Shown here piece by piece: positions 1 through 58,760 of a stretch of DNA of 58,760 nt (positions are counted from its first letter, which is position 1; each line of letters opens with the position of its first letter). Below the pieces are notes generated by a model. That model saw only the letters and a list, made by a program, of their open reading frames with translations, had not been told where the DNA came from and made no database searches. Both the position numbers and the translations under genes were made by a program. Source of the DNA: a virus; IMG/VR virus record IMGVR_UViG_3300025127_000039, positions 1 to 58,760 of that record; one strand, given 5' to 3'.

Positions 1-709
1 GTAAGGGAGGTTGAACTATGGCTATATCACGAGCACAACTAGTTAAAGAACTAGAACCTGGTCTTAACGCTTTATTCGGTATGGAATATGATCGTTATGA
101 TCAAGAGCATTTAGAAATCTATGAGACTGAGTCATCTGACAGAGCCTTTGAAGAAGAGGTAATGTTAGCAGGATTTGGAAATGCTGCAACTAAATCAGAG
201 GGTGCCGGAGTGACCTTTGATACTGCAAACGAAGTATATACTTCAAGATATACAATGGAAACTATTGCATTGGCTTTTGCATTGACAGAAGAAGCAATGG
301 AGGACAATTTGTATGATCAGCTTGGAGCTAGATACACAAGAGCGTTAGCAAGATCAATGGCACACACAAAGCAAGTCAAAGCTGCTGCTACGTTAAACAA
401 TGCGTTTAATTCAAGCTTCACAGGTGGTGACGGCAAAGAGCTTTGTGCAACAGATCACCCATTAGGTGGTGGTGGTACATTTAGAAATGAGCCATCAACT
501 GCAGCAGATCTTAATGAAACATCATTAGAAAATGCTCTTATTGACATTTCAAACTTTGTTGATGAGAGAAACATGATTGTTGCATTAAGAGGAATGAAAC
601 TTATTATTCCACCTGCATTACAGTTTGTTGCAGACAGATTGCTTGAGTCTACATTAAGACCAGGATCATCTGATAATGATGTTAACGCAATTAGAAACAT
701 GGGTATGTT
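1..709. repeat. Left copy of the terminal redundancy
   Basis: These 709 bases recur at 58052-58760, the window's right end. By eye I count 21 substitutions and no indels (about 97% identity). All 21 fall in the capsid gene and all are synonymous. The redundancy shows that the contig closes on itself. The differences suggest that the two ends came from different members of a population, since one replicating molecule would keep exact terminal repeats identical. Confidence 0.95.
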
Positions 710-929
710 ACCAGAGGGTTATACAATTAATCACTTCTTAACAGACACAGATGCCTTCTTCATCAAGACAGATGCACCTAATGGTTTCAAGTATTTTGAA
801 AGAATACCATTAAGCACAAGCATGGAAGCTGACTTTGATACAGGCAACATGAGATATAAAGCTAGAGAGCGTTATGCCTTTGGTTTTTCAGACCCTCGTG
901 CTGTCTTTGGTTCTCCTGGAGCCGCATAA
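18..929 (+). CDS. Major capsid protein
   Basis: A 303-residue protein with the makeup of an HK97-fold or Mu gpT-like major head subunit: an acidic N-terminal helix region, a central helical stretch rich in Ala and Thr (residues about 80-130), and a C-terminal part ending in a Ser/Asp/Pro loop. It would form the icosahedral shell. The start follows a good GGGAGG ribosome site. Upstream (seen at the right end) lie scaffold and structural genes, and a strong terminator follows at once, as expected for the most heavily expressed late gene. The family is inferred from length, composition and position; no catalytic motif exists to confirm it. Confidence 0.88.
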   Translation: MAISRAQLVKELEPGLNALFGMEYDRYDQEHLEIYETESSDRAFEEEVMLAGFGNAATKSEGAGVTFDTANEVYTSRYTMETIALAFALTEEAMEDNLYDQLGARYTRALARSMAHTKQVKAAATLNNAFNSSFTGGDGKELCATDHPLGGGGTFRNEPSTAADLNETSLENALIDISNFVDERNMIVALRGMKLIIPPALQFVADRLLESTLRPGSSDNDVNAIRNMGMLPEGYTINHFLTDTDAFFIKTDAPNGFKYFERIPLSTSMEADFDTGNMRYKARERYAFGFSDPRAVFGSPGAA

Positions 930-947
930 AAATATTTACATATTTTT

Positions 948-976
948 AAAGGGGTCTTTTCAGACCCCTTTTTTTT
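948..976 (+). terminator. Rho-independent terminator after the capsid gene
   Basis: A 10-bp perfect stem (948-957 with 962-971), a 4-nt loop TTTC, and a run of T continuing to 976. It sits 19 nt after the capsid stop and would end or attenuate late transcription before the fibre and small-protein genes. Confidence 0.92.
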
Positions 977-1040
977 GTGTATAGTTAAAGTACCTTGACG
1001 AAGAATTAACTTCGACAACAGCCAAGACAAGGAGATATAC

Positions 1041-1550
1041 ATGGCTAATACAACATTCTCAGGTCCTATTAGATCTGAAAGCACAATTAAAACTATCAGT
1101 AAAAATTCAACAACTGGAGCAATAACAGAGGTAACAACTCTTGGTGGAGCACCAGTTAGTTTATCTGATGGTGACGTAACTCTCACAAATGCAACTCATA
1201 GTGGAAGAGTTTTACTTGTACCAGATGGTGGACAAGATAACACATACACATTACCAGCACCTATAGCTGGGTCAGTATTTAAATTTGTATATGCAGGTGG
1301 AGCCGCTGATGCAACTGATGCTATTATTGTAACACCAGGAAACACAAACTTTTTTATTGGTGGTGTAACATTTTTAGACACTGATGGTAATGAGGTAAGT
1401 TCAGTATTTTCTGATGGTAATTCTAATAGTAAAATTCAAATGAATGTTCCAGCAGGATTTGAGGTTACAATTGTTGGTAAAGACACAACTAATTATCAAA
1501 TTTTTGGAAACGTAACATCAACGACTGCCCCAACTTTCGCTGATCAATAA
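1041..1550 (+). CDS. Structural protein, possible head decoration
   Basis: A 169-residue Gly/Thr/Val-rich protein that looks all-beta, with no cysteines and no hydrophobic segment. It is the first gene past the capsid terminator and has a clear AAGGAG ribosome site. Its composition (short beta strands separated by GG, DG and NT turns) resembles phage decoration or fibre domains. The decoration role is inferred from position only; I do not recognise a named family. Confidence 0.6.
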   Translation: MANTTFSGPIRSESTIKTISKNSTTGAITEVTTLGGAPVSLSDGDVTLTNATHSGRVLLVPDGGQDNTYTLPAPIAGSVFKFVYAGGAADATDAIIVTPGNTNFFIGGVTFLDTDGNEVSSVFSDGNSNSKIQMNVPAGFEVTIVGKDTTNYQIFGNVTSTTAPTFADQ

Positions 1551-1562
1551 TAGGAGGTTTAA

Positions 1563-1967
1563 ATGGCAGACGCAGTTACTTCGCAAACTTTGGTTGATGG
1601 ACATCAAACTGCTGTCTTGAAGTTTACCAACATCTCTGATGGATCAGGTGAAAGTGCAGTAAAAAAAGTTGATGTTTCTGCTCTAGCAACAAATGTTAGA
1701 GGAGAAGCTTGTACTAGAGCAACCATAGAAAAAATTTGGTGGCAGTGTAATGGTATGAAAGTTAAAGTTTTGTTTGATGCTTCAACAGACGACTTTTGTA
1801 TTGAGTTGGGTGAAAATCAAAGTGGACATCACGATTACACATCATTTGGTGGGTTAACAAATCCAGCAAGTTCTGGTGTAACTGGTGATATTATGTTTAC
1901 AACAGTTGGTCATTCATCAGCAGATAGCTATACAATCATAATGCAAGTTAGAAAGAGTTATGACTAA
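1563..1967 (+). CDS. Uncharacterised virion-region protein
   Basis: A 134-residue protein with mixed beta-type sequence, three cysteines and a C-terminal stretch ending RKSYD. The start has a TAGGAGG ribosome site. The stop overlaps the next start by one base, so the two are translationally coupled. Similar small beta proteins sit beside capsid genes in marine phages, which makes a minor capsid or decoration role plausible. I do not recognise the family. Confidence 0.6.
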   Translation: MADAVTSQTLVDGHQTAVLKFTNISDGSGESAVKKVDVSALATNVRGEACTRATIEKIWWQCNGMKVKVLFDASTDDFCIELGENQSGHHDYTSFGGLTNPASSGVTGDIMFTTVGHSSADSYTIIMQVRKSYD

Positions 1968-2251
1968 TGGCTAGAAAGCCTGACAAGCAACCACCTAAAA
2001 CCAAAAAGTATTTCCGTTCCACTAAGAGTGGAGCGGGGATGACTAAAGCAGGCGTGGCTCGTTATCGTAGAGAAAACCCTGGCAGTAAACTTAAAACTGC
2101 CGTTACAGGTAAAGTAAAAAAGGGAAGTAAAGCAGCTAAAAGAAGAAAGTCTTTTTGTGCTAGAAGTGCAGGTCAAATGAAGAAGTTTCCAAAGGCAGCT
2201 AAAGATCCCAATAGCAGATTAAGACAAGCAAGAAGAAGATGGAAGTGTTGA
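1967..2251 (+). CDS. Small basic protein (DUF6321-like)
   Basis: A 94-residue protein with about one third Lys plus Arg. The core, from STKSGAGMTKAGVARYRREN through the SKAAKRRKSFCARSAGQM segment, is a motif set I recognise from marine phages (DUF6321-like). The conserved Cys within KSFCARS is present. Function is unknown. The charge suggests a nucleic-acid-associated or packaged peptide. It opens a run of tiny basic genes, each overlapping or abutting the next. Confidence 0.75.
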   Translation: MARKPDKQPPKTKKYFRSTKSGAGMTKAGVARYRRENPGSKLKTAVTGKVKKGSKAAKRRKSFCARSAGQMKKFPKAAKDPNSRLRQARRRWKC

Positions 2252-2252
2252 C

Positions 2253-2411
2253 ATGAAAGCAGACGAGGTTCTAAAATTATTAGAAAAACATGAGTCTGAG
2301 TGCAACAGACGTTATGAAAAAATAGAAAAGAGTTTGGACAAATTAGATGTAAAAGTTTGGGGTTTAGCAGTTTTAATTGTTATAACGCCTTTTTTACATA
2401 AGATGATTTAA
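2253..2411 (+). CDS. Small coiled-coil membrane peptide, XhlA-like shape
   Basis: A 52-residue protein. Residues 1-33 are charged and heptad-like (EVLKLLEKHE, then RYEKIEKSLDKLD), and residues 35-48 form one hydrophobic segment rich in V, L and I. This helix-then-single-membrane-anchor layout matches XhlA/hemolysin-type accessory lysis peptides and similar small phage proteins. It begins one base after the preceding stop and its own stop abuts the next start. The membrane anchor can be seen directly; the lysis role is inference. Confidence 0.65.
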   Translation: MKADEVLKLLEKHESECNRRYEKIEKSLDKLDVKVWGLAVLIVITPFLHKMI

Positions 2412-2579
2412 ATGGTTATGGGAAGGTCACAAATGGCACGACAAGTGTCAAAGCCTCCCCAAAAAAGGAAGTGGAGTAATGCGAGAAAGAGGAAAATCAA
2501 TTGCAAACGACCTAAAGGATTTTCTGAAAAAGCACATTGTGCCTCTAAAAAAAGGAGAGGTTCTAAGAGCAAAAGGTGA
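2412..2579 (+). CDS. Small basic Cys-containing protein
   Basis: A 55-residue protein, nearly half Lys/Arg, with the segment NCKRPKGFSEKAHCASKKRR. I recognise this pattern (C, then RPKGFS, then KAHC) from other marine phage mini-proteins of unknown function. It starts directly on the preceding stop without a strong ribosome site, so coupling is likely. Its last 101 nt are also read in another frame by the gene starting at 2479. Confidence 0.7.
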   Translation: MVMGRSQMARQVSKPPQKRKWSNARKRKINCKRPKGFSEKAHCASKKRRGSKSKR

Positions 2580-2664
2580 ACCATTAAAGGATTGCCCACA
2601 ATGTATGAAAAGAAAGTATTGGTGCACTTGTTGGAAAGTATTGAAAGGAAGATATTATGCCTAA
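2479..2664 (+). CDS. Possible overlapping small zinc-knuckle protein
   Basis: A 61-residue frame with a good GGAG ribosome site just before its ATG. The N-terminal half is amphipathic and charged. The C-terminal half carries CPQC and WCTCW, four cysteines that could bind one metal ion. It overlaps the basic gene before it by 101 nt and the next gene by 8 nt. Either this is true overprinting or only one frame is translated in this stretch. The ribosome site and Cys spacing favour translation; I do not recognise the family. Confidence 0.45.
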   Translation: MRERGKSIANDLKDFLKKHIVPLKKGEVLRAKGEPLKDCPQCMKRKYWCTCWKVLKGRYYA

Positions 2665-2944
2665 AGACGCTTGTTATCATAAAGTAAAAGCTAGATATAG
2701 AGTTTTTCCATCAGCTTATGCTTCGGGAGCTATTGCTAAATGCAGGAAAGTAGGAGCAGCTAACTACGGAACTGGTGGCAAAAAAAAGAAGGCTAAAAAG
2801 AAAGCAGAAGGTGGTGTAATTGAGTTAAAAAATGGTGGAAATGTGCCAAGAAGAACTCGTAAAAGAAAAACAAAAAATCCAAACATTGCACGAGGTTGTG
2901 GTGTGGTTATGAACAAAAGAAGAAAAGTAACAAAGTTTAGATAA
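2657..2944 (+). CDS. Small basic protein with two conserved halves
   Basis: A 95-residue protein. The N-terminal half has DACYHKVKARYRVFPSAYAS followed by GAIAKCRKVGA. A Lys/Gly linker follows, then a C-terminal half ending IARGCGVVMNKRRKVTKFR. Both halves are motifs I recognise from many marine phage mini-proteins, where the second often appears as a separate C-terminal tag. Function is unknown. The stop overlaps the next start by one base. Confidence 0.75.
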   Translation: MPKDACYHKVKARYRVFPSAYASGAIAKCRKVGAANYGTGGKKKKAKKKAEGGVIELKNGGNVPRRTRKRKTKNPNIARGCGVVMNKRRKVTKFR

Positions 2945-3225
2945 TGGCTGTTCGTAAAACAAAAGCTGGTCTTGCTCTTAAACGATGGTTTAAAGAAGAC
3001 TGGAAAGATCAAAGAACTGGTAAAAAGTGTGGTAGACAAAAAGGTGAGAAAAGAGGCACGCCTTATTGTAGGCCATCTAAAAGAATATCCAGTAAAACTC
3101 CAAAAACCGGATCTGAGATGTCTGCATCAGAAAAAAGAAAGCGTATAGCACAGAAAAAAAGATTAGGTCAACCAGCAGGTAAGCCGAGAAGAGTTCAAGC
3201 TGTTAGGCGTAGAAAGAAAAAATAA
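2944..3225 (+). CDS. Small basic conserved phage protein
   Basis: A 93-residue, strongly basic protein with the conserved core GLALKRWFKEDWKDQRTGKK, then GRQKGEKRGTPYCRPSKR and SSKTPKTGSEMS. This core recurs in marine phages and I recognise it only as an uncharacterised family. It sits among similar mini-proteins and overlaps both neighbours by one base. Nucleic-acid binding is a guess from charge alone. Confidence 0.75.
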   Translation: MAVRKTKAGLALKRWFKEDWKDQRTGKKCGRQKGEKRGTPYCRPSKRISSKTPKTGSEMSASEKRKRIAQKKRLGQPAGKPRRVQAVRRRKKK

Positions 3226-3800
3226 TGGATGACTATAAAAATCTTGAGGATCAAATTTGTGATGAAATTAGAGAATGGTCAAGATTTGCATTAGAAAAAC
3301 CTAACAAAAATTATAACAATCTACCATCTTGTCCTTTTGCAAAAACAGCTTGGAATAATAAAAAAGTCAACTTTGCTTTCAAAAACAAAAAAGAATATGA
3401 CTCTTTATATCCTTTAATAAATAAATTTCACGATTCAAAAGATTTAATAATTGTTATTGATATGAATTATGAAGATAACAAAACATTTCATGATAATTTA
3501 ACAGACTTAAATAAATTAATACATGAAAACAAATTTGACCAAGATGATATTTGGTTGATGGGATTCCACCCTAATGATGATGTAAATGAGTTAATAGATG
3601 ATGGCACATTCAGAGAACTTGTTAAGGAGGAATATGCTTTGATATTCATACAGAGATTAACAAAGCTTCAAGAAAGTGCAAATAAATTGAAGAAACTTGG
3701 ATATTATGATAAATATTATAATGAGTACAATGTTAAAGATATTTATGAGCAAAGACAAAAATATTATAACAATCTTAAAAGGAGATTAAAATGGCAATGA
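3225..3800 (+). CDS. Uncharacterised acidic-helical protein
   Basis: A 191-residue protein rich in Asn, Lys, Asp and Tyr, unlike its basic neighbours. Near residues 35-40 it has LPSCPFAKTAW, a motif I have seen in small phage proteins without known role. The middle (LIIVIDMNYEDN) looks like a beta strand with acidic residues. The C-terminal third is helical and Tyr/Lys-rich. Start and stop overlap both neighbours. Function is unknown. Confidence 0.6.
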   Translation: MDDYKNLEDQICDEIREWSRFALEKPNKNYNNLPSCPFAKTAWNNKKVNFAFKNKKEYDSLYPLINKFHDSKDLIIVIDMNYEDNKTFHDNLTDLNKLIHENKFDQDDIWLMGFHPNDDVNELIDDGTFRELVKEEYALIFIQRLTKLQESANKLKKLGYYDKYYNEYNVKDIYEQRQKYYNNLKRRLKWQ

Positions 3801-3961
3801 GTCCAAGAAAAATGATGGCAATGTCAAAAGACATGGCTAAAGCAGCTAAAATGATGATGGGTGGCGAAGCAAAACCTAAGAAGATGAGAGGCGGTGGCAT
3901 GGCTAAGAAGATGCGTGGCGGTGGCATGGCTAAAAAAATGAGAAAAGGTGGTAAAGCCTAA
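3791..3961 (+). CDS. Met/Lys/Gly repeat mini-protein
   Basis: A 56-residue protein preceded by an AAAGGAG ribosome site. It begins MAMSPRKMMAMSKDMAKAAK and ends with an imperfect tandem repeat of KKMRGGGMA (three units). The DNA repeats too, with a roughly 27-nt period near 3880-3950. Such Met/Lys/Gly-repeat peptides are common in marine phages and have no known function. The stop overlaps the next start. Confidence 0.65.
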   Translation: MAMSPRKMMAMSKDMAKAAKMMMGGEAKPKKMRGGGMAKKMRGGGMAKKMRKGGKA

Positions 3962-4629
3962 TGGCAACCTCAAGCTCTACAGACTTTGAGTTAGATGTCG
4001 CTGAGTACATTGAAGAAGCTTTTGAGAGATGTGGCTTAGAGGCTAAAACTGGCTACGATTTGCAAACTGCTAGGCGTTCTATGAATATAATGCTTGCGGA
4101 GTGGGCAAATCGTGGTCTTAATCAATGGACTATAGAACAAAGAACACAAGCACTTACAGCAAGTGATTCAGAGTATAGTTTGGGGACTGATTTAATTGAT
4201 ATATTATCTTTAGTTGTAAGACGTAGCGGCACTGATTTTACAATGACTAGAATTAGTCGTGATGCGTTTTTAAATCTACCAAACAAAACTTCAACTGGTA
4301 GACCAACGCAATATTTTTTAGACAGACAAATTACACCTAATTTAAAACTGTTTCCCACGCCGGAGAACAGCACAGATGTTATTGTTTATGACGCTTTAAC
4401 ACGCATACAAGACGCTGATGCACAAGTTAATACTATGGAGATACCTTTTAGGTTTTATCCTTGTCTAACGGCTGGTTTGGCTTATTATATAGCTATGAAA
4501 AAAGCACCGGATAGAATACAGTTACTTAAAACTGTGTATGAAGAAGAATTTGATAGAGCAATGGCAGAAGATAGAGATAGGTCGGCTTTCAACGTGGTGC
4601 CTAAATTAGATTATTATAGGGTGGGTTGA
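3961..4629 (+). CDS. Head-tail adaptor (P22 gp4-like)
   Basis: A 222-residue, mostly helical protein. It begins with an acidic N-terminal helix, followed by AEWANRGLNQWTIEQRTQAL, a segment typical of the P22 gp4 family of DNA-stabilisation or adaptor proteins, and ends with a helical region (YYIAMKKAPDRIQLLKTVYE). It would join the portal ring to the tail and help hold packaged DNA. It lies at the head of the connector and tail operon, with the P22 gp10-like gene about 12 kb downstream. Confidence 0.75.
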   Translation: MATSSSTDFELDVAEYIEEAFERCGLEAKTGYDLQTARRSMNIMLAEWANRGLNQWTIEQRTQALTASDSEYSLGTDLIDILSLVVRRSGTDFTMTRISRDAFLNLPNKTSTGRPTQYFLDRQITPNLKLFPTPENSTDVIVYDALTRIQDADAQVNTMEIPFRFYPCLTAGLAYYIAMKKAPDRIQLLKTVYEEEFDRAMAEDRDRSAFNVVPKLDYYRVG

Positions 4630-5120
4630 TGGCATTTGCTAGTGGTAAATATGCTTACAGAATATCTGATAGATCTGGTTTTAGATATAAAATTAAAGAC
4701 ACTCGCAAAGAATGGAATGGATCTATTGTTGGTAAAGATGAGTACGAAGAGAAGCATCCACAACTAGAGCCTGCAAATGTAAGGGCTGATAATGAGGCTA
4801 TAAGAGATGCTAGACCTGATAGAACTGAAACAGCGGTTCCTAATCTATTGCCATTAAACGCTTTTTCAACAACTGCAAGTTCTGCAACTGTTACAGTAAA
4901 TGAACCAAATCATGGTAGATCAACAAGCGATACAGTAAGATTCAGAGATGCACTAAGTGTAGGTGGCATATCTGCTTCAACAATTAACTCTGCTTCTGGA
5001 TTTACAATTACAAACATAGATGCGAACAACTATTCGTTTGCGTCTGGAGTAACAGCAACAATAACCCAGAAAGGTGGTGGAGGACTTGCTAGTGCAGGAC
5101 CTACATCAATTACAAACTAA
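4629..5120 (+). CDS. Uncharacterised connector or tail protein
   Basis: A 163-residue protein starting at an ATG that overlaps the preceding stop. The N-terminal half (YAYRISDRSGFRYKIKDTRK, then WNGSIVGKDEYEEKHPQ) is a conserved marine-phage pattern. The C-terminal half is Thr/Ser/Gly-rich beta sequence like fibre material. It lies between two connector genes and its stop overlaps the next start, which suggests a virion role. No named family is recognised. Confidence 0.6.
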   Translation: MAFASGKYAYRISDRSGFRYKIKDTRKEWNGSIVGKDEYEEKHPQLEPANVRADNEAIRDARPDRTETAVPNLLPLNAFSTTASSATVTVNEPNHGRSTSDTVRFRDALSVGGISASTINSASGFTITNIDANNYSFASGVTATITQKGGGGLASAGPTSITN

Positions 5121-5767
5121 TGAGCTTTACACTTGCAACACTAAAAACGGCTATACAAGATTATGCAGATAATAGTGAAACTAGTTTTGTAACAAATCTG
5201 CCAAACTTTATAAAAGCGGCAGAAGAAAAAATATTTAAAGGTGTGGATTTAGACATTTTTAGAAAAAATGTTACAAGTGCGTTTACATCATCAGATCAGT
5301 TTTTATCAGTGCCAAGTGATTATCTTGCGTCATTTTCTTTGCAAATAACAACATCTGGATCTGAAAGTTTTTTACTGCAAAAAGATGTTAATTATTTAAG
5401 AGAATACACACCAGCATCCTCAACAACAGGCCTCCCTAAATATTATGCTAGGTTTGACACAGACAATTTTATTGTAGCACCAACACCAAACTCTAATTAT
5501 ACGCTTGAATTGCATTATTACTATAGGCCTGCAAGTCTAACTGCAGGAGCAGATGGTGGAACAACATGGCTTAGTACAAATGCACCATTTGCTTTACTTT
5601 ACGGATCATTAATAGAAGCTTACTATTATATGAAAGGTGAACCGGATGTTATTGCACAGTATGAAAAGAACTATGTTTTTTATTTGCAAAGACTTAAAGA
5701 TTTAGGAGAGGCAAGAGAGAACGAAGATGCTTATAGGCAAGGACTACCAAGAGTACCAAGGACATAG
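5120..5767 (+). CDS. Adaptor / tail-completion protein (SU10 adaptor-like)
   Basis: A 215-residue protein whose N-terminus TLATLKTAIQDYADNSE, followed by LPNFIKAAEEKIFKGVD and a Tyr-rich ELHYYYRPASLT stretch, matches the phage adaptor family known from SU10-like podoviruses. It would form a ring under the portal. Its place next to the gp4-like adaptor fits this. The family call rests on remembered sequence pattern. Confidence 0.7.
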   Translation: MSFTLATLKTAIQDYADNSETSFVTNLPNFIKAAEEKIFKGVDLDIFRKNVTSAFTSSDQFLSVPSDYLASFSLQITTSGSESFLLQKDVNYLREYTPASSTTGLPKYYARFDTDNFIVAPTPNSNYTLELHYYYRPASLTAGADGGTTWLSTNAPFALLYGSLIEAYYYMKGEPDVIAQYEKNYVFYLQRLKDLGEARENEDAYRQGLPRVPRT

Positions 5768-5776
5768 GAGTAGAAA

Positions 5777-6208
5777 ATGGCAACAGCAAACGCAGCAACC
5801 AATTATCTAGAGAGACGATTATTACATTTTATATTTAAAAATAACTCTCTTAGTTTTTCATCGCCTGGTGATAGTATTTATGTAGGACTTGCAACGGCAG
5901 TAAGTGCAGCAGAAACTGGTTCCTTAACAGAGGCAACCTTTACAAACTATGCAAGACAACAAGTTACTGCAGCGAACTGGACTACAATAGGTGCAGACTC
6001 AACAGATACACAAACAGCAGTCAATGCAGCTAATATTGAGTTTCCAGCATCTGGTGGCACAAACAATACTATTACACATGTGTTTCTTGCAGACGCATCT
6101 ACTAGCGGTAATATATTATTTGTTGGAGCATTAGATGCAAGTAAGGCAATAGCAAGTGGTGATATTTTTAGAATTAATGCAGGTAACTTAACGATAGAGC
6201 TTAAATAA
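5777..6208 (+). CDS. Tail fibre-type protein
   Basis: A 143-residue protein. It has the pattern of a short phage fibre family: an N-terminal [11 protein letters not shown] helix, [30 protein letters not shown], and a C-terminal [15 protein letters not shown] beta part. A GGAGTA ribosome site precedes it. It is probably a virion surface or tail component at the start of the fibre cassette. Confidence 0.7.
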
Positions 6209-7335
6209 TGGCATTAGTATTAAACGACAGAGTAAAAGAAACTACAACCACAACTGGTACTGGTACACTTACACTAGCTGGTGCAGTTACTGGATTTGAG
6301 ACTTTTGGTTCTGGAGTTGGTAATTCTAATACAACATACTACGCAGTTACACTACCTGGCACATCAGAGTTTGAAGTTGGATTAGGAACACTGAATGGTG
6401 ACTCATCTACTTTAGCTAGAACAACAATTATAAGTAGTTCTAATAGTGATAATGCAGTTAACTTTAGTTCTGGTACAAAGACAATATTTTGTACAATACC
6501 TGCATCAAAATCAGTGTTTTTAGATGCAAGTGGTAATGCAACATTAGGTGCAGATCTATCTGTCGGTGATGATTTGACAGTTTTAGGTGGCTTAATTGAT
6601 CTTAAATCTAATAGTGGGTCCGCCTCGCAAATTAAATTTTACTGTGAAGTTAGTAATGCTCATGCACAAACATTAACAGCACAACCACATTCTGTAGCGG
6701 CTAGTAACACACTAACATTACCAGCAGGTGGTAATTCAACACTAGTATCAGAATCAGCTACACAAACACTAACAAATAAAACTATAGATGCTTCTCAGTT
6801 ATCTGGAACTGTAGCAAATGCAAGATTAGATGCAGAGCTACAAGCACTAGCTGGTTTAACATCAGCCGCAGATAAAGGCATACAATTTACTGGATCTGGA
6901 ACTGCATCAACATACGATTTAACAACGGCAGGTAAAGCGTTACTTGATGATGCAGATGCAGCCGCTCAAAGGACAACATTAGGATTAGGCACAGCCGCAG
7001 TTGCAGCCACTGGTATATCAAATACAAATGTCCCAGTATTTACATCAGGTGTAGCTGATAATGATTTCTTGCGTGTAGATGGTACATCAATAGAAGGTAG
7101 AAGTGCATCTGAAGTATTAAGTGATATTGGTGGTCAAGCCTCATTAACTTTTGGTATATCAAACACAAACGCAGTGAAGATAGATAGTTCTAGTGTTGCA
7201 GATGATGAGTTTGCAAGATTTACTGCAAATGGTTTAGAGAGCAGAAGTGCATCAGAGGTGCTATCTGATATAGGTGCAACAAGTGCTACAGATGCAGCGA
7301 ATGAGGCAACAGCTTTAGCAATAGCGTTAGGATGA
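6208..7335 (+). CDS. Tail fibre protein with repeated shaft motifs
   Basis: A 375-residue protein. The N-terminal 110 residues ([20 protein letters not shown], then [20 protein letters not shown]) are a common phage fibre attachment domain. The rest is Ser/Thr/Ala-rich shaft. It contains two near-repeats of NTNxxxx(S/T)Sgvadxxfxr...[15 protein letters not shown] (residues about 270-305 and 315-355), with a third partial copy, typical of trimeric shafts. Its DNA is correspondingly repetitive near 7020-7280. Confidence 0.75.
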
Positions 7336-7339
7336 TAAC

Positions 7340-7687
7340 ATGGCAAATACTTTTAAATTATCAAGCAAAGCAGGAGTAACAAGTGCAGATGTAATCTATA
7401 CAGTGGCTACCAGCACAACAACAATAATACTGGGTTTGATATTAGGAAACACAACAACAAGTCAAGTCACTGCAACTGTAACATTAACATCTGATACTGG
7501 TAATAGAACAAATGCTAATGATGAAGTTAATCAACCAGTAGAACTTATTACCAATGCACCTATTCCAGCAGGATCATCATTAGAACTTTTAGCTGGTAAC
7601 AAAGTTGTTTTGGAAGCAACTGATAGCATATCAGTATCTGCAACAGGTGCAACAGACGTTGCCTTATCTTATATGGAGATTACATAA
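7340..7687 (+). CDS. Short fibre-cassette protein
   Basis: A 115-residue all-beta-looking protein rich in Thr and Ser, with alternating hydrophobic residues (TSQVTATVTLTSDTGNRT) and a C-terminal SVSATGATDVALSYMEIT. It abuts the fibre gene upstream and overlaps the next start by one base. Virion fibre or spike accessory is the likely role. I do not recognise a named family. Confidence 0.6.
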   Translation: MANTFKLSSKAGVTSADVIYTVATSTTTIILGLILGNTTTSQVTATVTLTSDTGNRTNANDEVNQPVELITNAPIPAGSSLELLAGNKVVLEATDSISVSATGATDVALSYMEIT

Positions 7688-8136
7688 TGCCTTTTGTTGG
7701 TAAATCACCAGTTACAACTTTTGAAGCTACAACTGCTGTACAAAGATTCAATGGCGATAACTCAGATACTACATTTACATTAAACAGAACTGTAAGTTCA
7801 GTACAAGATGTGCTTGTATCTGTAGATGGTGTTGTACAAGATACATCAGCATATACAATACCAGATGGCACAACTTTGACATTTACGGCTGCACCTAGCT
7901 CTGGAACTGCAAATATATTTGTAAACTTTTTAGCACCACAAACTGGCACAGTTACACCAGCAGCAGAAAACAAAGGTAACTTTAAGAATGGTGGTATGTT
8001 TAGAACTAATGCACAAGCCTTAGATACAAATATAACAATACTTGCTACAGAAAATGCACAGGTAACAGGAACACTTACTGTAAATAGTGGGATTACATTG
8101 ACCATCAACAGTGGTGGAAGGTTGGTGGTATCGTGA
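7687..8136 (+). CDS. Short tail fibre protein
   Basis: A 149-residue protein whose segment RFNGDNSDTTFTLNRTVSSV, followed by VLVSVDGVVQD and YTIPDGTTLTFTAAPSSGT, is a beta-sandwich module often found in marine phage fibres. The C-terminus ends in repetitive LTVNSGITLTINSGG strands. The last four bases are shared with the next gene, which starts with GTG. Confidence 0.7.
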   Translation: MPFVGKSPVTTFEATTAVQRFNGDNSDTTFTLNRTVSSVQDVLVSVDGVVQDTSAYTIPDGTTLTFTAAPSSGTANIFVNFLAPQTGTVTPAAENKGNFKNGGMFRTNAQALDTNITILATENAQVTGTLTVNSGITLTINSGGRLVVS

Positions 8137-8741
8137 GTACAATTAAAGTAAACGCTATACAACACTTAGGTGGGGGTAGTGCATTAACCATTGATGGAAC
8201 TGGTTATATTACTACAGGTCAACCTGTTTTAGCTAAATTAAGATTGACCTCAAATCAAACAAATTTATCAGATGAAAGTTATAATAAACTTAAATTAGAT
8301 GAAGCGGCAATAGATACAAAGTCAGGTTTTGATAATTCAAACGATCTTTATGTCATACCAATAGCAGGATATTATAGAATATATGTACAAGCACATATTG
8401 GTGTAATATCAGAACAGAATAGTCTGAGAGATTCCGCATTAATTATTACTAACACTCAAGTATCAGATGGCACAGAAGTTCAGATAGCAACTTCACACAA
8501 CAGACATTATGTTAATCCCGGAGATACAAGTGATGTTACAGAAACCATATATACAATTCATCAATTAGCAGCAGGTGATAAAATTGCAGTATATACTTAT
8601 GGTAACACGGACACTGGTACTGCTTATGATGTACTTGCAGATATAGATGCTAATGATGAAACTCACATGAATACTAACTTACCGGGAACTGGAGGGGGTG
8701 AGGATAACTCAACATTTGTTACAATAGAGAGAATATTATGA
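8133..8741 (+). CDS. Fibre protein with C1q/TNF-like jelly-roll head
   Basis: A 202-residue protein starting with GTG in a GTGA overlap. After a short shaft-like N-terminus (STIKVNAIQHLGGGSALTID), residues about 30-200 have the strand order and Gly/Tyr pattern of a C1q or TNF-like jelly roll, such as YVIPIAGYYRIYVQAHIGV and AAGDKIAVYTYGN. Such domains cap phage fibres and bind host surface sugars. The fold call is inference from pattern. Confidence 0.65.
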   Translation: MSTIKVNAIQHLGGGSALTIDGTGYITTGQPVLAKLRLTSNQTNLSDESYNKLKLDEAAIDTKSGFDNSNDLYVIPIAGYYRIYVQAHIGVISEQNSLRDSALIITNTQVSDGTEVQIATSHNRHYVNPGDTSDVTETIYTIHQLAAGDKIAVYTYGNTDTGTAYDVLADIDANDETHMNTNLPGTGGGEDNSTFVTIERIL

Positions 8742-9211
8742 GTGAAGTAATATTAGACACAATTACAGGCAAGTCCACTGCAACAACCATAACTGTTGGC
8801 TCAACACCTGTGGTTAGTGCAAGTGCAAACTCTTTGACTATTAGAGGTGAGGGAAGCAATCAGACAAGTATTCAACAAGGGTTAGCTAAAGCGTGGCTTT
8901 TTAATGAGCCTGATAATTCAAACTTAATTCGTGACAGTTTTAATATATCATCATTTAGAGATGGTGGTACGGGGTATGCGGGTATTACATTAGCAACAGC
9001 TATGGGTAATGATGATTGGACTTGTCAAGTAACAGGGACTGGAGGAGGCACAACTAGTGGATTTGCTTCATTAGATTCTGGTACTTGGGGTGGAGGCGGT
9101 GACATGCCTTATCGTACAACTACTCAAGTAAATTGTAGAACCACAGATGTAAGTGGAAATTATAACGATCATAATGATCTTAATTTTCTTTGTCATGGAG
9201 ATTTAGCATAA
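8738..9211 (+). CDS. GDLA-family short fibre protein 1
   Basis: A 157-residue member of a six-gene paralogue set in this cassette. Shared landmarks are QGLAKAW in the middle, then DSFNISSF followed by DGGTG, then AMGNDDW, and the C-terminal tetrapeptide GDLA preceded by CH. The N-terminal 45 residues differ between paralogues; the last 100 align. Fibre-tip or spike subunit is likely. It starts in an ATGA overlap with the previous gene and ends in a TAATG overlap with the next. Confidence 0.7.
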   Translation: MSEVILDTITGKSTATTITVGSTPVVSASANSLTIRGEGSNQTSIQQGLAKAWLFNEPDNSNLIRDSFNISSFRDGGTGYAGITLATAMGNDDWTCQVTGTGGGTTSGFASLDSGTWGGGGDMPYRTTTQVNCRTTDVSGNYNDHNDLNFLCHGDLA

Positions 9212-9588
9212 TGGCAAACGGAACAATAGCATTTGATACATTACAGACAAGTGGACAGATAACAGGCACAGCTAAGTCTGTGGATACAGATTATGTTGTT
9301 AATGGTAGTGCAAAGTCTTGGATTCATTTCACTATGGCATCAACTTTTGTAAATAGGAACAGTTTTAATGTAGCTTCTCTAACAGACAATGGGGCAGGAG
9401 ATGGAACGGCAACCGTAACTAATAATATGTCGGATGAGTATTCTTTGCATTTAGCTTACAGTAATCAAATGAATGTATCACAAGGTTCTTTAAGTGCTTC
9501 TGCTTATCAAACAGGTACTTATAACACAAGCAATGCAGCCACAGATGCTTCTATGGCTTCAGCATCATTATCAGGAGACCTCGCATGA
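9211..9588 (+). CDS. GDLA-family short fibre protein 2
   Basis: A 125-residue paralogue starting at the ATG that overlaps the preceding stop. An upstream in-frame ATG at 9190 lies inside the previous gene and is unlikely. It keeps NGSAKSW (in place of QGLAKAW), NSFNVASLTDNGAGDG, a MSDEYSL element and the final GDLA, which here follows LS and not H. It is shorter at the N-terminus than its relatives. Probably a fibre subunit. Confidence 0.7.
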   Translation: MANGTIAFDTLQTSGQITGTAKSVDTDYVVNGSAKSWIHFTMASTFVNRNSFNVASLTDNGAGDGTATVTNNMSDEYSLHLAYSNQMNVSQGSLSASAYQTGTYNTSNAATDASMASASLSGDLA

Positions 9589-10073
9589 CAATAGAAACAC
9601 CAGAATTTCAAGGCACACATCTTTGGGATAGATTGTGTTGGGCAAAAGAAAAGTTAGAGCCTTACAGAACAGAATATTGTGTTGTGTGGGAAGACCCAGA
9701 AACACCTGATGAACCTGCAAAAGTAACGCACCCTGACCCTAATTGGATGGCTTGTGCATTGCAAGGTGGCATATTACCACCAGTTGAGGTATATTGGGAG
9801 TTAGCAAAGGATGAGGCAAAGCCAGACTTTGTAAGGCATACAAGAGGTTATTTATTGCATAACACAAAGCCTATTGATGCAATGACAGAAGAAAGAGCTA
9901 TAGAGTATTTAATTATGAAAGATATTCCACAACATGTGTGGAGAGACTATGATAAAGCAAACAAACCAAGAATGGTTATATGCAGAAAGAACCAACTTCC
10001 TAGCACTAGAGTATGGCGAAATGCTTGGAAGATAAATGAAGAACTAACCATACAGAAAGATGAGGTGGCTTAA
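9585..10073 (+). CDS. Fibre-associated protein, possible assembly chaperone
   Basis: A 162-residue acidic protein rich in Trp, unlike the Ser/Thr-rich fibres around it. The segment MVICRKNQLPSTRVWRNAWK resembles the TxRxxRNAW motif that recurs in phage tail-fibre assembly helpers. It lies within the fibre cassette in an ATGA overlap and is followed by a second chaperone-like gene. The function is inferred from motif and place. Confidence 0.55.
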   Translation: MTIETPEFQGTHLWDRLCWAKEKLEPYRTEYCVVWEDPETPDEPAKVTHPDPNWMACALQGGILPPVEVYWELAKDEAKPDFVRHTRGYLLHNTKPIDAMTEERAIEYLIMKDIPQHVWRDYDKANKPRMVICRKNQLPSTRVWRNAWKINEELTIQKDEVA

Positions 10074-10445
10074 ATGGCAACAACAAATATAGTAGATAAA
10101 GATGGTAATACTATTGCAGCATCAGACGCGACAGTGCCATCAGATAGACATTTCAGAGGTGCTTGGACATTATCTGGTAAAACAATAACAGAAGATCTAG
10201 CTGAATCTAAAAAGATTTTTCAAGATAAGATTAGAGAAGTTAGAACTCCGTTATTAGCAGAAGAAGATGTAGTCTATATGAAAGCATTAGAAGCTGGAGA
10301 TAGTGATGCACAAGCAGCTAGTGTTACAAAGAAAAAAGCATTAAGAGATGCACCTGCTGCAAAAGCAATTACAGATGCAGACACTATTGCTAAGTTAAAA
10401 GCAGCTTGGGATACAAGTGTATTAGGCGATAGTCCATACGCATAG
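10074..10445 (+). CDS. Tail fibre assembly chaperone-like protein
   Basis: A 123-residue protein. It has VPSDRHFRGAWTLSG, a helical charged middle (AESKKIFQDKIREVRTPLLA) and then KKKALRDAPAAK. The pattern of a leucine-rich start, an acidic Asp/Glu block and a final basic ALRD-hydrophobic-P motif resembles phage tail assembly chaperones of the Phage_tail_APC type. It directly follows another DRxFR/NAW-type protein and lies among fibre genes, which supports a folding role. Confidence 0.6.
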   Translation: MATTNIVDKDGNTIAASDATVPSDRHFRGAWTLSGKTITEDLAESKKIFQDKIREVRTPLLAEEDVVYMKALEAGDSDAQAASVTKKKALRDAPAAKAITDADTIAKLKAAWDTSVLGDSPYA

Positions 10446-10454
10446 GAGTAATGG

Positions 10455-10928
10455 ATGACTTTAACTAAAGTACAAGCCGAGGGAATAAATTTAGCAGATA
10501 CCTTTGCTTTTAGTGGAACTGTAAGTGGTGCAGGGTTAGCCTCTCCTTTTCCTACTAATACTGCAAGCACTTCAGAGGGTGGTGCGAATACAACTAATAT
10601 TTGTCAAGGCTTGGCAAAGGCTTGGGTTAATTTTAATGGTGCAGCATCTACTGTTAGCACTAATGATTCTTTTAATGTCGGCAGTATTACTGATAATGGT
10701 ACTGGAAAATACACAGTTAATATTAGTACTGCTATGGGCAATACTAATTATGCAGTTGCAGCACAAACTGAAGATGGTGGTGGATATAATGACCCTCGTA
10801 TAATCAATCACGAAGATAGTCAATCACGTAGCACTACGGCATACGGATTATATCATTGGCACATTAATAACGGAGTCTTAGATGATGCTACGAAATTAAA
10901 TGTAATAGTACACGGAGATTTAGCGTAA
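10455..10928 (+). CDS. GDLA-family short fibre protein 3
   Basis: A 157-residue paralogue with an AGGAG ribosome site. It has CQGLAKAWVNFNG, NDSFNVGSITDNGTGKY, AMGNTNYAV, and a terminal VHGDLA. The variable N-terminal 45 residues (TLTKVQAEGINLADTFAFSG) look like a short shaft. A His-rich loop (YGLYHWHINN) precedes the end. Fibre or spike subunit is likely. Confidence 0.7.
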   Translation: MTLTKVQAEGINLADTFAFSGTVSGAGLASPFPTNTASTSEGGANTTNICQGLAKAWVNFNGAASTVSTNDSFNVGSITDNGTGKYTVNISTAMGNTNYAVAAQTEDGGGYNDPRIINHEDSQSRSTTAYGLYHWHINNGVLDDATKLNVIVHGDLA

Positions 10929-11386
10929 TGCCATATATAGGACGTTCAGAAAATTTTGGTGTAAGAAGTAGGTTTCAGTATCAAGCCACGGCTGGACAAA
11001 CCAGCTTCAGTGGATCAGATGCCAACTCACTATCACTAAGTTACAACGATACCTTGTATATGGATGTATATCAAAACGGAATATTGTTAGTGCCTGGCGA
11101 TGATTACACGGCAACAACTGGCACAACTGTTGTATTAGTCCAAGCAGCGAGTTTAAACGACATTGTAGAAATGGTCGTGTATGATACTTTTTCTGTAGCA
11201 GATAGTTATACAAAATCAGAGTCAGATACGAGGTATCCTTTCAAGGGCAATAATAGTATTATCAGATTAAACGGACAGACAATCAGTGCAGACATTACAA
11301 TAGATAGTGATGAGAATGGTGTAAGTGCAGGTCCTATAACACAGTCAGCAACAGTCACTGTTAATGGCTACTGGAGTATCGTATGA
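10928..11386 (+). CDS. Short tail fibre protein
   Basis: A 152-residue protein. It has the beta module FQYQATAGQTSFSGSDAN, LYMDVYQNGILLVPGDDYTA and VEMVVYDTFSVADSYTKSES, which is widespread in phage fibres as an adaptor or shaft domain. The C-terminal 45 residues are Thr/Ile-rich strands. It lies between two GDLA-family genes and overlaps both neighbours by one to four bases. Confidence 0.7.
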   Translation: MPYIGRSENFGVRSRFQYQATAGQTSFSGSDANSLSLSYNDTLYMDVYQNGILLVPGDDYTATTGTTVVLVQAASLNDIVEMVVYDTFSVADSYTKSESDTRYPFKGNNSIIRLNGQTISADITIDSDENGVSAGPITQSATVTVNGYWSIV

Positions 11387-11820
11387 CAAGTCAATTAAAT
11401 GTAGATACTATTGTAGATAAAGCAGGTAGTGGTGGCACTAATGTTAAGATAGCAAATACATCTGTTACTGTAGCTGAAGGTGGTAGTGGCACACAGAACA
11501 CTGTGCAAGGATTGGCAAAAGGTTGGTTGCATTACGATCAAAGAACACCAACTGTTAGAGATAGTTTTAATATTACAAGTGTTGAAGATACTGCAAATGG
11601 TCACTACAAGGCAACAATTACTAATGCAATGGACAATATATATTATACTTTAGCTCACAGTGGTTCTTATGATGCTGATATTACAAATTCTAGCAGAGCA
11701 GATATTCATTTTGGGTTTCCAGAAACGACAACCCTTTATCAAAACGGTAGTATGAATACTGGCAACTCATATATTGATGATACATATTCCTTGAGTGTTG
11801 TACACGGAGACTTAGCATAA
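11383..11820 (+). CDS. GDLA-family short fibre protein 4
   Basis: A 145-residue paralogue with VQGLAKGWLHYDQ, RDSFNITSVEDTANGHY, AMDNIYYTL and a terminal VHGDLA. The N-terminal 40 residues (TSQLNVDTIVDKAGSGGTNV) are again the divergent part. It starts in an ATGA overlap and ends in TAATG with the next paralogue, forming three consecutive family members. Confidence 0.7.
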   Translation: MTSQLNVDTIVDKAGSGGTNVKIANTSVTVAEGGSGTQNTVQGLAKGWLHYDQRTPTVRDSFNITSVEDTANGHYKATITNAMDNIYYTLAHSGSYDADITNSSRADIHFGFPETTTLYQNGSMNTGNSYIDDTYSLSVVHGDLA

Positions 11821-12212
11821 TGGCTAGTGAACTTAAAGTAGATAAATTTACAGGTGTAACGACAGCAGGTTCTATTGATGTTACAGGTGAAGGCAATAGT
11901 ACAACAACTAATCTTCAGCAAGGATTAGCAAAAGCTTGGCTTTTTGGAAGTAGCTCGGCTGTTTTACAAGATTCTTTTAATATAAGCACTCCAACTGACC
12001 ACGGAACTGGTGATTATAGCTATACTCTAACTAATCCTTTCAGTAATGATGACTACTCTTTAACTGCTACAGCAAATAGTACAGACCAACGCAGAAATGC
12101 TACTGAAAATGGTGCAAGGTCATTAGCTGGTACTTTAGCTATAGAAACTTCTGATGCAGGAACTATGGATAATACTGCTCACAACATTACGGCACATGGG
12201 GACTTGGCATAA
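11820..12212 (+). CDS. GDLA-family short fibre protein 5
   Basis: A 130-residue paralogue with QQGLAKAWLFGSS, QDSFNISTPTDHGTGDYSYT, PFSNDDYSL and a terminal AHGDLA. The N-terminus contains KFTGVTTAGSIDVTGEGNST, which resembles paralogue 1 around GEGSNQTS. It is flanked by one-base TAATG overlaps on both sides. Confidence 0.7.
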   Translation: MASELKVDKFTGVTTAGSIDVTGEGNSTTTNLQQGLAKAWLFGSSSAVLQDSFNISTPTDHGTGDYSYTLTNPFSNDDYSLTATANSTDQRRNATENGARSLAGTLAIETSDAGTMDNTAHNITAHGDLA

Positions 12213-12592
12213 TGGCTAGTATATTAAGAGTAAACACATTAACAGATGCAAGTAGTAACAATAGTATTGCTACGAGTTTTATAGCAAATGGTAGTGCGAA
12301 GGCTTGGGTGGAGGCAAAAACTGTTACTAGTCATGCTATTCAAGGTAGTCTGAACGTATCTTCACTAACAGATGGTGGTACTGGTGCTTTTGATGCAGTA
12401 ACATTTACTTCAGCAATGGCTAATGATGACTATGCAGTTGCAACATCTTGTGGACTTGAATCAAACGATGATGGTTTTATTAGGCGTTATGTACAGACCA
12501 CATCGGCAACAGGTGGCAGAGTAAGAACACACAATGGAAATCTTAACGATGCTAACCTTAATAGTTTCGTTATACACGGAGACCTCGCATGA
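12212..12592 (+). CDS. GDLA-family short fibre protein 6
   Basis: A 126-residue paralogue. It has NGSAKAWVEAKTV, QGSLNVSSLTDGGTGAFDAV, AMANDDYAV and a terminal IHGDLA. NGSAKAW aligns with NGSAKSW of paralogue 2, so those two form a sub-branch that differs from the QGLAKAW group. The stop lies in an ATGA overlap with the large fibre-tip gene. Confidence 0.7.
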   Translation: MASILRVNTLTDASSNNSIATSFIANGSAKAWVEAKTVTSHAIQGSLNVSSLTDGGTGAFDAVTFTSAMANDDYAVATSCGLESNDDGFIRRYVQTTSATGGRVRTHNGNLNDANLNSFVIHGDLA

Positions 12593-13662
12593 CCAAAGCA
12601 GCAGAATTAGCAAAGATGGGTGAAGTCTTAACCAATAGTCAGATTGGTGGGCGAAGAAATTTGGTTATCAATGGTGCAATGCAAGTGGCACAGAGAGGAA
12701 CAAGTTTTACTAGCACTGCTGATTTATACACATTAGATAGATTTGCTATTGGTCATGGCACAGTAAATGCTATGACTGTCACACAAGTAACAGATGCTCC
12801 ATCAGGGTTTCAATATAGTTTAAAAGTGCTTACTGGCACTGGTGCTAGTTCAGGTGCCGCAGGTTATGGTGTTTTAAGACAAGCTATTGAAGGTACAAAT
12901 ATGTATCAGTTAAAATTTGGCACAAGTGATGCAGAATCTGTTACTTTATCTTTTTATGTAAAAAGTAGTTTAACTGGAACATTTGCTGTTTCTATTAGAA
13001 ATCAAGCAGGTAATAGAGCATTTGCAGCAACCTATACTATTAGTTCAGCTAATACTTGGGAATTTAAAACAATTACTATTGCAGGTGACACATCTGGTAC
13101 ATGGACAGCAGATACTGGAATAGGACTTCATGTTCAATTTGATTTAGGTGCTGGTTCAAATTATGATATTGCAACTGGAGCATGGACATCAGGTTCTAAT
13201 ATGTTTGGTGGTGAAAGCACAGTAAAGTTAACTGAAACAACAAATGCAACATGGTTTCTTACTGGATTACAAGTTGAAGTAGGCTCACAAGCCACACCAT
13301 TTGAGCATAGGTCATTTGGGGAAGAACTAGATTTGTGTCAAAGGTATTATCAACAATATAATGATGATGGTTCTACTGAAGGATATGTGACAGTTGGTAT
13401 GATTAATTCTGACAGATTTTTTGGAATTTTAAGATACGTTAAAACAATGAGAGCAGTGCCAACTGTTGCAAGTACAGGTAGTGCTTTTAAAGTAATAAGT
13501 GCTGCTAATACTGCAACTGGTTATAGTATTGATGAAGCACACACTCCGACTGTTGATTCAGTTCGTTTAAGAACTGGCTCTAATAGTAACTTGAGTGATG
13601 GTCAAGGTGCTACATTATCTTGGAGTGCTTCAGGAAATATATCATTAGACTCGGAGTTATAA
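12589..13662 (+). CDS. Receptor-binding / carbohydrate-binding fibre protein
   Basis: A 357-residue protein. The N-terminal GRRNLVINGAMQVAQRGTSF, the central beta-sandwich (residues about 70-235, a CBM-like region with VTLSFYVKSSLTG and FLTGLQVEVGSQATPFEHRS) and GEELDLCQRYYQQY form a well-known phage fibre architecture. This layout belongs to carbohydrate-binding tip proteins. The last 110 residues would be the variable head domain. It closes the GDLA fibre series and probably sets host range. Confidence 0.78.
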   Translation: MTKAAELAKMGEVLTNSQIGGRRNLVINGAMQVAQRGTSFTSTADLYTLDRFAIGHGTVNAMTVTQVTDAPSGFQYSLKVLTGTGASSGAAGYGVLRQAIEGTNMYQLKFGTSDAESVTLSFYVKSSLTGTFAVSIRNQAGNRAFAATYTISSANTWEFKTITIAGDTSGTWTADTGIGLHVQFDLGAGSNYDIATGAWTSGSNMFGGESTVKLTETTNATWFLTGLQVEVGSQATPFEHRSFGEELDLCQRYYQQYNDDGSTEGYVTVGMINSDRFFGILRYVKTMRAVPTVASTGSAFKVISAANTATGYSIDEAHTPTVDSVRLRTGSNSNLSDGQGATLSWSASGNISLDSEL

Positions 13663-13664
13663 AC

Positions 13665-13847
13665 ATGAATATTAAATCAGCAAAATATGTGGCAGAGGAT
13701 GGTGAAAATTCTACAATAAAATTAATTTTAGATGAAATGCCATCAAATGTAAAATTTATGTTTGTACCACTAGACCCTAACAACAGACACTACCAAGCAA
13801 TCCAAGAATGGGTAGCTGAAGGCAACAAGATAGAGGATGCCGATTAA
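13665..13847 (+). CDS. Small fibre-adjacent protein
   Basis: A 60-residue protein. The start chosen is the ATG two bases after the previous stop; an earlier in-frame ATG at 13620 lies wholly inside the fibre gene. The C-terminal DPNNRHYQAIQEWVAEGNKI is a motif frequent in small proteins next to phage fibres (DPxNRHYxxIxxWxxxGN). It may be a fibre chaperone. The stop overlaps the next start. Confidence 0.65.
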   Translation: MNIKSAKYVAEDGENSTIKLILDEMPSNVKFMFVPLDPNNRHYQAIQEWVAEGNKIEDAD

Positions 13848-14329
13848 TGTTGGGTCACGCTGCCATAGCAGAAACTGCTCTTGCTGATGTAGGTGGCGTA
13901 TTACAAGTAGCTACAGCAGAGATGAGTGGTATCTCATCTGCAAGTTCTATAGGTGTAGGGGAGCTTGTTGGTGTTGCATCAATGAGTGCAGCCTTTAGTC
14001 AACAAACTGAAGTTAGTACAAAAGTAAGTGGTGTTATAGATCTTAGTTCTGTTTTTCTTATTACAGCAGACGACATAAAAATTGTTAACTTTACCGATGC
14101 AACTTTAAGCACAGCGTTTACACAAACTGCTGATGGTATTAAGATAGCATCAGGTGTTGTAACAAAAGATTTGAATTTTACAAAAACAACATCTGGAGAT
14201 ATACTGTATGTGGCAGTAACAACGGATGCAACAACAGAGACGTACACAGAAATTACGCCAAGTGGTACAGAAACTTGGACAGAGATAACACCGAGTGGTA
14301 CAGAAACTTGGACAGAAATAATACAGTGA
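13847..14329 (+). CDS. Fibre-region protein with C-terminal peptide repeats
   Basis: A 160-residue protein opening with LGHAAIAETALADVGG, a start typical of small phage virion proteins (LGxxxxAExALA). A Ser/Thr/Val-rich middle follows, and the C-terminus is a tandem repeat of TETWTEITPSG (two full copies and partial ones). The DNA shows this as a 30-bp direct repeat near 14260-14320. The function is probably structural. Confidence 0.6.
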   Translation: MLGHAAIAETALADVGGVLQVATAEMSGISSASSIGVGELVGVASMSAAFSQQTEVSTKVSGVIDLSSVFLITADDIKIVNFTDATLSTAFTQTADGIKIASGVVTKDLNFTKTTSGDILYVAVTTDATTETYTEITPSGTETWTEITPSGTETWTEIIQ

Positions 14330-14337
14330 GGTAAAAA

Positions 14338-14964
14338 ATGGCAAGTACATACACATCAAATACTGGCATAGAAAAAATAGGTGCTGGTGAACAAGCGGGT
14401 ACTTGGGGTAATACCACCAATAACAATCTAGATATAGTAGATAGAACATTAAATGGTGTTGTAACTCTAACTATCACTGGTAATAAAACACTAACTACAA
14501 GTGATGGCACTTTATCAGAAGGACACTATAAAATTTTAGTTTTATCTGGCTCTCCTTCTGGTGCATTTGATTTAACCATAGATCCAAACGACCAACAAAA
14601 ATGGTTTTTTATAAAGAACTCAACCAACCAAACAGCCACAGTAAAACAAGGCGGTGGATCAGGAACCACGGTAGCTTTAGCCACTAACACCTCTGGTATA
14701 ATATTTGCTGACGGCACTGGTGCAAATGCGAATGTGGCATCAGTTCCAACAGATTTAGTAGGAGATACGAGTCCGCAACTTGGAGGTGACTTGGACACCA
14801 ACGGCAATGCAATTTTATTTGGATCTAGTAAATGGGCAATATCATTAGATACTGGTGACAATGAATTACTATTTAAATATAATGGCACAACTGTATTTAA
14901 GTTAGGATCTAACGGTGCAGTAACATCAGCAAATAATATAACAGCGTTTGGAACAAGTTTATAA
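14338..14964 (+). CDS. Tail fibre protein
   Basis: A 208-residue protein. It starts with SNTGIEKIGAGEQAGTWGNT, then NLDIVDRTLNGVVTLTITGN, then ILVLSGSPSGAFDLTI and GTGANANVASVPTDLVGDTS. This block order is very common in marine phage fibres, where it precedes a variable tip. GGTAAAAA is its ribosome site. The TAATG stop overlaps the adhesin-like gene. Confidence 0.75.
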   Translation: MASTYTSNTGIEKIGAGEQAGTWGNTTNNNLDIVDRTLNGVVTLTITGNKTLTTSDGTLSEGHYKILVLSGSPSGAFDLTIDPNDQQKWFFIKNSTNQTATVKQGGGSGTTVALATNTSGIIFADGTGANANVASVPTDLVGDTSPQLGGDLDTNGNAILFGSSKWAISLDTGDNELLFKYNGTTVFKLGSNGAVTSANNITAFGTSL

Positions 14965-16379
14965 TGGCGGCATTACCAGCATCTGGAGCCATATCACTTC
15001 AAGATATTGAAGAACAATATAATCCCGGAACAAACTTACCAAGTCGAGGATTGAGTGAGTTCTATCTTGGTGGTTCATTGGTTCGTGCTAATGCTGGTAA
15101 TAATTCTGCTACAAACATGTCGGCTGGTGTGCCTACTTCTGGAACAATTTCATTTAATGATTTTTATAGTAAAGAAAGAGCTTTTAAAAAGACATTTAGT
15201 GACGGCAATACAAATCAAAGTGCAGATACTATTTTTGGTGACGATTTTGAAGTAGATTATCCAAAACAACTTGTAGTAGGTTCAGGAGATACTATTGGTG
15301 CAACTAGTACATCTAATGCTGCTTTGACAATAGAAAGCAATGGTGTTGGTTCTATAACTGTTACAAACGAGGGTAGTATCGAGGGTGCAGGTGGTGCGGC
15401 AGGAGCAGCAGGGGGTAATGCTCTTGAAGTTGCTGGAAGTGTTGCAGTCACGCTAGTTAATAATGGTACAATTAAAGCTGGTGGTGGCGGAGGTGGTGCT
15501 GGAGGTGATGGTGGTAATGGTGTTTATACTGCTAATGCTACTTTTTCTAGTTTAGTGGATCGAGGGGGAGGAGGAACATCTACACCTCAAAATAATTCTC
15601 CAAGTTGGTTCACCACTTATGGTGGTTCTGGAAATAATTTAGATGGTCAAGGTGTTGTTGCAGATCGGCTGTGGGGTGGTATTGGAGCACAATTTAGCAG
15701 AGGTATCAATCCATCACAGTTTGATTTAAATTCTTTAGGTGGTGCAGGAACGGGATTATCTGGTAATTGTGCTAACAGAGGTCCTATTTATTTTTCTGCA
15801 CAAACTAATACAACTGGTGTTTATACAGTAACTGCTGGTATTAGCTCTCAATATGGAAGTGGATATGGAACACCACAAATATCTGTAAGCACAAGCACAT
15901 CAAGCTCTGGAACTACTGTATCTAATAGTGGAACAGCAGGTATTACTGCAAACACAACCACATATTTTACTGTCTTTGGCACAACTGCACATCAAGGAAC
16001 AACTGCTCCAAACTTTTATTATAATTCGTTGAGTGGTTCTGTTTCTGGCACTTGTTTAGCAGTACAAGGAGGAGGCTCTGGTGGTGCAGGTGGTGTTGGA
16101 CAAGGTTACAATCAGTCTGCTGCATCTGGTTCAAGTGGTAATAGTGGAATTAATAATGCTGGTACTGGAGGAGCAGGCGGTGCTGGTGGAGCATTTGGTG
16201 CATCGGGATCAACTGGATCAACAGGCAGTAATGGTAGTGGATCAAGCGTAAGTTTCCCATCTTCTGCACCAACAAACGGATCAAGTGGCAGTTCTGGTGG
16301 AGCATCTGGTAAATCAATACAAGGTGTTAGTAATGTAACATCAAGTGGTAGTGGATCATTAACTGGAGGTACAGCATAA
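14964..16379 (+). CDS. Glycine-rich adhesin-like fibre protein
   Basis: A 471-residue protein. The first 75 residues (ALPASGAISLQDIEEQYNPG, then GTISFNDFYSKE) are a common base domain. A beta-helix-like segment with VTNEGSIEGAGGAAGAAGG and VTLVNNGTIKAGGGGGGAGG follows, then a Tyr/Thr domain, and last a Gly/Ser-rich tail in GGAGG and SGSSG blocks. Glycine motifs presenting variable loops recall T4-type gp38 adhesins, so receptor binding is the likely role. The repeats make it a good site for recombination. Confidence 0.65.
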   Translation: MAALPASGAISLQDIEEQYNPGTNLPSRGLSEFYLGGSLVRANAGNNSATNMSAGVPTSGTISFNDFYSKERAFKKTFSDGNTNQSADTIFGDDFEVDYPKQLVVGSGDTIGATSTSNAALTIESNGVGSITVTNEGSIEGAGGAAGAAGGNALEVAGSVAVTLVNNGTIKAGGGGGGAGGDGGNGVYTANATFSSLVDRGGGGTSTPQNNSPSWFTTYGGSGNNLDGQGVVADRLWGGIGAQFSRGINPSQFDLNSLGGAGTGLSGNCANRGPIYFSAQTNTTGVYTVTAGISSQYGSGYGTPQISVSTSTSSSGTTVSNSGTAGITANTTTYFTVFGTTAHQGTTAPNFYYNSLSGSVSGTCLAVQGGGSGGAGGVGQGYNQSAASGSSGNSGINNAGTGGAGGAGGAFGASGSTGSTGSNGSGSSVSFPSSAPTNGSSGSSGGASGKSIQGVSNVTSSGSGSLTGGTA

Positions 16380-18529
16380 TGCCTATGAAAGCTTTAAAAT
16401 TTAAACCTGGCATAGTATCTGATGTTACATCTTATAGTGCAGAAGGTGGTTTTGTTGATGGTGATAAAGTAAGGTTTAGATTTGGTTTTCCAGAGAAGTT
16501 TGGTGGTTGGGAAAAATATAGTCAGAACACATATTTAGGTAGTGCTAGAAGATTACATAACTGGGTAGCTCTTGATGGCTCTGATTTTATGGGTATTGGC
16601 ACACATCTTAAATACTACATAGAAGAGGGTCAAACTTTTAACGATATTACACCAATAAGAGTTACTACAGGTATAGGTGATGTAACCTTTTCTGCGACAA
16701 ACGGATCTACAACAATAACTGTGACAGATCCAGCACATGGTGCAAATGAAAAAGACTTCGTAACCTTCTCTGGTGCAACAACTTTAGGTGGTACAATAAC
16801 TGCTACAATACTTAACGCAGAGTTTCAAATCGCATCTATTATAAGTTCTAACGCTTACACAATCACATCAAGTGTAGCAGCTAATTCATCTGATACTGGT
16901 AATGGTGGATCTAGCGTTGTAGGTGCATACCAGTTGAATGTTGGATTAGATGTAACAGTCGGTGGTACTGGTTGGGGTGCAGGTCAGTGGAGTGGTACAA
17001 CCTCTGGTGCTTTGGCAACACAACTTAATGAAGCTTTAGACGCAAGTGAAACTGCAATAGATGTAGACAGTGCAACAGGGATCACAGCCGGTGATCTAAT
17101 ACTAATAGAAGAAGAACTGATTACGGTTGGCACAATAAGTTCTAATACTTTAGGCACTGGTGGAGGTCCATCAACCAGAGGTGCAAGTGGTACGGATGCA
17201 GCCACACATGCAGACAACACTCTTGTAAGATTAGCAACTGGCAATGTAGACTCTGCCAATGACTTTGTTGGATGGGGTAATGCAGCAAGTGTCACGACTC
17301 CTGGAGCACAGATTAGATTGTGGTCACATGATAATTTTGGTGAAGATATTATTATAAACCCAAGAGATGGTGGATTATTTTACTGGGATAAAACAAATGG
17401 TTTAGGCAACAGAGCCGTAGAACTTAGTGCGACAAGCACATATTCTGGAGAAACAAGTGTGCCTACTATTGCTAAACAAGTTCTTGTATCAGACCAAGAC
17501 AGACATGTTATCGTGTTTGGTTGTGATGGATTAGGTGCAAATTCGTCTGCTACACAAGGGAATGGGGTACAAGATCCTTTGTTAATACGTTTCTCCTCAC
17601 AAGAAAACCCAGTGGATTTTTTCCCAACTGCAACGAATACAGCAGGTGATTTAAGGTTAGGTGGTGGATCTACCTTCGTACAAGCTGTTGAAACAAAACA
17701 ACAGATACTCGTCTTCACTAATAAAACACTACACGCTATGAAGTTCATAGGTCCACCATTTACTTTTGGTTTGCAAGAATTATCTAAGAACATAACCATT
17801 ATGAGTCCTTTTTCTGCTATAGCAGTTGAAGATGCAGTGTTTTGGATGGGTGTAGATACGTTCTACGTTTATTCTGGTGGTCAAACAATACAATTACCAT
17901 GCACAGTAAAAGACAAAGTATTTTTAGATTTTAATTTTGAGGAGCGTGATAAAGTTCATGTTGGTTTAAATTCTGAATTTGGTGAGATATTATGGTTTTA
18001 TCCATCATCTGCTGGCACAGAAATTGATAAGTATGTTGCATATAATTATATAGAAAAAATTTGGTATTATGGCACTTTGGCAAGACAAGCATGGCTTGAC
18101 AGAGGTATAAGAAACTTACCACAAGCTACTGGTAATCAGTATCTTTACAATCATGAAGTAGGATTTGATGATGATGGATCTGCCATGACATCGTTTATTG
18201 AATCTGCATCTATTGATATAGGAGATGGCGACAAGTTTGTGTCTTTGAAACAAGTTATACCAGATATTACATTTAACGGATCTACTAGCGTCAATCCAGA
18301 TGTGTCTTTCACAATGAAATCAAGAAACAACCCTGGTGCTAATTTTAATCAAACTACAGAGAATACAACACAAAGATCTGCGACTAGTCCAGTAGAACAA
18401 TTTACACAAAAGTTAGATTATCGTTTACGAGGAAGGTCTTTTGCTTTAAGGATAGATTCCACATCACTAGGAACAAAATATAAATTAGGTACGCCAAGAG
18501 TTGATGTTAGGGAGGATGGTAGACGCTAA
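16379..18529 (+). CDS. P22 gp10-like DNA-stabilisation / tail hub protein
   Basis: A 716-residue protein. Its N-terminus (KFKPGIVSDVTSYSAEGGFV, then KVRFRFGFPEKFGGWEKY) is the classic opening of the P22 gp10-like family, which forms the tail hub that plugs the portal after packaging. Long beta-rich repeats occupy residues 100-500, with DPLLIRFSSQENPVDFFPT and FTNKTLHAMKFIGPPFTFG as further conserved blocks. With the gp4-like gene and the P22-type portal it points to a short-tailed virion. Confidence 0.85.
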   Translation: MPMKALKFKPGIVSDVTSYSAEGGFVDGDKVRFRFGFPEKFGGWEKYSQNTYLGSARRLHNWVALDGSDFMGIGTHLKYYIEEGQTFNDITPIRVTTGIGDVTFSATNGSTTITVTDPAHGANEKDFVTFSGATTLGGTITATILNAEFQIASIISSNAYTITSSVAANSSDTGNGGSSVVGAYQLNVGLDVTVGGTGWGAGQWSGTTSGALATQLNEALDASETAIDVDSATGITAGDLILIEEELITVGTISSNTLGTGGGPSTRGASGTDAATHADNTLVRLATGNVDSANDFVGWGNAASVTTPGAQIRLWSHDNFGEDIIINPRDGGLFYWDKTNGLGNRAVELSATSTYSGETSVPTIAKQVLVSDQDRHVIVFGCDGLGANSSATQGNGVQDPLLIRFSSQENPVDFFPTATNTAGDLRLGGGSTFVQAVETKQQILVFTNKTLHAMKFIGPPFTFGLQELSKNITIMSPFSAIAVEDAVFWMGVDTFYVYSGGQTIQLPCTVKDKVFLDFNFEERDKVHVGLNSEFGEILWFYPSSAGTEIDKYVAYNYIEKIWYYGTLARQAWLDRGIRNLPQATGNQYLYNHEVGFDDDGSAMTSFIESASIDIGDGDKFVSLKQVIPDITFNGSTSVNPDVSFTMKSRNNPGANFNQTTENTTQRSATSPVEQFTQKLDYRLRGRSFALRIDSTSLGTKYKLGTPRVDVREDGRR

Positions 18530-18918
18530 TGCTTATAACCAGTATTCCACAATATATTCAAGGTATTACAAATGCAAAGGTAGATTTAACCACAACAGAT
18601 CTTACAACTTTGTTTACAGTTCCTAGTGATGCCGACTTTAACGCAGCCGTTGTGAGTTCTATTTTAGTTGCTGAAGATAGTGGAAATGCTGATACAATAA
18701 CAGTCACACTCGTAAGTGGGAGTGATACATTTGTACTATTTAAAGTTAAAGCAGTAGGAGCGAACACAACAGTTGAGTTGCTTACAAGAGATCTAATATT
18801 GCAAAGTGGTGAGATATTAAAGGTGCAAGCGGCAACGGCAAATAGATTACACGTTGTAGCTAGTATTCAAGAATTATCTAAAACAAGAGTAACAACAAGT
18901 GCATTGTCAAGAATTTAA
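18529..18918 (+). CDS. Small structural beta protein
   Basis: A 129-residue protein with alternating beta strands (TLFTVPSDADFNAAVVSSIL, then DTITVTLVSGSDTFVLFKV) and a short C-terminal helix. Similar proteins accompany tail hub genes and are often called tail or capsid accessory proteins. It starts in a TAATG overlap with the gp10-like gene and ends before a 43-nt gap. Confidence 0.6.
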   Translation: MLITSIPQYIQGITNAKVDLTTTDLTTLFTVPSDADFNAAVVSSILVAEDSGNADTITVTLVSGSDTFVLFKVKAVGANTTVELLTRDLILQSGEILKVQAATANRLHVVASIQELSKTRVTTSALSRI

Positions 18919-18961
18919 AAGGTATATAGACGTATTTATTAAATTAAGGTAAGATAACTTC

Positions 18962-19801
18962 ATGAGTATAGGTAGATTTTTAAAACAAATAGCACCAATA
19001 GCTTTAACTGCCGTTGCAGGACCTGCTATAGGGCAAGGATTAGGTGCTTTGTTTGGGCCTGCAGCAAAAACTGCTCTTGCTAATAATCCATTTTTAGTAA
19101 GGACTGGTCTTGGATTTTTAGGATCTAAAGCTTCTGGTCGTAAATCCAAAGATGCTTTAAGAGATGCCTTAATAACTGGTGCAGTTGGATCGGCATTTGA
19201 TAGTTTTACTGGACCCGAAAATGTTGCTTCAGATGTTGCAAATCAACAGAACATAAGAAAATCTTTAGATCAAGGAGTTTCTCGTAATCAAGCCATAGAT
19301 CAAGTTGTTAAAAACACTAAACCACCAGTTGAAAAAGCATTAGAAAATGTTAAAGGTAGTGCACCTAGAACCTTTGCTGGTGAATTGTTAAAAGCCGGTG
19401 GTATAGGCGATGATAATTTATTGGCAAGATTGTTGAATACAAGAGTTGGAGAGGGATTAACTGCCGGACTAATAGCACAATTATTAGCTGGAGATGATGA
19501 TGAAGAAAGACCTCGTGAGTTTGAGCAAAGACCATTTGGATTTGGTGGGCCTGGAGGTAGATTAGGTGGAATTAGATTTGCAGCAGATGGTGGACTAAGT
19601 GATCCTATGAGTTTCCCAAGACGTAATGGTGGCATAGATCCATCAGAAGGCTCTGGTACAAAAGATGATGTTCCGGCAATGTTAATGGCTGGTGAGTTCG
19701 TTCTAACAAAAGATGCAGTAAAAGGCTTGGGTGATGGAAACCAAAGAAAAGGCATACAAAGAGCATATGACATGATGGATAAATTAGAAGCGAGGGCGTA
19801 A
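18962..19801 (+). CDS. Putative internal virion protein
   Basis: A 279-residue protein. It has an N-terminal small-residue hydrophobic region (IALTAVAGPAIGQGLGALFG) and a C-terminal block SGTKDDVPAMLMAGEFVLTK followed by GIQRAYDMMDKLEAR. I recognise that block at the ends of many marine phage virion proteins. The hydrophobic Gly/Ala stretch fits a membrane-interacting ejection protein. It opens the ejection-protein cluster. Role inferred from composition and order. Confidence 0.65.
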   Translation: MSIGRFLKQIAPIALTAVAGPAIGQGLGALFGPAAKTALANNPFLVRTGLGFLGSKASGRKSKDALRDALITGAVGSAFDSFTGPENVASDVANQQNIRKSLDQGVSRNQAIDQVVKNTKPPVEKALENVKGSAPRTFAGELLKAGGIGDDNLLARLLNTRVGEGLTAGLIAQLLAGDDDEERPREFEQRPFGFGGPGGRLGGIRFAADGGLSDPMSFPRRNGGIDPSEGSGTKDDVPAMLMAGEFVLTKDAVKGLGDGNQRKGIQRAYDMMDKLEARA

Positions 19802-20730
19802 TGGCAAACGGATCAGTAACATATGAAAATATACAAAGATTACCGCCTTTTTTAGAGGGTCTGCAAAAAAGATTATTACAAACTGCATTTGGTGAGTTTG
19901 ATGGTGCAGATCAAACAACACCGGGCCTTTTAGATACTCCGTTAGGTTTGCCGGGCATACAGATTGCTGGTGCAGATCCCTTAACAACAAGGGCAACAGA
20001 GTTAGGCGAACAAATGGTTGGCACTGCCACGCCATTTATTGAGGGTGCAAGAGATCAGTCTTTAGCCGCACAACAAGCAATAACAAGTGGTTTGGGATTT
20101 CTACAACCAGACTCTATACAAAAATTTCAAAATCCTTTTCAAGATCAAGTTATTGATGTTGCGATGCGAGAGCTTGACAGACAAGCAGATATGCAGAGAG
20201 CAGGTGCTAGAGCACAAGCAATACAATCTGGAGCGTTTGGTGGATCAAGAGAGGCAGTAAGACAAGCAGAGGCAGACAGAGGACTACAACAAGTTAAAGC
20301 AGATACATTGTCTAAACTTTTATCAAGTGGCTTTGGACAAGCATTGAAAGCATCACAAGAAGCAGGAAGATTGTCTGGTGGTCTTGGACAAGCTTTTGGA
20401 ACTTTAGCTGGTCAAACAAGTGATGTTGGGCGTTTACAACAAGCTTTAGGTCAAGCAGACATATCACAATTAACACAATTGGGTGCGTTAAGGCAAAGAC
20501 AACAACAAGCAGAATTAGATGCTAACAGAGCAAATTTATTGCAACAATCACAAGAACCTTTTACTAGATTACAATTAGGACAAAATTTACTACAAGGTAT
20601 GCCTAGTGCAAGTATTCCATCAACATTTACACAAGCCACACAACCTGCTGCTAACCCATTTTTACAAGGAATAGGAGCCTATACAACATTAGCACAGATT
20701 GCACCTTCTGGTACAACTGCAAATAAATAG
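19801..20730 (+). CDS. Putative internal virion / DNA ejection protein
   Basis: A 309-residue protein, Gln/Ala-rich and helical. The block NPFQDQVIDVAMRELDRQAD, then GARAQAIQSGAFGGSREAVR, is a signature I know from podovirus internal or ejection proteins. Long amphipathic helices with glutamine runs follow (residues 170-270). It overlaps both neighbours closely and lies between two other candidate ejection proteins. Confidence 0.7.
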   Translation: MANGSVTYENIQRLPPFLEGLQKRLLQTAFGEFDGADQTTPGLLDTPLGLPGIQIAGADPLTTRATELGEQMVGTATPFIEGARDQSLAAQQAITSGLGFLQPDSIQKFQNPFQDQVIDVAMRELDRQADMQRAGARAQAIQSGAFGGSREAVRQAEADRGLQQVKADTLSKLLSSGFGQALKASQEAGRLSGGLGQAFGTLAGQTSDVGRLQQALGQADISQLTQLGALRQRQQQAELDANRANLLQQSQEPFTRLQLGQNLLQGMPSASIPSTFTQATQPAANPFLQGIGAYTTLAQIAPSGTTANK

Positions 20731-20739
20731 AGGTCAAAT

Positions 20740-22689
20740 ATGGCACCAAAACAACTTAGAAGAGGCTTAAATATTGGAGATACAGATGCTTTATTACAAG
20801 CTTTAGGTCGTCCAAAAACTTTTTCTGAAATCATGAAACAATATGATTTAGGGTTGCAAGGCAAAGGACCTTTAAAAGACAAATTCATTCCGCCAATAGG
20901 TCAAATTCAACCATCTGCTGGTGAAGGAAAAATCACATCACTATTCAGAAACTTAGGCAATGTTGGTTTAGGTGCTTTAGATCAAATTAGAGGTGGTGCA
21001 GGTATAATATCTGCTTTTACTGATCCAACTGGTAACATAATAGGTGATTATCTTAATCAAGAATCAGAAGCAGGCTTTCAACAAAGATTAAAAGAAAGAG
21101 ATAGGACAAAAGATCCAACTGGATCAGAGTTATTTCTGCCAGAAGGTCAAGAGCAAGCACGATTAAAAGGTAATGTTGGTGCAAAAAGCATGGCAGATGT
21201 ACCCGGAATGGATATATTCACACAAGCGGGTCAAGACGCACTGGGTGCATCGGCAGCTAAAGCAATACAAGAAACTTTAGGTAAAAATGTTGGAGATCCT
21301 AGTGCTTTTGGTGCAGGTGATTTCGCAGATACAGAAACAGTGCAAAAAGTACAAGAACAAGTTGACAAACAAAACATTGATACCTCTGCACCAGATAGTG
21401 ATATTGATTATACAGACTCAGTTGACGATGCAGATTTAGAAACTGCTACAGAAACTGGAATTGAAGGTGCTAATACTGCAGCTAAAAAAGCAACTGTTAA
21501 GGCTTTAGATGAGTTTTTAAAAGATGCGAGACCAGGTGTTAAACCTAAAACTTTTGATGAATATATTAATGAGTTTGGTGAGGCTACTGGTTTAGATATT
21601 TCTGGAGAGGCAGACACAAAACAAGCACTTATGTCTTTTGGTGCTGCCTTGATGCAAAATAGGGCAGGAAAAGGTTTTAACATTAGCAACATACTTAGTT
21701 CTGTTGGCGAGGCCACAGAGGCTGCAATGCCAGACTTTAGAAAGGCAGTTGCCGAGGCAAAAGCAATTAGAGCTAAAGCCGGTGCCTTTGCTTTAAGTAA
21801 ACGTGATGAAGATCAAAAGAAAGCAATGGATAGGCGTTCATATGTAGTTATTCCAAAAGCCGGAGGTTTAGCAAACAGCATACTGCAAAACACAGGAAGA
21901 TTTGCAAGACTTAACAGTTATGAACTCAACAGTCTTATGAATAGTGCAGATTTTAACGAACAATTTGAAGTAATAGATTCTGCTGTATATACGGACATGA
22001 CTAAATCTTTAATTACCGCACAAGGTAAGAACAAAACTTTCCTTGAAAAACCTAAAAGCACACCTTTATTTAGCGGTTCAGATATTAAAATTGACGTGTT
22101 TTATGCTAATCCAAATGTAGCAGATGCTGGCACAAAACCAAGATTAGCTAGTGATCCAAAAAATGCTTTGGCAGCAATACAAAAAATGGAAATAGGTTTA
22201 AAAAGAGGTGAAGATAAGTTTAAAGAAATAGCTAAATTATTACAAGTTACAGATATAACTGGACCAGACCAAATTAGGTCATTTGGAGTGCAACTAGCTA
22301 GATCATTTGGTTTAAAACTAGGTGATGGTCCAGATCCGGTAAAACAAATTAAAGTATTACTAACTGATTTGAAAGCTAGAAATGCAGCAGAAATATTGGG
22401 TGAAAGTGGTAAAACAATTTCAGATAATGATAGAAAATTAGTGGCTGATATTGTTGGAGACATTGACGTATTTGATGGTGATATTGATTTATTAAAAATA
22501 AAGTTAAGAAGACTTTATGATGCTGTTATAAACGCTAGAAGAGATGATATTAACGAGGCATATACTGTTCTAGGTAATGCAGGTGTACAAATAAATAGAG
22601 GTGGCACGGCAACTGGCGGCACCGCGTTTGAAAAAGTAGAAGATGAAGGTGGCGTTTTGTATAGAAGAATTAGACCACAGGCGACATAA
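20740..22689 (+). CDS. Large putative internal virion protein
   Basis: A 649-residue protein. The N-terminal 130 residues resemble those of the protein encoded just downstream of the HTH gene (RRGLNIGDTDALLQALGRPK, and in both a GRPxxFxEM/I-type motif). The middle is acidic and disordered (D/E/T-rich, residues 190-260). The rest is charged and helical, including LRRLYDAVINARRDDINEAY. It is probably packaged with DNA and ejected. Family not recognised by name. Confidence 0.6.
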   Translation: MAPKQLRRGLNIGDTDALLQALGRPKTFSEIMKQYDLGLQGKGPLKDKFIPPIGQIQPSAGEGKITSLFRNLGNVGLGALDQIRGGAGIISAFTDPTGNIIGDYLNQESEAGFQQRLKERDRTKDPTGSELFLPEGQEQARLKGNVGAKSMADVPGMDIFTQAGQDALGASAAKAIQETLGKNVGDPSAFGAGDFADTETVQKVQEQVDKQNIDTSAPDSDIDYTDSVDDADLETATETGIEGANTAAKKATVKALDEFLKDARPGVKPKTFDEYINEFGEATGLDISGEADTKQALMSFGAALMQNRAGKGFNISNILSSVGEATEAAMPDFRKAVAEAKAIRAKAGAFALSKRDEDQKKAMDRRSYVVIPKAGGLANSILQNTGRFARLNSYELNSLMNSADFNEQFEVIDSAVYTDMTKSLITAQGKNKTFLEKPKSTPLFSGSDIKIDVFYANPNVADAGTKPRLASDPKNALAAIQKMEIGLKRGEDKFKEIAKLLQVTDITGPDQIRSFGVQLARSFGLKLGDGPDPVKQIKVLLTDLKARNAAEILGESGKTISDNDRKLVADIVGDIDVFDGDIDLLKIKLRRLYDAVINARRDDINEAYTVLGNAGVQINRGGTATGGTAFEKVEDEGGVLYRRIRPQAT

Positions 22690-25600
22690 TGGGTATAATT
22701 AGAGTAGAAACACCTCAAGGTATAATTAGGGTTGAAATTGAGGGTAATGAGCCGACTCAAGAAGAGTTAGCAGCTATAGATCAACAATTCTCCCCTCAAC
22801 AAAAATCAAGAAGTTTTGATGATTTATTAGAAGAGGCTAAGAAAACTACTCCCACTGTGCAAGGTCAACCAACACAAGCGAACTTTAATACAGAAAGTGG
22901 CATACAAGATGCTGGTCTAAGGTCGGCATTATCTTTAGCAGAAAATAAGGCAGAAGAAGAGGCTATACTTTCCAAACAAGGATTTTCAACAGAAGATTAT
23001 ATAAGAGATAATAGAGGTAGATTAGCATTAACACCAAGTGGTGCGGCTAAAGTTGGTGTGCAAACAGATAAAAATGTTCTTATTGATGAAGAAGGATTTA
23101 GTAGGAATGATTTATCTGATTTAGCCGGTATATTGCCAGAGTTAGCAGGTGGTGTTACTGGTGCAATCAAAGGTGCAACAATTGGAACTGGATTTGCACC
23201 GGGGTTTGGAACATTATTAGGTGGTGCAATAGGTGCCTTTGTTGGTGGTGGTGGTGGATCTCTTGCAGAGGAAGCTATAGAAGGAATTGCAGGAGTTTCA
23301 AAACAAACCGCAGGTGACATAGCTACAGATGCGGCAATAGAAGGTGGTATAGCTGCCGCTGGTGAACTGTTGTTTGGCATACCAATATTAGCTTACCGAG
23401 CCGTAGCTCCATCTGGCAGAAAGTTTATACAAGAGGCAAGTAAAGAAGATTTAAGAATTACTGCAAAAGGTATTGAGAAAGGACTTGAACCTACAATAGC
23501 ACAGATAAAAGGCAGACCTATTGCAGCTAAGTTTCAACAATTACAAGAGAGTGTTCTTGGTGGATCTCCAAGAACACAAAGAATTGCAGAAGCTATGGAA
23601 AAAGAAGTTGGAGAACTTAATAAGTTTGTATCACAAGCCGCTACAGAGGGTAGTGAAAAGTCTGCTGGTGATTTGTTTTTAGAGTTTGAAAAAAAGTTTG
23701 GTAAAGAGTTAGCACAAAAACAAACCAAGGCGTATGGCTCTATAATGAACGCACTAAAAGAATCTGCTGATAATTTAGCAGGTGGATTAGAACGTAATCA
23801 ATTAATAGATGATAATATATTTAACTTTGTACAACAATCTGCAAAGAATTTTGAAGATACAATGTCACAACAATGGGCAACAATAAATGAAGTTATTGAA
23901 ACTGCTATTGGTGATACAAGAATACTACCAACTTCAACAATAAAAGAAGTAGCAGATTTAGCTGAAAAGAAATTTGCACAAGCAGGAACTGGTGATTTAG
24001 CTACGGCAGAGGGTCAACTAGGACTTAAATTAGCCGCAGATTTAAGAGCGTTAGGTGATAAATCATCTTTCACCGACGCATATCAATTAAGAAGAAAGCT
24101 TTGGGATTTAAAGAACGCACCTAAAACTGCTCAAGAAGTTGAACAAAAAGCTATAATTGATGGTTCTGTAAATTTAACTCAAGTTTGGGATGATGCAATA
24201 AACAAAGTTGATCGTCTGTTAGATAGCTCAAACATTGATTCTTTAACAAAAGAAATCACAGATCAGTTAGGTTCTGAAGCATTTAAGAAAATGCAAGTTG
24301 CTTCAAGTCTATTACCAAAAGCAAGAAAACAATTTAGAGAAGGCACTGCTCTATATAATGACATATCAAGAACTTTAGGATCTAAAGAACTTGTAGAACA
24401 AATGCGTAGTGGTGCGTTTAATATTAACAGACCGGGAGCGTTAACTGGTTTAACACAAAGAGTTTTAGGTACTGGTGGCAAACCCACAGGTTTAAATAGA
24501 TTAAAAAAAGCATTAGATGATACTCAATACAATCAAATTAAAACACAAATGGGTAAAGAGTGGTTACAAGGTGCTTTAAATAAAACTGGCTTTGATTCCA
24601 TTAAACCTACAAATTTTAAACCTAATGAGTTTATCAAAGCCTTAGATGATTTAGGTGACACTGGCGTAGAGTTATATGGCAGACAAAGATACAATCAATT
24701 AAAAACATTTGCTAAACAGTTTGAAGATTTAAAACTTACAAACATAGATTCAGATACAGTAAGCACATTAGTTAAACAAGGTTTAGACGCAGATGGCAAT
24801 GTTGCAACCGCACTTAGAAATTCAATAGAGCAACTACAAGAAACATCAAGACTTAGAACAAATAGTGTTTTTGCAAAAATCAGAAACAACAACTTAGATC
24901 CGGAAGAAGCATTAGATTTGGTTATGTCACCAGGTGCAACTCGTGGAGATTTAAAAGCAGTTATGAACTTTTATAAAGACAAGCCTGCTGAATTAAAGAC
25001 TATTAGAGGTGCATATGTTGAAAATATGCTTGATAACATTGGTGCAGTAACGAATGCAGATGGTATGAAGCAACTTGCTAAAAATATTAGAAGAGCAGAC
25101 AAAAGCAACAAATTAGATATTGTATTTCCAAACGCTGGCGATACGAAAGAAATTGCAGGTAACATAAGAGATTTTGGTAAAATACTAGAAAGAATATCGG
25201 CTAACATACCAAAAGGTGATTTAGTAGCTGCAGGTATTTTAGCTAATGTATTTAATAATGTTGGAAGAATTGCTAAAATGTTTGTTCTTGGTCAGTTGTT
25301 TACAGGTAAAAAGGCTATGAAAGAAATAGTAGAAGCATCAAAAAAGTTAGATGGCATACAAAGTCCAACTGTTGCAGATCAAAGGGCATTTTTGGAATCA
25401 GTATCTAATGCGTTTAGACCAGGGCAAGTAATAACACAATCTGTTGAAGAAAATGTAAGTGAAGCATCAGATCAAATACAATCAGTTGCAGAAAACACTG
25501 GTATTAATCAAGCAGTAAGAAATGTTGGTGCTAACACAATCAATCAATTACAAGGTATTCAAGCAGTCAATCCAAATACAAATGTTGGAAAAATAGATGT

Positions 25601-25721
25601 TACAAGTCCAGGCACTGGTGCGGCACTTGGTTTATCTCCTATAGATCAAGCCATAGCAGCTAGAAGAGGATCACCATTGACTGTACCAAAAGAACAATAT
25701 GGGAGTTTATTTAATCAATGA
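22689..25721 (+). CDS. Large putative ejection protein (about 1,010 residues)
   Basis: The longest gene here. Residues about 150-195 form a Gly/Ala-rich hydrophobic stretch (GGVTGAIKGATIGTGFAPGF and GGAIGAFVGGGGGSLAEEA), a likely membrane-inserting or channel-forming region. Long charged helices with coiled-coil character make up the rest. The C-terminus LGLSPIDQAIAARRG is a tail motif common in marine podovirus ejection proteins. Large size, helical composition and place just before the lysozyme gene fit an internal core protein that carries DNA across the envelope. Confidence 0.7.
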   Translation: MGIIRVETPQGIIRVEIEGNEPTQEELAAIDQQFSPQQKSRSFDDLLEEAKKTTPTVQGQPTQANFNTESGIQDAGLRSALSLAENKAEEEAILSKQGFSTEDYIRDNRGRLALTPSGAAKVGVQTDKNVLIDEEGFSRNDLSDLAGILPELAGGVTGAIKGATIGTGFAPGFGTLLGGAIGAFVGGGGGSLAEEAIEGIAGVSKQTAGDIATDAAIEGGIAAAGELLFGIPILAYRAVAPSGRKFIQEASKEDLRITAKGIEKGLEPTIAQIKGRPIAAKFQQLQESVLGGSPRTQRIAEAMEKEVGELNKFVSQAATEGSEKSAGDLFLEFEKKFGKELAQKQTKAYGSIMNALKESADNLAGGLERNQLIDDNIFNFVQQSAKNFEDTMSQQWATINEVIETAIGDTRILPTSTIKEVADLAEKKFAQAGTGDLATAEGQLGLKLAADLRALGDKSSFTDAYQLRRKLWDLKNAPKTAQEVEQKAIIDGSVNLTQVWDDAINKVDRLLDSSNIDSLTKEITDQLGSEAFKKMQVASSLLPKARKQFREGTALYNDISRTLGSKELVEQMRSGAFNINRPGALTGLTQRVLGTGGKPTGLNRLKKALDDTQYNQIKTQMGKEWLQGALNKTGFDSIKPTNFKPNEFIKALDDLGDTGVELYGRQRYNQLKTFAKQFEDLKLTNIDSDTVSTLVKQGLDADGNVATALRNSIEQLQETSRLRTNSVFAKIRNNNLDPEEALDLVMSPGATRGDLKAVMNFYKDKPAELKTIRGAYVENMLDNIGAVTNADGMKQLAKNIRRADKSNKLDIVFPNAGDTKEIAGNIRDFGKILERISANIPKGDLVAAGILANVFNNVGRIAKMFVLGQLFTGKKAMKEIVEASKKLDGIQSPTVADQRAFLESVSNAFRPGQVITQSVEENVSEASDQIQSVAENTGINQAVRNVGANTINQLQGIQAVNPNTNVGKIDVTSPGTGAALGLSPIDQAIAARRGSPLTVPKEQYGSLFNQ

Positions 25722-26167
25722 ACATAGAAGAGTTAAGAGAAGAAATTGCGAGAGACGAGGGCAGGGTGAATTCTGTGTATTTAGATCATTTGTCGCTGAA
25801 AACTGTTGGGATTGGGCATTTGGTCAATGAATGGGATGAAGAATATGATAAGCCAGTTGGCACACCAGTATCAGAAGAGCGTGTTAATGAGTTGTTTGAT
25901 AAGGATATAAAAGTAACAATATCAGAGTGCAAAGAATTATTTGACAACTTTGATGAGCTACCGGAAGAAGTACAAAAAATCTGTGCAAACATGATGTTCA
26001 ATATGGGTAGACCAAGATTAAGTGGATTCAAGAAATTTCGTGCAGCTATAGCGAACAACGATTGGGAAGAATGTGCAATTCAAATGGAAGACAGTCGTTG
26101 GCATAAACAGGTCACTAAAAGAGCGAATCGCCTAATTTCAAGAATGAGAGCGGTCGAGGGTACCTAG
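25718..26167 (+). CDS. T4-type lysozyme (GH24 endolysin)
   Basis: A 149-residue muramidase that cuts the MurNAc-GlcNAc bond in peptidoglycan. The catalytic triad of T4 lysozyme (Glu11, Asp20, Thr26) is matched by E14 (in RDEGR), D23 (in YLDH) and T29 (in KTVGIGHL). The downstream helices NMMFNMGRPRLSGFKKF and RANRLISRM are also typical. Length is close to T4 lysozyme (164). No signal peptide is seen, so it should need a holin. It starts in an ATGA overlap with the ejection-protein gene; its last 30 nt are antisense to the leftward gene. Confidence 0.93.
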   Translation: MNIEELREEIARDEGRVNSVYLDHLSLKTVGIGHLVNEWDEEYDKPVGTPVSEERVNELFDKDIKVTISECKELFDNFDELPEEVQKICANMMFNMGRPRLSGFKKFRAAIANNDWEECAIQMEDSRWHKQVTKRANRLISRMRAVEGT

Positions 26168-26335
26168 TCCTAACGTCTTGACGTTACTATTTAAATCTTG
26201 TTTTTCATATTCTATATCAACCATTAGTCCTATTTGCTGACGTATGTTTCTACGTTCTTTATCACATATAATTTTTAATTTATTGTAAGTTGATAGGTCT
26301 ATTCCTATTGACTTGAACTTTGATGTATCTGCCAT
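26138..26335 (-). CDS. Ribbon-helix-helix-like regulator (only leftward gene)
   Basis: A 65-residue protein on the minus strand with a good GGAGG ribosome site. The strand KSIGIDL (residues 8-14), then a helix (STYNKLKIICDKERRN) and a second helix (IRQQIGLMVDIEYEKQ), fit the ribbon-helix-helix (CopG/Arc) DNA-binding layout, which works as a dimer. Its stop overlaps the lysozyme gene on the other strand and its start lies only 12 nt from the divergent gene. Being the sole leftward gene at the boundary between late and replication genes, it is a candidate transcriptional switch. Confidence 0.65.
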   Translation of the reverse strand: MADTSKFKSIGIDLSTYNKLKIICDKERRNIRQQIGLMVDIEYEKQDLNSNVKTLGLGTLDRSHS

Positions 26336-26347
26336 TATACTACCTCC

Positions 26348-26722
26348 ATGACTTATAAATACCCAATTATACCCAATAAAACCCGAAGACCAAACAAATA
26401 TTTTGCAAAAAAAACTTTATTTATGGGTTTTAAATTTGATAGCAAATGGGAAGCAGAGCGTTGGGGTCAATTAAAATCAATGGAAAAAGCCGGTGTGGTA
26501 ACTCAACTAGAAAGACAAGTTCGTTATGATTTGACTGTAAATGATGTTAAAATTTGTGATTACATAGCAGACTTTAGATATTTATTAGAAGAAGAAAATG
26601 GATTGTCTAAATTGATTGTTGAAGATGCAAAAGGTGTTTTAACATCAGAGTTTAAGCTTAAAAAAAAGCTAATGAAAGCCGTGCATAACATAGATATTTA
26701 TCTTTCTTTTAAAAAAAAATAA
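26348..26722 (+). CDS. DUF1064-like putative nuclease
   Basis: A 124-residue protein. The pattern FDSKWEAERWGQLKSMEKAG, then LERQVRYDL, then ADFRY and VEDAKGVLTSEFKLKKKLMK matches the DUF1064 family, which has a PD-(D/E)XK-like core (D of ADF, E and K of VEDAK). Members occur in phage replication modules and are thought to be DNA endonucleases. It diverges from the regulator with a 12-nt gap; I see no ribosome site before this ATG, so MGFKFDSK (residue 27) is an alternative start. Confidence 0.75.
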   Translation: MTYKYPIIPNKTRRPNKYFAKKTLFMGFKFDSKWEAERWGQLKSMEKAGVVTQLERQVRYDLTVNDVKICDYIADFRYLLEEENGLSKLIVEDAKGVLTSEFKLKKKLMKAVHNIDIYLSFKKK

Positions 26723-26731
26723 CAAAAGCTA

Positions 26732-26778
26732 TTGACTTATAGGATATGTATGCCTACTTTATAGGTATCTAGTGTCTA
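26732..26778 (+). promoter_or_regulatory. Promoter with two tandem TAGG-N9-CCTA-type operators
   Basis: The -35 TTGACT lies at 26732 and a 17-nt spacer leads to TACTTT at 26755. Inside the spacer is TAGG-N9-CCTA (26740-26756). A second, degenerate copy TAGG-N9-TCTA follows at 26762-26778, 22 nt downstream, about two helical turns. It drives the recombination and replication genes from 26803. The same design recurs at 36228, 36359, 39870, 43303 and 45917. Confidence 0.7.
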
Positions 26779-26802
26779 TTTATTATTGAGAAAGGATTAT
26801 TT

Positions 26803-27237
26803 ATGGATTTAGATTTTTTAAATATGCCTTTGCATGATGTTTTTAAGTATCGTGAAGAACTTAAACAACAAATTCAAGTGTTAAAGGACAAGCAAAGCGT
26901 TCTTAATGATGATCTTGCAATAAGGTTTGGTAACAGTGCAAGAAACAAATTGAACGAAGATGGTAAAGATTATGGAACTGTTACACTTAATGAGCAGGGA
27001 TATAAAGTAAAAGTTACCATGCGACAAAAAGTAACTTGGGATCAAGAGGGTCTTGCTACTGCTTTGATGAATATGGATCAAGAAGATGCAAGACATTATG
27101 CTAGAATTACTTACGCTATTGATGAGCGTAAATATAACAACGCACCTCCTGGTATTAAGAGTAAACTACAAGACCACAGAACAGTAGAGCTTACTGGTAC
27201 AACTGTGGATATTACGGAGGATAATAATGGCTCTTAA
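26803..27237 (+). CDS. Uncharacterised protein upstream of the Sak4-like gene
   Basis: A 144-residue acidic protein preceded by AAAGGA. The N-terminal third is helical with coiled-coil heptads (VFKYREELKQQIQVLKDKQS). The remainder has beta strands (YKVKVTMRQKVTWDQEG) and ends VELTGTTVDITED. It overlaps the ATPase gene by 11 nt and is the first gene after the tandem-operator promoter. A partner of the recombinase module is a reasonable guess; no named family is recognised. Confidence 0.65.
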   Translation: MDLDFLNMPLHDVFKYREELKQQIQVLKDKQSVLNDDLAIRFGNSARNKLNEDGKDYGTVTLNEQGYKVKVTMRQKVTWDQEGLATALMNMDQEDARHYARITYAIDERKYNNAPPGIKSKLQDHRTVELTGTTVDITEDNNGS

Positions 27238-28093
27238 AATTATATCAGCTGATGAAAGATTAGCAGAAAAAAGAGGTCATAAAATTGTAGTCTGTGGTCA
27301 AAGTGGTGTGGGCAAGACAACTCTTGCCCGTACTCTTGATCCTGATACTACTTTATTTATGGATTTAGAGGCTGGCGATGCTGCTATTGAGAGATGGCCA
27401 ATTGATGTTATTCGTCCACAGACTTGGGAAGAGTGCAGAGATTTTGCTTGTTTTCTTGGTGGGCCTAACCCAGCCTTATCACCGGAACAACCATATAGTG
27501 TTGTGGAGTATGAAAAAGTTTCACAGATGTATGGTGATGCGTTTACTATCTTGAAGAAATATGATTCTATTTTTGTTGATAGTATAACAGTTGCCGGTAG
27601 ACTTTGTTTTCAATATTGCTATGGACACCCTGACAACAAATCAGACAGAACTGGCAAGATTGATACAAGAGCAGTATATGGTATGCAAGGTCGTGAGATG
27701 ATGGCTTGGCTTACTCACTTACAACACATCAGAGATAAAAATGTTATTTTTGTTGGTATTCTTGATGAAAAGGTAGATGAGTATGGTAGAACTATGTACG
27801 AGCTACAAATTGAAGGTTCTAAAACTGGTCGTGAACTTCCCGGTATCGTTGACGAAGTAATAACTATGGCAGTCATGCCTAGTGAAGAACATGGCCCATA
27901 CAGAGCCTTTGTATGTCAAACACTTAACCAATGGGGTTATCCAGCCAAAGATAGATCTGGTCAACTTGAAGTTGTGGAAGAGCCACATCTTGGTAAGCTT
28001 TTGACAAAAATAAGTGGTAGATCAACAGACAAAGGGGACTTAAACTTTGTTGATCCTAATACAATCAAATCTAGCGATAAGGAGACTAAGTAA
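27227..28093 (+). CDS. Sak4-like RecA-family ATPase (recombination)
   Basis: A 288-residue P-loop protein. Walker A is GQSGVGKTT (residues 24-32, K30) and the Walker B-like strand YDSIFVDS (112-119) ends in D118. The length and the position beside a candidate ssDNA-binding protein match Sak4-type phage recombinases (AAA_24 group), which load on ssDNA and promote annealing during replication and recombination. A generic AAA ATPase is the alternative. Confidence 0.82.
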   Translation: MALKIISADERLAEKRGHKIVVCGQSGVGKTTLARTLDPDTTLFMDLEAGDAAIERWPIDVIRPQTWEECRDFACFLGGPNPALSPEQPYSVVEYEKVSQMYGDAFTILKKYDSIFVDSITVAGRLCFQYCYGHPDNKSDRTGKIDTRAVYGMQGREMMAWLTHLQHIRDKNVIFVGILDEKVDEYGRTMYELQIEGSKTGRELPGIVDEVITMAVMPSEEHGPYRAFVCQTLNQWGYPAKDRSGQLEVVEEPHLGKLLTKISGRSTDKGDLNFVDPNTIKSSDKETK

Positions 28094-28710
28094 TGATTGA
28101 TTTTAATGATGTTCCAAATGACTCTAACAAAGAGTTTGAGTTAATTCCTGCAGGCACTGTTGCAAGGGCAATTCTAACGATGAAAAGAGGTGGTGAAGTT
28201 ATATCAGACTATTCTTCACAACCCATGTTTAAGGTTGGTGCAAGTGGTGCTAAATACCTTGAATGTGAATTTACGATTGTTGGTGGTAAGTACGACAAAC
28301 GTAAGTTTTGGCAAAATATCATGTGTGATGGTGGTAAGATTAATCCTGAAAGTGGCATGCCTTGGTGTAAAGAAATAGGCATAAGAACTTTTAGAGATAT
28401 TATCAATAGTGCATTTGGTCTTGATCCAAACGACACATCACCTGAAGCAGCTAGTAGGAGAAAGGTTAATGATCTTACTGCTTTAGATGGTGCAGAGTTT
28501 TGTGTAAAGATTGCAATTGAAAAAGGCACTAATGGTTATGCTGATAAGAATAAAATGTTAGTTGCATTAGCTTTAAATAGTAATGAGTACATTGGTTCTT
28601 CAAATCAAGCACCAGTGCAACCTCAAGTGCAACAACCAGTGCAACAAGCTCAAACTACGAATCCAACGCCAAATGCCGGTGGTATTCCTCCTTGGGCACA
28701 AAATAAGTAA
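28093..28710 (+). CDS. Putative single-stranded DNA-binding protein
   Basis: A 205-residue protein. The N-terminal 150 residues look like an OB-type fold of the DUF669/SSB-like group (LECEFTIVGGKYDKRKFWQN). The C-terminal 45 residues are a Gln/Pro-rich linker (four VQ-type repeats) ending in GGIPPWAQNK. It lacks the usual acidic tip of bacterial SSB. Its start overlaps the Sak4-like stop by one base, a common gene pairing in phages. Confidence 0.7.
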   Translation: MIDFNDVPNDSNKEFELIPAGTVARAILTMKRGGEVISDYSSQPMFKVGASGAKYLECEFTIVGGKYDKRKFWQNIMCDGGKINPESGMPWCKEIGIRTFRDIINSAFGLDPNDTSPEAASRRKVNDLTALDGAEFCVKIAIEKGTNGYADKNKMLVALALNSNEYIGSSNQAPVQPQVQQPVQQAQTTNPTPNAGGIPPWAQNK

Positions 28711-28721
28711 TTTACTAGGTT

Positions 28722-28792
28722 TCTAGCGGCAGGACTGCTTTCTCGTCTGCTAGAGTCGGTTTGGGTAGCACCGATGCCGCAAAGCTACCCAA
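28722..28792 (+). other. Structured intergenic RNA or attenuator candidate
   Basis: Two adjacent stems fill the 100-nt gap before the helicase gene. The first pairs TCTAGC-GG-CAG (28722-28732) with CTGCTAGA (28747-28754). The second is a perfect 9-bp stem TTGGGTAGC (28761-28769) with GCTACCCAA (28784-28792) around a 14-nt loop. No T-run follows, so it is not a plain terminator. It could be a processing site, stabiliser or translational control element. Confidence 0.5.
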
Positions 28793-28810
28793 CATTTTAG
28801 GAACACAAAC

Positions 28811-30496
28811 ATGATTTTAAGACCATACCAAGAAATAGCAGTAGACGATGCTTCAACTGCTTTAGACAAACACAAGAATACAATTGTGGTTGCACCCACT
28901 GGTGCAGGCAAAACTATTATGTTGTCTGCGTTGGTTGGCAAGAGATACAAAGTAGGAAACAAAGTTCTTATTCTGCAACACAGAGATGAGTTAGTAAGAC
29001 AGAATAGAACAAAGTTTTCTAAGGTAAATCCCAACATTACAACTAGCATTGTTGATGGGTCAGAAAAAGATTGGACTGGTAGCACTATCTTTAGCATGGT
29101 GCAAACATTATCAAGAGAGAATAATTTAAATAACATAAATCACTTTGATTTAGTTGTGGTTGATGAAAGCCATCACGCAGTAGCAGATACTTATATGCGT
29201 ATCATTGATAAAGTTAGACAAGCAAACGATTCCGTGGAGATTGTTGGTTTTACAGCAACACCTAATCGTGGCGATAGAAAAGGCTTGAGAAAAGTATTCA
29301 CTAACTGCTCACATCAGATTGAGATTAGCACATTAATCAGAGAGGGTTTTCTTGTGCCACCAAAAACATTTGTTGTTGATGTTGGTGTGCAGAAAGATTT
29401 GGAGAATGTCCGTAAGACTGTAACTGACTTTGATATGTCAGAAGTCGAAAAGATCATGAACAAGAGAGCAATTAATGAAAAGATTGTTAATGAATGGCAA
29501 GACAAAGCCGGTGAAAGAAAAACAGTAATATTTTGTAGCACAGTTAATCATGCACAAGATGTTTGTGATGAGTTTAGACGTAAAAATATTAGAACAGAAA
29601 TTGTTACTGGTGATACACCAAGCGAACAGAGAAAACAAATTTTACATGATTTAGAACATGGCGATGTCCAGGTTGTGGTTAATGTTGCAGTATTAACAGA
29701 GGGTTTTGACGCACCACCTATTAGTTGCATTGTGCTCACTAGACCATGTTCATACAAATCAACGATGGTACAGATGATTGGGCGTGGTCTTAGGACAGTT
29801 AATCAAGAAGAACACCCTGGTTTAATTAAAAAAGATTGTATTGTTTTAGACTTTGGCACAAGTGTTCTTACTCATGGTTCATTGGATGAAGGCGTTGATC
29901 TTGATGGAGCTCAAGCGAACACCTCCGGTGCCACACCACTGAAAGTATGTCCTGAATGTCAGTCTGAAATACCATTGTCATCAAGAGAGTGTCCTATCTG
30001 TGGTCATGAATTTGGCACACAAGACAAAGAAATTCTTGAAGAATTTACTATGACAGAAGTTGACTTGATTGACAGATCACCATTTAGATGGCTTGATTTG
30101 TTTGAAAACAAAAGGTGTATGATGGCAAGTGGATTTAATGGCTTTGGTTTAGTGGCACACTTAGATGACCTATCTGTCGCCATTGTAAAGCGTAACAAAG
30201 GGCGTTTAAGGATTGTTAGTGTAGGAACAAAGGAACAAGCTATTGCGTCTGCTGATGACTTTCTAAGAGGCATAGAAGATAGCGATGGTGCAAGAAAAGG
30301 TAAAAGATGGCTTAATCAAGGCGTTACAGTAAAACAAAAAAATGCTTTAGCCATGTTAGGTCGTTTTATTAGACCAATGGATTTTAGTTGGAATAAATAC
30401 AAAGCGGCTTGTTGGTTAAATTATTTGTGGAATAAAAAGGAAATTGATGCAAAAGTTTTAAATTATTACGAAGGAGGTAATAGTGCAGCGAAGTGA
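28811..30496 (+). CDS. SF2 DNA helicase, RadD-like
   Basis: A 561-residue helicase. Walker A is APTGAGKT (28-35, K34), DESH at 118-121, FTATP at 147-151, and motif VI QMIGRGLR at 321-328. After the two RecA lobes comes a zinc ribbon, CPEC (380-383) and CPIC (394-397), then a domain of about 160 residues. This order matches RadD/YejH-type repair helicases more than UvsW. It probably resolves recombination or replication intermediates. The end overlaps the next gene by 14 nt. Confidence 0.85.
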   Translation: MILRPYQEIAVDDASTALDKHKNTIVVAPTGAGKTIMLSALVGKRYKVGNKVLILQHRDELVRQNRTKFSKVNPNITTSIVDGSEKDWTGSTIFSMVQTLSRENNLNNINHFDLVVVDESHHAVADTYMRIIDKVRQANDSVEIVGFTATPNRGDRKGLRKVFTNCSHQIEISTLIREGFLVPPKTFVVDVGVQKDLENVRKTVTDFDMSEVEKIMNKRAINEKIVNEWQDKAGERKTVIFCSTVNHAQDVCDEFRRKNIRTEIVTGDTPSEQRKQILHDLEHGDVQVVVNVAVLTEGFDAPPISCIVLTRPCSYKSTMVQMIGRGLRTVNQEEHPGLIKKDCIVLDFGTSVLTHGSLDEGVDLDGAQANTSGATPLKVCPECQSEIPLSSRECPICGHEFGTQDKEILEEFTMTEVDLIDRSPFRWLDLFENKRCMMASGFNGFGLVAHLDDLSVAIVKRNKGRLRIVSVGTKEQAIASADDFLRGIEDSDGARKGKRWLNQGVTVKQKNALAMLGRFIRPMDFSWNKYKAACWLNYLWNKKEIDAKVLNYYEGGNSAAK

Positions 30497-30770
30497 AGCT
30501 TTGAAAAAAGTAGATTTAATAATAAATGGTCCTCGTGCTAAATCGCATGGCGATGCTACAGAGACACATACATATATAGCACAAATGTGGAACATATTAT
30601 TAAGAAAAAAACTAAAGGAGCCGCTTGATATACACGATGTTTACAGAGCAATGATTGGTATCAAGCAAATTAGAAACAGCCAAAATCCAAGAGTTGAAGA
30701 TAACATGATTGATATTATTGGATATGCGGCATTAGCAATAGAGGCAAAAGATGGCAAGAATGGAAGTTAA
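30483..30770 (+). CDS. DUF6378-like small protein
   Basis: A 95-residue protein that starts with GTG and has an ideal AAGGAGGT ribosome site four bases upstream. The pattern of an N-terminal helix, GPRAKSHGDATETH, IAQMWNILL, IGIKQIRNSQ and IDIIGYAALAIEA matches the DUF6378 family, which resembles the all-alpha NTP pyrophosphatase layout (acidic residues on helices), though catalytic activity is not established. It overlaps the helicase gene by 14 nt and the next gene by 20. Confidence 0.75.
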   Translation: MQRSEALKKVDLIINGPRAKSHGDATETHTYIAQMWNILLRKKLKEPLDIHDVYRAMIGIKQIRNSQNPRVEDNMIDIIGYAALAIEAKDGKNGS

Positions 30771-31038
30771 ATACATTATTCAAGAAGAAAATGAAGTGGG
30801 CGTAGAGAATGTTAAAGAGGGATCATTGTTTATGCCATTTAAAATAAATGGTGATCCGGAAAAATTGGCAGATGAACTAGGTAAAACATTTAAAAGAATT
30901 GTAGAAACAAATAAGAATGAAGTTTTGCATATTCATTTTAGAGCGTTTTTTGATGGTACAGAAATATTAAATGGATCATTATATTCAGAACAAGGAGAAG
31001 GTAGATGGATAACCCCAGCATCGGAGACAATTCATTAA
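30751..31038 (+). CDS. Small uncharacterised protein
   Basis: A 95-residue acidic protein with alternating strand-like (VKYIIQEENEVGVENV, EVLHIHFRAFF) and helical (PEKLADELGKTFKRIVET) parts. It overlaps its two neighbours by 20 and 34 nt in the replication operon. No family or motif is recognised. Confidence 0.55.
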   Translation: MARMEVKYIIQEENEVGVENVKEGSLFMPFKINGDPEKLADELGKTFKRIVETNKNEVLHIHFRAFFDGTEILNGSLYSEQGEGRWITPASETIH

Positions 31039-31253
31039 AGAATTTAACTAAACTTTTTGCTAGGTTTGGTTGGGATAAAAAACTTGGTGATTTAACTGAA
31101 GAAGAGATAAAAGCCACAGTTACAATAATGCAATTCTCAAAGAAGGTAGAAGAAGATGAACAATACAACAAAAAAGAACTCGATAGATTACTTCTTAAAT
31201 ATGTCCACGGGCAAGAAGAGTCAGAACAACGAGTTGATGAATTACCATTTTGA
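31005..31253 (+). CDS. Small helical protein
   Basis: An 82-residue Lys/Glu-rich protein, almost entirely helical (KNLTKLFARFGWDKKLGDLT, EEEIKATVTIMQFSKKVEED), ending VDELPF. A GGAG-type ribosome site lies inside the end of the previous gene. It overlaps the nuclease gene by 17 nt with my choice of start. Function unknown. Its small size and charged helices would fit a replisome adaptor, but nothing proves this. Confidence 0.55.
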   Translation: MDNPSIGDNSLKNLTKLFARFGWDKKLGDLTEEEIKATVTIMQFSKKVEEDEQYNKKELDRLLLKYVHGQEESEQRVDELPF

Positions 31254-31941
31254 AGAAGTAATTAATAAAACTATTGTAGATAAAAATAAATCTGAACCTA
31301 AAAGAAAGTATTTAGGTGGGTCTATGTTGGGGGATAAATGTGCAAGAAAGATACAGTATATTTATCAAGGACAACAACCTGATGAGAATAAAGAGTTTAA
31401 TGCACAAACATTAAGAATATTTCAGTTAGGTCATGAGCTAGAAAATAGTATGGCTGGGTGGATTAGAAACGCAGGATTTGATCTAAGAACTTTAGATAAG
31501 AATGGCGAACAGTTTGGTTTCTCAATAGCAGATGACGAGATAAAAGGTCATATTGATGGTGTCATCTGTGGCGGCCCACTTGATGTTAAGTATCCCATGC
31601 TTTGGGAATGTAAATCTGCAAACGAAAAAAAGTTTAGAGATTTCAAATTTAAAGGCATAAAGGCAAATCCTACATATGAAGTGCAAGTAGCGTTATATCA
31701 AGCCTATATGGAACTAACAGACAATCCTTGTTTGTTCACAGTTATAAATAAAAATACAAGTGAAATATTTTATCAACTTGTGTCTTTTAATCAAGAATTG
31801 GCTCAATATGCTAGTGATAGAGCAGTTGACATATTAAGAGCGTCTAAACAAAATGAAATGCTACCAAGAATAGCACAAAATAAAGATGTGTTTGATTGTA
31901 GATTTTGTCAGTTCTCTAATACTTGTTGGGAGGAGGGGTGA
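31237..31941 (+). CDS. Cas4-like PD-(D/E)XK nuclease with Fe-S cysteines
   Basis: A 234-residue nuclease. Catalytic elements are D107 (GHIDG), E124 and K126 (WECKS), and QVALY at 150-154. One cysteine near the N-terminus (C35) and three near the C-terminus (C221, C224, C230) match the Fe-S cluster of Cas4/AddB nucleases. It probably resects DNA ends for recombination. The ATG at 31237 is preferred; an upstream in-frame ATG at 31156 lies within the previous gene and adds residues outside the fold. Confidence 0.82.
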   Translation: MNYHFEEVINKTIVDKNKSEPKRKYLGGSMLGDKCARKIQYIYQGQQPDENKEFNAQTLRIFQLGHELENSMAGWIRNAGFDLRTLDKNGEQFGFSIADDEIKGHIDGVICGGPLDVKYPMLWECKSANEKKFRDFKFKGIKANPTYEVQVALYQAYMELTDNPCLFTVINKNTSEIFYQLVSFNQELAQYASDRAVDILRASKQNEMLPRIAQNKDVFDCRFCQFSNTCWEEG

Positions 31942-31975
31942 TGGCGATACAGAAGGTAGCAAAGTACCGCCATCA
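31939..31975 (+). other. Stem-loop with a micro-ORF before the primase gene
   Basis: An 8-bp perfect stem pairs TGATGGCG (31939-31946) with CGCCATCA (31968-31975), and an inner GGTA/TACC can extend it. The left arm contains the nuclease stop codon. An ATG at 31941 opens a 15-residue frame (MAIQKVAKYRHHRRW) that ends by overlapping the primase ATG at 31988. It could couple or limit translation of the primase gene. Confidence 0.45.
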
Positions 31976-31987
31976 TAGGAGATGGTA

Positions 31988-34159
31988 ATGAACATTATTA
32001 AATTTGGCAACAGTAAACGCAGTATGGATTCTAAGGAATTAGTTGAATTAATAAGTCAAAAAGTTCCATCACAAGTTCAAATTGATTTATTGAGAGAAAC
32101 GTATCCACAAGGTGTCATAAGAGGGGATCAATTTACTATAGGTTCGCTTGGTGGTGAGGCAGGCAAGTCTTTAAAAATAGACATAAATCCTAGATCACCA
32201 TACTTTATGAAAGGACAAGATTTTAATGGTGCAGACGGAGTAGGTGGCATAGTTAAGATATTGATGGAAGGTAGAAATATGAAGTTACCGGAGGTTAAAG
32301 AGTTGTTCGCCTCATATCTTGATGAAGGCACGCCACAACCAGTTGAATCAATTAGTTCTATTATTAAACCGGAATCAAAACAAATAAACATAAACACGCC
32401 TTATGATAGCGAACATAAATATTTGAACGCTCAAGGTGAGTTACTTTGCTTAGTACGCAGATACAATGATATAGATGAACACGGAAATCCTATATTAGAC
32501 TCACATGGCAAACCAAAAAAAGAATTTAGACAGTTTGCTGGAGGCAGTAATTATCCACGTATGCCTGATGTTCGTCCATTATACAATATACCAAATATTA
32601 TAGCTTCAGAAAAAATTATATGGGTTGAGGGGGAAAAATGTGCAGATGCACTTAATGAACTTGGTTATACTGCAACTTGCACAATGGGTGGTGCCGGTAT
32701 GCTTTCAAGAAAGTCTGCAAACTTATTTGACTTTTCTCCGTTGCATGACAAAGAATTAATCATATGGCCAGATAATGATACTGCTGGTCGCAAAGTTGCA
32801 GAGCTAGTACAAGAACTTGCTCTTAACGCCAGTGTTAAATCAGTTACTACATTAACGCCACCAAGAGGTAAGCCTGAAAGATGGGATGTGGTAGATGCTA
32901 TTGCAGAGCAATTTAACATAAATGAATTTCTCAACACTAACATCAAGCAAATAAAAAAGAACATTAATCTTCTTGATGACAGTTTGTTAATTAACAGATT
33001 TGTTGGAGAGGCACCGGAGCAAAAGTTTTTGATAGCTAACACATTACCTTTAGCAGTGCCTATTATATTTTCTGCCGCAGGTGACAGTGGTAAAGGTATG
33101 ATGACATTGGACTTAGCAATGAAAGTATCAAGTGGTCAATCAATGCAAGAATCTTTTGGTGGCATGATTAGTGAGTTTGGCAATTCAATTATATTTACTG
33201 CCGAAGATGATGAAGCAGAGATGCACAGAAGAATTGATAGACTTGATTTTGAAAACAATAGGCAAAGTTTTGAGCATGAGTTACGAATCGTTAGTTTGCC
33301 TAATGTTGGTGGTGTCTTTCCTATACTGCAAGAAACACATGATGGTTACAGAACAAGCGATGAATTTGATAAAATATATGAACAAATACTGCAAATGAAG
33401 AACTTAAAACTTATAGTATTTGATCCTTTGGCTTCATTTGTACACGCAGATGTAAACTCTGATCCTGCGGCGGGTGCGGCTTTAACTGGTTTGTTAGCAC
33501 AAATAGCTACTGAAACCGGTGCCTCAGTCATAATGTGTCATCATATGACTAAAGTTAAAGAAGATTTAGTTGTAAGCACACCGGAACAAGCAAGAAATAT
33601 GATTAGAGGCACGTCTGCATTAGTTGATGGTGTTCGTTGTGCGTTTGCATTATGGCAAGTTGACGAAGCAACTGGGCGTAGAAGATGTCAAGATTTAGGC
33701 ATAGAATATAAAAGAAACAAATGCTTTGATGGTGCAGTCGTTAAATCTAATGGGCCAGCTAACAGAAACATAAGGCACTTTATTAGAGATGAATATAGTG
33801 GATTACTTGTGGATAAAAGCGAAGATATATCAAGATTACATACCGGCTCAAATAAAGAAATCAAAAAGACTGCGTTGTTTAATTGGATTGCAGATTGTGA
33901 AAGAGAGGGCAGAGCTATGACACAACAGTCCGGTGCAGATGCTATTTTGCAAAGAATGTCTGCTGATACTGATGCACCAAGGGTTTTAAACAACTGCACA
34001 CAAAGAATGATTGATGGTCTTGTTAGAGAGTTAATACAAGAGGGCAGACTGGCTAAGTATTCCTTTAGTACAAGTGGTGGCAGAAAGTGGCTTGGCACCA
34101 TTGATGGCGATATGAGTAGAGGTGAATACGAGGCAACCACTGCAAGAGATAATGTATAA
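31988..34159 (+). CDS. TOPRIM primase-helicase
   Basis: A 723-residue replication protein. The first 205 residues, not assigned, include a possible primase-associated region. TOPRIM spans about 207-275 (VEGE 213-216, then PDND 261-264). A RepA/AAA_25-type helicase follows, with Walker A SAAGDSGKG (362-370, K369) and IMCHHMTK. It would prime and unwind phage DNA. The start at 31988 has AGGAG six bases upstream; an ATG at 31982 would leave no spacing. Confidence 0.82.
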   Translation: MNIIKFGNSKRSMDSKELVELISQKVPSQVQIDLLRETYPQGVIRGDQFTIGSLGGEAGKSLKIDINPRSPYFMKGQDFNGADGVGGIVKILMEGRNMKLPEVKELFASYLDEGTPQPVESISSIIKPESKQININTPYDSEHKYLNAQGELLCLVRRYNDIDEHGNPILDSHGKPKKEFRQFAGGSNYPRMPDVRPLYNIPNIIASEKIIWVEGEKCADALNELGYTATCTMGGAGMLSRKSANLFDFSPLHDKELIIWPDNDTAGRKVAELVQELALNASVKSVTTLTPPRGKPERWDVVDAIAEQFNINEFLNTNIKQIKKNINLLDDSLLINRFVGEAPEQKFLIANTLPLAVPIIFSAAGDSGKGMMTLDLAMKVSSGQSMQESFGGMISEFGNSIIFTAEDDEAEMHRRIDRLDFENNRQSFEHELRIVSLPNVGGVFPILQETHDGYRTSDEFDKIYEQILQMKNLKLIVFDPLASFVHADVNSDPAAGAALTGLLAQIATETGASVIMCHHMTKVKEDLVVSTPEQARNMIRGTSALVDGVRCAFALWQVDEATGRRRCQDLGIEYKRNKCFDGAVVKSNGPANRNIRHFIRDEYSGLLVDKSEDISRLHTGSNKEIKKTALFNWIADCEREGRAMTQQSGADAILQRMSADTDAPRVLNNCTQRMIDGLVRELIQEGRLAKYSFSTSGGRKWLGTIDGDMSRGEYEATTARDNV

Positions 34160-35996
34160 AATAGTAGATTTATTTAGTGGCATAGGAGGATTTAGCTATG
34201 CTGCCGAACAAATAGTAGGTGGCTTTGAAACAATAGCTTTCGTTGAAAGAGACGAATATTGTCAAAAAGTCTTGCGTAAACATTGGCACGATGTACCAAT
34301 ATATAGTGATATAAGGAGTTTTGATGGTAAAGAATACAAAGACGCAGATATCGTTGTTGGAGGATTCCCATGTCAACCCTGGTCGGTTGCAGGAGCTCAA
34401 AAGGGAAGCGAAGATGACAGAGATCTCTGGCACGAAATGGTTAGGATTATTGAAGACATACGGCCACGATGGATCATTGGCGAGAATGTGTCAGGCTTTG
34501 TTACAATGCCAATGGGTCTCAGAAGAAGTCTCATTGACTTGGAAAGTATCGGATACAAAGCCATCCCATATCTTATTCCAGCTGCAGCCGTCGACGCCAA
34601 GCATAGACGAATGCGATGCTGGATTGTGGGCCACACCGAACACGATGGATCATCTGCCACCCCGTTCAGAGGAAGGAACAATGAAGCTGATGGAGGGTCA
34701 ACGCAAGGGACGAACAAAACCGGCGAACTTGAGGGAGCAAGTGGACAACAAGACAATGGATATATACAAACAGACATCTTCGACTTTGTGGCCGACACCA
34801 ACGACACAGGAGATAGAGCACCCGCAAGCGGAGTTGACAACGAACAACAGAAGGTTGAGCAAGGACGGGAAGAGCAGCCACAGTCTGAACTTAGCAGACA
34901 CAGTAAAGATGTGGCCAACGCCAACAACAATGGACACGAAGGAAGATGCGTTGAAACACGCAACCAAACTTTTACAGGGCAAAACACACAGAGCAAGTGG
35001 AGAGCCGATACAGAAGTCATTAGTGGACAAAGTAATGATGGAAGAGATAAAGAAAAATCCGGAATTGATGAAGATTTACGAAGATCACGAAATGGTTTTT
35101 CGTCCAAACTTACCACCACAACAGGAGTTTGTGGCTTATCTCAGAGAACAAACAACAATCAAGGAGTTGTCAGAGAAAACGGATATAAAGAAAACAACAA
35201 TAGAACATTGGTTTCGCAAGGATCAAAAGGGATTCAGTCATCCAAGCATAGAGGATTGGGAGAAGATAAAACCACATCTGAATCAAATCAAGTACGATCA
35301 ACAGATGACCACTATAAAAACAAAAGAATGGAAAAAAACAAATCAAATGTGGAGAACGCCAACGGCAGCGAATGCGACACAGGGGCCGAAGAGCGAACAA
35401 CTTTACCACAAAGTGAAGAAAGACGGCTCAAGTGCAATAACATTAGTGGACGAAGTGAAGATGTTCCCAACACCAAGGGCAAGGGATTGGAAAGACGGAT
35501 ACAGAGTACCACCATCAGTACAGAACGGAACGAGAGCACACACTCTGGGAACATTTATAGCAGAGAAAGAGATAATGTGGCCGACACCGACAACAAAGGG
35601 GTACGGACACGCATCAATGGGTCAAACAATGATCTTCAGAAAAAAAGTGGAAGCCGGGGAAATGACCGAACAACAAGCAGAGCAGATGTTGGGTTGCACA
35701 CTAAGACCACCAAGAATGGAGAAATGGGATTATCCCAAAAAGGAGATGTTCCCTACGCCATCGGCAAACGAAGATGCAGCGGGACGACCAGGGGGGAAGA
35801 TGCAAAAGATGTTAGGCAACCATCCTTCCGTGAGAGACCAGTCCTCTGGAACCCTGAACCCAACGTGGGTAGAGTGGCTAATGGGGTACCCAATAGGGTA
35901 CACAGACTTAGATGTTTAGGGAATAGTATCGTGCCACAGGTCGTTGCAAGAATATTTTATGCTATTAAGGAGGCAGATAAAAATGAAAAAATATGA
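34152..35996 (+). CDS. C5 cytosine DNA methyltransferase with overprinted middle
   Basis: A 614-residue frame. Motif I DLFSGIGGF (6-14), motif IV PCQPW (73-77, catalytic C74), motif VI ENV (111-113) and motif VIII AKHRRMR (149-155) are clear. The last 40 residues carry motifs IX-X (RLRCLGNSIVPQVVARIFYA). Residues about 165-570, where a target-recognition domain should be, are hydrophilic and low complexity (Asn, Thr, Ser, Glu, Lys) and do not look folded. There a second protein runs in another frame. Role: methylates phage DNA against host restriction. ATG 34152 is preferred to 34122, which lies deeper in the primase gene. Confidence 0.8.
   Translation: MYKIVDLFSGIGGFSYAAEQIVGGFETIAFVERDEYCQKVLRKHWHDVPIYSDIRSFDGKEYKDADIVVGGFPCQPWSVAGAQKGSEDDRDLWHEMVRIIEDIRPRWIIGENVSGFVTMPMGLRRSLIDLESIGYKAIPYLIPAAAVDAKHRRMRCWIVGHTEHDGSSATPFRGRNNEADGGSTQGTNKTGELEGASGQQDNGYIQTDIFDFVADTNDTGDRAPASGVDNEQQKVEQGREEQPQSELSRHSKDVANANNNGHEGRCVETRNQTFTGQNTQSKWRADTEVISGQSNDGRDKEKSGIDEDLRRSRNGFSSKLTTTTGVCGLSQRTNNNQGVVRENGYKENNNRTLVSQGSKGIQSSKHRGLGEDKTTSESNQVRSTDDHYKNKRMEKNKSNVENANGSECDTGAEERTTLPQSEERRLKCNNISGRSEDVPNTKGKGLERRIQSTTISTERNESTHSGNIYSRERDNVADTDNKGVRTRINGSNNDLQKKSGSRGNDRTTSRADVGLHTKTTKNGEMGLSQKGDVPYAIGKRRCSGTTRGEDAKDVRQPSFRERPVLWNPEPNVGRVANGVPNRVHRLRCLGNSIVPQVVARIFYAIKEADKNEKI
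34324..35919 (+). CDS. Overprinted WPTP-repeat protein inside the methyltransferase gene
   Basis: A 531-residue frame, +1 relative to the methyltransferase. It has its own AAGGAG ribosome site five bases before the ATG. Conserved blocks include SLARMCQALL, SLTWKVSDTKPSHILFQLQP, repeats of WPTPT/FPTPR (six or more), an HTH-like KELSEKTDIKKTTIEHWFRK followed by GFSHPSIEDW, and a C-terminal LNPTWVEWLMGYPIGYTDL. I recognise this set from phage proteins that overlap cytosine methyltransferases. It is rich in Trp and hydrophobic residues, so it probably folds. Function unknown; partnership with the methyltransferase, perhaps target choice, is my inference. Confidence 0.72.
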   Translation: MVKNTKTQISLLEDSHVNPGRLQELKREAKMTEISGTKWLGLLKTYGHDGSLARMCQALLQCQWVSEEVSLTWKVSDTKPSHILFQLQPSTPSIDECDAGLWATPNTMDHLPPRSEEGTMKLMEGQRKGRTKPANLREQVDNKTMDIYKQTSSTLWPTPTTQEIEHPQAELTTNNRRLSKDGKSSHSLNLADTVKMWPTPTTMDTKEDALKHATKLLQGKTHRASGEPIQKSLVDKVMMEEIKKNPELMKIYEDHEMVFRPNLPPQQEFVAYLREQTTIKELSEKTDIKKTTIEHWFRKDQKGFSHPSIEDWEKIKPHLNQIKYDQQMTTIKTKEWKKTNQMWRTPTAANATQGPKSEQLYHKVKKDGSSAITLVDEVKMFPTPRARDWKDGYRVPPSVQNGTRAHTLGTFIAEKEIMWPTPTTKGYGHASMGQTMIFRKKVEAGEMTEQQAEQMLGCTLRPPRMEKWDYPKKEMFPTPSANEDAAGRPGGKMQKMLGNHPSVRDQSSGTLNPTWVEWLMGYPIGYTDLDV

Positions 35997-36231
35997 TAGA
36001 TGCACGAAATGTGAAAAACTATTACCAATTCCAAAGAAGAAAAGAAGTTATAAATATGTCTGTGATAGTTGTGTTGTAAAAGAATTATTAGAAAAAAATT
36101 TAGTAACACCAGTTGTAGAAGAAGAATGGTTTGAAGATGACCCTAGAGCTATCAAAGAAGTAGAGTATGGTAGGGTATCAAGAAACGCAACTCATGTATT
36201 CTCTCGTAATATTTTAGATGATATGGGTTGA
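35983..36231 (+). CDS. Small zinc-ribbon protein
   Basis: An 82-residue protein. C7-x2-C10 (RCTKCEK) and C27-x2-C30 (VCDSC) form a zinc ribbon, followed by an acidic helical tail (EEEWFEDDPRAIKEVEYGRV). An AAGGAGG ribosome site supports the ATG at 35983; an upstream in-frame ATG at 35944 has none and lies in the methyltransferase gene. It overlaps that gene by 14 nt. Its stop lies in the following promoter. Confidence 0.7.
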   Translation: MKKYDRCTKCEKLLPIPKKKRSYKYVCDSCVVKELLEKNLVTPVVEEEWFEDDPRAIKEVEYGRVSRNATHVFSRNILDDMG

Positions 36232-36256
36232 CATATAGGTTGCAGCTACCTATATT
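36228..36256 (+). promoter_or_regulatory. Promoter with palindromic operator, drives small RNA
   Basis: TTGACA (36228-36233), a 17-nt spacer, and TATATT (36251-36256). The spacer holds TATAGGT-N7-ACCTATA, a perfect 7-bp inverted repeat (36234-36254) and the best copy of the TAGG-N9-CCTA operator. It overlaps the stop codon of the zinc-ribbon gene. A terminator lies about 85 nt downstream, so the transcript is short unless read-through occurs. Confidence 0.8.
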
Positions 36257-36261
36257 CAAAA

Positions 36262-36348
36262 TATAAAGAAAGTGATCGTAAGATTACTCCTTTTGTTTTA
36301 AAAATGTTTGTGAAAGAAGGCCTGGAGTAATCCAGGTCTTTTTTTTTG
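36262..36348 (+). ncRNA. Short terminated transcript (sRNA or attenuated leader)
   Basis: About 87 nt between a strong promoter and a terminator. GATTACTCC (36281-36289) is the exact reverse complement of GGAGTAATC inside the terminator hairpin, so pairing of these would destroy the terminator and let transcription run into the 36420 gene. The region can also encode MFVKEGLE from the ATG at 36304, ending at a TAA in the terminator loop. It may act as an attenuator, a free sRNA, or both. The alternative pairing is visible; regulation is inference. Confidence 0.55.
36319..36348 (+). terminator. Rho-independent terminator
   Basis: An 8-bp stem (one G-T pair) GGCCTGGA with TCCAGGTC around a GTAA loop, then an unbroken run of nine T. 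It separates the short-RNA promoter from the next promoter at 36359. Confidence 0.9.
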
Positions 36349-36358
36349 TTCTAATTTA

Positions 36359-36399
36359 TTGACATTTGGCATTGACTTCCTATATGACTATCATATACT
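36359..36399 (+). promoter_or_regulatory. Promoter region with variant operator
   Basis: TTGACA (36359) with TATATG after 16 nt carries a variant operator TTGG-N9-CCTA (36366-36382). A second -35, TTGACT at 36372, pairs with TATACT at 36394 (16-nt spacer). Two overlapping promoters seem possible, upstream of the AGGAG ribosome site of the 36420 gene. Confidence 0.65.
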
Positions 36400-36419
36400 A
36401 GCAAATATGAGGAGTTATT

Positions 36420-37748
36420 ATGGATAATAAGTTTAGTAAACCCATGATGGCAAGTGAGATTGTTGCAGCATTATCTGATCCATCACGAGGTGTAAAAGGT
36501 TATATAAAAGGTAAGTATGCTAAAGCTATGGCAAGATCTGTTCAGTCAGATATTGCATCATCTCAAAAATTTGTTTTATCAAATAATTTAGTTGATCATG
36601 TTGTTGCCAACGCATTTTTAAAACCTGAAGCAATGCTTGGACAAATTAAAACCGGCATACCACCATTTACAAATATGTTTATTGAGTGGGATGATTCTTA
36701 TCTTCAAAAGGCTATTTATAAACATTTAGCTAAAACTTTTAATAAAGAGTTGTCTACAAAAAAACAAATGGGTGAAAATTACTTTGATATAGATGATCTA
36801 CCAGCTAAACAACATAAAAATAGAGCTGGTTATCATATTCATCAAGTTAATGATAGTTGGTTGTATGAACTTTGGTTTAAAGATCAAGAAAGCGGCAAGT
36901 ATGCCGCATTTCCAAAATGTATAGTCATTGAACATGATGAAGATTACTCAATGGAAAAACATTATGGTCAATATGAAAAAGAAAAATGGATGATGCCATC
37001 TGATTTACATCATTTTGACAGAGATCAGATGAGACTTGCAGTACATACTGTAGGAGCACATCTTTGGGGTAATCATTATCAAACTGTACAAAGTTATGGA
37101 GAAACCCATAGAAGATTAATACGTTCTATGAGAAAAGATAGTGATAGAGAACTTAGAAGTACAAAGAAATCAAATCATTTCATTAGAAGATTACAAACTT
37201 ATTTTAAAACTGAAGAAAGCACAGCCAAGTTTTTTGATCCATATTATTTAGATTTAATGTGCAGAACTGCTACTGCACAAGGATCTGCAATGCACTGGTT
37301 GATTCCTGAAAGTAAGTTTCAACAAGGTTGGACATCTGAAGAAATGAGTGCACTTACCAAATATACTATGGATAGTGTTTCAATGGATGTACAAATTCTA
37401 ATTTCAACTTTGGCTATTCTTAATTATGAACACATAGTTATGCAAAAAAAGAATCCAAGTGAAGACAAAATAAAGCACGTTGCTTATGGCAGAAGAGTGC
37501 CTGCAAATGAATATTCACTACTTGAAATAGATTTACCCAAGCCTAGAGGTAAACTGTTTTATGAACGTGAATTTACCGGACATGGATCACCAAAGAGGTG
37601 GCACATGAGAAGAGGTCATTGGAGACGTTATCGTGATGCAAAAGGTAATATCACGAAAAGAGTTTGGATTGACCAATGTGAGGCTGGCAGTAAAGAGTTA
37701 GGCTCAAAAATAAACGACTATAACTTACAAAAAGCAAAAGGAGAGTAG
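36420..37748 (+). CDS. Uncharacterised 442-residue phage protein
   Basis: A charged, mostly helical protein rich in His, Tyr and Lys. It ends in a conserved block HGSPKRWHMRRGHWRRYRDA followed by KRVWIDQCEAGSKELG. This RGHWRRY...VWI block recurs near the C-terminus of several phage proteins of unknown role. It has an ATGAGGAG-type ribosome site and its own promoter region, and may be the target of the attenuator-like RNA. No catalytic motif is recognised. Confidence 0.65.
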   Translation: MDNKFSKPMMASEIVAALSDPSRGVKGYIKGKYAKAMARSVQSDIASSQKFVLSNNLVDHVVANAFLKPEAMLGQIKTGIPPFTNMFIEWDDSYLQKAIYKHLAKTFNKELSTKKQMGENYFDIDDLPAKQHKNRAGYHIHQVNDSWLYELWFKDQESGKYAAFPKCIVIEHDEDYSMEKHYGQYEKEKWMMPSDLHHFDRDQMRLAVHTVGAHLWGNHYQTVQSYGETHRRLIRSMRKDSDRELRSTKKSNHFIRRLQTYFKTEESTAKFFDPYYLDLMCRTATAQGSAMHWLIPESKFQQGWTSEEMSALTKYTMDSVSMDVQILISTLAILNYEHIVMQKKNPSEDKIKHVAYGRRVPANEYSLLEIDLPKPRGKLFYEREFTGHGSPKRWHMRRGHWRRYRDAKGNITKRVWIDQCEAGSKELGSKINDYNLQKAKGE

Positions 37749-37749
37749 T

Positions 37750-37932
37750 ATGGCTGCTTATCAAAATAATTTTTTAATTGAGGTTGAAGAGTATTTCGGT
37801 GCATTATTGACCGATAATGGACTTACTAATAAACAAGCTCTTGCCTTGGTTAAGAAACAGTATGGCGAACACGGACATGAGTATGTGTCTGATTTAATCA
37901 AGAACGAGGAGCAATTAGACAACGGAGTTTAA
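37750..37932 (+). CDS. Small acidic protein
   Basis: A 60-residue helical protein beginning one base after the preceding stop, with a GGAGAG ribosome site. The sequence NFLIEVEEYFGALLTDNGLT, then QALALVKKQYGEHGHEY, suggests two or three short helices. No family is recognised. It probably belongs to the same transcript as the 442-residue protein. Confidence 0.5.
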   Translation: MAAYQNNFLIEVEEYFGALLTDNGLTNKQALALVKKQYGEHGHEYVSDLIKNEEQLDNGV

Positions 37933-37933
37933 T

Positions 37934-38044
37934 ATGAACCACAAGTATTTAAAATTACATATTCAATCTACAACAATCCACAAAAAGCCAAACGTGGTTG
38001 TTCGTTATTACAGAAAGTTTATAGAATGGTTAAAATGTTTTTAA
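37934..38044 (+). CDS. Very small basic protein
   Basis: A 36-residue frame (MNHKYLKLHIQSTTIHKKPN, then VVVRYYRKFIEWLKCF) starting one base after the previous stop, with a GGAG site nine bases upstream. It overlaps the next gene by 19 nt. Coupled packing and the ribosome site support translation. Nothing is known about function. Confidence 0.4.
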   Translation: MNHKYLKLHIQSTTIHKKPNVVVRYYRKFIEWLKCF

Positions 38045-38259
38045 TGATTTGTGTAGTTTGGGTTGAAGGCCCAAGGTACACTGGGGGTGAAACAAACTGT
38101 ATGTGGCACATAAGCAAGGTAGAATACAAGACTGTTGATGAATGTAACAAAGATATTAACAACAGTAAAAGACTTGTTCTTGGTCGTCTTAAAAAAGAAT
38201 TTGGTCATAAAAATCCACAAGGATATAATGTTCAAGCTTCTTGTTTAAAAGCAGCGTAA
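38026..38259 (+). CDS. Small exported-type Cys protein
   Basis: A 77-residue protein. The N-terminal MVKMFLMICVVWV is hydrophobic and may be a signal or membrane anchor. It is followed by Cys residues (NCMWH, DECN, ASCL) and a TVDECNKDI motif. It resembles a second small protein in the membrane-protein cluster near 54.6 kb in layout. Possible envelope function. The last base overlaps the next gene. Confidence 0.5.
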   Translation: MVKMFLMICVVWVEGPRYTGGETNCMWHISKVEYKTVDECNKDINNSKRLVLGRLKKEFGHKNPQGYNVQASCLKAA

Positions 38260-38585
38260 TGTTAGTTATAATAGAATCACCCTATATGGGTAATGTTAAA
38301 AGTAATGTCGCATATGCACGCAAGTGTATGAGCGACTCCCTACTGCGAGGCGAATCCCCATTTGCCTCGCATCTTCTTTACACACAAATTTTAGATGACA
38401 ATAAAGATATAGAACGTCTTACCGGAATGTCTAGGGCATTTAATTGGTATCGCCACGCAGATCTAATGGCAGTTTACACAGACAAAGGTATATCAAATGG
38501 CATGAAAATGGGCATGGAAGTAGCAGAGAAGCTCGGAATAGAAATGGTTTATAGGACATTAAATGGAAATAATAATAGAGGGTAG
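38259..38585 (+). CDS. DUF7768-like protein
   Basis: A 108-residue protein starting at the ATG that overlaps the previous stop. The pattern VIIESPYMGNVKSNVAYARK, RGESPFASHLLYTQILDDN, ERLTGMSRAFNWYRHADLMA, VYTDKGISNGMKMGMEVAEK matches a widespread phage family (DUF7768) predicted to have a Rossmann-like nucleotide-binding fold, with function unknown. It overlaps the methyltransferase gene by 23 nt. Confidence 0.75.
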   Translation: MLVIIESPYMGNVKSNVAYARKCMSDSLLRGESPFASHLLYTQILDDNKDIERLTGMSRAFNWYRHADLMAVYTDKGISNGMKMGMEVAEKLGIEMVYRTLNGNNNRG

Positions 38586-39867
38586 TACAGTTTATAATGG
38601 CGACTGTTTAGAAGTCATGGAGAAAATACATAAGTGTTCGGTGGACAGTGTGGTAACCGATCCGCCGTATCACCTTACATCTATTGTTCAGAGGTTCGGA
38701 AAAGAAGGTTCGGCACCAGCACAGTTCGGTACAGACGGAGCGTTTGCTAGGGCATCAAAAGGTTTCATGGGCAAAGAGTGGGATGGAGGTGATATAGCTT
38801 TCCAAGCGAACACTTGGCGTAAATGTTATGAGTTGCTGAAGCCTGGAGGTCATTTGATAGCGTTTAGCGGATCACGAACATACCACAGAATGGCTTGTGC
38901 CATAGAAGATGCCGGATTTGAAATTAGAGATCAATGTATTTGGTTGTATGGTAGTGGGTTTCCTAAAAGCCATAATATCGGCAGAGAGATAGATAAGAAA
39001 CAAGGCAATGATAGAGAGGTCGTTGGAGAGGTAAGGGCAGGCAAAAACGCATTAGGCCAAGATAGTGGTTGGAACAAACACAACAATAGAACTGAAATAG
39101 AAGTTACTAAAGGCAACTCAGAATGGGAGGGTTGGGGTACTGCGTTGAAACCTGCACATGAACCAATGGTGTTAGCAAGAAAGCCTTTGTCGGAGAAGTC
39201 GGTAGCAGACAACGTGATGCAGCACGGAACTGGAGCCATAAACATTGACGCTTGTCGTGTTGGTGGTCAGTCAGAAGATACAGAGCGTAAAAAAGTTGTT
39301 CGCAAAGCTCGGACAGCAGATGGCGTGTGGACTGATGATAATAGTGGCATGAAGTCGGAGGGTTCGGAGTTTGCAGATGCAGACCCAAGAGGGCGTTGGC
39401 CGAGCAATGTGATGCACGATGGCAGCGAACAAGTGCAAGAAATATTCCCGGAAACTAGCAGCACGGAGGTCAGCAGAGAGCGAACACACAAGGGGATTTG
39501 GACTGCCGGTGAACTGGCAGATACCGAACAATTCATGCCAGCATATGGCGACCAGGGCAATGCGTCTAGGTATTTTTATTGTGCAAAGACATCAAAAGAA
39601 GAGCGTAAATTTGGACTGGGTGGTGAGGTTGCAGCGAACACTCACCCAACAGTTAAACCAGTTGAGCTAATGAGATACCTTGTTCGCTTGATAACGCCAA
39701 AGGAAGGTGTGGTTCTCGATCCATTTATGGGAAGTGGATCAACTGGAATGGCAGCTAGAGAGGAGGATTTTAGCTTCATTGGAATAGAAAAAGAAAGCGA
39801 ATATTATGAAATTGCCAAAGCAAGAATTAAAAATGTTAAGCCACAGTTAAAATTATTTGACTTTTAG
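38563..39867 (+). CDS. N6-adenine / N4-cytosine DNA methyltransferase
   Basis: A 434-residue beta-class amino-methyltransferase. The catalytic motif DPPY is at 33-36 and the SAM-binding motif DPFMGSGSTG at 386-395, in that order. A large insert between them (about residues 120-340) would hold target recognition. HPTVKPVELMRYLV precedes motif I. Role: protects phage DNA from host restriction, or regulates by methylation. It is the second DNA methyltransferase here besides the C5 enzyme. A promoter with operator follows. Confidence 0.9.
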   Translation: MEIIIEGSTVYNGDCLEVMEKIHKCSVDSVVTDPPYHLTSIVQRFGKEGSAPAQFGTDGAFARASKGFMGKEWDGGDIAFQANTWRKCYELLKPGGHLIAFSGSRTYHRMACAIEDAGFEIRDQCIWLYGSGFPKSHNIGREIDKKQGNDREVVGEVRAGKNALGQDSGWNKHNNRTEIEVTKGNSEWEGWGTALKPAHEPMVLARKPLSEKSVADNVMQHGTGAINIDACRVGGQSEDTERKKVVRKARTADGVWTDDNSGMKSEGSEFADADPRGRWPSNVMHDGSEQVQEIFPETSSTEVSRERTHKGIWTAGELADTEQFMPAYGDQGNASRYFYCAKTSKEERKFGLGGEVAANTHPTVKPVELMRYLVRLITPKEGVVLDPFMGSGSTGMAAREEDFSFIGIEKESEYYEIAKARIKNVKPQLKLFDF

Positions 39868-39869
39868 TA

Positions 39870-39898
39870 TTGACATATAGGTGTTGAGTGCCTATTTA
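39870..39898 (+). promoter_or_regulatory. Promoter with TAGG-N9-CCTA operator
   Basis: TTGACA (39870-39875), a 17-nt spacer holding TAGG-N9-CCTA (39878-39894), and TATTTA (39893-39898). It lies just after the methyltransferase stop and drives the 39932-41656 genes. Confidence 0.78.
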
Positions 39899-39931
39899 TT
39901 AATTATAACATTTTTAAAAAGGAGTTTTGTT

Positions 39932-40396
39932 ATGAAATTAGAACTTAAAAATATTAAGTATTTTGCAAGTGGTAGTCAAGAAACCCCATGTTACACTGCG
40001 ACCCTTTACATTGATGGTAAGAAAGCAGTTTATGTAGATAATGATGGTCATGGTGGTTGTGATAGACATCATGCAATAGAACCATTTACATGGAAAGATG
40101 TGGAAAAGGTTAAGAGTTATCTAGCCAAGCAAAGTGGTGATTCATTTGAGCCTTTGGATACATGGTGCCAAGATAAGATGTATGATCATGTTGAGCAAAA
40201 GAAACTCAAAAGAGATATGAACACAAAATATATTTGTGTTGATACTGATAAAAACCAACTTTATGCCTATCCTAAAAAAGTGGCCAATGCCACAGTGTTT
40301 CAAAAGCACATGGAAAAAAAGCACCCAAAGGATACTTGTTTGAACTTTTTGCCTTTTGATGTTGCTTGGCATATTTTTGAGGGAGTAACTGCTTAA
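39932..40396 (+). CDS. Uncharacterised 154-residue protein
   Basis: The ATG at 39932 follows AAAAAGGAG. An earlier in-frame start (39881) lies inside the promoter and is rejected. The protein has KNIKYFASGSQETPCYTATL, YVDNDGHGGCDRHHAI and a Lys-rich helical region. Cys/His pairs (GGCDRHH) might bind metal. It is common in marine phages as a hypothetical protein. First gene of an early operon; the stop overlaps the next start. Confidence 0.65.
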   Translation: MKLELKNIKYFASGSQETPCYTATLYIDGKKAVYVDNDGHGGCDRHHAIEPFTWKDVEKVKSYLAKQSGDSFEPLDTWCQDKMYDHVEQKKLKRDMNTKYICVDTDKNQLYAYPKKVANATVFQKHMEKKHPKDTCLNFLPFDVAWHIFEGVTA

Positions 40397-40590
40397 TGAT
40401 TGCTATTCCCAATAATTGGATAGATGCGTCATTTGATGACGTATCTATCTATCATACTAAAGATTTAGCCATATATTTTAATAAATATGATTATGAGGTT
40501 CATAACATCAACATTAACAAGAGTAAATTTTCATTGTTGCTCAAGGCTAATGATTTTAGTGAAGTAATTAATTTTGTTAATGAAAGGTAG
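40396..40590 (+). CDS. Small uncharacterised protein
   Basis: A 64-residue protein in a TAATG overlap with the previous gene. It is rich in Asn, Asp, Ile and Tyr, with strand-helix alternation (DDVSIYHTKDLAIYFNKYDY). It ends VINFVNER four bases before the cyclotransferase start. No family is recognised. Confidence 0.5.
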   Translation: MIAIPNNWIDASFDDVSIYHTKDLAIYFNKYDYEVHNININKSKFSLLLKANDFSEVINFVNER

Positions 40591-40594
40591 AGTA

Positions 40595-41047
40595 ATGTTA
40601 TATGGTGCATATGGTGCAAATTTAAATAAAGAAAGCATGAAGATACGTTGTCCTGACGCAAAGCCTATGATTAGTTTCCATTTAAAAGGTTATAGGCTTG
40701 TCTTTAATAGTGTTGCAGACATTGTTAAAGACCCAAAGGGTACTGTTCCTATTGTGCTTTGGAAGATCACAAAGAAGTGTGAAAAGGCTTTGGATAGGTT
40801 TGAGGGTTATCCTTTCCTATACAATAAGATAAGAGTGCAATCAGATATTCCGGGAGCCAAAGGTAAAATAATGCTCTATGTGATGCGTAGGAAAGGTATT
40901 GCCATACCACCTACTTCTTACTTTAAGACCATAGAAGAGGGTTATGATGACTTTGGTTTAGATAAAACATATCTGTATAGTGCCAAAGCAAAGGCTTCAG
41001 AATATCAAGAACTTAATTTAAATCTAGCAAGAAAGGTAGGTTCATAA
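40595..41047 (+). CDS. Gamma-glutamylcyclotransferase-like (AIG2/GGCT) protein
   Basis: A 150-residue protein. The substrate-loop motif YGAYGANLN (3-11) and the catalytic glutamate of the family in DRFEGYP (E70) are both present, and length fits. GGCT enzymes release gamma-glutamyl groups from peptides as 5-oxoproline. The chosen ATG has an AAAGGTAGAG site; an earlier start at 40574 lies in the previous gene. It forms an operon with four small genes and may act with the amidoligase further downstream. Confidence 0.82.
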   Translation: MLYGAYGANLNKESMKIRCPDAKPMISFHLKGYRLVFNSVADIVKDPKGTVPIVLWKITKKCEKALDRFEGYPFLYNKIRVQSDIPGAKGKIMLYVMRRKGIAIPPTSYFKTIEEGYDDFGLDKTYLYSAKAKASEYQELNLNLARKVGS

Positions 41048-41364
41048 TGGACAGAAAGCAAAAAAGAATTGAAGCATTGAAGTTTGAGGAAAAAAACGTG
41101 GTGCATATACCTAAAGGTTGGGGTTTATCTAGTGATTCCACATTTGAGCAAGATGGATACACTAAGGTTAGATTTCCGGTAAATGATAAAGGTAGAGCAT
41201 TAAATGTTGCCTCAGAAAATATGTGGGTTAAGATTTCTAAAGGAGATGCCAAGAATGGCATAGGTGTATTAGAAAATGTACCATTATACAGTGATTTTGA
41301 TCATGGTATGATTGTTTATTATGAGGAAGATGAAGATGGTTTTGCCAAATTCAAAGCGAGTTAA
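41047..41364 (+). CDS. Uncharacterised 105-residue protein
   Basis: It starts in a TAATG overlap with the cyclotransferase gene. The C-terminal half MWVKISKGDAKNGIGVLENV followed by FDHGMIVYYEEDEDGFAKF suggests a small beta domain. This phrase of K(I/V)xxGxxxxGxGxLxNxP recurs in phage and bacterial hypothetical proteins with unknown role. It overlaps the next gene by 29 nt. Confidence 0.55.
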   Translation: MDRKQKRIEALKFEEKNVVHIPKGWGLSSDSTFEQDGYTKVRFPVNDKGRALNVASENMWVKISKGDAKNGIGVLENVPLYSDFDHGMIVYYEEDEDGFAKFKAS

Positions 41365-41656
41365 AGTACGTTGTACTAAGTGCAATGAACTCATATTGCG
41401 TAACCGAGAACTGATTGTGAATAAAAGAACAATCTGTCTTGGTTGTGCAGTTGAGATGGGTTTAACCCAAAAAATGAAACTAGACATAAATCATAAAATG
41501 AACTGTTACAAAGGTGGTGGACTCGGCGATGGCGAGTGCCATTACTGTTGGGTTCAAACGTGGGGTGGTATGCGTGATTTGGGGTACGAATGTACCGATA
41601 ATGGGTCATGGTATAAACGTACAGATTTCCACAATGTTTTGGTGATTTATGAGTAA
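41336..41656 (+). CDS. Zinc-binding small protein
   Basis: A 106-residue protein with CTKC and CLGC pairs near the N-terminus (zinc ribbon) and a CHYC pair in the middle (GECHYCWVQTWGGMRDLGY), so two metal sites are possible. The ATG at 41336 has a GAGGA site eight bases upstream; other in-frame starts lie at 41312 (TTG), 41321 and 41330. It ends right before the repeat region. Function unknown. Confidence 0.6.
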   Translation: MVLPNSKRVKVRCTKCNELILRNRELIVNKRTICLGCAVEMGLTQKMKLDINHKMNCYKGGGLGDGECHYCWVQTWGGMRDLGYECTDNGSWYKRTDFHNVLVIYE

Positions 41657-41660
41657 TTTA

Positions 41661-41880
41661 CTTACCACTTACCAACTTACTTGGTAAGTAGATTATAGAG
41701 GGAAGTAGCAAGTTATTGTTTTTATTGGATAAATTAAATTTACTTACCCAACTTACTTCTTATTATGGTAAGTTGGTTTTGTCTTGTAAGTCATTGATTT
41801 TATTGGTACTTACCAACTTACCGAACTTCCCCCCTATAAGGGGGTATAGGGGGGTGGTAAGTAACCCACCCCATACCCTA
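41661..41880. repeat. Three-unit repeat region with strong hairpins, origin candidate
   Basis: A noncoding stretch with three copies of CTTACC(C)AACTTAC at 41667, 41742 and 41808, spaced 75 and 66 nt. Each is paired with an inverted GGTAAGT (41683, 41767, 41856). Unit 1 is a 9-bp perfect inverted repeat (41667-41675 with 41681-41689). AAGTYATTGWTTTTATTGG repeats at 41710 and 41788. Unit 3 carries a G/C-run hairpin (41829-41854, CCCCCCTATA with TATAGGGGGG) and GGGGTGG/CCACCCC. The arrangement resembles an iteron origin or a regulatory array; no proof of either. Confidence 0.7.
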
Positions 41881-41908
41881 TGTTTTACTGCAGCAAAAGG
41901 TGCGAACT

Positions 41909-42364
41909 TTGAAACTTAAAACAGTACCAATGAGCATACAAGAAGCTAATGAGTTTGTAGCGAACTTTCATAGACATAGCAAACCAACACAAGGTGGCAA
42001 GTTTGCAATCGGAGCTAGTTGTGATGGATTATTCGGTGTAGCAATAGTCGGTAGACCTATAGCAAGGAGATTAGATGACGGATTCACGGCAGAGGTGTTG
42101 CGTGTTTGTGTGAACTCTAACGCACCAAAGAATACTTGTTCGTTTCTGTATGGAAGGTGTTGGAGAATATGGCAACAGATGGGTGGAATGAAGATGATAA
42201 CATATACCTTACAAAGCGAGTCAGGTTCTAGTTTGCGTGGTGTGGGGTGGAAAATTATGGGAGAAACTGGTGGTTGGAATGAAAACAAAGGTTGGACAAC
42301 TAGACCGAATAGAGATTGGTTGCCAATCTATGGGCAGTTAAAATTTAGATGGGAGAAAACATAA
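41909..42364 (+). CDS. XF1762-like protein (GNAT-type fold candidate)
   Basis: A 151-residue protein. The series VANFHRHSKPTQGGKFAIGA, GVAIVGRPIARRLDDGFTAE, VLRVCVNSNAPKNTCSFLYG and TYTLQSESGSSLRGVGW matches the XF1762 family of phage proteins, which looks acetyltransferase-like. Start is uncertain: TTG 41909 has AAAAGG eight bases upstream, GTG 41900 is in frame, and ATG 41930 is the first ATG. It may be part of the amidoligase/GGCT group of phage enzymes or a cargo gene. Confidence 0.7.
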   Translation: MKLKTVPMSIQEANEFVANFHRHSKPTQGGKFAIGASCDGLFGVAIVGRPIARRLDDGFTAEVLRVCVNSNAPKNTCSFLYGRCWRIWQQMGGMKMITYTLQSESGSSLRGVGWKIMGETGGWNENKGWTTRPNRDWLPIYGQLKFRWEKT

Positions 42365-42891
42365 TGCCAAAAGTAGGAGAAGATTTATCAAGAGAGCAAA
42401 GGCTTGCTGGTCAGAAAAGATTGACTGATAAACAACAGGCTTTCCTTGATAACTTTATGCACAAGGATATGACGCAGACTGCAGCAGCAAGAAAGGCTGG
42501 ATATGCGAACCCTGGTGTTGATGCTGTTCGCTTGTTGCGTAACCCGGTGGTGCAAGAGCGATACCAGGAGATGCAAGAAGAAGCTCGGTCAAGGTTCGGT
42601 GTAACAATTGAAAAGTCGCTGCGTGATCTGTTAAAGATCCGTGAATTAGCCATAGATAGGGAGAAATATGGCGATGCAATCCGTGCTGAAGAACTCAGAT
42701 TAAAAGCAACTGGACTGCTAGTCAATAAGGCTCATGTGCTACATGAACAAGTTGACAGTCTAACAAGAGAACAAATAGTAGAAAAACTACAAGAATTTCA
42801 AGAACTTGCACAGAAACGCATGAAAGTAGCCACAAAGACCCAAGACGACCCACTTACGATAGAGCATGATAACATAAATACCCAAAAATAA
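42364..42891 (+). CDS. Terminase small subunit
   Basis: A 175-residue DNA-binding protein that starts packaging. The N-terminal LTDKQQAFLDNFMHKDMTQT, then AARKAGYANPGVDAVRLLRN and PVVQERYQEMQEEARSRFGV, is the typical terminase small subunit layout: HTH then helical oligomerisation region. The C-terminal 60 residues would contact the large subunit. It starts at the ATG overlapping the preceding stop. The large subunit lies 5.8 kb away, with the palindrome array directly downstream. Confidence 0.88.
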   Translation: MPKVGEDLSREQRLAGQKRLTDKQQAFLDNFMHKDMTQTAAARKAGYANPGVDAVRLLRNPVVQERYQEMQEEARSRFGVTIEKSLRDLLKIRELAIDREKYGDAIRAEELRLKATGLLVNKAHVLHEQVDSLTREQIVEKLQEFQELAQKRMKVATKTQDDPLTIEHDNINTQK

Positions 42892-42899
42892 CGCATACA

Positions 42900-43280
42900 C
42901 TTGGTGTGTTCGGTCATGCGTGGAGGATCGGACTTTCCAGTCGGACTTTCGGACTCGGACTTGTTCGGTGTCGGAGGTTGTCGGACTGGCTTCTGCCGTG
43001 CCTTCTGCTGCATTGTTCGCTCTGCGTGCAGCTGCCGGATCAAGCTGTTGAAGCGAATGATTGTTCGGTGTCGGACTGGACGCAAGCTGCTAAACGAATT
43101 ATTGTTCGTTCTGACGTGCTCGGCGTCGAGCACCTTGAACAATTGTTCGGTCTAGGAGGCTCAGCAGCGGGAAGCTGCTACGCATTAGCTACGGCGGTCA
43201 GCACGCTGCAGAAGACTAGCGAACTATTGTTCGCTCCGGCACCAGGCCGCAAGCAGCTCGCTGCTGCGAACATTGGCAGC
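42900..43280. repeat. GC-rich hairpin array A
   Basis: A noncoding stretch of high GC (35 of 60 in 42961-43020) in an AT-rich genome. Four copies of a 16-bp near-palindrome RCGAAYNATTGTTCGS begin at 43053, 43094, 43135 and 43219, that is, 41, 41 and 84 nt apart, all in the same orientation. TCGGAC repeats fill 42925-43000 and 43070-43080. Two half sites (TTGTTCG, 43013; GCGAAC, 43266) also occur. The long open frames here are by-products of the repeats. Possible pac or binding array after the small terminase gene. Confidence 0.75.
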
Positions 43281-43302
43281 TTGAAAAAAAATTATTTAGA
43301 GG

Positions 43303-43332
43303 TTGACAAGTAGGCATTGAATACCATATAAT
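43303..43332 (+). promoter_or_regulatory. Promoter with TAGG-N9-CCAT operator
   Basis: TTGACA (43303-43308), then TAGG-N9-CCAT (43311-43327, last half-site altered), then a near-perfect TATAAT at 43327-43332 with an 18-nt spacer. It drives the 43364 gene and the small membrane peptide. The fully consensus -10 suggests the strongest promoter of the family. Confidence 0.8.
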
Positions 43333-43363
43333 ATATATGCAAACGAAACAAAAGGGGGTCATT

Positions 43364-43702
43364 ATGACACAACAAAATAAAAAATATGTTGTTCCTGGTC
43401 AAGGCGACATGGAAAGCATTAAAGAACTCATGAATAAACTAGACGCACATAATGGCGAGTGCGATTACTGTCTTGAAGAAATTAATCAGTATCCTTTAGA
43501 GGTTAAGAAAACTCAAGGCTATGAACTTCTTTTGGGGACTGGGGGTCCGGCAACAAGGATTGTTGGTCAGATCAATGAGTATGGCGAGCCAGTGACGGCA
43601 GAACTGCAAGGGCAAGACTGGGGAACCCAATGGGAAAGAACAGAGGGACAAGATGAAAAAACTCTGTTGCAATTTGCTCAACACTTTTACTTTGGGGGTT
43701 AA
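43364..43702 (+). CDS. Uncharacterised 112-residue protein
   Basis: The ATG at 43364 has a strong AAAGGGGGT ribosome site; an ATG at 43337 in the promoter is rejected. The protein has a CDYC pair (HNGECDYCLEEINQY), a central beta part (GYELLLGTGGPATRIVGQIN) and QDWGTQWERTEGQD. The region from GYELLLGTGGPATRIVG is a pattern known from phage hypothetical proteins. Strong promoter, ribosome site and terminator suggest an abundant early protein. Confidence 0.7.
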   Translation: MTQQNKKYVVPGQGDMESIKELMNKLDAHNGECDYCLEEINQYPLEVKKTQGYELLLGTGGPATRIVGQINEYGEPVTAELQGQDWGTQWERTEGQDEKTLLQFAQHFYFGG

Positions 43703-43703
43703 G

Positions 43704-43784
43704 ATGTTCGGAATGTTTATCGTTAACGCACTAGCAGCGATCACCTTGTTCGGTTTTTTCTTCTATCTGCTTCTCATCACCTAG
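43704..43784 (+). CDS. 26-residue membrane peptide
   Basis: The frame MFGMFIVNALAAITLFGFFF followed by YLLLIT is one hydrophobic helix with almost no charge. It starts one base after the preceding stop, so coupling is likely, and ends 28 nt before a strong terminator. A single-span micro-protein like this could alter the host membrane or act as a small toxin, antiholin or superinfection-exclusion factor. Confidence 0.6.
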   Translation: MFGMFIVNALAAITLFGFFFYLLLIT

Positions 43785-43811
43785 ATAATTTCGGACATTG
43801 TTCGGAGTTCG

Positions 43812-43843
43812 GACCCAGATCCTTCACCGGTCTGGGTCTTTTT
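43812..43843 (+). terminator. Rho-independent terminator
   Basis: An 8-bp stem GACCCAGA (43812-43819) with TCTGGGTC (43831-43838) around an 11-nt loop, then TTTTT. It ends the transcript of the 112-residue protein and the membrane peptide. Confidence 0.9.
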
Positions 43844-43873
43844 GTTCGTGCCTCTGCTGCCGTCCGGGTGATA

Positions 43874-44258
43874 ACGAATGATTGTTCGCTGCCTTCTGCT
43901 GCACCGGTGTGCTCGGAGCGAATGATTGTTCGCTCTTCAGCTTGTCCCGGCGGCCGCAAGCTGATCGTTTTGCTGCCGGATCTGTCACCGCACGAACTAT
44001 TGTTCGCTCACGCTTCCCGGCCCGTTCTACACCGCCTAAAAAAAAAGTCCCAGAATTCTGGGATTGTTCGCCCTTCAGTAGCAGCGCAGCTGACACCCTA
44101 GCTGCAACGCTAGACCGGCGTGAAGCACAAGCGAACTATTGTTCGGTATGATCGGACATCGGACTCGGACTGTCGGACTTCGGACATCCGGACATCTGCA
44201 GCACCAGGTTGCAGCTTGCAGCTTTTTCCGGTTTTTTGAGCGAACAATCTAATATTCG
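43874..44258. repeat. GC-rich hairpin array B
   Basis: A second noncoding GC-rich stretch with four more copies of the 16-bp element, at 43874, 43918, 43992 and 44131, again in the same orientation, and a degenerate copy at 44239. The spacings are 44, 74 and 139 nt. TCGGAC/CGGACAT repeats occupy 44150-44196. Long frames on both strands encode repetitive Arg/Ser/Ala stretches without ribosome sites and are not real. Together with array A it flanks the 43.3-43.8 kb gene pair. Confidence 0.75.
44038..44063 (-). terminator. Leftward terminator inside array B
   Basis: TCCCAGAATTCTGGGA (44048-44063) is a perfect 16-bp palindrome that can fold with an AATT loop. Followed by nine A on the plus strand (44038-44046), it reads on the minus strand as a hairpin and T9. 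No leftward protein gene lies to its right, so it may end a noncoding antisense transcript starting near 44.1-44.3 kb. Confidence 0.6.
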
Positions 44259-44290
44259 TTTGATTTATTCGTTTAAATTAATTTCATAAA

Positions 44291-44333
44291 TAGGTATTCA
44301 ATGCTTGAGATGTTCGCTTAAAAATGTTAACAT
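44291..44333 (+). promoter_or_regulatory. Promoter of the amidoligase gene with overlapping operator
   Basis: TTGAGA (44305-44310), 17-nt spacer, TAACAT (44328-44333). Overlapping its -35 is TAGG-N9-CTTG (44291-44307), a variant operator whose reverse complement has the core CATTGAATA seen also at the 43303 promoter. The orientation is therefore opposite to the other promoters of the family. Confidence 0.55.
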
Positions 44334-44373
44334 TGATTCGCACAAACATTAATCATTACGAAAGGACTTTATT

Positions 44374-45486
44374 ATGATTGATATAGCAATAGGATTTGAA
44401 AGAGAAGTTGACTCCTTATCTGTAAGAGATGGAATCAATATCTTTGCAAATCATCCAACTTTAAACTTTATAAAAGTTAAACACGATGCGAGTCTTCCAA
44501 ATGGTTGTGAGATTATCTTTCCACCTTTGAGTAGTAAAGCAGAATCTACTTGGCAATATTCAAGTCAAGTTAATGATTTGATTATTGCAAATGGTGGAAG
44601 AATAACTCGTCAATGTGGTCATCATGTTCATTTTGGATTGAAACCAATAACAATGAATTGTGAGGATTTTAACAGACAATCAATTCAATTGTTTAAAGAT
44701 AGAAACCAATACTTCCAAGACTCAAATGATATGTTTCAATTTGAAGTTATCAAAGACGTTGTTTATAGATATGCACAATATCAAGACTTCATATCAAGTT
44801 TCTTAGCACCTAGTCGCAGAAACTCAAGATATGCAAGTCCTATAAATGGTTTCTTAAATAGAATAGAAGATTCTAGAGATATGACTCAATTAAAGAATTG
44901 TATTAATGGAAAGTTTTATTCTGTTAACTTATCTAATATTGATATTAGAAATCAAAAAGGAACGATTGAGTTTAGACAACATCAAGGAACAGTAAACAAT
45001 ACTAAGTTAAAAAATTGGATTATGTTTCTTGTTAATATGTTTGATTATACAATCAATCATAGAATCCAAGTTGTAAGACAAGGCGAAAAGTTTATTGATA
45101 ACTTACAAAATACAATGCCAAGAAATACCAAACTCCATCAAGTTTTTGAGATGTTACAAACAGATAATGGTGCGACTACTCGTGAGATTATGGACTCTGT
45201 TGGTATTAATGATGCAAGATCTGTAAGAAGAACCATTAACACTATAAGACGTAAACTAGGCGATTGTAGTTTGGTTATTTGTTTGACTCAAGAATACTAT
45301 GGTCATTTAAATGGTACGTCTAATGGTCTTTACGACTTGAATGGATACAAGATTCCAAAGCAAGTTGAGAGAGAATCTCAAGGCGAAGTTATCATTGATA
45401 ACAATGCAGATTCCCATGTGTTTAGTAACTTAGCAGAGTCATTAAAGACATGGTTTAACAACAGAATATCAAGTCTAGGTAACTAG
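44374..45486 (+). CDS. Amidoligase (glutamine-synthetase-like) with C-terminal HTH
   Basis: A 370-residue protein. IGFERE (6-11), GCEIIFPP (44-51), GHHVHFGL (82-89) and TIEFRQHQGT (197-206) follow the Amidoligase_2 pattern, an ATP-dependent enzyme with a COOH-NH2 ligase fold akin to glutamine synthetase. Residues about 255-300 (LHQVFEMLQTDNGATTREIM) resemble a winged helix, unusual for the family. It would join an amine or amino acid to a carboxyl group of a protein or peptide. AAAGGA precedes the ATG. A terminator follows the next small gene. Confidence 0.75.
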   Translation: MIDIAIGFEREVDSLSVRDGINIFANHPTLNFIKVKHDASLPNGCEIIFPPLSSKAESTWQYSSQVNDLIIANGGRITRQCGHHVHFGLKPITMNCEDFNRQSIQLFKDRNQYFQDSNDMFQFEVIKDVVYRYAQYQDFISSFLAPSRRNSRYASPINGFLNRIEDSRDMTQLKNCINGKFYSVNLSNIDIRNQKGTIEFRQHQGTVNNTKLKNWIMFLVNMFDYTINHRIQVVRQGEKFIDNLQNTMPRNTKLHQVFEMLQTDNGATTREIMDSVGINDARSVRRTINTIRRKLGDCSLVICLTQEYYGHLNGTSNGLYDLNGYKIPKQVERESQGEVIIDNNADSHVFSNLAESLKTWFNNRISSLGN

Positions 45487-45524
45487 ACTTGATTAACTTC
45501 ACAAACATAAACAAGGAGTCAATT

Positions 45525-45764
45525 ATGACAATCAATAAAACAATCAAAGCGAATAATAAAAAGTATAATTTACAATTTAAACCAACTCCAATTTTAGGTG
45601 GCGAGTATGAGTTGGATTCTGATAATGGAAAACTTCTCCAAGATTACGCAACTTTGAATCCATTTCCAAACCAATTGTTTTTTTACAGTCATATTAATAT
45701 CATTGATAAAGTATTAGATGAACAAGACGAAACGATTGAGTACGTCAAAAGAATCTATAAGTAA
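45525..45764 (+). CDS. Small protein downstream of the amidoligase
   Basis: A 79-residue protein with AAGGAG before ATG 45525; an earlier in-frame start at 45489 has no such site. Sequence includes NKKYNLQFKPTPILGGEYEL and a C-terminal EQDETIEYVKRIYK. It shares the amidoligase transcript and terminator. It could be a substrate, regulator or partner, but nothing in the sequence decides this. Confidence 0.5.
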   Translation: MTINKTIKANNKKYNLQFKPTPILGGEYELDSDNGKLLQDYATLNPFPNQLFFYSHINIIDKVLDEQDETIEYVKRIYK

Positions 45765-45819
45765 CCGAGCTACTCGAAATAGCTTCGGTGGGGGGCATAC
45801 CATATGCCCCCCTTTTTTT
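45764..45819 (+). terminator. Tandem hairpins ending in a strong terminator
   Basis: The main hairpin is GGGGGGCATA (45790-45799) with TATGCCCCCC (45803-45812), loop CCA, followed by T7. Just before it, ACCGAGCTA and TAGCTTCGGT form another hairpin around the stop codon. Both follow the amidoligase operon. Confidence 0.9.
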
Positions 45820-45916
45820 GTTTTTGCGTTATAGGGTAGCAACGCACTCGGTTTTCCTCAAATACCCCCCAATGTTTTAGAAACGGCAGCTAAAAAAAAT
45901 TTTATAAAAAAATTTC

Positions 45917-45945
45917 TTGACCTTTAGGCACTCAAATCCTATGTT
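45917..45945 (+). promoter_or_regulatory. Promoter with operator, leaderless gene start
   Basis: TTGACC (45917-45922), 17-nt spacer containing TAGG-N9-CCTA (45925-45941), TATGTT (45940-45945). The start codon at 45952 is where transcription would begin, so the mRNA may be leaderless. The preceding 70 nt are poly-A/T rich (UP-element-like). Confidence 0.7.
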
Positions 45946-45951
45946 AAGATT

Positions 45952-46188
45952 ATGAAAACATATATCATGGAAAGTGGTGATGGGTATTCTGAGTTTACTG
46001 GAAGTCCATCACAAATTATAGATCAGATGACAACTCAATCCAAACTGGCGTTTAAGAACAGGGAGGATATGAGGCGTACTTATGCGTCATTTGCTTGTGA
46101 TTGGACAGGCAGTGCAGTTAGGTTTCATTCAGATGAGGATTTGGTTAGCGATTTAATTCTAAGTGGCGTGTTAAAGGAGCAAAAATGA
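45952..46188 (+). CDS. Small protein upstream of the HTH regulator
   Basis: A 78-residue protein whose ATG sits at the likely transcription start and has no ribosome site, so it may be translated from a leaderless mRNA. Sequence: MKTYIMESGDGYSEFTGSPS, then a charged helical part and RFHSDEDLVSDLILSGVL. It overlaps the HTH gene by 4 nt. Family not recognised. Position suggests a role with the regulator. Confidence 0.55.
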   Translation: MKTYIMESGDGYSEFTGSPSQIIDQMTTQSKLAFKNREDMRRTYASFACDWTGSAVRFHSDEDLVSDLILSGVLKEQK

Positions 46189-46592
46189 AAAAGAACGACC
46201 AAAGTTTTAGTGATTGGAGTGGTGATGAGCTAAAAACTCACCGCAAAGACCTAAATTTAAGTCAGATAGACATGGCAAAGAGGCTTGGTCTTAGCGAAAG
46301 AGGGTACAGATGTTACGAAACGGACAAATATCGCATACCATTGTCTGTAAAGTACGCAGTTTTGTATTGGATTGACACCAAAAAGGCAGAAAAAGCAGCT
46401 AAAACCATAAAAAGTTATGATGATGACAAAAAACCACTAACAAAATTTGAAAAAGAGCGTATTTGGAAGCTATGCAACGCCATAGATCACACAATTGGTG
46501 ATGCAGAGAAGCGACAAGATGAGATTTGGGTAACAAGATTGCTCGATCAGAGCAATCGTGAGATGACAATGATGTTGCAAAAAGAAAGTTAG
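46185..46592 (+). CDS. Helix-turn-helix regulator (XRE-like)
   Basis: A 135-residue protein. Residues about 14-62 (ELKTHRKDLNLSQIDMAKRL, then LSERGYRCYETDKYRIPLSV) form a Cro/CI-type HTH with five helices. The C-terminal half is charged and helical and could mediate oligomerisation. It lies in the operon controlled by the last operator-bearing promoter, so autoregulation is likely. It is the best candidate for binding the TAGG-N9-CCTA operators. Confidence 0.8.
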   Translation: MKKNDQSFSDWSGDELKTHRKDLNLSQIDMAKRLGLSERGYRCYETDKYRIPLSVKYAVLYWIDTKKAEKAAKTIKSYDDDKKPLTKFEKERIWKLCNAIDHTIGDAEKRQDEIWVTRLLDQSNREMTMMLQKES

Positions 46593-46601
46593 TATTATAA
46601 T
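46575..46601 (+). promoter_or_regulatory. Weak candidate promoter for the late genes
   Basis: TTGCAA (46575-46580) with TATAAT (46596-46601) after a 15-nt spacer, at the end of the regulator gene and 32 nt before the first packaging-cluster gene. The -10 is consensus but the spacer is short. No operator of the TAGG family is present. Confidence 0.35.
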
Positions 46602-46633
46602 ATCTTCAAAAGAAGCTTTTTTGGAGATTTTTA

Positions 46634-48649
46634 ATGGCAAATGGACCTTTAGGTGGTTTTATGCCGACACCGGCAGCACCTGCACAGCCACCATCTATAA
46701 AATTAGACACCACAGCAAGTAGTAGAGGCACATTTAACAACTTTTTAAAATCAATGAATGGTGCAACATCGCTTAATCCTCCGAGTATGGCACCTATGGT
46801 GGGTGCCAACCCTATGATGGCACCCGCTGCTAACATAGATATATTTAACGAGCCAGTTGCAATGATGCAAAATGGTGGAGACCCAATGGATGCTTCTTTT
46901 AGTGATTTTGCTGGTTTTAGTGATCCTTCTGATCCTTTTGGCGGTGGTGATACATCAATAGATGATGTAGGTTCAGAGGAAGATCCAACACCAAGCATAG
47001 GTTTGACTTCAGAAATGATACAAGCTGGCACTCGTGATGATCCTTTGAATGTATTTGCAGATGATCCAAGTTCTGCCACGCCAATGGGTTTAACAATGCC
47101 ATCTGGACAAAATTTTAGTACACAAGCAGCCACAGGCACAAACCTAAATTTTGATCAAAATACTCTAAACGAAATTAAAGCACAAATTAACAATAGGAAT
47201 GAGGTTGCTTTAACTGAAGAAGATAATTTTTTCAACAAAGATGGTTCACTAAAACCAAGTGGTATCGCTGAATTAAACAAAAGAAACGCAGAAGATTTGC
47301 AACAAGTCATGGCAGGTAATGTTCCGGCTTCAACATACATATCTGCGGATAGTGCAAGTGATATTCTAGGTGACGCTGATATATTAGATTTAGGTAAAAA
47401 AACAGATCAGATTGATCCATTTGCCATACAACCAACTTTTCAAAACTTTGGATTACCAGGCGTGAGTGGTCTTCCGACTGTTAAGTCAACAAGAAGCACA
47501 GTTGCACAAGATCAAGCAAGAGCTATAGCCAATTTAGTTGGTGATAGAGCACCGACAATAGAAGAGCAATTGCAACAAAACGTATTAGCAGATAGAGGTA
47601 GGGCGTTAGGACCTACAACTTTTAGTGATGATTTAGCAAATTTTCAAGAGAGAGTAACTCTCTCTCCGCCGCCAGATGATTATGAAGAGCAAGTTGGAAC
47701 TATGGGTGCAAGAATTGGTGGGGGAATGTTTCCTAAAATGTACGCTCCAGGTCAATCTGAAATTCAATACACTACAAAAGGCACCACACCTCAAGAGCAA
47801 AGAGAATTAAGAGAACTTAGAGACATAGATGAGGCTATTGAGGTTGCAGAAAGAGGTCCTTTAACTTTTCAAACACAAACTCAAAAATCAACTGCACCAG
47901 AGGATTTTGAGGAAAACGTAGGTTTGCCGTTTAGTGATAGGCGTATGAGAGACATTGAAAGATTATACAATGTTCCTCAAGGCCAAAGAAGAACTGGCGA
48001 GGGTGATGATCCGAACATATTGTCTGGCATACCATCTGCGTTAAATATATTTGAAAGAATACCAAGAGAGCAAATGGCAATAGATGTTGCTTTAGGTAGA
48101 CCGAGATCTTTTACTGAAATGATTAGAGGATTTACTGCCACACCAGCTAGAAACATGGATGAATTTACAGGCAGATTGCAAAGAGATACCATTGGTCCAG
48201 AGGGCGATACTACTGGTTTTACATCTAAAACCATACCAGAAAGTCAATTGATAAGAAACAACAGAGGCAGGATAACGGCTATAACTGATGCTTCTGGCAG
48301 AACAATTACTGGCGTAAATCCAGATGAAGAGATTTTTGGTAGTGATGATAATCAACTTCCTATAATTAAAAGACCTATAGCACCGGTTGTTGAGGAGAAA
48401 AAAGATGATGACAAGCCACCCAACGTAATAGGTGGCGGTGCTCCACGTCCAGTTACAGAACCTGTGCCAACTGTGGTTGCTAGTCCTTTTGCACCATCTA
48501 GTGCAAACATAAGTCCAGTAACATTTGACACTGGTGAATTAAATAAATTGATAGAGTTACTAACTGGCGTATCGGCAAAGCCAGTTGTTGCCAAACAAGA
48601 AGGTGGGTTAGTAAGTGCAGTTGATGAGTTTCTAGCCTCCGGTTCATGA
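46634..48649 (+). CDS. Large disordered virion-associated protein
   Basis: A 671-residue protein. The N-terminal third is Pro, Gly, Asp and Ser-rich (FNEPVAMMQNGGDPMD). The middle has DFQxRVT-type and PPPDDYEEQVGTMGARIGGG stretches. A C-terminal segment (PFAPSSANISPVTFDTGELN, then KQEGGLVSAVDEFLASG) looks like a linker-plus-tail. The segment VALGRPRSFTEMIRGF resembles LQALGRPKTFSEIMKQY in the internal protein at 20740. Preceding the large terminase, it may be packaged or an assembly helper. No named family is recognised. Confidence 0.6.
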   Translation: MANGPLGGFMPTPAAPAQPPSIKLDTTASSRGTFNNFLKSMNGATSLNPPSMAPMVGANPMMAPAANIDIFNEPVAMMQNGGDPMDASFSDFAGFSDPSDPFGGGDTSIDDVGSEEDPTPSIGLTSEMIQAGTRDDPLNVFADDPSSATPMGLTMPSGQNFSTQAATGTNLNFDQNTLNEIKAQINNRNEVALTEEDNFFNKDGSLKPSGIAELNKRNAEDLQQVMAGNVPASTYISADSASDILGDADILDLGKKTDQIDPFAIQPTFQNFGLPGVSGLPTVKSTRSTVAQDQARAIANLVGDRAPTIEEQLQQNVLADRGRALGPTTFSDDLANFQERVTLSPPPDDYEEQVGTMGARIGGGMFPKMYAPGQSEIQYTTKGTTPQEQRELRELRDIDEAIEVAERGPLTFQTQTQKSTAPEDFEENVGLPFSDRRMRDIERLYNVPQGQRRTGEGDDPNILSGIPSALNIFERIPREQMAIDVALGRPRSFTEMIRGFTATPARNMDEFTGRLQRDTIGPEGDTTGFTSKTIPESQLIRNNRGRITAITDASGRTITGVNPDEEIFGSDDNQLPIIKRPIAPVVEEKKDDDKPPNVIGGGAPRPVTEPVPTVVASPFAPSSANISPVTFDTGELNKLIELLTGVSAKPVVAKQEGGLVSAVDEFLASGS

Positions 48650-50115
48650 ACCTTGAATACACAGAATATTTAAGTGATGAGGAGTTATCTAAGATAGCAC
48701 CAATGCTTGAGCGTTTAAATATGCTTGAGAAACAAAAAGTATCACAAGATTTATACATGGATTTTGTTAAGCGTATATGGCCTTCGTTCATTGAGGGTAG
48801 GCACCACAAGATATACGCAGATAAATTACAACAAGTAGCAGATGGCAAGATCAAGCGTTTGATAGTGAATATGCCACCTAGACACACAAAGTCAGAGTTT
48901 GCCAGTTATTTATTTCCATCTTGGCTTATGGGCAGACGACCAGATTTAAAGATAATACAAGCAACGCACACGGCAGAGCTAGCTGTTGGTTTTGGTCGTA
49001 AGGTTAAAAACCTTATTGATAGTGATGATTTCCGTGATGTATTTCCAGATGTAAAATTAGCTGCCGATGCCAAGGCATCTGGTAGATGGTCAACGAACAA
49101 AGGTGGCGAATACTACGCTGTTGGTGTGGGTGGTGCGTTAGCTGGTCGTGGTGCAGACTTATTGATTATTGATGACCCAGTATCAGAACAAGATGCGTTA
49201 AGTCCTACTGCACTTGACAGTATTTATGAATGGTACACATCTGGACCAAGACAAAGATTGCAACCTGGTGGCTCAATCATTATAGTGATGACACGTTGGG
49301 GGATTAAAGATCTCACAGCAAGAGTGTTACAAAAGCAAGCTCAAGGAGGTGCAGATAAATGGGAAGTAGTAGAGTTTCCGGCAATATTTCCAGAGACTGG
49401 AAACGTACTTTGGCCAGAATATTGGAGCAAAGACGAGCTAGAAGGCGTGAAAGCCTCAATACCCGTAGGCAAATGGAACGCACAGTATATGCAAAATCCG
49501 ACTGCGGAAGAGGGAGCGATAATAAAAAGGGAGTGGTGGAATATTTGGAATCCTGATAACCCACCTACCTGCTCGTATATCATACAATCATACGACACAG
49601 CGTTTACAAAAAATGAGCGTTCTGATTTTAGTGCTATTACTACTTGGGGTATTTTTACTCCAGTTGAGGGAGAAGGAGATGCCATCATCTTGCTTGATGC
49701 CGAGAAAGGCAGATGGGATTTCCCAGAACTTAAACAAAAAGCAATGGAACTGTCAGAAGCATATGATCCTGACATGATATTGATTGAGCAAAAGGCAAGT
49801 GGTACGCCACTTACACAAGAGTTAAGACGCATGGGTGTGCCGGTTACTCCTTTTACGCCAAGTAAAGGTGCAGATAAATTTGCAAGAATGAACGCTTGTG
49901 CACCAGTCTTTGAGAGTGGCATGGTCTGGAGACCAGACGCTAATTTTGCAGAAGAAGTTGTAGAGGAATGTGCTAGTTTTCCACATGGCGATCATGATGA
50001 CTTGGCAGATTCGATGACACAGGCTATACTAAGATTCAGACAAGGTGGTTTTATAACTGCACCAGACGATGAAGAGTTTGAGCCAATCTACAGAAGAAAG
50101 ATGGAGTATTACTGA
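48646..50115 (+). CDS. Terminase large subunit
   Basis: A 489-residue packaging motor. Walker A-like NMPPRHTKS (75-83, K82), Walker B LLIIDDP (172-178) and MTRW (215-218) form the ATPase. The nuclease has D317 (SYDTA), E381 (LIEQKASG) and D451/D452 (HGDHDD), an RNase H-like metal site. It cuts concatemers and drives DNA into the prohead. Headful packaging is compatible with permuted ends. It overlaps the previous gene by four bases; the small subunit lies 5.8 kb upstream. Confidence 0.95.
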   Translation: MNLEYTEYLSDEELSKIAPMLERLNMLEKQKVSQDLYMDFVKRIWPSFIEGRHHKIYADKLQQVADGKIKRLIVNMPPRHTKSEFASYLFPSWLMGRRPDLKIIQATHTAELAVGFGRKVKNLIDSDDFRDVFPDVKLAADAKASGRWSTNKGGEYYAVGVGGALAGRGADLLIIDDPVSEQDALSPTALDSIYEWYTSGPRQRLQPGGSIIIVMTRWGIKDLTARVLQKQAQGGADKWEVVEFPAIFPETGNVLWPEYWSKDELEGVKASIPVGKWNAQYMQNPTAEEGAIIKREWWNIWNPDNPPTCSYIIQSYDTAFTKNERSDFSAITTWGIFTPVEGEGDAIILLDAEKGRWDFPELKQKAMELSEAYDPDMILIEQKASGTPLTQELRRMGVPVTPFTPSKGADKFARMNACAPVFESGMVWRPDANFAEEVVEECASFPHGDHDDLADSMTQAILRFRQGGFITAPDDEEFEPIYRRKMEYY

Positions 50116-50420
50116 TGGCAATTAAAAATCCAACAAAAGATCCACTTAAAGGTATAGCCAAAGTAATACAGACAGTTGGCAGTGGTAAAACTGGTATAAA
50201 GACAATTGATAGACAAAAAAAGAAAGATGCTATCCTTACAAAAAATTTGAAAAAATTAGCAAAAAAGACTAAGGTTAAAGCGAAGCCACAAAAGTTTGAT
50301 ATTACTCCAGACTCAAAAAGTCAGTTTAGTATTCAAAAGCAGTCAATTATGATGGCTAGTGAGGGTGGAGTTGTAGATATGACTAAATCGAGAATGATTA
50401 ACCCAGAGACAGGAGAGTAA
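50115..50420 (+). CDS. Small basic protein after the terminase
   Basis: A 101-residue Lys-rich protein (DRQKKKDAILTKNLKKLAKK, then TKVKAKPQKF) with a GGVVDMTKSRMINPETGE tail. GGVVxMT-type tails also occur in the following gene. It overlaps the terminase stop by one base. Basic charge suggests DNA or portal association. Function unknown. Confidence 0.55.
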   Translation: MAIKNPTKDPLKGIAKVIQTVGSGKTGIKTIDRQKKKDAILTKNLKKLAKKTKVKAKPQKFDITPDSKSQFSIQKQSIMMASEGGVVDMTKSRMINPETGE

Positions 50421-50421
50421 T

Positions 50422-50823
50422 ATGGCCCCTAAAGATAGAAAAAAAGGTCCAGACTTAATTGACGCAGTTAGGGTCATTGAAATTAATGAAAGACCAGAAA
50501 AAGAGGCAAAAAAATTTGAGGGCAGAAGAAAGTTCCTAAAAAAGATAGTGGGTAAAAAAGATGGTGGACTTGCAGCGGCAATCGAAAAAGTAAAAAAAGA
50601 AGATGCTGTCAAGATGAAAGAGGGTGGTGATCCAACAAAGGAACTTGTTGGTGGTCAAAAGAAATTGGATAAGAATAAAGATGGTAGGATTTCTGGTGAA
50701 GATTTTAAATTACTGAGAGCAGAGCCTATGAAACTTGGTGGTGTTGTCAAAATGACAAAAGGCGGTGGTGTCTGCAAAGGCATGGGCATCGCAAGAGCAG
50801 GTGGAAAGTTTAAGCTTAGATAA
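50422..50823 (+). CDS. EF-hand mini-protein
   Basis: A 133-residue basic protein with a canonical EF-hand loop at residues 83-94 (DKNKDGRISGED: acidic or polar ligands at positions 1, 3, 5, 9, 12, Gly at 6). The C-terminus ends GGGVCKGMGIARAGGKFKLR, a tail I recognise in marine phage mini-proteins. Calcium could regulate its binding in seawater-exposed virions. Next to portal; role unknown. Confidence 0.7.
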   Translation: MAPKDRKKGPDLIDAVRVIEINERPEKEAKKFEGRRKFLKKIVGKKDGGLAAAIEKVKKEDAVKMKEGGDPTKELVGGQKKLDKNKDGRISGEDFKLLRAEPMKLGGVVKMTKGGGVCKGMGIARAGGKFKLR

Positions 50824-50825
50824 TC

Positions 50826-53225
50826 ATGGCTATTGAAAAAGTAAATGGTGTAGAGAATCCAGAACAACCACAAGGTATTCAAGTTCCTTTACCTGAAGCA
50901 GAGATAACTCCGGGTGTTACAGAACTAGAAGATGGGTCTGCAATTATTGGTGAAATGCAAGAACAATTAGAAGCATCTATGCCAGTACCATTTAATGCCA
51001 ACTTAGCAGAATTTATAGATGACGCAGATCTTGGTGTTATATCTAGCGATATAACTGGTGATATTGATGAAGACATATCATCAAGAAGAGATTGGGAAGA
51101 TCAGTACAAAGGTGGTTTAGAATTATTAGGCATGAACTATGAAGATAGGGCAGAGCCTTTCGAGGGTGCATCTGGCGTAGTTCACCCATTACTAGCAGAA
51201 AGCGTTACACAGTTTCAAGCACAAGCATATAGAGAAATGCTACCAGCAAGTGGACCTGTTAGAACACACATTGTAGGTGCAGAGAACCCAGAATTACTTG
51301 CACAAGCAGAGCGTGTTAAAAATTATATGAATTATCAAATAACTTATGAAATGGAAGAGTATGATCCAGAGTTAGATCAAATGTTATTTTATCTTCCAAT
51401 TGTAGGTTCAGCATTTAAAAAGATTTATTTTGACCCTTCAATGCAGCGAGCTGTTTCTAAGTTTGTTCATGCAGAGGATTTAATTGTTCCTTACAATGCA
51501 ACAGATCTTAAAACATCTACACGCATTACTCATGTTGTTCGTATGGATAAAAATGAGATTAGAAAATTACAACTACAAGGGTTTTACAAGGATATAGATT
51601 TACCCTCATCTGATAGCGGTGGAGCGAATTATGATGAGATCAAAGAAACAATTGACGACATACAAGGCGTAGAAAAAGGTTCTAGTTACAACGAAGAGAT
51701 AACATTATATGAAGTTCACACAGATTTAGATTTAATTGGCTTTGAAGATATCGGCCAAGACGGAGAACCCACTGGATTAAAGATGCCCTATGTTGTTACT
51801 ATAGTGGAGAAATCTGGTGAAATATTATCAATCAAAAGGAATTTCAATGAAGGTGATCCGTTCCGTAGGAAGATCCCTTATTTTGTTCATTATAAGTTCT
51901 TACCTGGTCTTGGCTTTTATGGCTTTGGCCTTACTCATATGATAGGTGGTCTATCAAGAGCATCAACATCAATACTTAGACAACTAATTGACGCAGGTAC
52001 ATTATCTAATTTACCTGCAGGATTTAAAGCAAGAGGTGCAAGGATTAGAGATGATGAGTCTCCGCTAAATCCTGGCGAGTTCAGAGATGTAGATATGGTG
52101 GGTATGGATTTGCGTCAAGCAATCATGCCTTTACCATTTAAGGAGCCATCTCAAACCTTGTATTCATTACTTGGCACTCTTATCGACTCTGGTAGACGCT
52201 TTGCATCAATGGCCGACATGAAAGTTGGAGAGATGCAAGGCAACGCACCAGTTGGCACAACAATGGCTATTATGGAACGTGGCACAAAAGTAATGTCTGC
52301 GATCCATAAGCGTTTACACTATTCTCAAAAAATAGAGTTTAAGCTGTTATCAAGGATATTTGCTATGGATGTACCCATGTATCCATATCAAGTACCCGGA
52401 GCACCACCAGAAATTAAACAGTCAGATTTTGATGACAGAATTGATATATTGCCAGTTTCTGATCCAAACATCTTTTCTATGTCACAACGTATTGCTTTGG
52501 CACAAACACAATTACAACTAGCTCAAAGTAATCCAGAAATTCATGGGCCGAATGGTATGTATCAGGCTTACAGAAAAATGTATGAAGCATTAGGAGTTAC
52601 GAACATAGAGGCTGTGTTACAACCTCCCCCGCAGCCTATGCCCATGAACCCTGCAAAAGAAAATCAAGAAGCATTAAAGGGTCAAGGCTTAAATGCTTTT
52701 CCAGAACAAAATCATCAAGCACATATTACTGCACATTTAGCTATGATAAGCACACCAGTTGCACAATCAAATGCAGCTATTGTGATGACACTTCAAGGGC
52801 ATATATCTGAGCATATTGCTATGATGTCAGAGCTACAAGCACAACAAGAAGTAATGGCTACAATACCACCGGAACAACAAGCAATGATGCAACAAGATCC
52901 AAACGCAATGAAAGTAATACAGGATCAAATGGCATCAAGAAGTGCAGAGTTAGCAGCAGAGATACAAGAACAATATGCACAAGCGTTGACACCTCCGCCA
53001 AGTGAAGATCCACTTGTAACAATTAGAAAACAAGAGTTGGCACTTAGGGGTCAAGAGATAGCACAAAAGCAAGATCAATTTGATTCAAAGCAAACTCTTG
53101 AGAGAGAGAAAGAGAGAAATGATATTTTACTAGATCAACAAAGATTAGATCAGCAAGAGGAATTAGCTAATCAACGAGATCAAACTACTAGAGATATTGC
53201 AGCAATGAAAGCTATGAAAGGATAA
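50826..53225 (+). CDS. Portal protein (P22-type)
   Basis: A 799-residue protein. The N-terminal SSRRDWEDQYKGGLELLGMN, then ASGVVHPLLAESVTQFQAQA and a long alpha/beta core (LPGLGFYGFGLTHMIGGLSR), is typical of P22-type portals. The last 200 residues are Gln/Glu-rich helices, possibly the barrel or crown. Twelve copies would form the DNA channel. It fits the gp4-like and gp10-like partners. Length slightly exceeds P22 gp1 (725). Confidence 0.88.
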   Translation: MAIEKVNGVENPEQPQGIQVPLPEAEITPGVTELEDGSAIIGEMQEQLEASMPVPFNANLAEFIDDADLGVISSDITGDIDEDISSRRDWEDQYKGGLELLGMNYEDRAEPFEGASGVVHPLLAESVTQFQAQAYREMLPASGPVRTHIVGAENPELLAQAERVKNYMNYQITYEMEEYDPELDQMLFYLPIVGSAFKKIYFDPSMQRAVSKFVHAEDLIVPYNATDLKTSTRITHVVRMDKNEIRKLQLQGFYKDIDLPSSDSGGANYDEIKETIDDIQGVEKGSSYNEEITLYEVHTDLDLIGFEDIGQDGEPTGLKMPYVVTIVEKSGEILSIKRNFNEGDPFRRKIPYFVHYKFLPGLGFYGFGLTHMIGGLSRASTSILRQLIDAGTLSNLPAGFKARGARIRDDESPLNPGEFRDVDMVGMDLRQAIMPLPFKEPSQTLYSLLGTLIDSGRRFASMADMKVGEMQGNAPVGTTMAIMERGTKVMSAIHKRLHYSQKIEFKLLSRIFAMDVPMYPYQVPGAPPEIKQSDFDDRIDILPVSDPNIFSMSQRIALAQTQLQLAQSNPEIHGPNGMYQAYRKMYEALGVTNIEAVLQPPPQPMPMNPAKENQEALKGQGLNAFPEQNHQAHITAHLAMISTPVAQSNAAIVMTLQGHISEHIAMMSELQAQQEVMATIPPEQQAMMQQDPNAMKVIQDQMASRSAELAAEIQEQYAQALTPPPSEDPLVTIRKQELALRGQEIAQKQDQFDSKQTLEREKERNDILLDQQRLDQQEELANQRDQTTRDIAAMKAMKG

Positions 53226-53228
53226 ATT

Positions 53229-53489
53229 ATGTCAAGTTCAGTAAGAGAAAAAATTTGGGAAGTTGAAAGAGAGAAGAAAAGACAAAGAAGGCTTGTTAAA
53301 GAGGGAGTCGTAGATGCCGTTGAAGAAAGGCAAAAGCCAGAAAACAATCAGCCAGAACATACGCAAGTTGAAGAAGGAGAAATATCCGCAGAAACAAGCA
53401 ATAGCGATAGCGTTGTCGACAGCGGGGAAATCAAAGCCGAAATCAACAAGCCAAAAAAGAAAAGCAAAAAAGCCAGTAAAAAAGCGTAA
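53229..53489 (+). CDS. Small acidic-basic protein overlapping the next gene
   Basis: An 86-residue protein with AAAGGA before the ATG. The first 28 residues ([20 protein letters not shown]) are a charged helix and lie outside the overlap. The rest is Glu/Lys-rich and ends [11 protein letters not shown]. From 53314 on it shares 176 nt with the next gene in a different frame. It may be a small structural partner of portal; the dual coding lowers certainty. Confidence 0.5.
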
Positions 53490-53553
53490 CGGCGGTATAA
53501 TAAAAAAGTTTTCTGATATAGCTAAACCACAAAAATTTAAAGGGATATTCTAA
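53314..53553 (+). CDS. Small basic conserved phage protein
   Basis: A 79-residue protein with AGAGGGAG before the [23 protein letters not shown], then [20 protein letters not shown], is a motif (MPLKKGxSxxTIxxNIxxL...PQKQAxAIAL) I recognise from many marine phages. The C-terminus ([14 protein letters not shown]) is Lys-rich. Function unknown. It overlaps the previous frame by 176 nt; this frame is the better supported of the two. Confidence 0.75.
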
Positions 53554-54035
53554 TGGATCCCGCAACCATAGGCGTAGCAATTACAGCAGCTAATACTGCT
53601 TTCAACGCAATCAAACGTGGTTTTCAAGCAGGTCGTGAAATTGAATCTATGGGCAAAGATTTAGGACGCTGGATGTCAGCGTTGAGTGATATTGACAACG
53701 CAGAAAAAACTGCAAAGAACGCTTCTCCATTAAGAAAGTTATTTAAAGGCAATGAAATAGAAGCTAGTGCGATAGAGGCTTTTACAGCAAAAAAGAAATT
53801 AGAGGCTCAACGTCAAGAGTTAAAGACCTTCATAAATTTTCATTATGGTAGTAATTCTTGGAACGAGATTTTGCAAATGGAAGCACAAATTAGAAAACAA
53901 AGAAAAGAAGAAGTCTATGCTAGACAAGAATTTTATAGGAAAATATGGGAATACATAGGTTACTTTGTACTAGCTTGCACAGTAGTTGGTTTTTTATTTT
54001 TTCTTGCATGGGTTTATAAAGAGAGTAGAAGATGA
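53553..54035 (+). CDS. Coiled-coil protein with C-terminal membrane anchor
   Basis: A 160-residue protein. AFNAIKRGFQAGREIESMGK followed by GRWMSALSDIDNAEKTAKNA is a block common in marine phages. Helical coiled-coil spans residues 70-125 and a hydrophobic segment (IGYFVLACTVVGFLFFLAWV) lies at 134-153. The long soluble helix with one C-terminal anchor suggests a spanin-like or lysis-timing role, but this is inference. It overlaps both neighbours. Confidence 0.65.
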   Translation: MDPATIGVAITAANTAFNAIKRGFQAGREIESMGKDLGRWMSALSDIDNAEKTAKNASPLRKLFKGNEIEASAIEAFTAKKKLEAQRQELKTFINFHYGSNSWNEILQMEAQIRKQRKEEVYARQEFYRKIWEYIGYFVLACTVVGFLFFLAWVYKESRR

Positions 54036-54352
54036 CACAAAAAAAACTACAAAAAGATTCTATTTTAAATCAGTACGACCTTGATGGTGACAACACAATC
54101 ACAGACGAGGAGCTTCAAAGAGCAAAAGAAATTAAGGAGACAGAAACAAAACTACGAAAAAATCTTGCACAATTAAGAATGGCAAGATACACATTGATAG
54201 GAATGGGAGTATTTACACTTGCAATGTTTTTAGTGCCAATAGAACGAGTAGAAGCTTTAGCAGATATAAGTAATTTATTTTACATATCAGGAGCAGGTAT
54301 TGTTGGTACATATATGGGTACATCAGCATACATGGCAAAGAATGGTAAATAA
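54032..54352 (+). CDS. EF-hand membrane protein
   Basis: A 106-residue protein. An EF-hand loop at 16-27 (DLDGDNTITDEE) is followed by a helix and two hydrophobic segments (YTLIGMGVFTLAMFLVPIER, about 53-72, and FYISGAGIVGTYMGTSAYMA, about 83-102). I recognise this layout from cyanophage and pelagiphage clusters. It may be a holin-like or calcium-sensing membrane protein. It sits in the membrane and lysis cluster. Confidence 0.7.
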   Translation: MTQKKLQKDSILNQYDLDGDNTITDEELQRAKEIKETETKLRKNLAQLRMARYTLIGMGVFTLAMFLVPIERVEALADISNLFYISGAGIVGTYMGTSAYMAKNGK

Positions 54353-54637
54353 ATGGCAAAAAAAGATCCAAAAACTGGTACAGGAAAAAAGCCTAAAGGT
54401 TCAGGCAGAAGACTCTACACTGACGAAAATCCAAAAGACACTGTTAGGATTAAATTTGCAACTCCTGCTGATGCTCGTGCAACAGTTAGAAAAGTTAAAA
54501 GAATTAACAAGCCTTATGCTAGAAAAATTCAAATCCTTACTGTCATGGAACAAAGGGCAAAAGTAATGAAAAAAGCAGAGGTAGTTAGAATTGCTAAATC
54601 TGCCAAAGAATCTTTAAAACGTGCTAGAAAAAAATGA
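54353..54637 (+). CDS. Small basic protein conserved in marine phages
   Basis: A 94-residue protein. KGSGRRLYTDENPKDTVRIK, then FATPADARATVRKVKRINKP and RKIQILTVMEQRAKVMKKAE, is a motif set I recognise from marine phages. It is basic, helical at the C-terminus, and of unknown role. It begins one base after the preceding stop; a longer frame (54300-54566) in another frame is a by-product. Confidence 0.7.
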   Translation: MAKKDPKTGTGKKPKGSGRRLYTDENPKDTVRIKFATPADARATVRKVKRINKPYARKIQILTVMEQRAKVMKKAEVVRIAKSAKESLKRARKK

Positions 54638-54831
54638 CTGCGTTTTTTCTCATGTGTTATCTAAATGATAATTTCAATGGTGGGATATACTTTAAAAACA
54701 TTAATGATTGTTTATATTATGCTGAGAGGTTGAGTAGTCAAAAAATAGAAGTTCCGATAAAAGTTGAAAATTATGAGTGTATGTGTAAACTCATACCAAA
54801 TATTGATGATAAAAAAGTGAAGGTATATTAG
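54634..54831 (+). CDS. Small exported-type protein
   Basis: A 65-residue protein with the hydrophobic start TAFFLMCYLN and the motif NINDCLYYAERLSSQKIEVP. Cys residues (NDC, YECMC) may form disulfides in the periplasm. The layout resembles the 77-residue protein at 38026. It overlaps the previous gene by four bases and precedes the holin gene. Confidence 0.5.
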   Translation: MTAFFLMCYLNDNFNGGIYFKNINDCLYYAERLSSQKIEVPIKVENYECMCKLIPNIDDKKVKVY

Positions 54832-54840
54832 GAGGTAGCA

Positions 54841-55236
54841 ATGTTACAAGCACTTATAGGCCCAGTTACTGGGCTACTTGATAAATTTATCCCAGACGCA
54901 GATCAAAAGGCAAAGCTCGCCCACGAGATAGCCACCATGTCTGAAAAACACGCTCAAGAGGCGTTACTTGCTCAATTAGAAATTAATAAGGCAGAGGCTG
55001 CAAGTGGCTCTATATTTAAGGGCGGTTGGCGACCCGCTGTTGGGTGGGTCTGTGCGATTGCCTTCGCATATCATTTTATCGTAAAAGATCTAATCATATT
55101 TGGTGCTAGTTTTGCAGGTGCAGAGTTACCAGATTTGCCGGAATTTGATATGGGTACACTTTTAACTGTTCTTGGAGGTATGTTGGGAATTGGCGGGTTG
55201 CGGACATACGAGAAGCAAAAAGGCTTAACCAAGTAA
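54841..55236 (+). CDS. Holin-like protein (3TM type)
   Basis: A 131-residue protein. Its N-terminal helix (PVTGLLDKFIPDADQKAKLA) and hydrophobic segments (AVGWVCAIAFAYHFIVKDLI, GTLLTVLGGMLGIGGLRTYE) match the holin family with three transmembrane segments of GTA/marine phage type. It would open the inner membrane for the T4-type lysozyme, which is 29 kb away in the linear map. GGAGG ribosome site. Confidence 0.8.
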   Translation: MLQALIGPVTGLLDKFIPDADQKAKLAHEIATMSEKHAQEALLAQLEINKAEAASGSIFKGGWRPAVGWVCAIAFAYHFIVKDLIIFGASFAGAELPDLPEFDMGTLLTVLGGMLGIGGLRTYEKQKGLTK

Positions 55237-55388
55237 TGGAAAAAGAAAAAAAAGAAGTTGTAATTTGTTATATTCATAAAATAGCTATGAAAGAAATAAA
55301 ACATGAGGAGCCTATACCAGAACTTGGTATATACAATTATAAAGAATACAAATGCCCTATGTGTTTAACGTCAGTGATGGAAGATTGA
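55236..55388 (+). CDS. Small zinc-binding-type protein
   Basis: A 50-residue protein starting at the ATG overlapping the holin stop. It has VICYIHKIA and YKCPMCLTSVMED, a C-x2-H and C-x2-C pair that could bind one metal. It sits between holin and a conserved small helical protein. No family is recognised. Confidence 0.5.
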   Translation: MEKEKKEVVICYIHKIAMKEIKHEEPIPELGIYNYKEYKCPMCLTSVMED

Positions 55389-55389
55389 T

Positions 55390-55581
55390 ATGGATGGCGT
55401 AAAGGTAGCTCAAACTTTATTAAAGAACATTCGCCAAAGAAGAGATGAATTAACACAATCTTTGGCAGATGGTTCGATAACTTCTATGGAAGATTATCGG
55501 TTCATAACAGGTCAAATACGAGGACTGACTTGGTGTGAAGAAGAAATAAGAACCTCGATGAAAGGTATAGAAAATGAGTAA
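55390..55581 (+). CDS. Small helical protein
   Basis: A 63-residue charged helical protein (VKVAQTLLKNIRQRRDELTQ, then SITSMEDYRFITGQIRGLTW). This MEDYRxxxGQIxGL pattern recurs in marine phages near the scaffold genes; its function is unknown. It overlaps the GroES-like gene by eight nt. Confidence 0.6.
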   Translation: MDGVKVAQTLLKNIRQRRDELTQSLADGSITSMEDYRFITGQIRGLTWCEEEIRTSMKGIENE

Positions 55582-56050
55582 AAAATTATATGTCCCAGAT
55601 CGCATTTTGGGAAAAAAAGTGTTAAACCCAACTCCATCACCAATATCAAAGGGATTTGGTAAAAATGCAGAACCTAACAAAAATGAAGATGATCCATCAA
55701 AGTTAGATGCCTCATTACTTGATAGGTTGCCACAACCAACTGGGTATAGAATTTTAGTTATACCTTACTATCCTAAAGAAAAAACAAAAGGTGGCATTTA
55801 TATACCAGACGCTACTAGAGAAAGAGAATCATTTGCAACTGTTGTTGCTTATGTCGTAAAAATGGGTCCAGACGCTTACAAAGACAAAGATAAATTCCCA
55901 AGTGGAGGTTACTGTTCTGAGAAAGAATGGGTGCTTATGGGTAGATATGCTGGAAATAGGTTCAAAGTGGAGGGTCTTGAGCTAAGACTCATAAATGATG
56001 ATAATATTATAGCAAAAATACTTGATCCAACAGATGTTTCTTATGTATAG
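55574..56050 (+). CDS. GroES-like co-chaperonin
   Basis: A 158-residue protein. The Cpn10 fold shows in LPQPTGYRILVIPYYPKEKT, then KGGIYIPDATRERESFATVV and RYAGNRFKVEGLELRLINDD near the end. The mobile-loop region (KEKTKGGIYIP) is present. It has a 50-residue N-terminal extension over GroES (97). T4 gp31-like proteins replace host GroES to fold the capsid protein with GroEL, and this gene lies in the capsid operon with no GroEL gene. Confidence 0.8.
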   Translation: MSKKLYVPDRILGKKVLNPTPSPISKGFGKNAEPNKNEDDPSKLDASLLDRLPQPTGYRILVIPYYPKEKTKGGIYIPDATRERESFATVVAYVVKMGPDAYKDKDKFPSGGYCSEKEWVLMGRYAGNRFKVEGLELRLINDDNIIAKILDPTDVSYV

Positions 56051-56061
56051 TGGAGAGTAAC

Positions 56062-56991
56062 ATGAATGACACACAAGAAAAAAATTTAGAACAAGAAGTC
56101 GTTGAAGAAAACGTAATTGTTGACATTGAAGAATCAGAAAATGAAAAATCTGAAGCTCCTAAAGTTGAGACAAAAGAAGAAGAGCGAACAAATGTTCGTT
56201 CTGAAGAAACAGAAGAAGAATTAGAAAATTATTCTGACAATGTTAAAAAACGCATTAATCAATTAACAGCTAAAAGAAAACAAGCTTTAGAAGAAGCAGA
56301 TGCTGCTTTTAAATATGCAGAAGAGCAAAAAAAGAAAAACGAGGAGTTGCAACAACAACTAAAGCAACTTAATACTGGTTACACTTCAGAGTTTGGAAAT
56401 AGAATAGAGGCACAATCTGCACAAGCAAAAAAACTTTATAAGGAGGCTTTTGATGCTGGAGATGCTGAAAAAATGTCTGAGGCAAGCGATCTCATGGCTA
56501 AACTTGCTATTGAGAACGAAAGACTTAGAATCCAAAAACTTAGAACCGAAACTCAGGGAACTGAAAAAAATGAGGGACAAAATCAAGAAGTCACCCCTCA
56601 AGCGAGGCAGACCCCGCAAAAACAAGACTTAGATCCAAAATTACAAGGTTGGCTTGATAAAAATACATGGTTTGGTCAAGACATGGTTATGACCAGAGGA
56701 GCACAAGCTATTCATGAGCAAGTTGTAAGTGAAGATGGAATTGATCCATCTACAGATGATTATTACAGGGAAATAGATAGACGTATGAGAGTTGAATTTC
56801 CACATAAGTTTCAGAGTGACAGAAAAGTCGCCCAGACTGTCGCACCTGCAAACGGCAAAGCCGTATCAAGTGGGCGGAAAAAGCAAATAGAACTTACCCC
56901 TGGACAAGTTGCATTTGCAAAAAAAATGAGGATACCTTTAGAGCAGTATGCAAAAGAGGTAGCCAAAATTGAAACCAGAAAAGGAGCCTAA
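56062..56991 (+). CDS. Putative scaffolding protein
   Basis: A 309-residue acidic protein. The first 70 residues are very acidic (VEENVIVDIEESENEKSEAP), the middle has a long coiled coil (KKRINQLTAKRKQALEEADA and KKKNEELQQQLKQLN), and the C-terminus is basic, as in scaffolds that bind capsid with a basic tail. It comes before the capsid gene. An earlier GTG at 56050 is possible, but GGAGAG points to ATG 56062. Confidence 0.7.
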   Translation: MNDTQEKNLEQEVVEENVIVDIEESENEKSEAPKVETKEEERTNVRSEETEEELENYSDNVKKRINQLTAKRKQALEEADAAFKYAEEQKKKNEELQQQLKQLNTGYTSEFGNRIEAQSAQAKKLYKEAFDAGDAEKMSEASDLMAKLAIENERLRIQKLRTETQGTEKNEGQNQEVTPQARQTPQKQDLDPKLQGWLDKNTWFGQDMVMTRGAQAIHEQVVSEDGIDPSTDDYYREIDRRMRVEFPHKFQSDRKVAQTVAPANGKAVSSGRKKQIELTPGQVAFAKKMRIPLEQYAKEVAKIETRKGA

Positions 56992-56992
56992 T

Positions 56993-57445
56993 ATGGTGGA
57001 TAGAGCTAACCGAGAGTCTGCAACTCGTGAAAAACAGGAAAGAAGAAAAGCTTGGACACCTCCATCACAATTGGATGCTCCGCCAGCACCTATAGGATAT
57101 AAGCATAGGTGGATTAGAGAACGAGTTATGGATTACGATGATAAAGCGAATATCTATAAACGGCAAAGAGAAGGATATGAACTTGTGCGTGCAGAGGACT
57201 ATCCAGACACAGACTTCCCAGTGATTGATGAAGGCAAAAATGCTGGAGTAATTGGTCAAGGAGGACTTTTATTAGCACGGATTCCAGAGGAGATTGTTGA
57301 CGAAAGAAATCAATACTTCATGGATAAAACCAACACCCAGATGGAGGCTGTAGATAGAGACTTGATGAAAGAATCTAATCCTGCAATGCCAATATCTAAA
57401 GAAAGGAAGTCTCAAGTCGCTTTTGGTGGCAAGAGGCAAAGTTAA
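56993..57445 (+). CDS. Uncharacterised head-region protein
   Basis: A 150-residue protein. AAAGGAG precedes ATG 56993; an earlier in-frame ATG at 56969 lies inside the scaffold gene. Segments REKQERRKAWTPPSQLDAPP, then KHRWIRERVMDYDDKANIYK and LLLARIPEEIVDERNQYF, are typical of marine phage genes between scaffold and capsid genes. It may be an assembly factor or head protein. Family name not known. Confidence 0.65.
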   Translation: MVDRANRESATREKQERRKAWTPPSQLDAPPAPIGYKHRWIRERVMDYDDKANIYKRQREGYELVRAEDYPDTDFPVIDEGKNAGVIGQGGLLLARIPEEIVDERNQYFMDKTNTQMEAVDRDLMKESNPAMPISKERKSQVAFGGKRQS

Positions 57446-57470
57446 TAAAATTCTTACTTAGGAGTTAAAA

Positions 57471-58055
57471 ATGGCAAATCAAGATGCTGCTTTTGGCATG
57501 AGACCAGTTAAGATGATAGGGGGAGCTCCCTACACTGGTGGTCAAAGCCGATATAGAATTGCTGCCAATTACGGAACTGCTATCTTTCAGGGCGACATGG
57601 TCGCTCAAGTTACTGGAGGTGGTGTAGAAGTACACGCTGATGGTGGTACAGTGCCAATAGTTGGAGTATTCAATGGTTGTAGATTTACAGATCCTACAAC
57701 TGGAAAAGAAACCTTTTCCAACTTTTATCCTGCAAGCACAAATGCTTCAGACATTGAGGCTTTCATTATAGATGACCCAAATGTTATCTTTGAAATTCAA
57801 TGTAATGCTGCATTTCCGGTTGCAGATTTATTTGGTAACTTTGACATTGTTTATACAAGTGCAGGGTCTACTACAACAGGTATTTCTGGTGCTGAGTTAA
57901 ATGTTAGTGATGGTGCAACCACCGCAACTTTATCATTAAAAGCAATTGATATTTCTCAAGACCCAGAAAATTCAGATGTTTCATCAGATGCAACTAATGT
58001 CTATGTTGTGATTCAAAATCACATATTTGGACAGAAGTCTGCAGGATTAGCGTAA
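57471..58055 (+). CDS. Structural protein before the capsid gene
   Basis: A 194-residue beta-rich protein (ANQDAAFGMRPVKMIGGAPY, then GTVPIVGVFNGCRFTDPTTG). Such proteins precede capsid genes in marine podoviruses and may be head decoration or portal-associated. The stop overlaps the start of the terminal-redundancy copy. It has an AGGAG site 7 nt upstream. Confidence 0.7.
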   Translation: MANQDAAFGMRPVKMIGGAPYTGGQSRYRIAANYGTAIFQGDMVAQVTGGGVEVHADGGTVPIVGVFNGCRFTDPTTGKETFSNFYPASTNASDIEAFIIDDPNVIFEIQCNAAFPVADLFGNFDIVYTSAGSTTTGISGAELNVSDGATTATLSLKAIDISQDPENSDVSSDATNVYVVIQNHIFGQKSAGLA

Positions 58056-58760
58056 GGGAGGTTGAACTATGGCTATATCACGAGCACAACTAGTTAAAGA
58101 ACTAGAACCTGGTCTTAACGCTTTATTCGGTATGGAATATGATCGTTATGATCAAGAGCATTTAGAAATCTATGAGACAGAGTCATCTGACAGAGCCTTT
58201 GAAGAAGAGGTAATGTTAGCAGGATTTGGAAATGCTGCAACTAAATCAGAGGGTGCTGGAGTAACCTTTGATACTGCAAACGAAGTATATACTTCACGTT
58301 ATACAATGGAAACAATTGCACTAGCTTTTGCATTGACAGAAGAGGCAATGGAAGACAATTTGTATGACCAGCTTGGAGCTAGATATACAAGAGCGTTAGC
58401 AAGATCAATGGCACACACAAAGCAAGTCAAAGCCGCTGCTACATTAAACAATGCGTTTAATTCAAGCTTCACAGGTGGTGATGGCAAAGAACTTTGTGCA
58501 ACAGATCACCCATTAGGTGGTGGTGGTACATTTAGAAATGAACCATCAACTGCAGCAGATCTTAATGAAACATCATTAGAAAATGCTCTTATTGACATTT
58601 CAAACTTTGTTGATGAGAGAAACATGATTGTTGCATTAAGAGGAATGAAACTAATTATTCCACCTGCATTACAGTTTGTTGCAGACAGATTGCTTGAGTC
58701 CACTTTAAGACCTGGATCATCTGATAATGATGTTAACGCAATTAGAAACATGGGTATGTT
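58052..58760. repeat. Right copy of the terminal redundancy
   Basis: The same 709 bases as at the start of the window with 21 scattered single-base differences (no indels). The first 126 bases are identical. All differences are at synonymous positions, including one Arg codon changed AGA to CGT. Confidence 0.95.
58069..58760 (+). CDS. Major capsid protein, second copy, cut by the window end
   Basis: The first 230 codons of the capsid gene again, in frame, interrupted by the window edge. The encoded protein is identical to the first copy over that length despite 21 nucleotide changes. On a circular genome this is the same gene; it should not be counted as a second one. Confidence 0.9.
   Translation, partial: MAISRAQLVKELEPGLNALFGMEYDRYDQEHLEIYETESSDRAFEEEVMLAGFGNAATKSEGAGVTFDTANEVYTSRYTMETIALAFALTEEAMEDNLYDQLGARYTRALARSMAHTKQVKAAATLNNAFNSSFTGGDGKELCATDHPLGGGGTFRNEPSTAADLNETSLENALIDISNFVDERNMIVALRGMKLIIPPALQFVADRLLESTLRPGSSDNDVNAIRNMGM

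Follow-up and report, generated by a model that had tools for sequence, protein, structure and literature searches.

Two overlapping reading frames in a virus genome are likely to encode the large and small domains of a split cytosine-5 DNA methyltransferase

The window analysed here is the entire 58,760-bp virus record IMGVR_UViG_3300025127_000039, whose genes include portal, terminase, head and replication genes. Within it we found a locus in which two frames of the same DNA are under selection in complementary regions, and we consider it likely that these frames together encode a two-polypeptide C5 methyltransferase, with one frame (alpha) providing the large domain and the other (beta) the small domain. 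An earlier note on this DNA had described two long frames overlapping for about 1.6 kb, with the +1 frame preceded by its own AAGGAG, and both descriptions proved accurate: the beta ORF lies wholly within the alpha ORF, with an overlap of 1,596 nt.

34152-35996, + strand: alpha, frame 0, 614 aa; catalytic large domain of a C5 cytosine methyltransferase, with motifs I-VIII and X; PF00145 at 1.6e-43, phrog_363 at 4e-66
34324-35919, + strand: beta, frame +1, 531 aa; proposed small-domain subunit (target recognition and motif IX); phrog_1008 at 9e-33
34313-34318, + strand: AAGGAG ribosome-binding site of beta, 5 nt upstream of ATG 34324

Alpha extends from the ATG at 34152 to a stop ending at 35996 and beta from the ATG at 34324 to a stop ending at 35919, with a TTG at 34321 as an alternative beta start that would give 532 aa. 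Ribosome-binding-site matches of at least 4 bases preceded 70% of beta starts (60 distinct) compared to 21% of control ATGs. Beta matched no Pfam family in a Pfam search, and its own family, phrog_1008, is a phage family labelled only "DNA methyltransferase".

Known C5 methyltransferases consist of a large domain with most of the motifs and a small domain with a variable region and motif IX (PMC3404938). Alpha satisfies the DNA (cytosine-5) methyltransferase (PF00145) criterion in that motifs I, IV (PCQ), VI (ENV) and VIII are present in order, but it does not provide a recognition domain and motif IX ahead of motif X in one chain, both of which appear to lie in the beta frame instead.

34167-34190, + strand: alpha motif I (DLFSGIGG), from the alignment of relatives
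34362-34385, + strand: alpha motif IV with the catalytic Cys (GFPCQPWS region); P73, C74, Q75 and P76 invariant in the alignment
34479-34490, + strand: alpha motif VI (GENV); E111, N112 and V113 invariant in the alignment
34602-34634, + strand: alpha motif VIII (HRRMRCWIVGH), from the alignment of relatives
34635-35850, + strand: alpha middle, a low-complexity linker that is kept open, its amino acids without purifying selection (dN/dS 1.65-2.07; 0 stops versus 37 expected)
35907-35975, + strand: alpha motif X (RCLGNSIVPQVVARIFYAI region), from sequence and conserved in relatives

Motifs I, IV, VI, VIII and X, which had been assigned to frame 0 in the earlier note, were thus all located there, while motif IX, assigned to the same frame, was not and corresponds to the end of beta (LNPTWVEWLMGYP). 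The frame 0 middle, which the earlier note described as low-complexity where a target-recognition domain would be expected, is indeed low-complexity and shows no purifying selection. For the alpha of a compact relative (L104), the best PDB matches were M.HhaI and M.HaeIII, and these spanned only the part before the recognition region.

To locate motif IX, we made a profile of this motif from seven canonical C5 methyltransferases and scanned it on 137 non-redundant betas.

34324-34626, + strand: N-terminal region of beta (about 101 aa); constraint weak to about residue 62, present beyond it on deep comparison
35848-35904, + strand: beta motif IX (GTLNPTWVEWLMGYPIGYT), frame +1, directly upstream of alpha motif X; best profile window in 122 of 137 betas

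Of the 137 betas, 122 had their best motif-IX window, across the full protein, in the C-terminal LxPx6LMGxP segment, although only 15% of betas, and 2% of alpha tails, scored above the shuffled 99% level. These modest scores support, but do not prove, the presence of motif IX in beta. The DNA order, beta motif IX followed by alpha motif X, is the canonical one. Motif IX is therefore probably in beta and missing from alpha, an assignment made from sequence, which would make beta the small domain and alpha the large, catalytic one, with reading frame dividing the two. When the beta segment was appended to alpha as a test of motif IX, the Pfam/NCBIfam match was no longer than before. AlphaFold2 prediction of the compact L104 beta alone with 50 relatives was poor (pLDDT 55, pTM 0.31), so that the small-domain reading of beta is without fold support. 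A search of the beta profile against PDB identified no solved relative; it returned only two weak Csf1 chains, which we took as chance matches.

Between about residue 101 and motif IX, beta consists of successive modules, each opening with [WFY]xTP. The earlier note's observation that one DNA repeat has two readings was confirmed, since the [WFY]xTP modules of beta read as VADTN- or VANAN-like text in alpha.

34627-34788, + strand: cassette 1 (WATPNTMDHLPPRS...), beta frame
34789-34911, + strand: cassette 2 (WPTPTTQEIEHP...), beta frame
34912-35349, + strand: cassette 3 (WPTPTTMDTKED...), beta frame; includes the HTH-like block
35350-35463, + strand: cassette 4 (WRTPTAANATQG...), beta frame
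35464-35577, + strand: cassette 5 (FPTPRARDWKDG...), beta frame
35578-35748, + strand: cassette 6 (WPTPTTKGYGHA...), beta frame
35749-35847, + strand: cassette 7 (FPTPSANEDAAG...), beta frame
34907-35344, + strand: 438-nt module present in the window and absent from the ~96% identical locus L013; bounded by 19-nt near-repeats encoding the MWxTPT boundary
35101-35316, + strand: HTH-like block in cassette 3 (phrog_4151); elsewhere in named phages it was seen only in annotated DNA methyltransferase genes

Across 174 dereplicated loci we counted 524 modules, with 1 to 7 per beta (mean 3.0), and the window reaches the maximum of seven; a first, cruder split of the cassettes gave 28 recurring families. 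These cassettes vary as units. Cassettes at least 80% identical at the amino acid level were found in 537 locus pairs whose alpha cores were less than 65% identical, and cassette 7 of the window was 89-93% identical in loci whose alpha core was only 47-49% identical. The difference between the window and L013 is one exact 438-nt module. The HTH-like block that the earlier note had reported in frame +1 received mixed support: it matched phrog_4151, a "DNA binding protein" family, at 7e-4, while its Pfam support was weak (E about 0.1-0.2). Among named phages, this block occurred elsewhere only in genes annotated as DNA methyltransferase; in Staphylococcus phage Alsa_2 (L008) it lies inside an N6_N4_Mtase domain. 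Taken together, the sharing of cassettes between distant loci, the 438-nt module and the recurrence of the HTH block in annotated methyltransferase genes indicate that the cassettes are best interpreted as target-recognition modules, an inference made without any measurement of methylation.

A more specific version of this reading is that beta is a multispecific array, in which each [WFY]xTP cassette would have its own DNA target and phages would exchange cassettes with one another at the repeated MWxTP codons, with alpha remaining open through any array; we regard this version as a real possibility, but one to which we would not quite give even chances. In two loci (L088, 2443-3844, and L090, 1963-3769), beta runs beyond motif IX and the alpha stop and carries several extra [WFY]xTP modules outside the overlap, which are perhaps a reserve of cassettes.

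The Alsa_2 methyltransferase of the N6/N4 type with the HTH block (L008, 1256-3064) adjoins a gene annotated as a Mom-like DNA modification protein. The window itself encodes a second DNA methyltransferase of the N6_N4 class at 38563-39867 (PF01555 at 3e-35), 2.6 kb downstream and without the beta HTH block, as well as a putative amidoligase at 44374-45486 (PF12224 at 6e-13).

The generality of the nesting was assessed on relatives picked by the alpha catalytic domain alone. This selection gave 80 viral loci, of which 74 were decidable because the script did not recognise alpha in the other six, and all 74 contained a nested beta: 63 at once and 11 that were missed by the first pattern, ten of these being confirmed by eye and the last (L143) having a +1 frame equal in length to its short alpha. 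Among loci picked by the beta end, 107 of 108 were nested in an alpha frame, and in bacterial genomes of many phyla 75 of 80 loci were nested. The pair is carried by Paenibacillus phages (Fernvirus), with one record naming beta "internal gene", by coliphage K1G, where it is annotated "Mte8-like", and by prophages of E. coli strains including H10407 and PT62, for which RefSeq annotates only alpha in those examined. The PT62 prophage region (L319) contains two different nested alpha/beta pairs (2989-3975 and 5947-6684), again with only the alphas in RefSeq. Two loci considered as single-frame alpha-beta fusions (L256 and L260) are actually frameshifted arrangements. At L323 (1393-2554), alpha stops after motif VIII and the +1 frame contains cassettes, motif IX and motif X in an M.AquI-like layout; since this is a single case, decay or sequencing error cannot be excluded.

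This association bears on whether beta could be an independent overprinted protein, such as a regulator, a DNA-binding protein or an anti-restriction factor, that has no part in the enzyme. The lack of a Pfam family or solved relative, the resemblance of the HTH block to DNA-binding proteins (phrog_4151) and the absence of interaction data all leave room for this explanation. However, beta was practically never found apart from a C5 alpha in the loci examined and alpha always had beta, while alpha is without motif IX and a constrained recognition region and beta ends in a motif-IX-like segment, so we consider an independent function unlikely.

A programmed frameshift could instead join the N-terminal part of alpha to the beta cassettes and motif IX in one chain, and the resulting chimera would follow the canonical domain order up to motif IX; in a few frameshifted loci (L256, L260), the two frames do form a single reading frame. 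Against this, beta has its own start and a ribosome-binding site that is enriched over controls, and motif X stays in the alpha frame, which is kept open to reach it. We therefore give a frameshift product very little credence in comparison with two separately translated polypeptides.

Frame-specific selection was examined in 32 relatives obtained from a scan of viral contigs, with rates taken from nine disjoint pairs. In full-length close relatives, both frames were open and co-extensive and beta started at the same place in alpha; relatives differed in length by whole cassettes with both frames intact. Over alpha motifs IV-VIII, differences in the nine pairs fell at beta codon positions 1/2/3 in numbers of 15/73/23, indicating that the alpha frame is selected there, whereas in two parts of the middle the corresponding numbers were 52/34/152 and 28/13/161, indicating that the beta frame is selected there. 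When changes were scored by their effect in both frames, the cassette region of the nine pairs had a dN/dS of 0.06-0.07 in beta and 1.65-2.07 in alpha. By the same two-frame counting, the first ~100 beta codons had a dN/dS of 0.06-0.11 in alpha and 0.5-0.9 in beta, and both frames were constrained at the end of the overlap (0.14-0.17 in alpha, 0.04-0.06 in beta). Since this is a simple counting method applied to nine pairs, the contrast is large but the exact values are imprecise.

The alpha frame is nevertheless kept open. The middle of the window (391 codons) contains 84 sites where a synonymous beta codon would give an alpha stop, and 0 alpha-frame stops were observed compared to a mean of 37 (at least 23) when beta was recoded with the codon usage of the genome; stop avoidance in the alpha frame also held in 12 relatives. 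From alpha codon 119 onward, deeper comparisons showed the synonymous third bases of alpha (beta position 2) to be 2.0-2.6x more conserved than expected, with an excess of only 1.1-1.35x ahead of the overlap, indicating that beta is constrained from about residue 62 onward. The zero alpha stops found in 621 cassettes are true by construction and were excluded from the evidence, and the beta-versus-alpha identity contrast of those cassette pairs is biased because the pairs were chosen on beta identity.

Thus, selection switches frame along the overlap, with both frames selected in complementary regions; in the middle, beta is the constrained frame and alpha, we infer, looks like the newcomer. 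The earlier note had suggested that selection on the middle may act mainly through frame +1, with frame 0 having to stay open, and the position-wise rates, the two-frame rates and the stop avoidance (0 versus 37) bear this out. It had also named an outcome that would refute the proposal, namely frame +1 conserved no better than chance with frame 0 under purifying selection throughout, and the frame-specific rates do not meet it.

The same rates weigh against a recognition domain in the alpha middle with beta adding motif IX alone. This arrangement would follow the placement predicted for M.EcoHK31I (PMC3404938), but the alpha middle is low-complexity and without purifying selection (1.65-2.07) whereas beta is strongly conserved over this stretch, and we find the arrangement highly improbable. 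Finally, although the first ~100 overlap codons are alpha-dominated (beta dN/dS 0.5-0.9), the idea that frame +1 is a chance ORF or a by-product of frame 0 conservation and composition is ruled out, with next to no doubt remaining, by the codon-position and two-frame rates (0.06-0.07 in beta versus 1.65-2.07 in alpha across the middle, with differences on beta third positions), by the stop avoidance, and by length variation in whole cassettes that leaves both frames intact.

The preferred reading, a two-polypeptide enzyme, suggests the following mechanism. Alpha would be the large domain responsible for catalysis, carrying motifs I-VIII and X and, in place of the small domain, an unconstrained linker. 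Beta, presumably translated from its own internal ribosome-binding site, would be the small domain, in which motif IX comes after a target-recognition region made up of exchangeable [WFY]xTP cassettes, so the small domain would have kept its place in the DNA while being read in the other frame. Beta may bind alpha, put a cassette into the major groove and complete the active enzyme, although assembly and activity are both inferred; alpha alone would be expected to lack target choice. In phages, a methyltransferase with no restriction partner usually serves to protect the phage genome from restriction, and we infer that this enzyme could likewise shield phage DNA from host restriction. The earlier suggestion that the +1 protein could supply target choice remains the best-supported inference and the most likely role of beta, but it has not been demonstrated: there are no methylation, expression or interaction data and no structure model.

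If this reading is correct, phrog_1008, a widespread phage gene of unknown function without a Pfam family, is likely to supply the half that has been missing from a common class of phage cytosine methyltransferases. The specificity of such enzymes should then not be predictable from alpha alone, and alpha-only annotation hides the half that probably sets it. The locus also illustrates two-frame coding very clearly: what sets a protein domain apart is its reading frame and not a gene boundary, and selection visibly switches between frames. If the cassettes are recognition modules, they offer a natural series for linking sequence and methylation target, and they keep a legible record of how phages and restriction systems have contended; if the multispecific array also holds true, one overlapping locus would provide phages with a swappable library of methylation specificities.

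The earlier note named no characterised enzyme with this arrangement; a precedent exists in M.EcoHK31I (PMC3404938). In this E. coli enzyme, which recognises YGGCCR, motifs I-VIII and X are in the larger polypeptide and motif IX is in the smaller, with both being needed (PMC3404938, citing Lee et al. 1995), and the recognition domain is predicted to be in the larger subunit (PMC3404938). M.EcoHK31I is the closest characterised enzyme, although sequences were not compared. Its smaller polypeptide, too, is reportedly encoded within the larger gene in an alternative frame. The window resembles it in that alpha has motifs I-VIII and X and the smaller polypeptide, beta, probably has motif IX (its end scores best in 122 of 137 betas, though the scores are modest). 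It differs in that the alpha middle is unconstrained (1.65-2.07) and the cassettes are in beta, rather than a recognition domain being predicted in the larger subunit, and in that no cassette array is described for M.EcoHK31I in the part of the source available. We do not claim membership of an M.EcoHK31I type because the published placement of the recognition domain is not met and the sequence was not compared.

M.AquI (CYCGRG) also consists of two polypeptides, with the recognition region and motifs IX and X in the smaller (PMC3404938). In the window, the smaller polypeptide likewise appears to hold both the recognition region and motif IX, but the genes are nested and motif X, which M.AquI has in its smaller subunit, lies in the alpha frame. 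The phrog_363/phrog_1008 pairs of Paenibacillus Fernvirus and coliphage K1G are the same nested pair, and some of their records annotate the overlap, with no mechanism given. A literature search for nested cytosine methyltransferases in phages found only mentions of M.EcoHK31I. M.BatI is a small prophage C5 enzyme whose motif I, CxGxxG, was reported as unusual (PMC8936443). A divergent pair in phage C75C1 (L007, 1813-3255) has motif I CTGYEG, which fits the CxGxxG pattern, and M.BatI might be an L007-like alpha with an unnoticed nested beta; no clear M.BatI relative was found in 400 genomes of one bacterial class.

The SPbeta-group multispecific C5 methyltransferases (M.SPRI, M.H2I) carry tandem recognition modules between motifs VIII and IX in a single chain. 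The seven modular cassettes of beta, whose recognition role is inferred, may be comparable in placing several modules ahead of motif IX, but the SPbeta-group enzymes are single-chain while here a second, nested protein carries the modules. PMC8936443 refers to M.H2I as multispecific. What looks new in comparison with these systems is a beta built of interchangeable [WFY]xTP cassettes that are common to distant loci.
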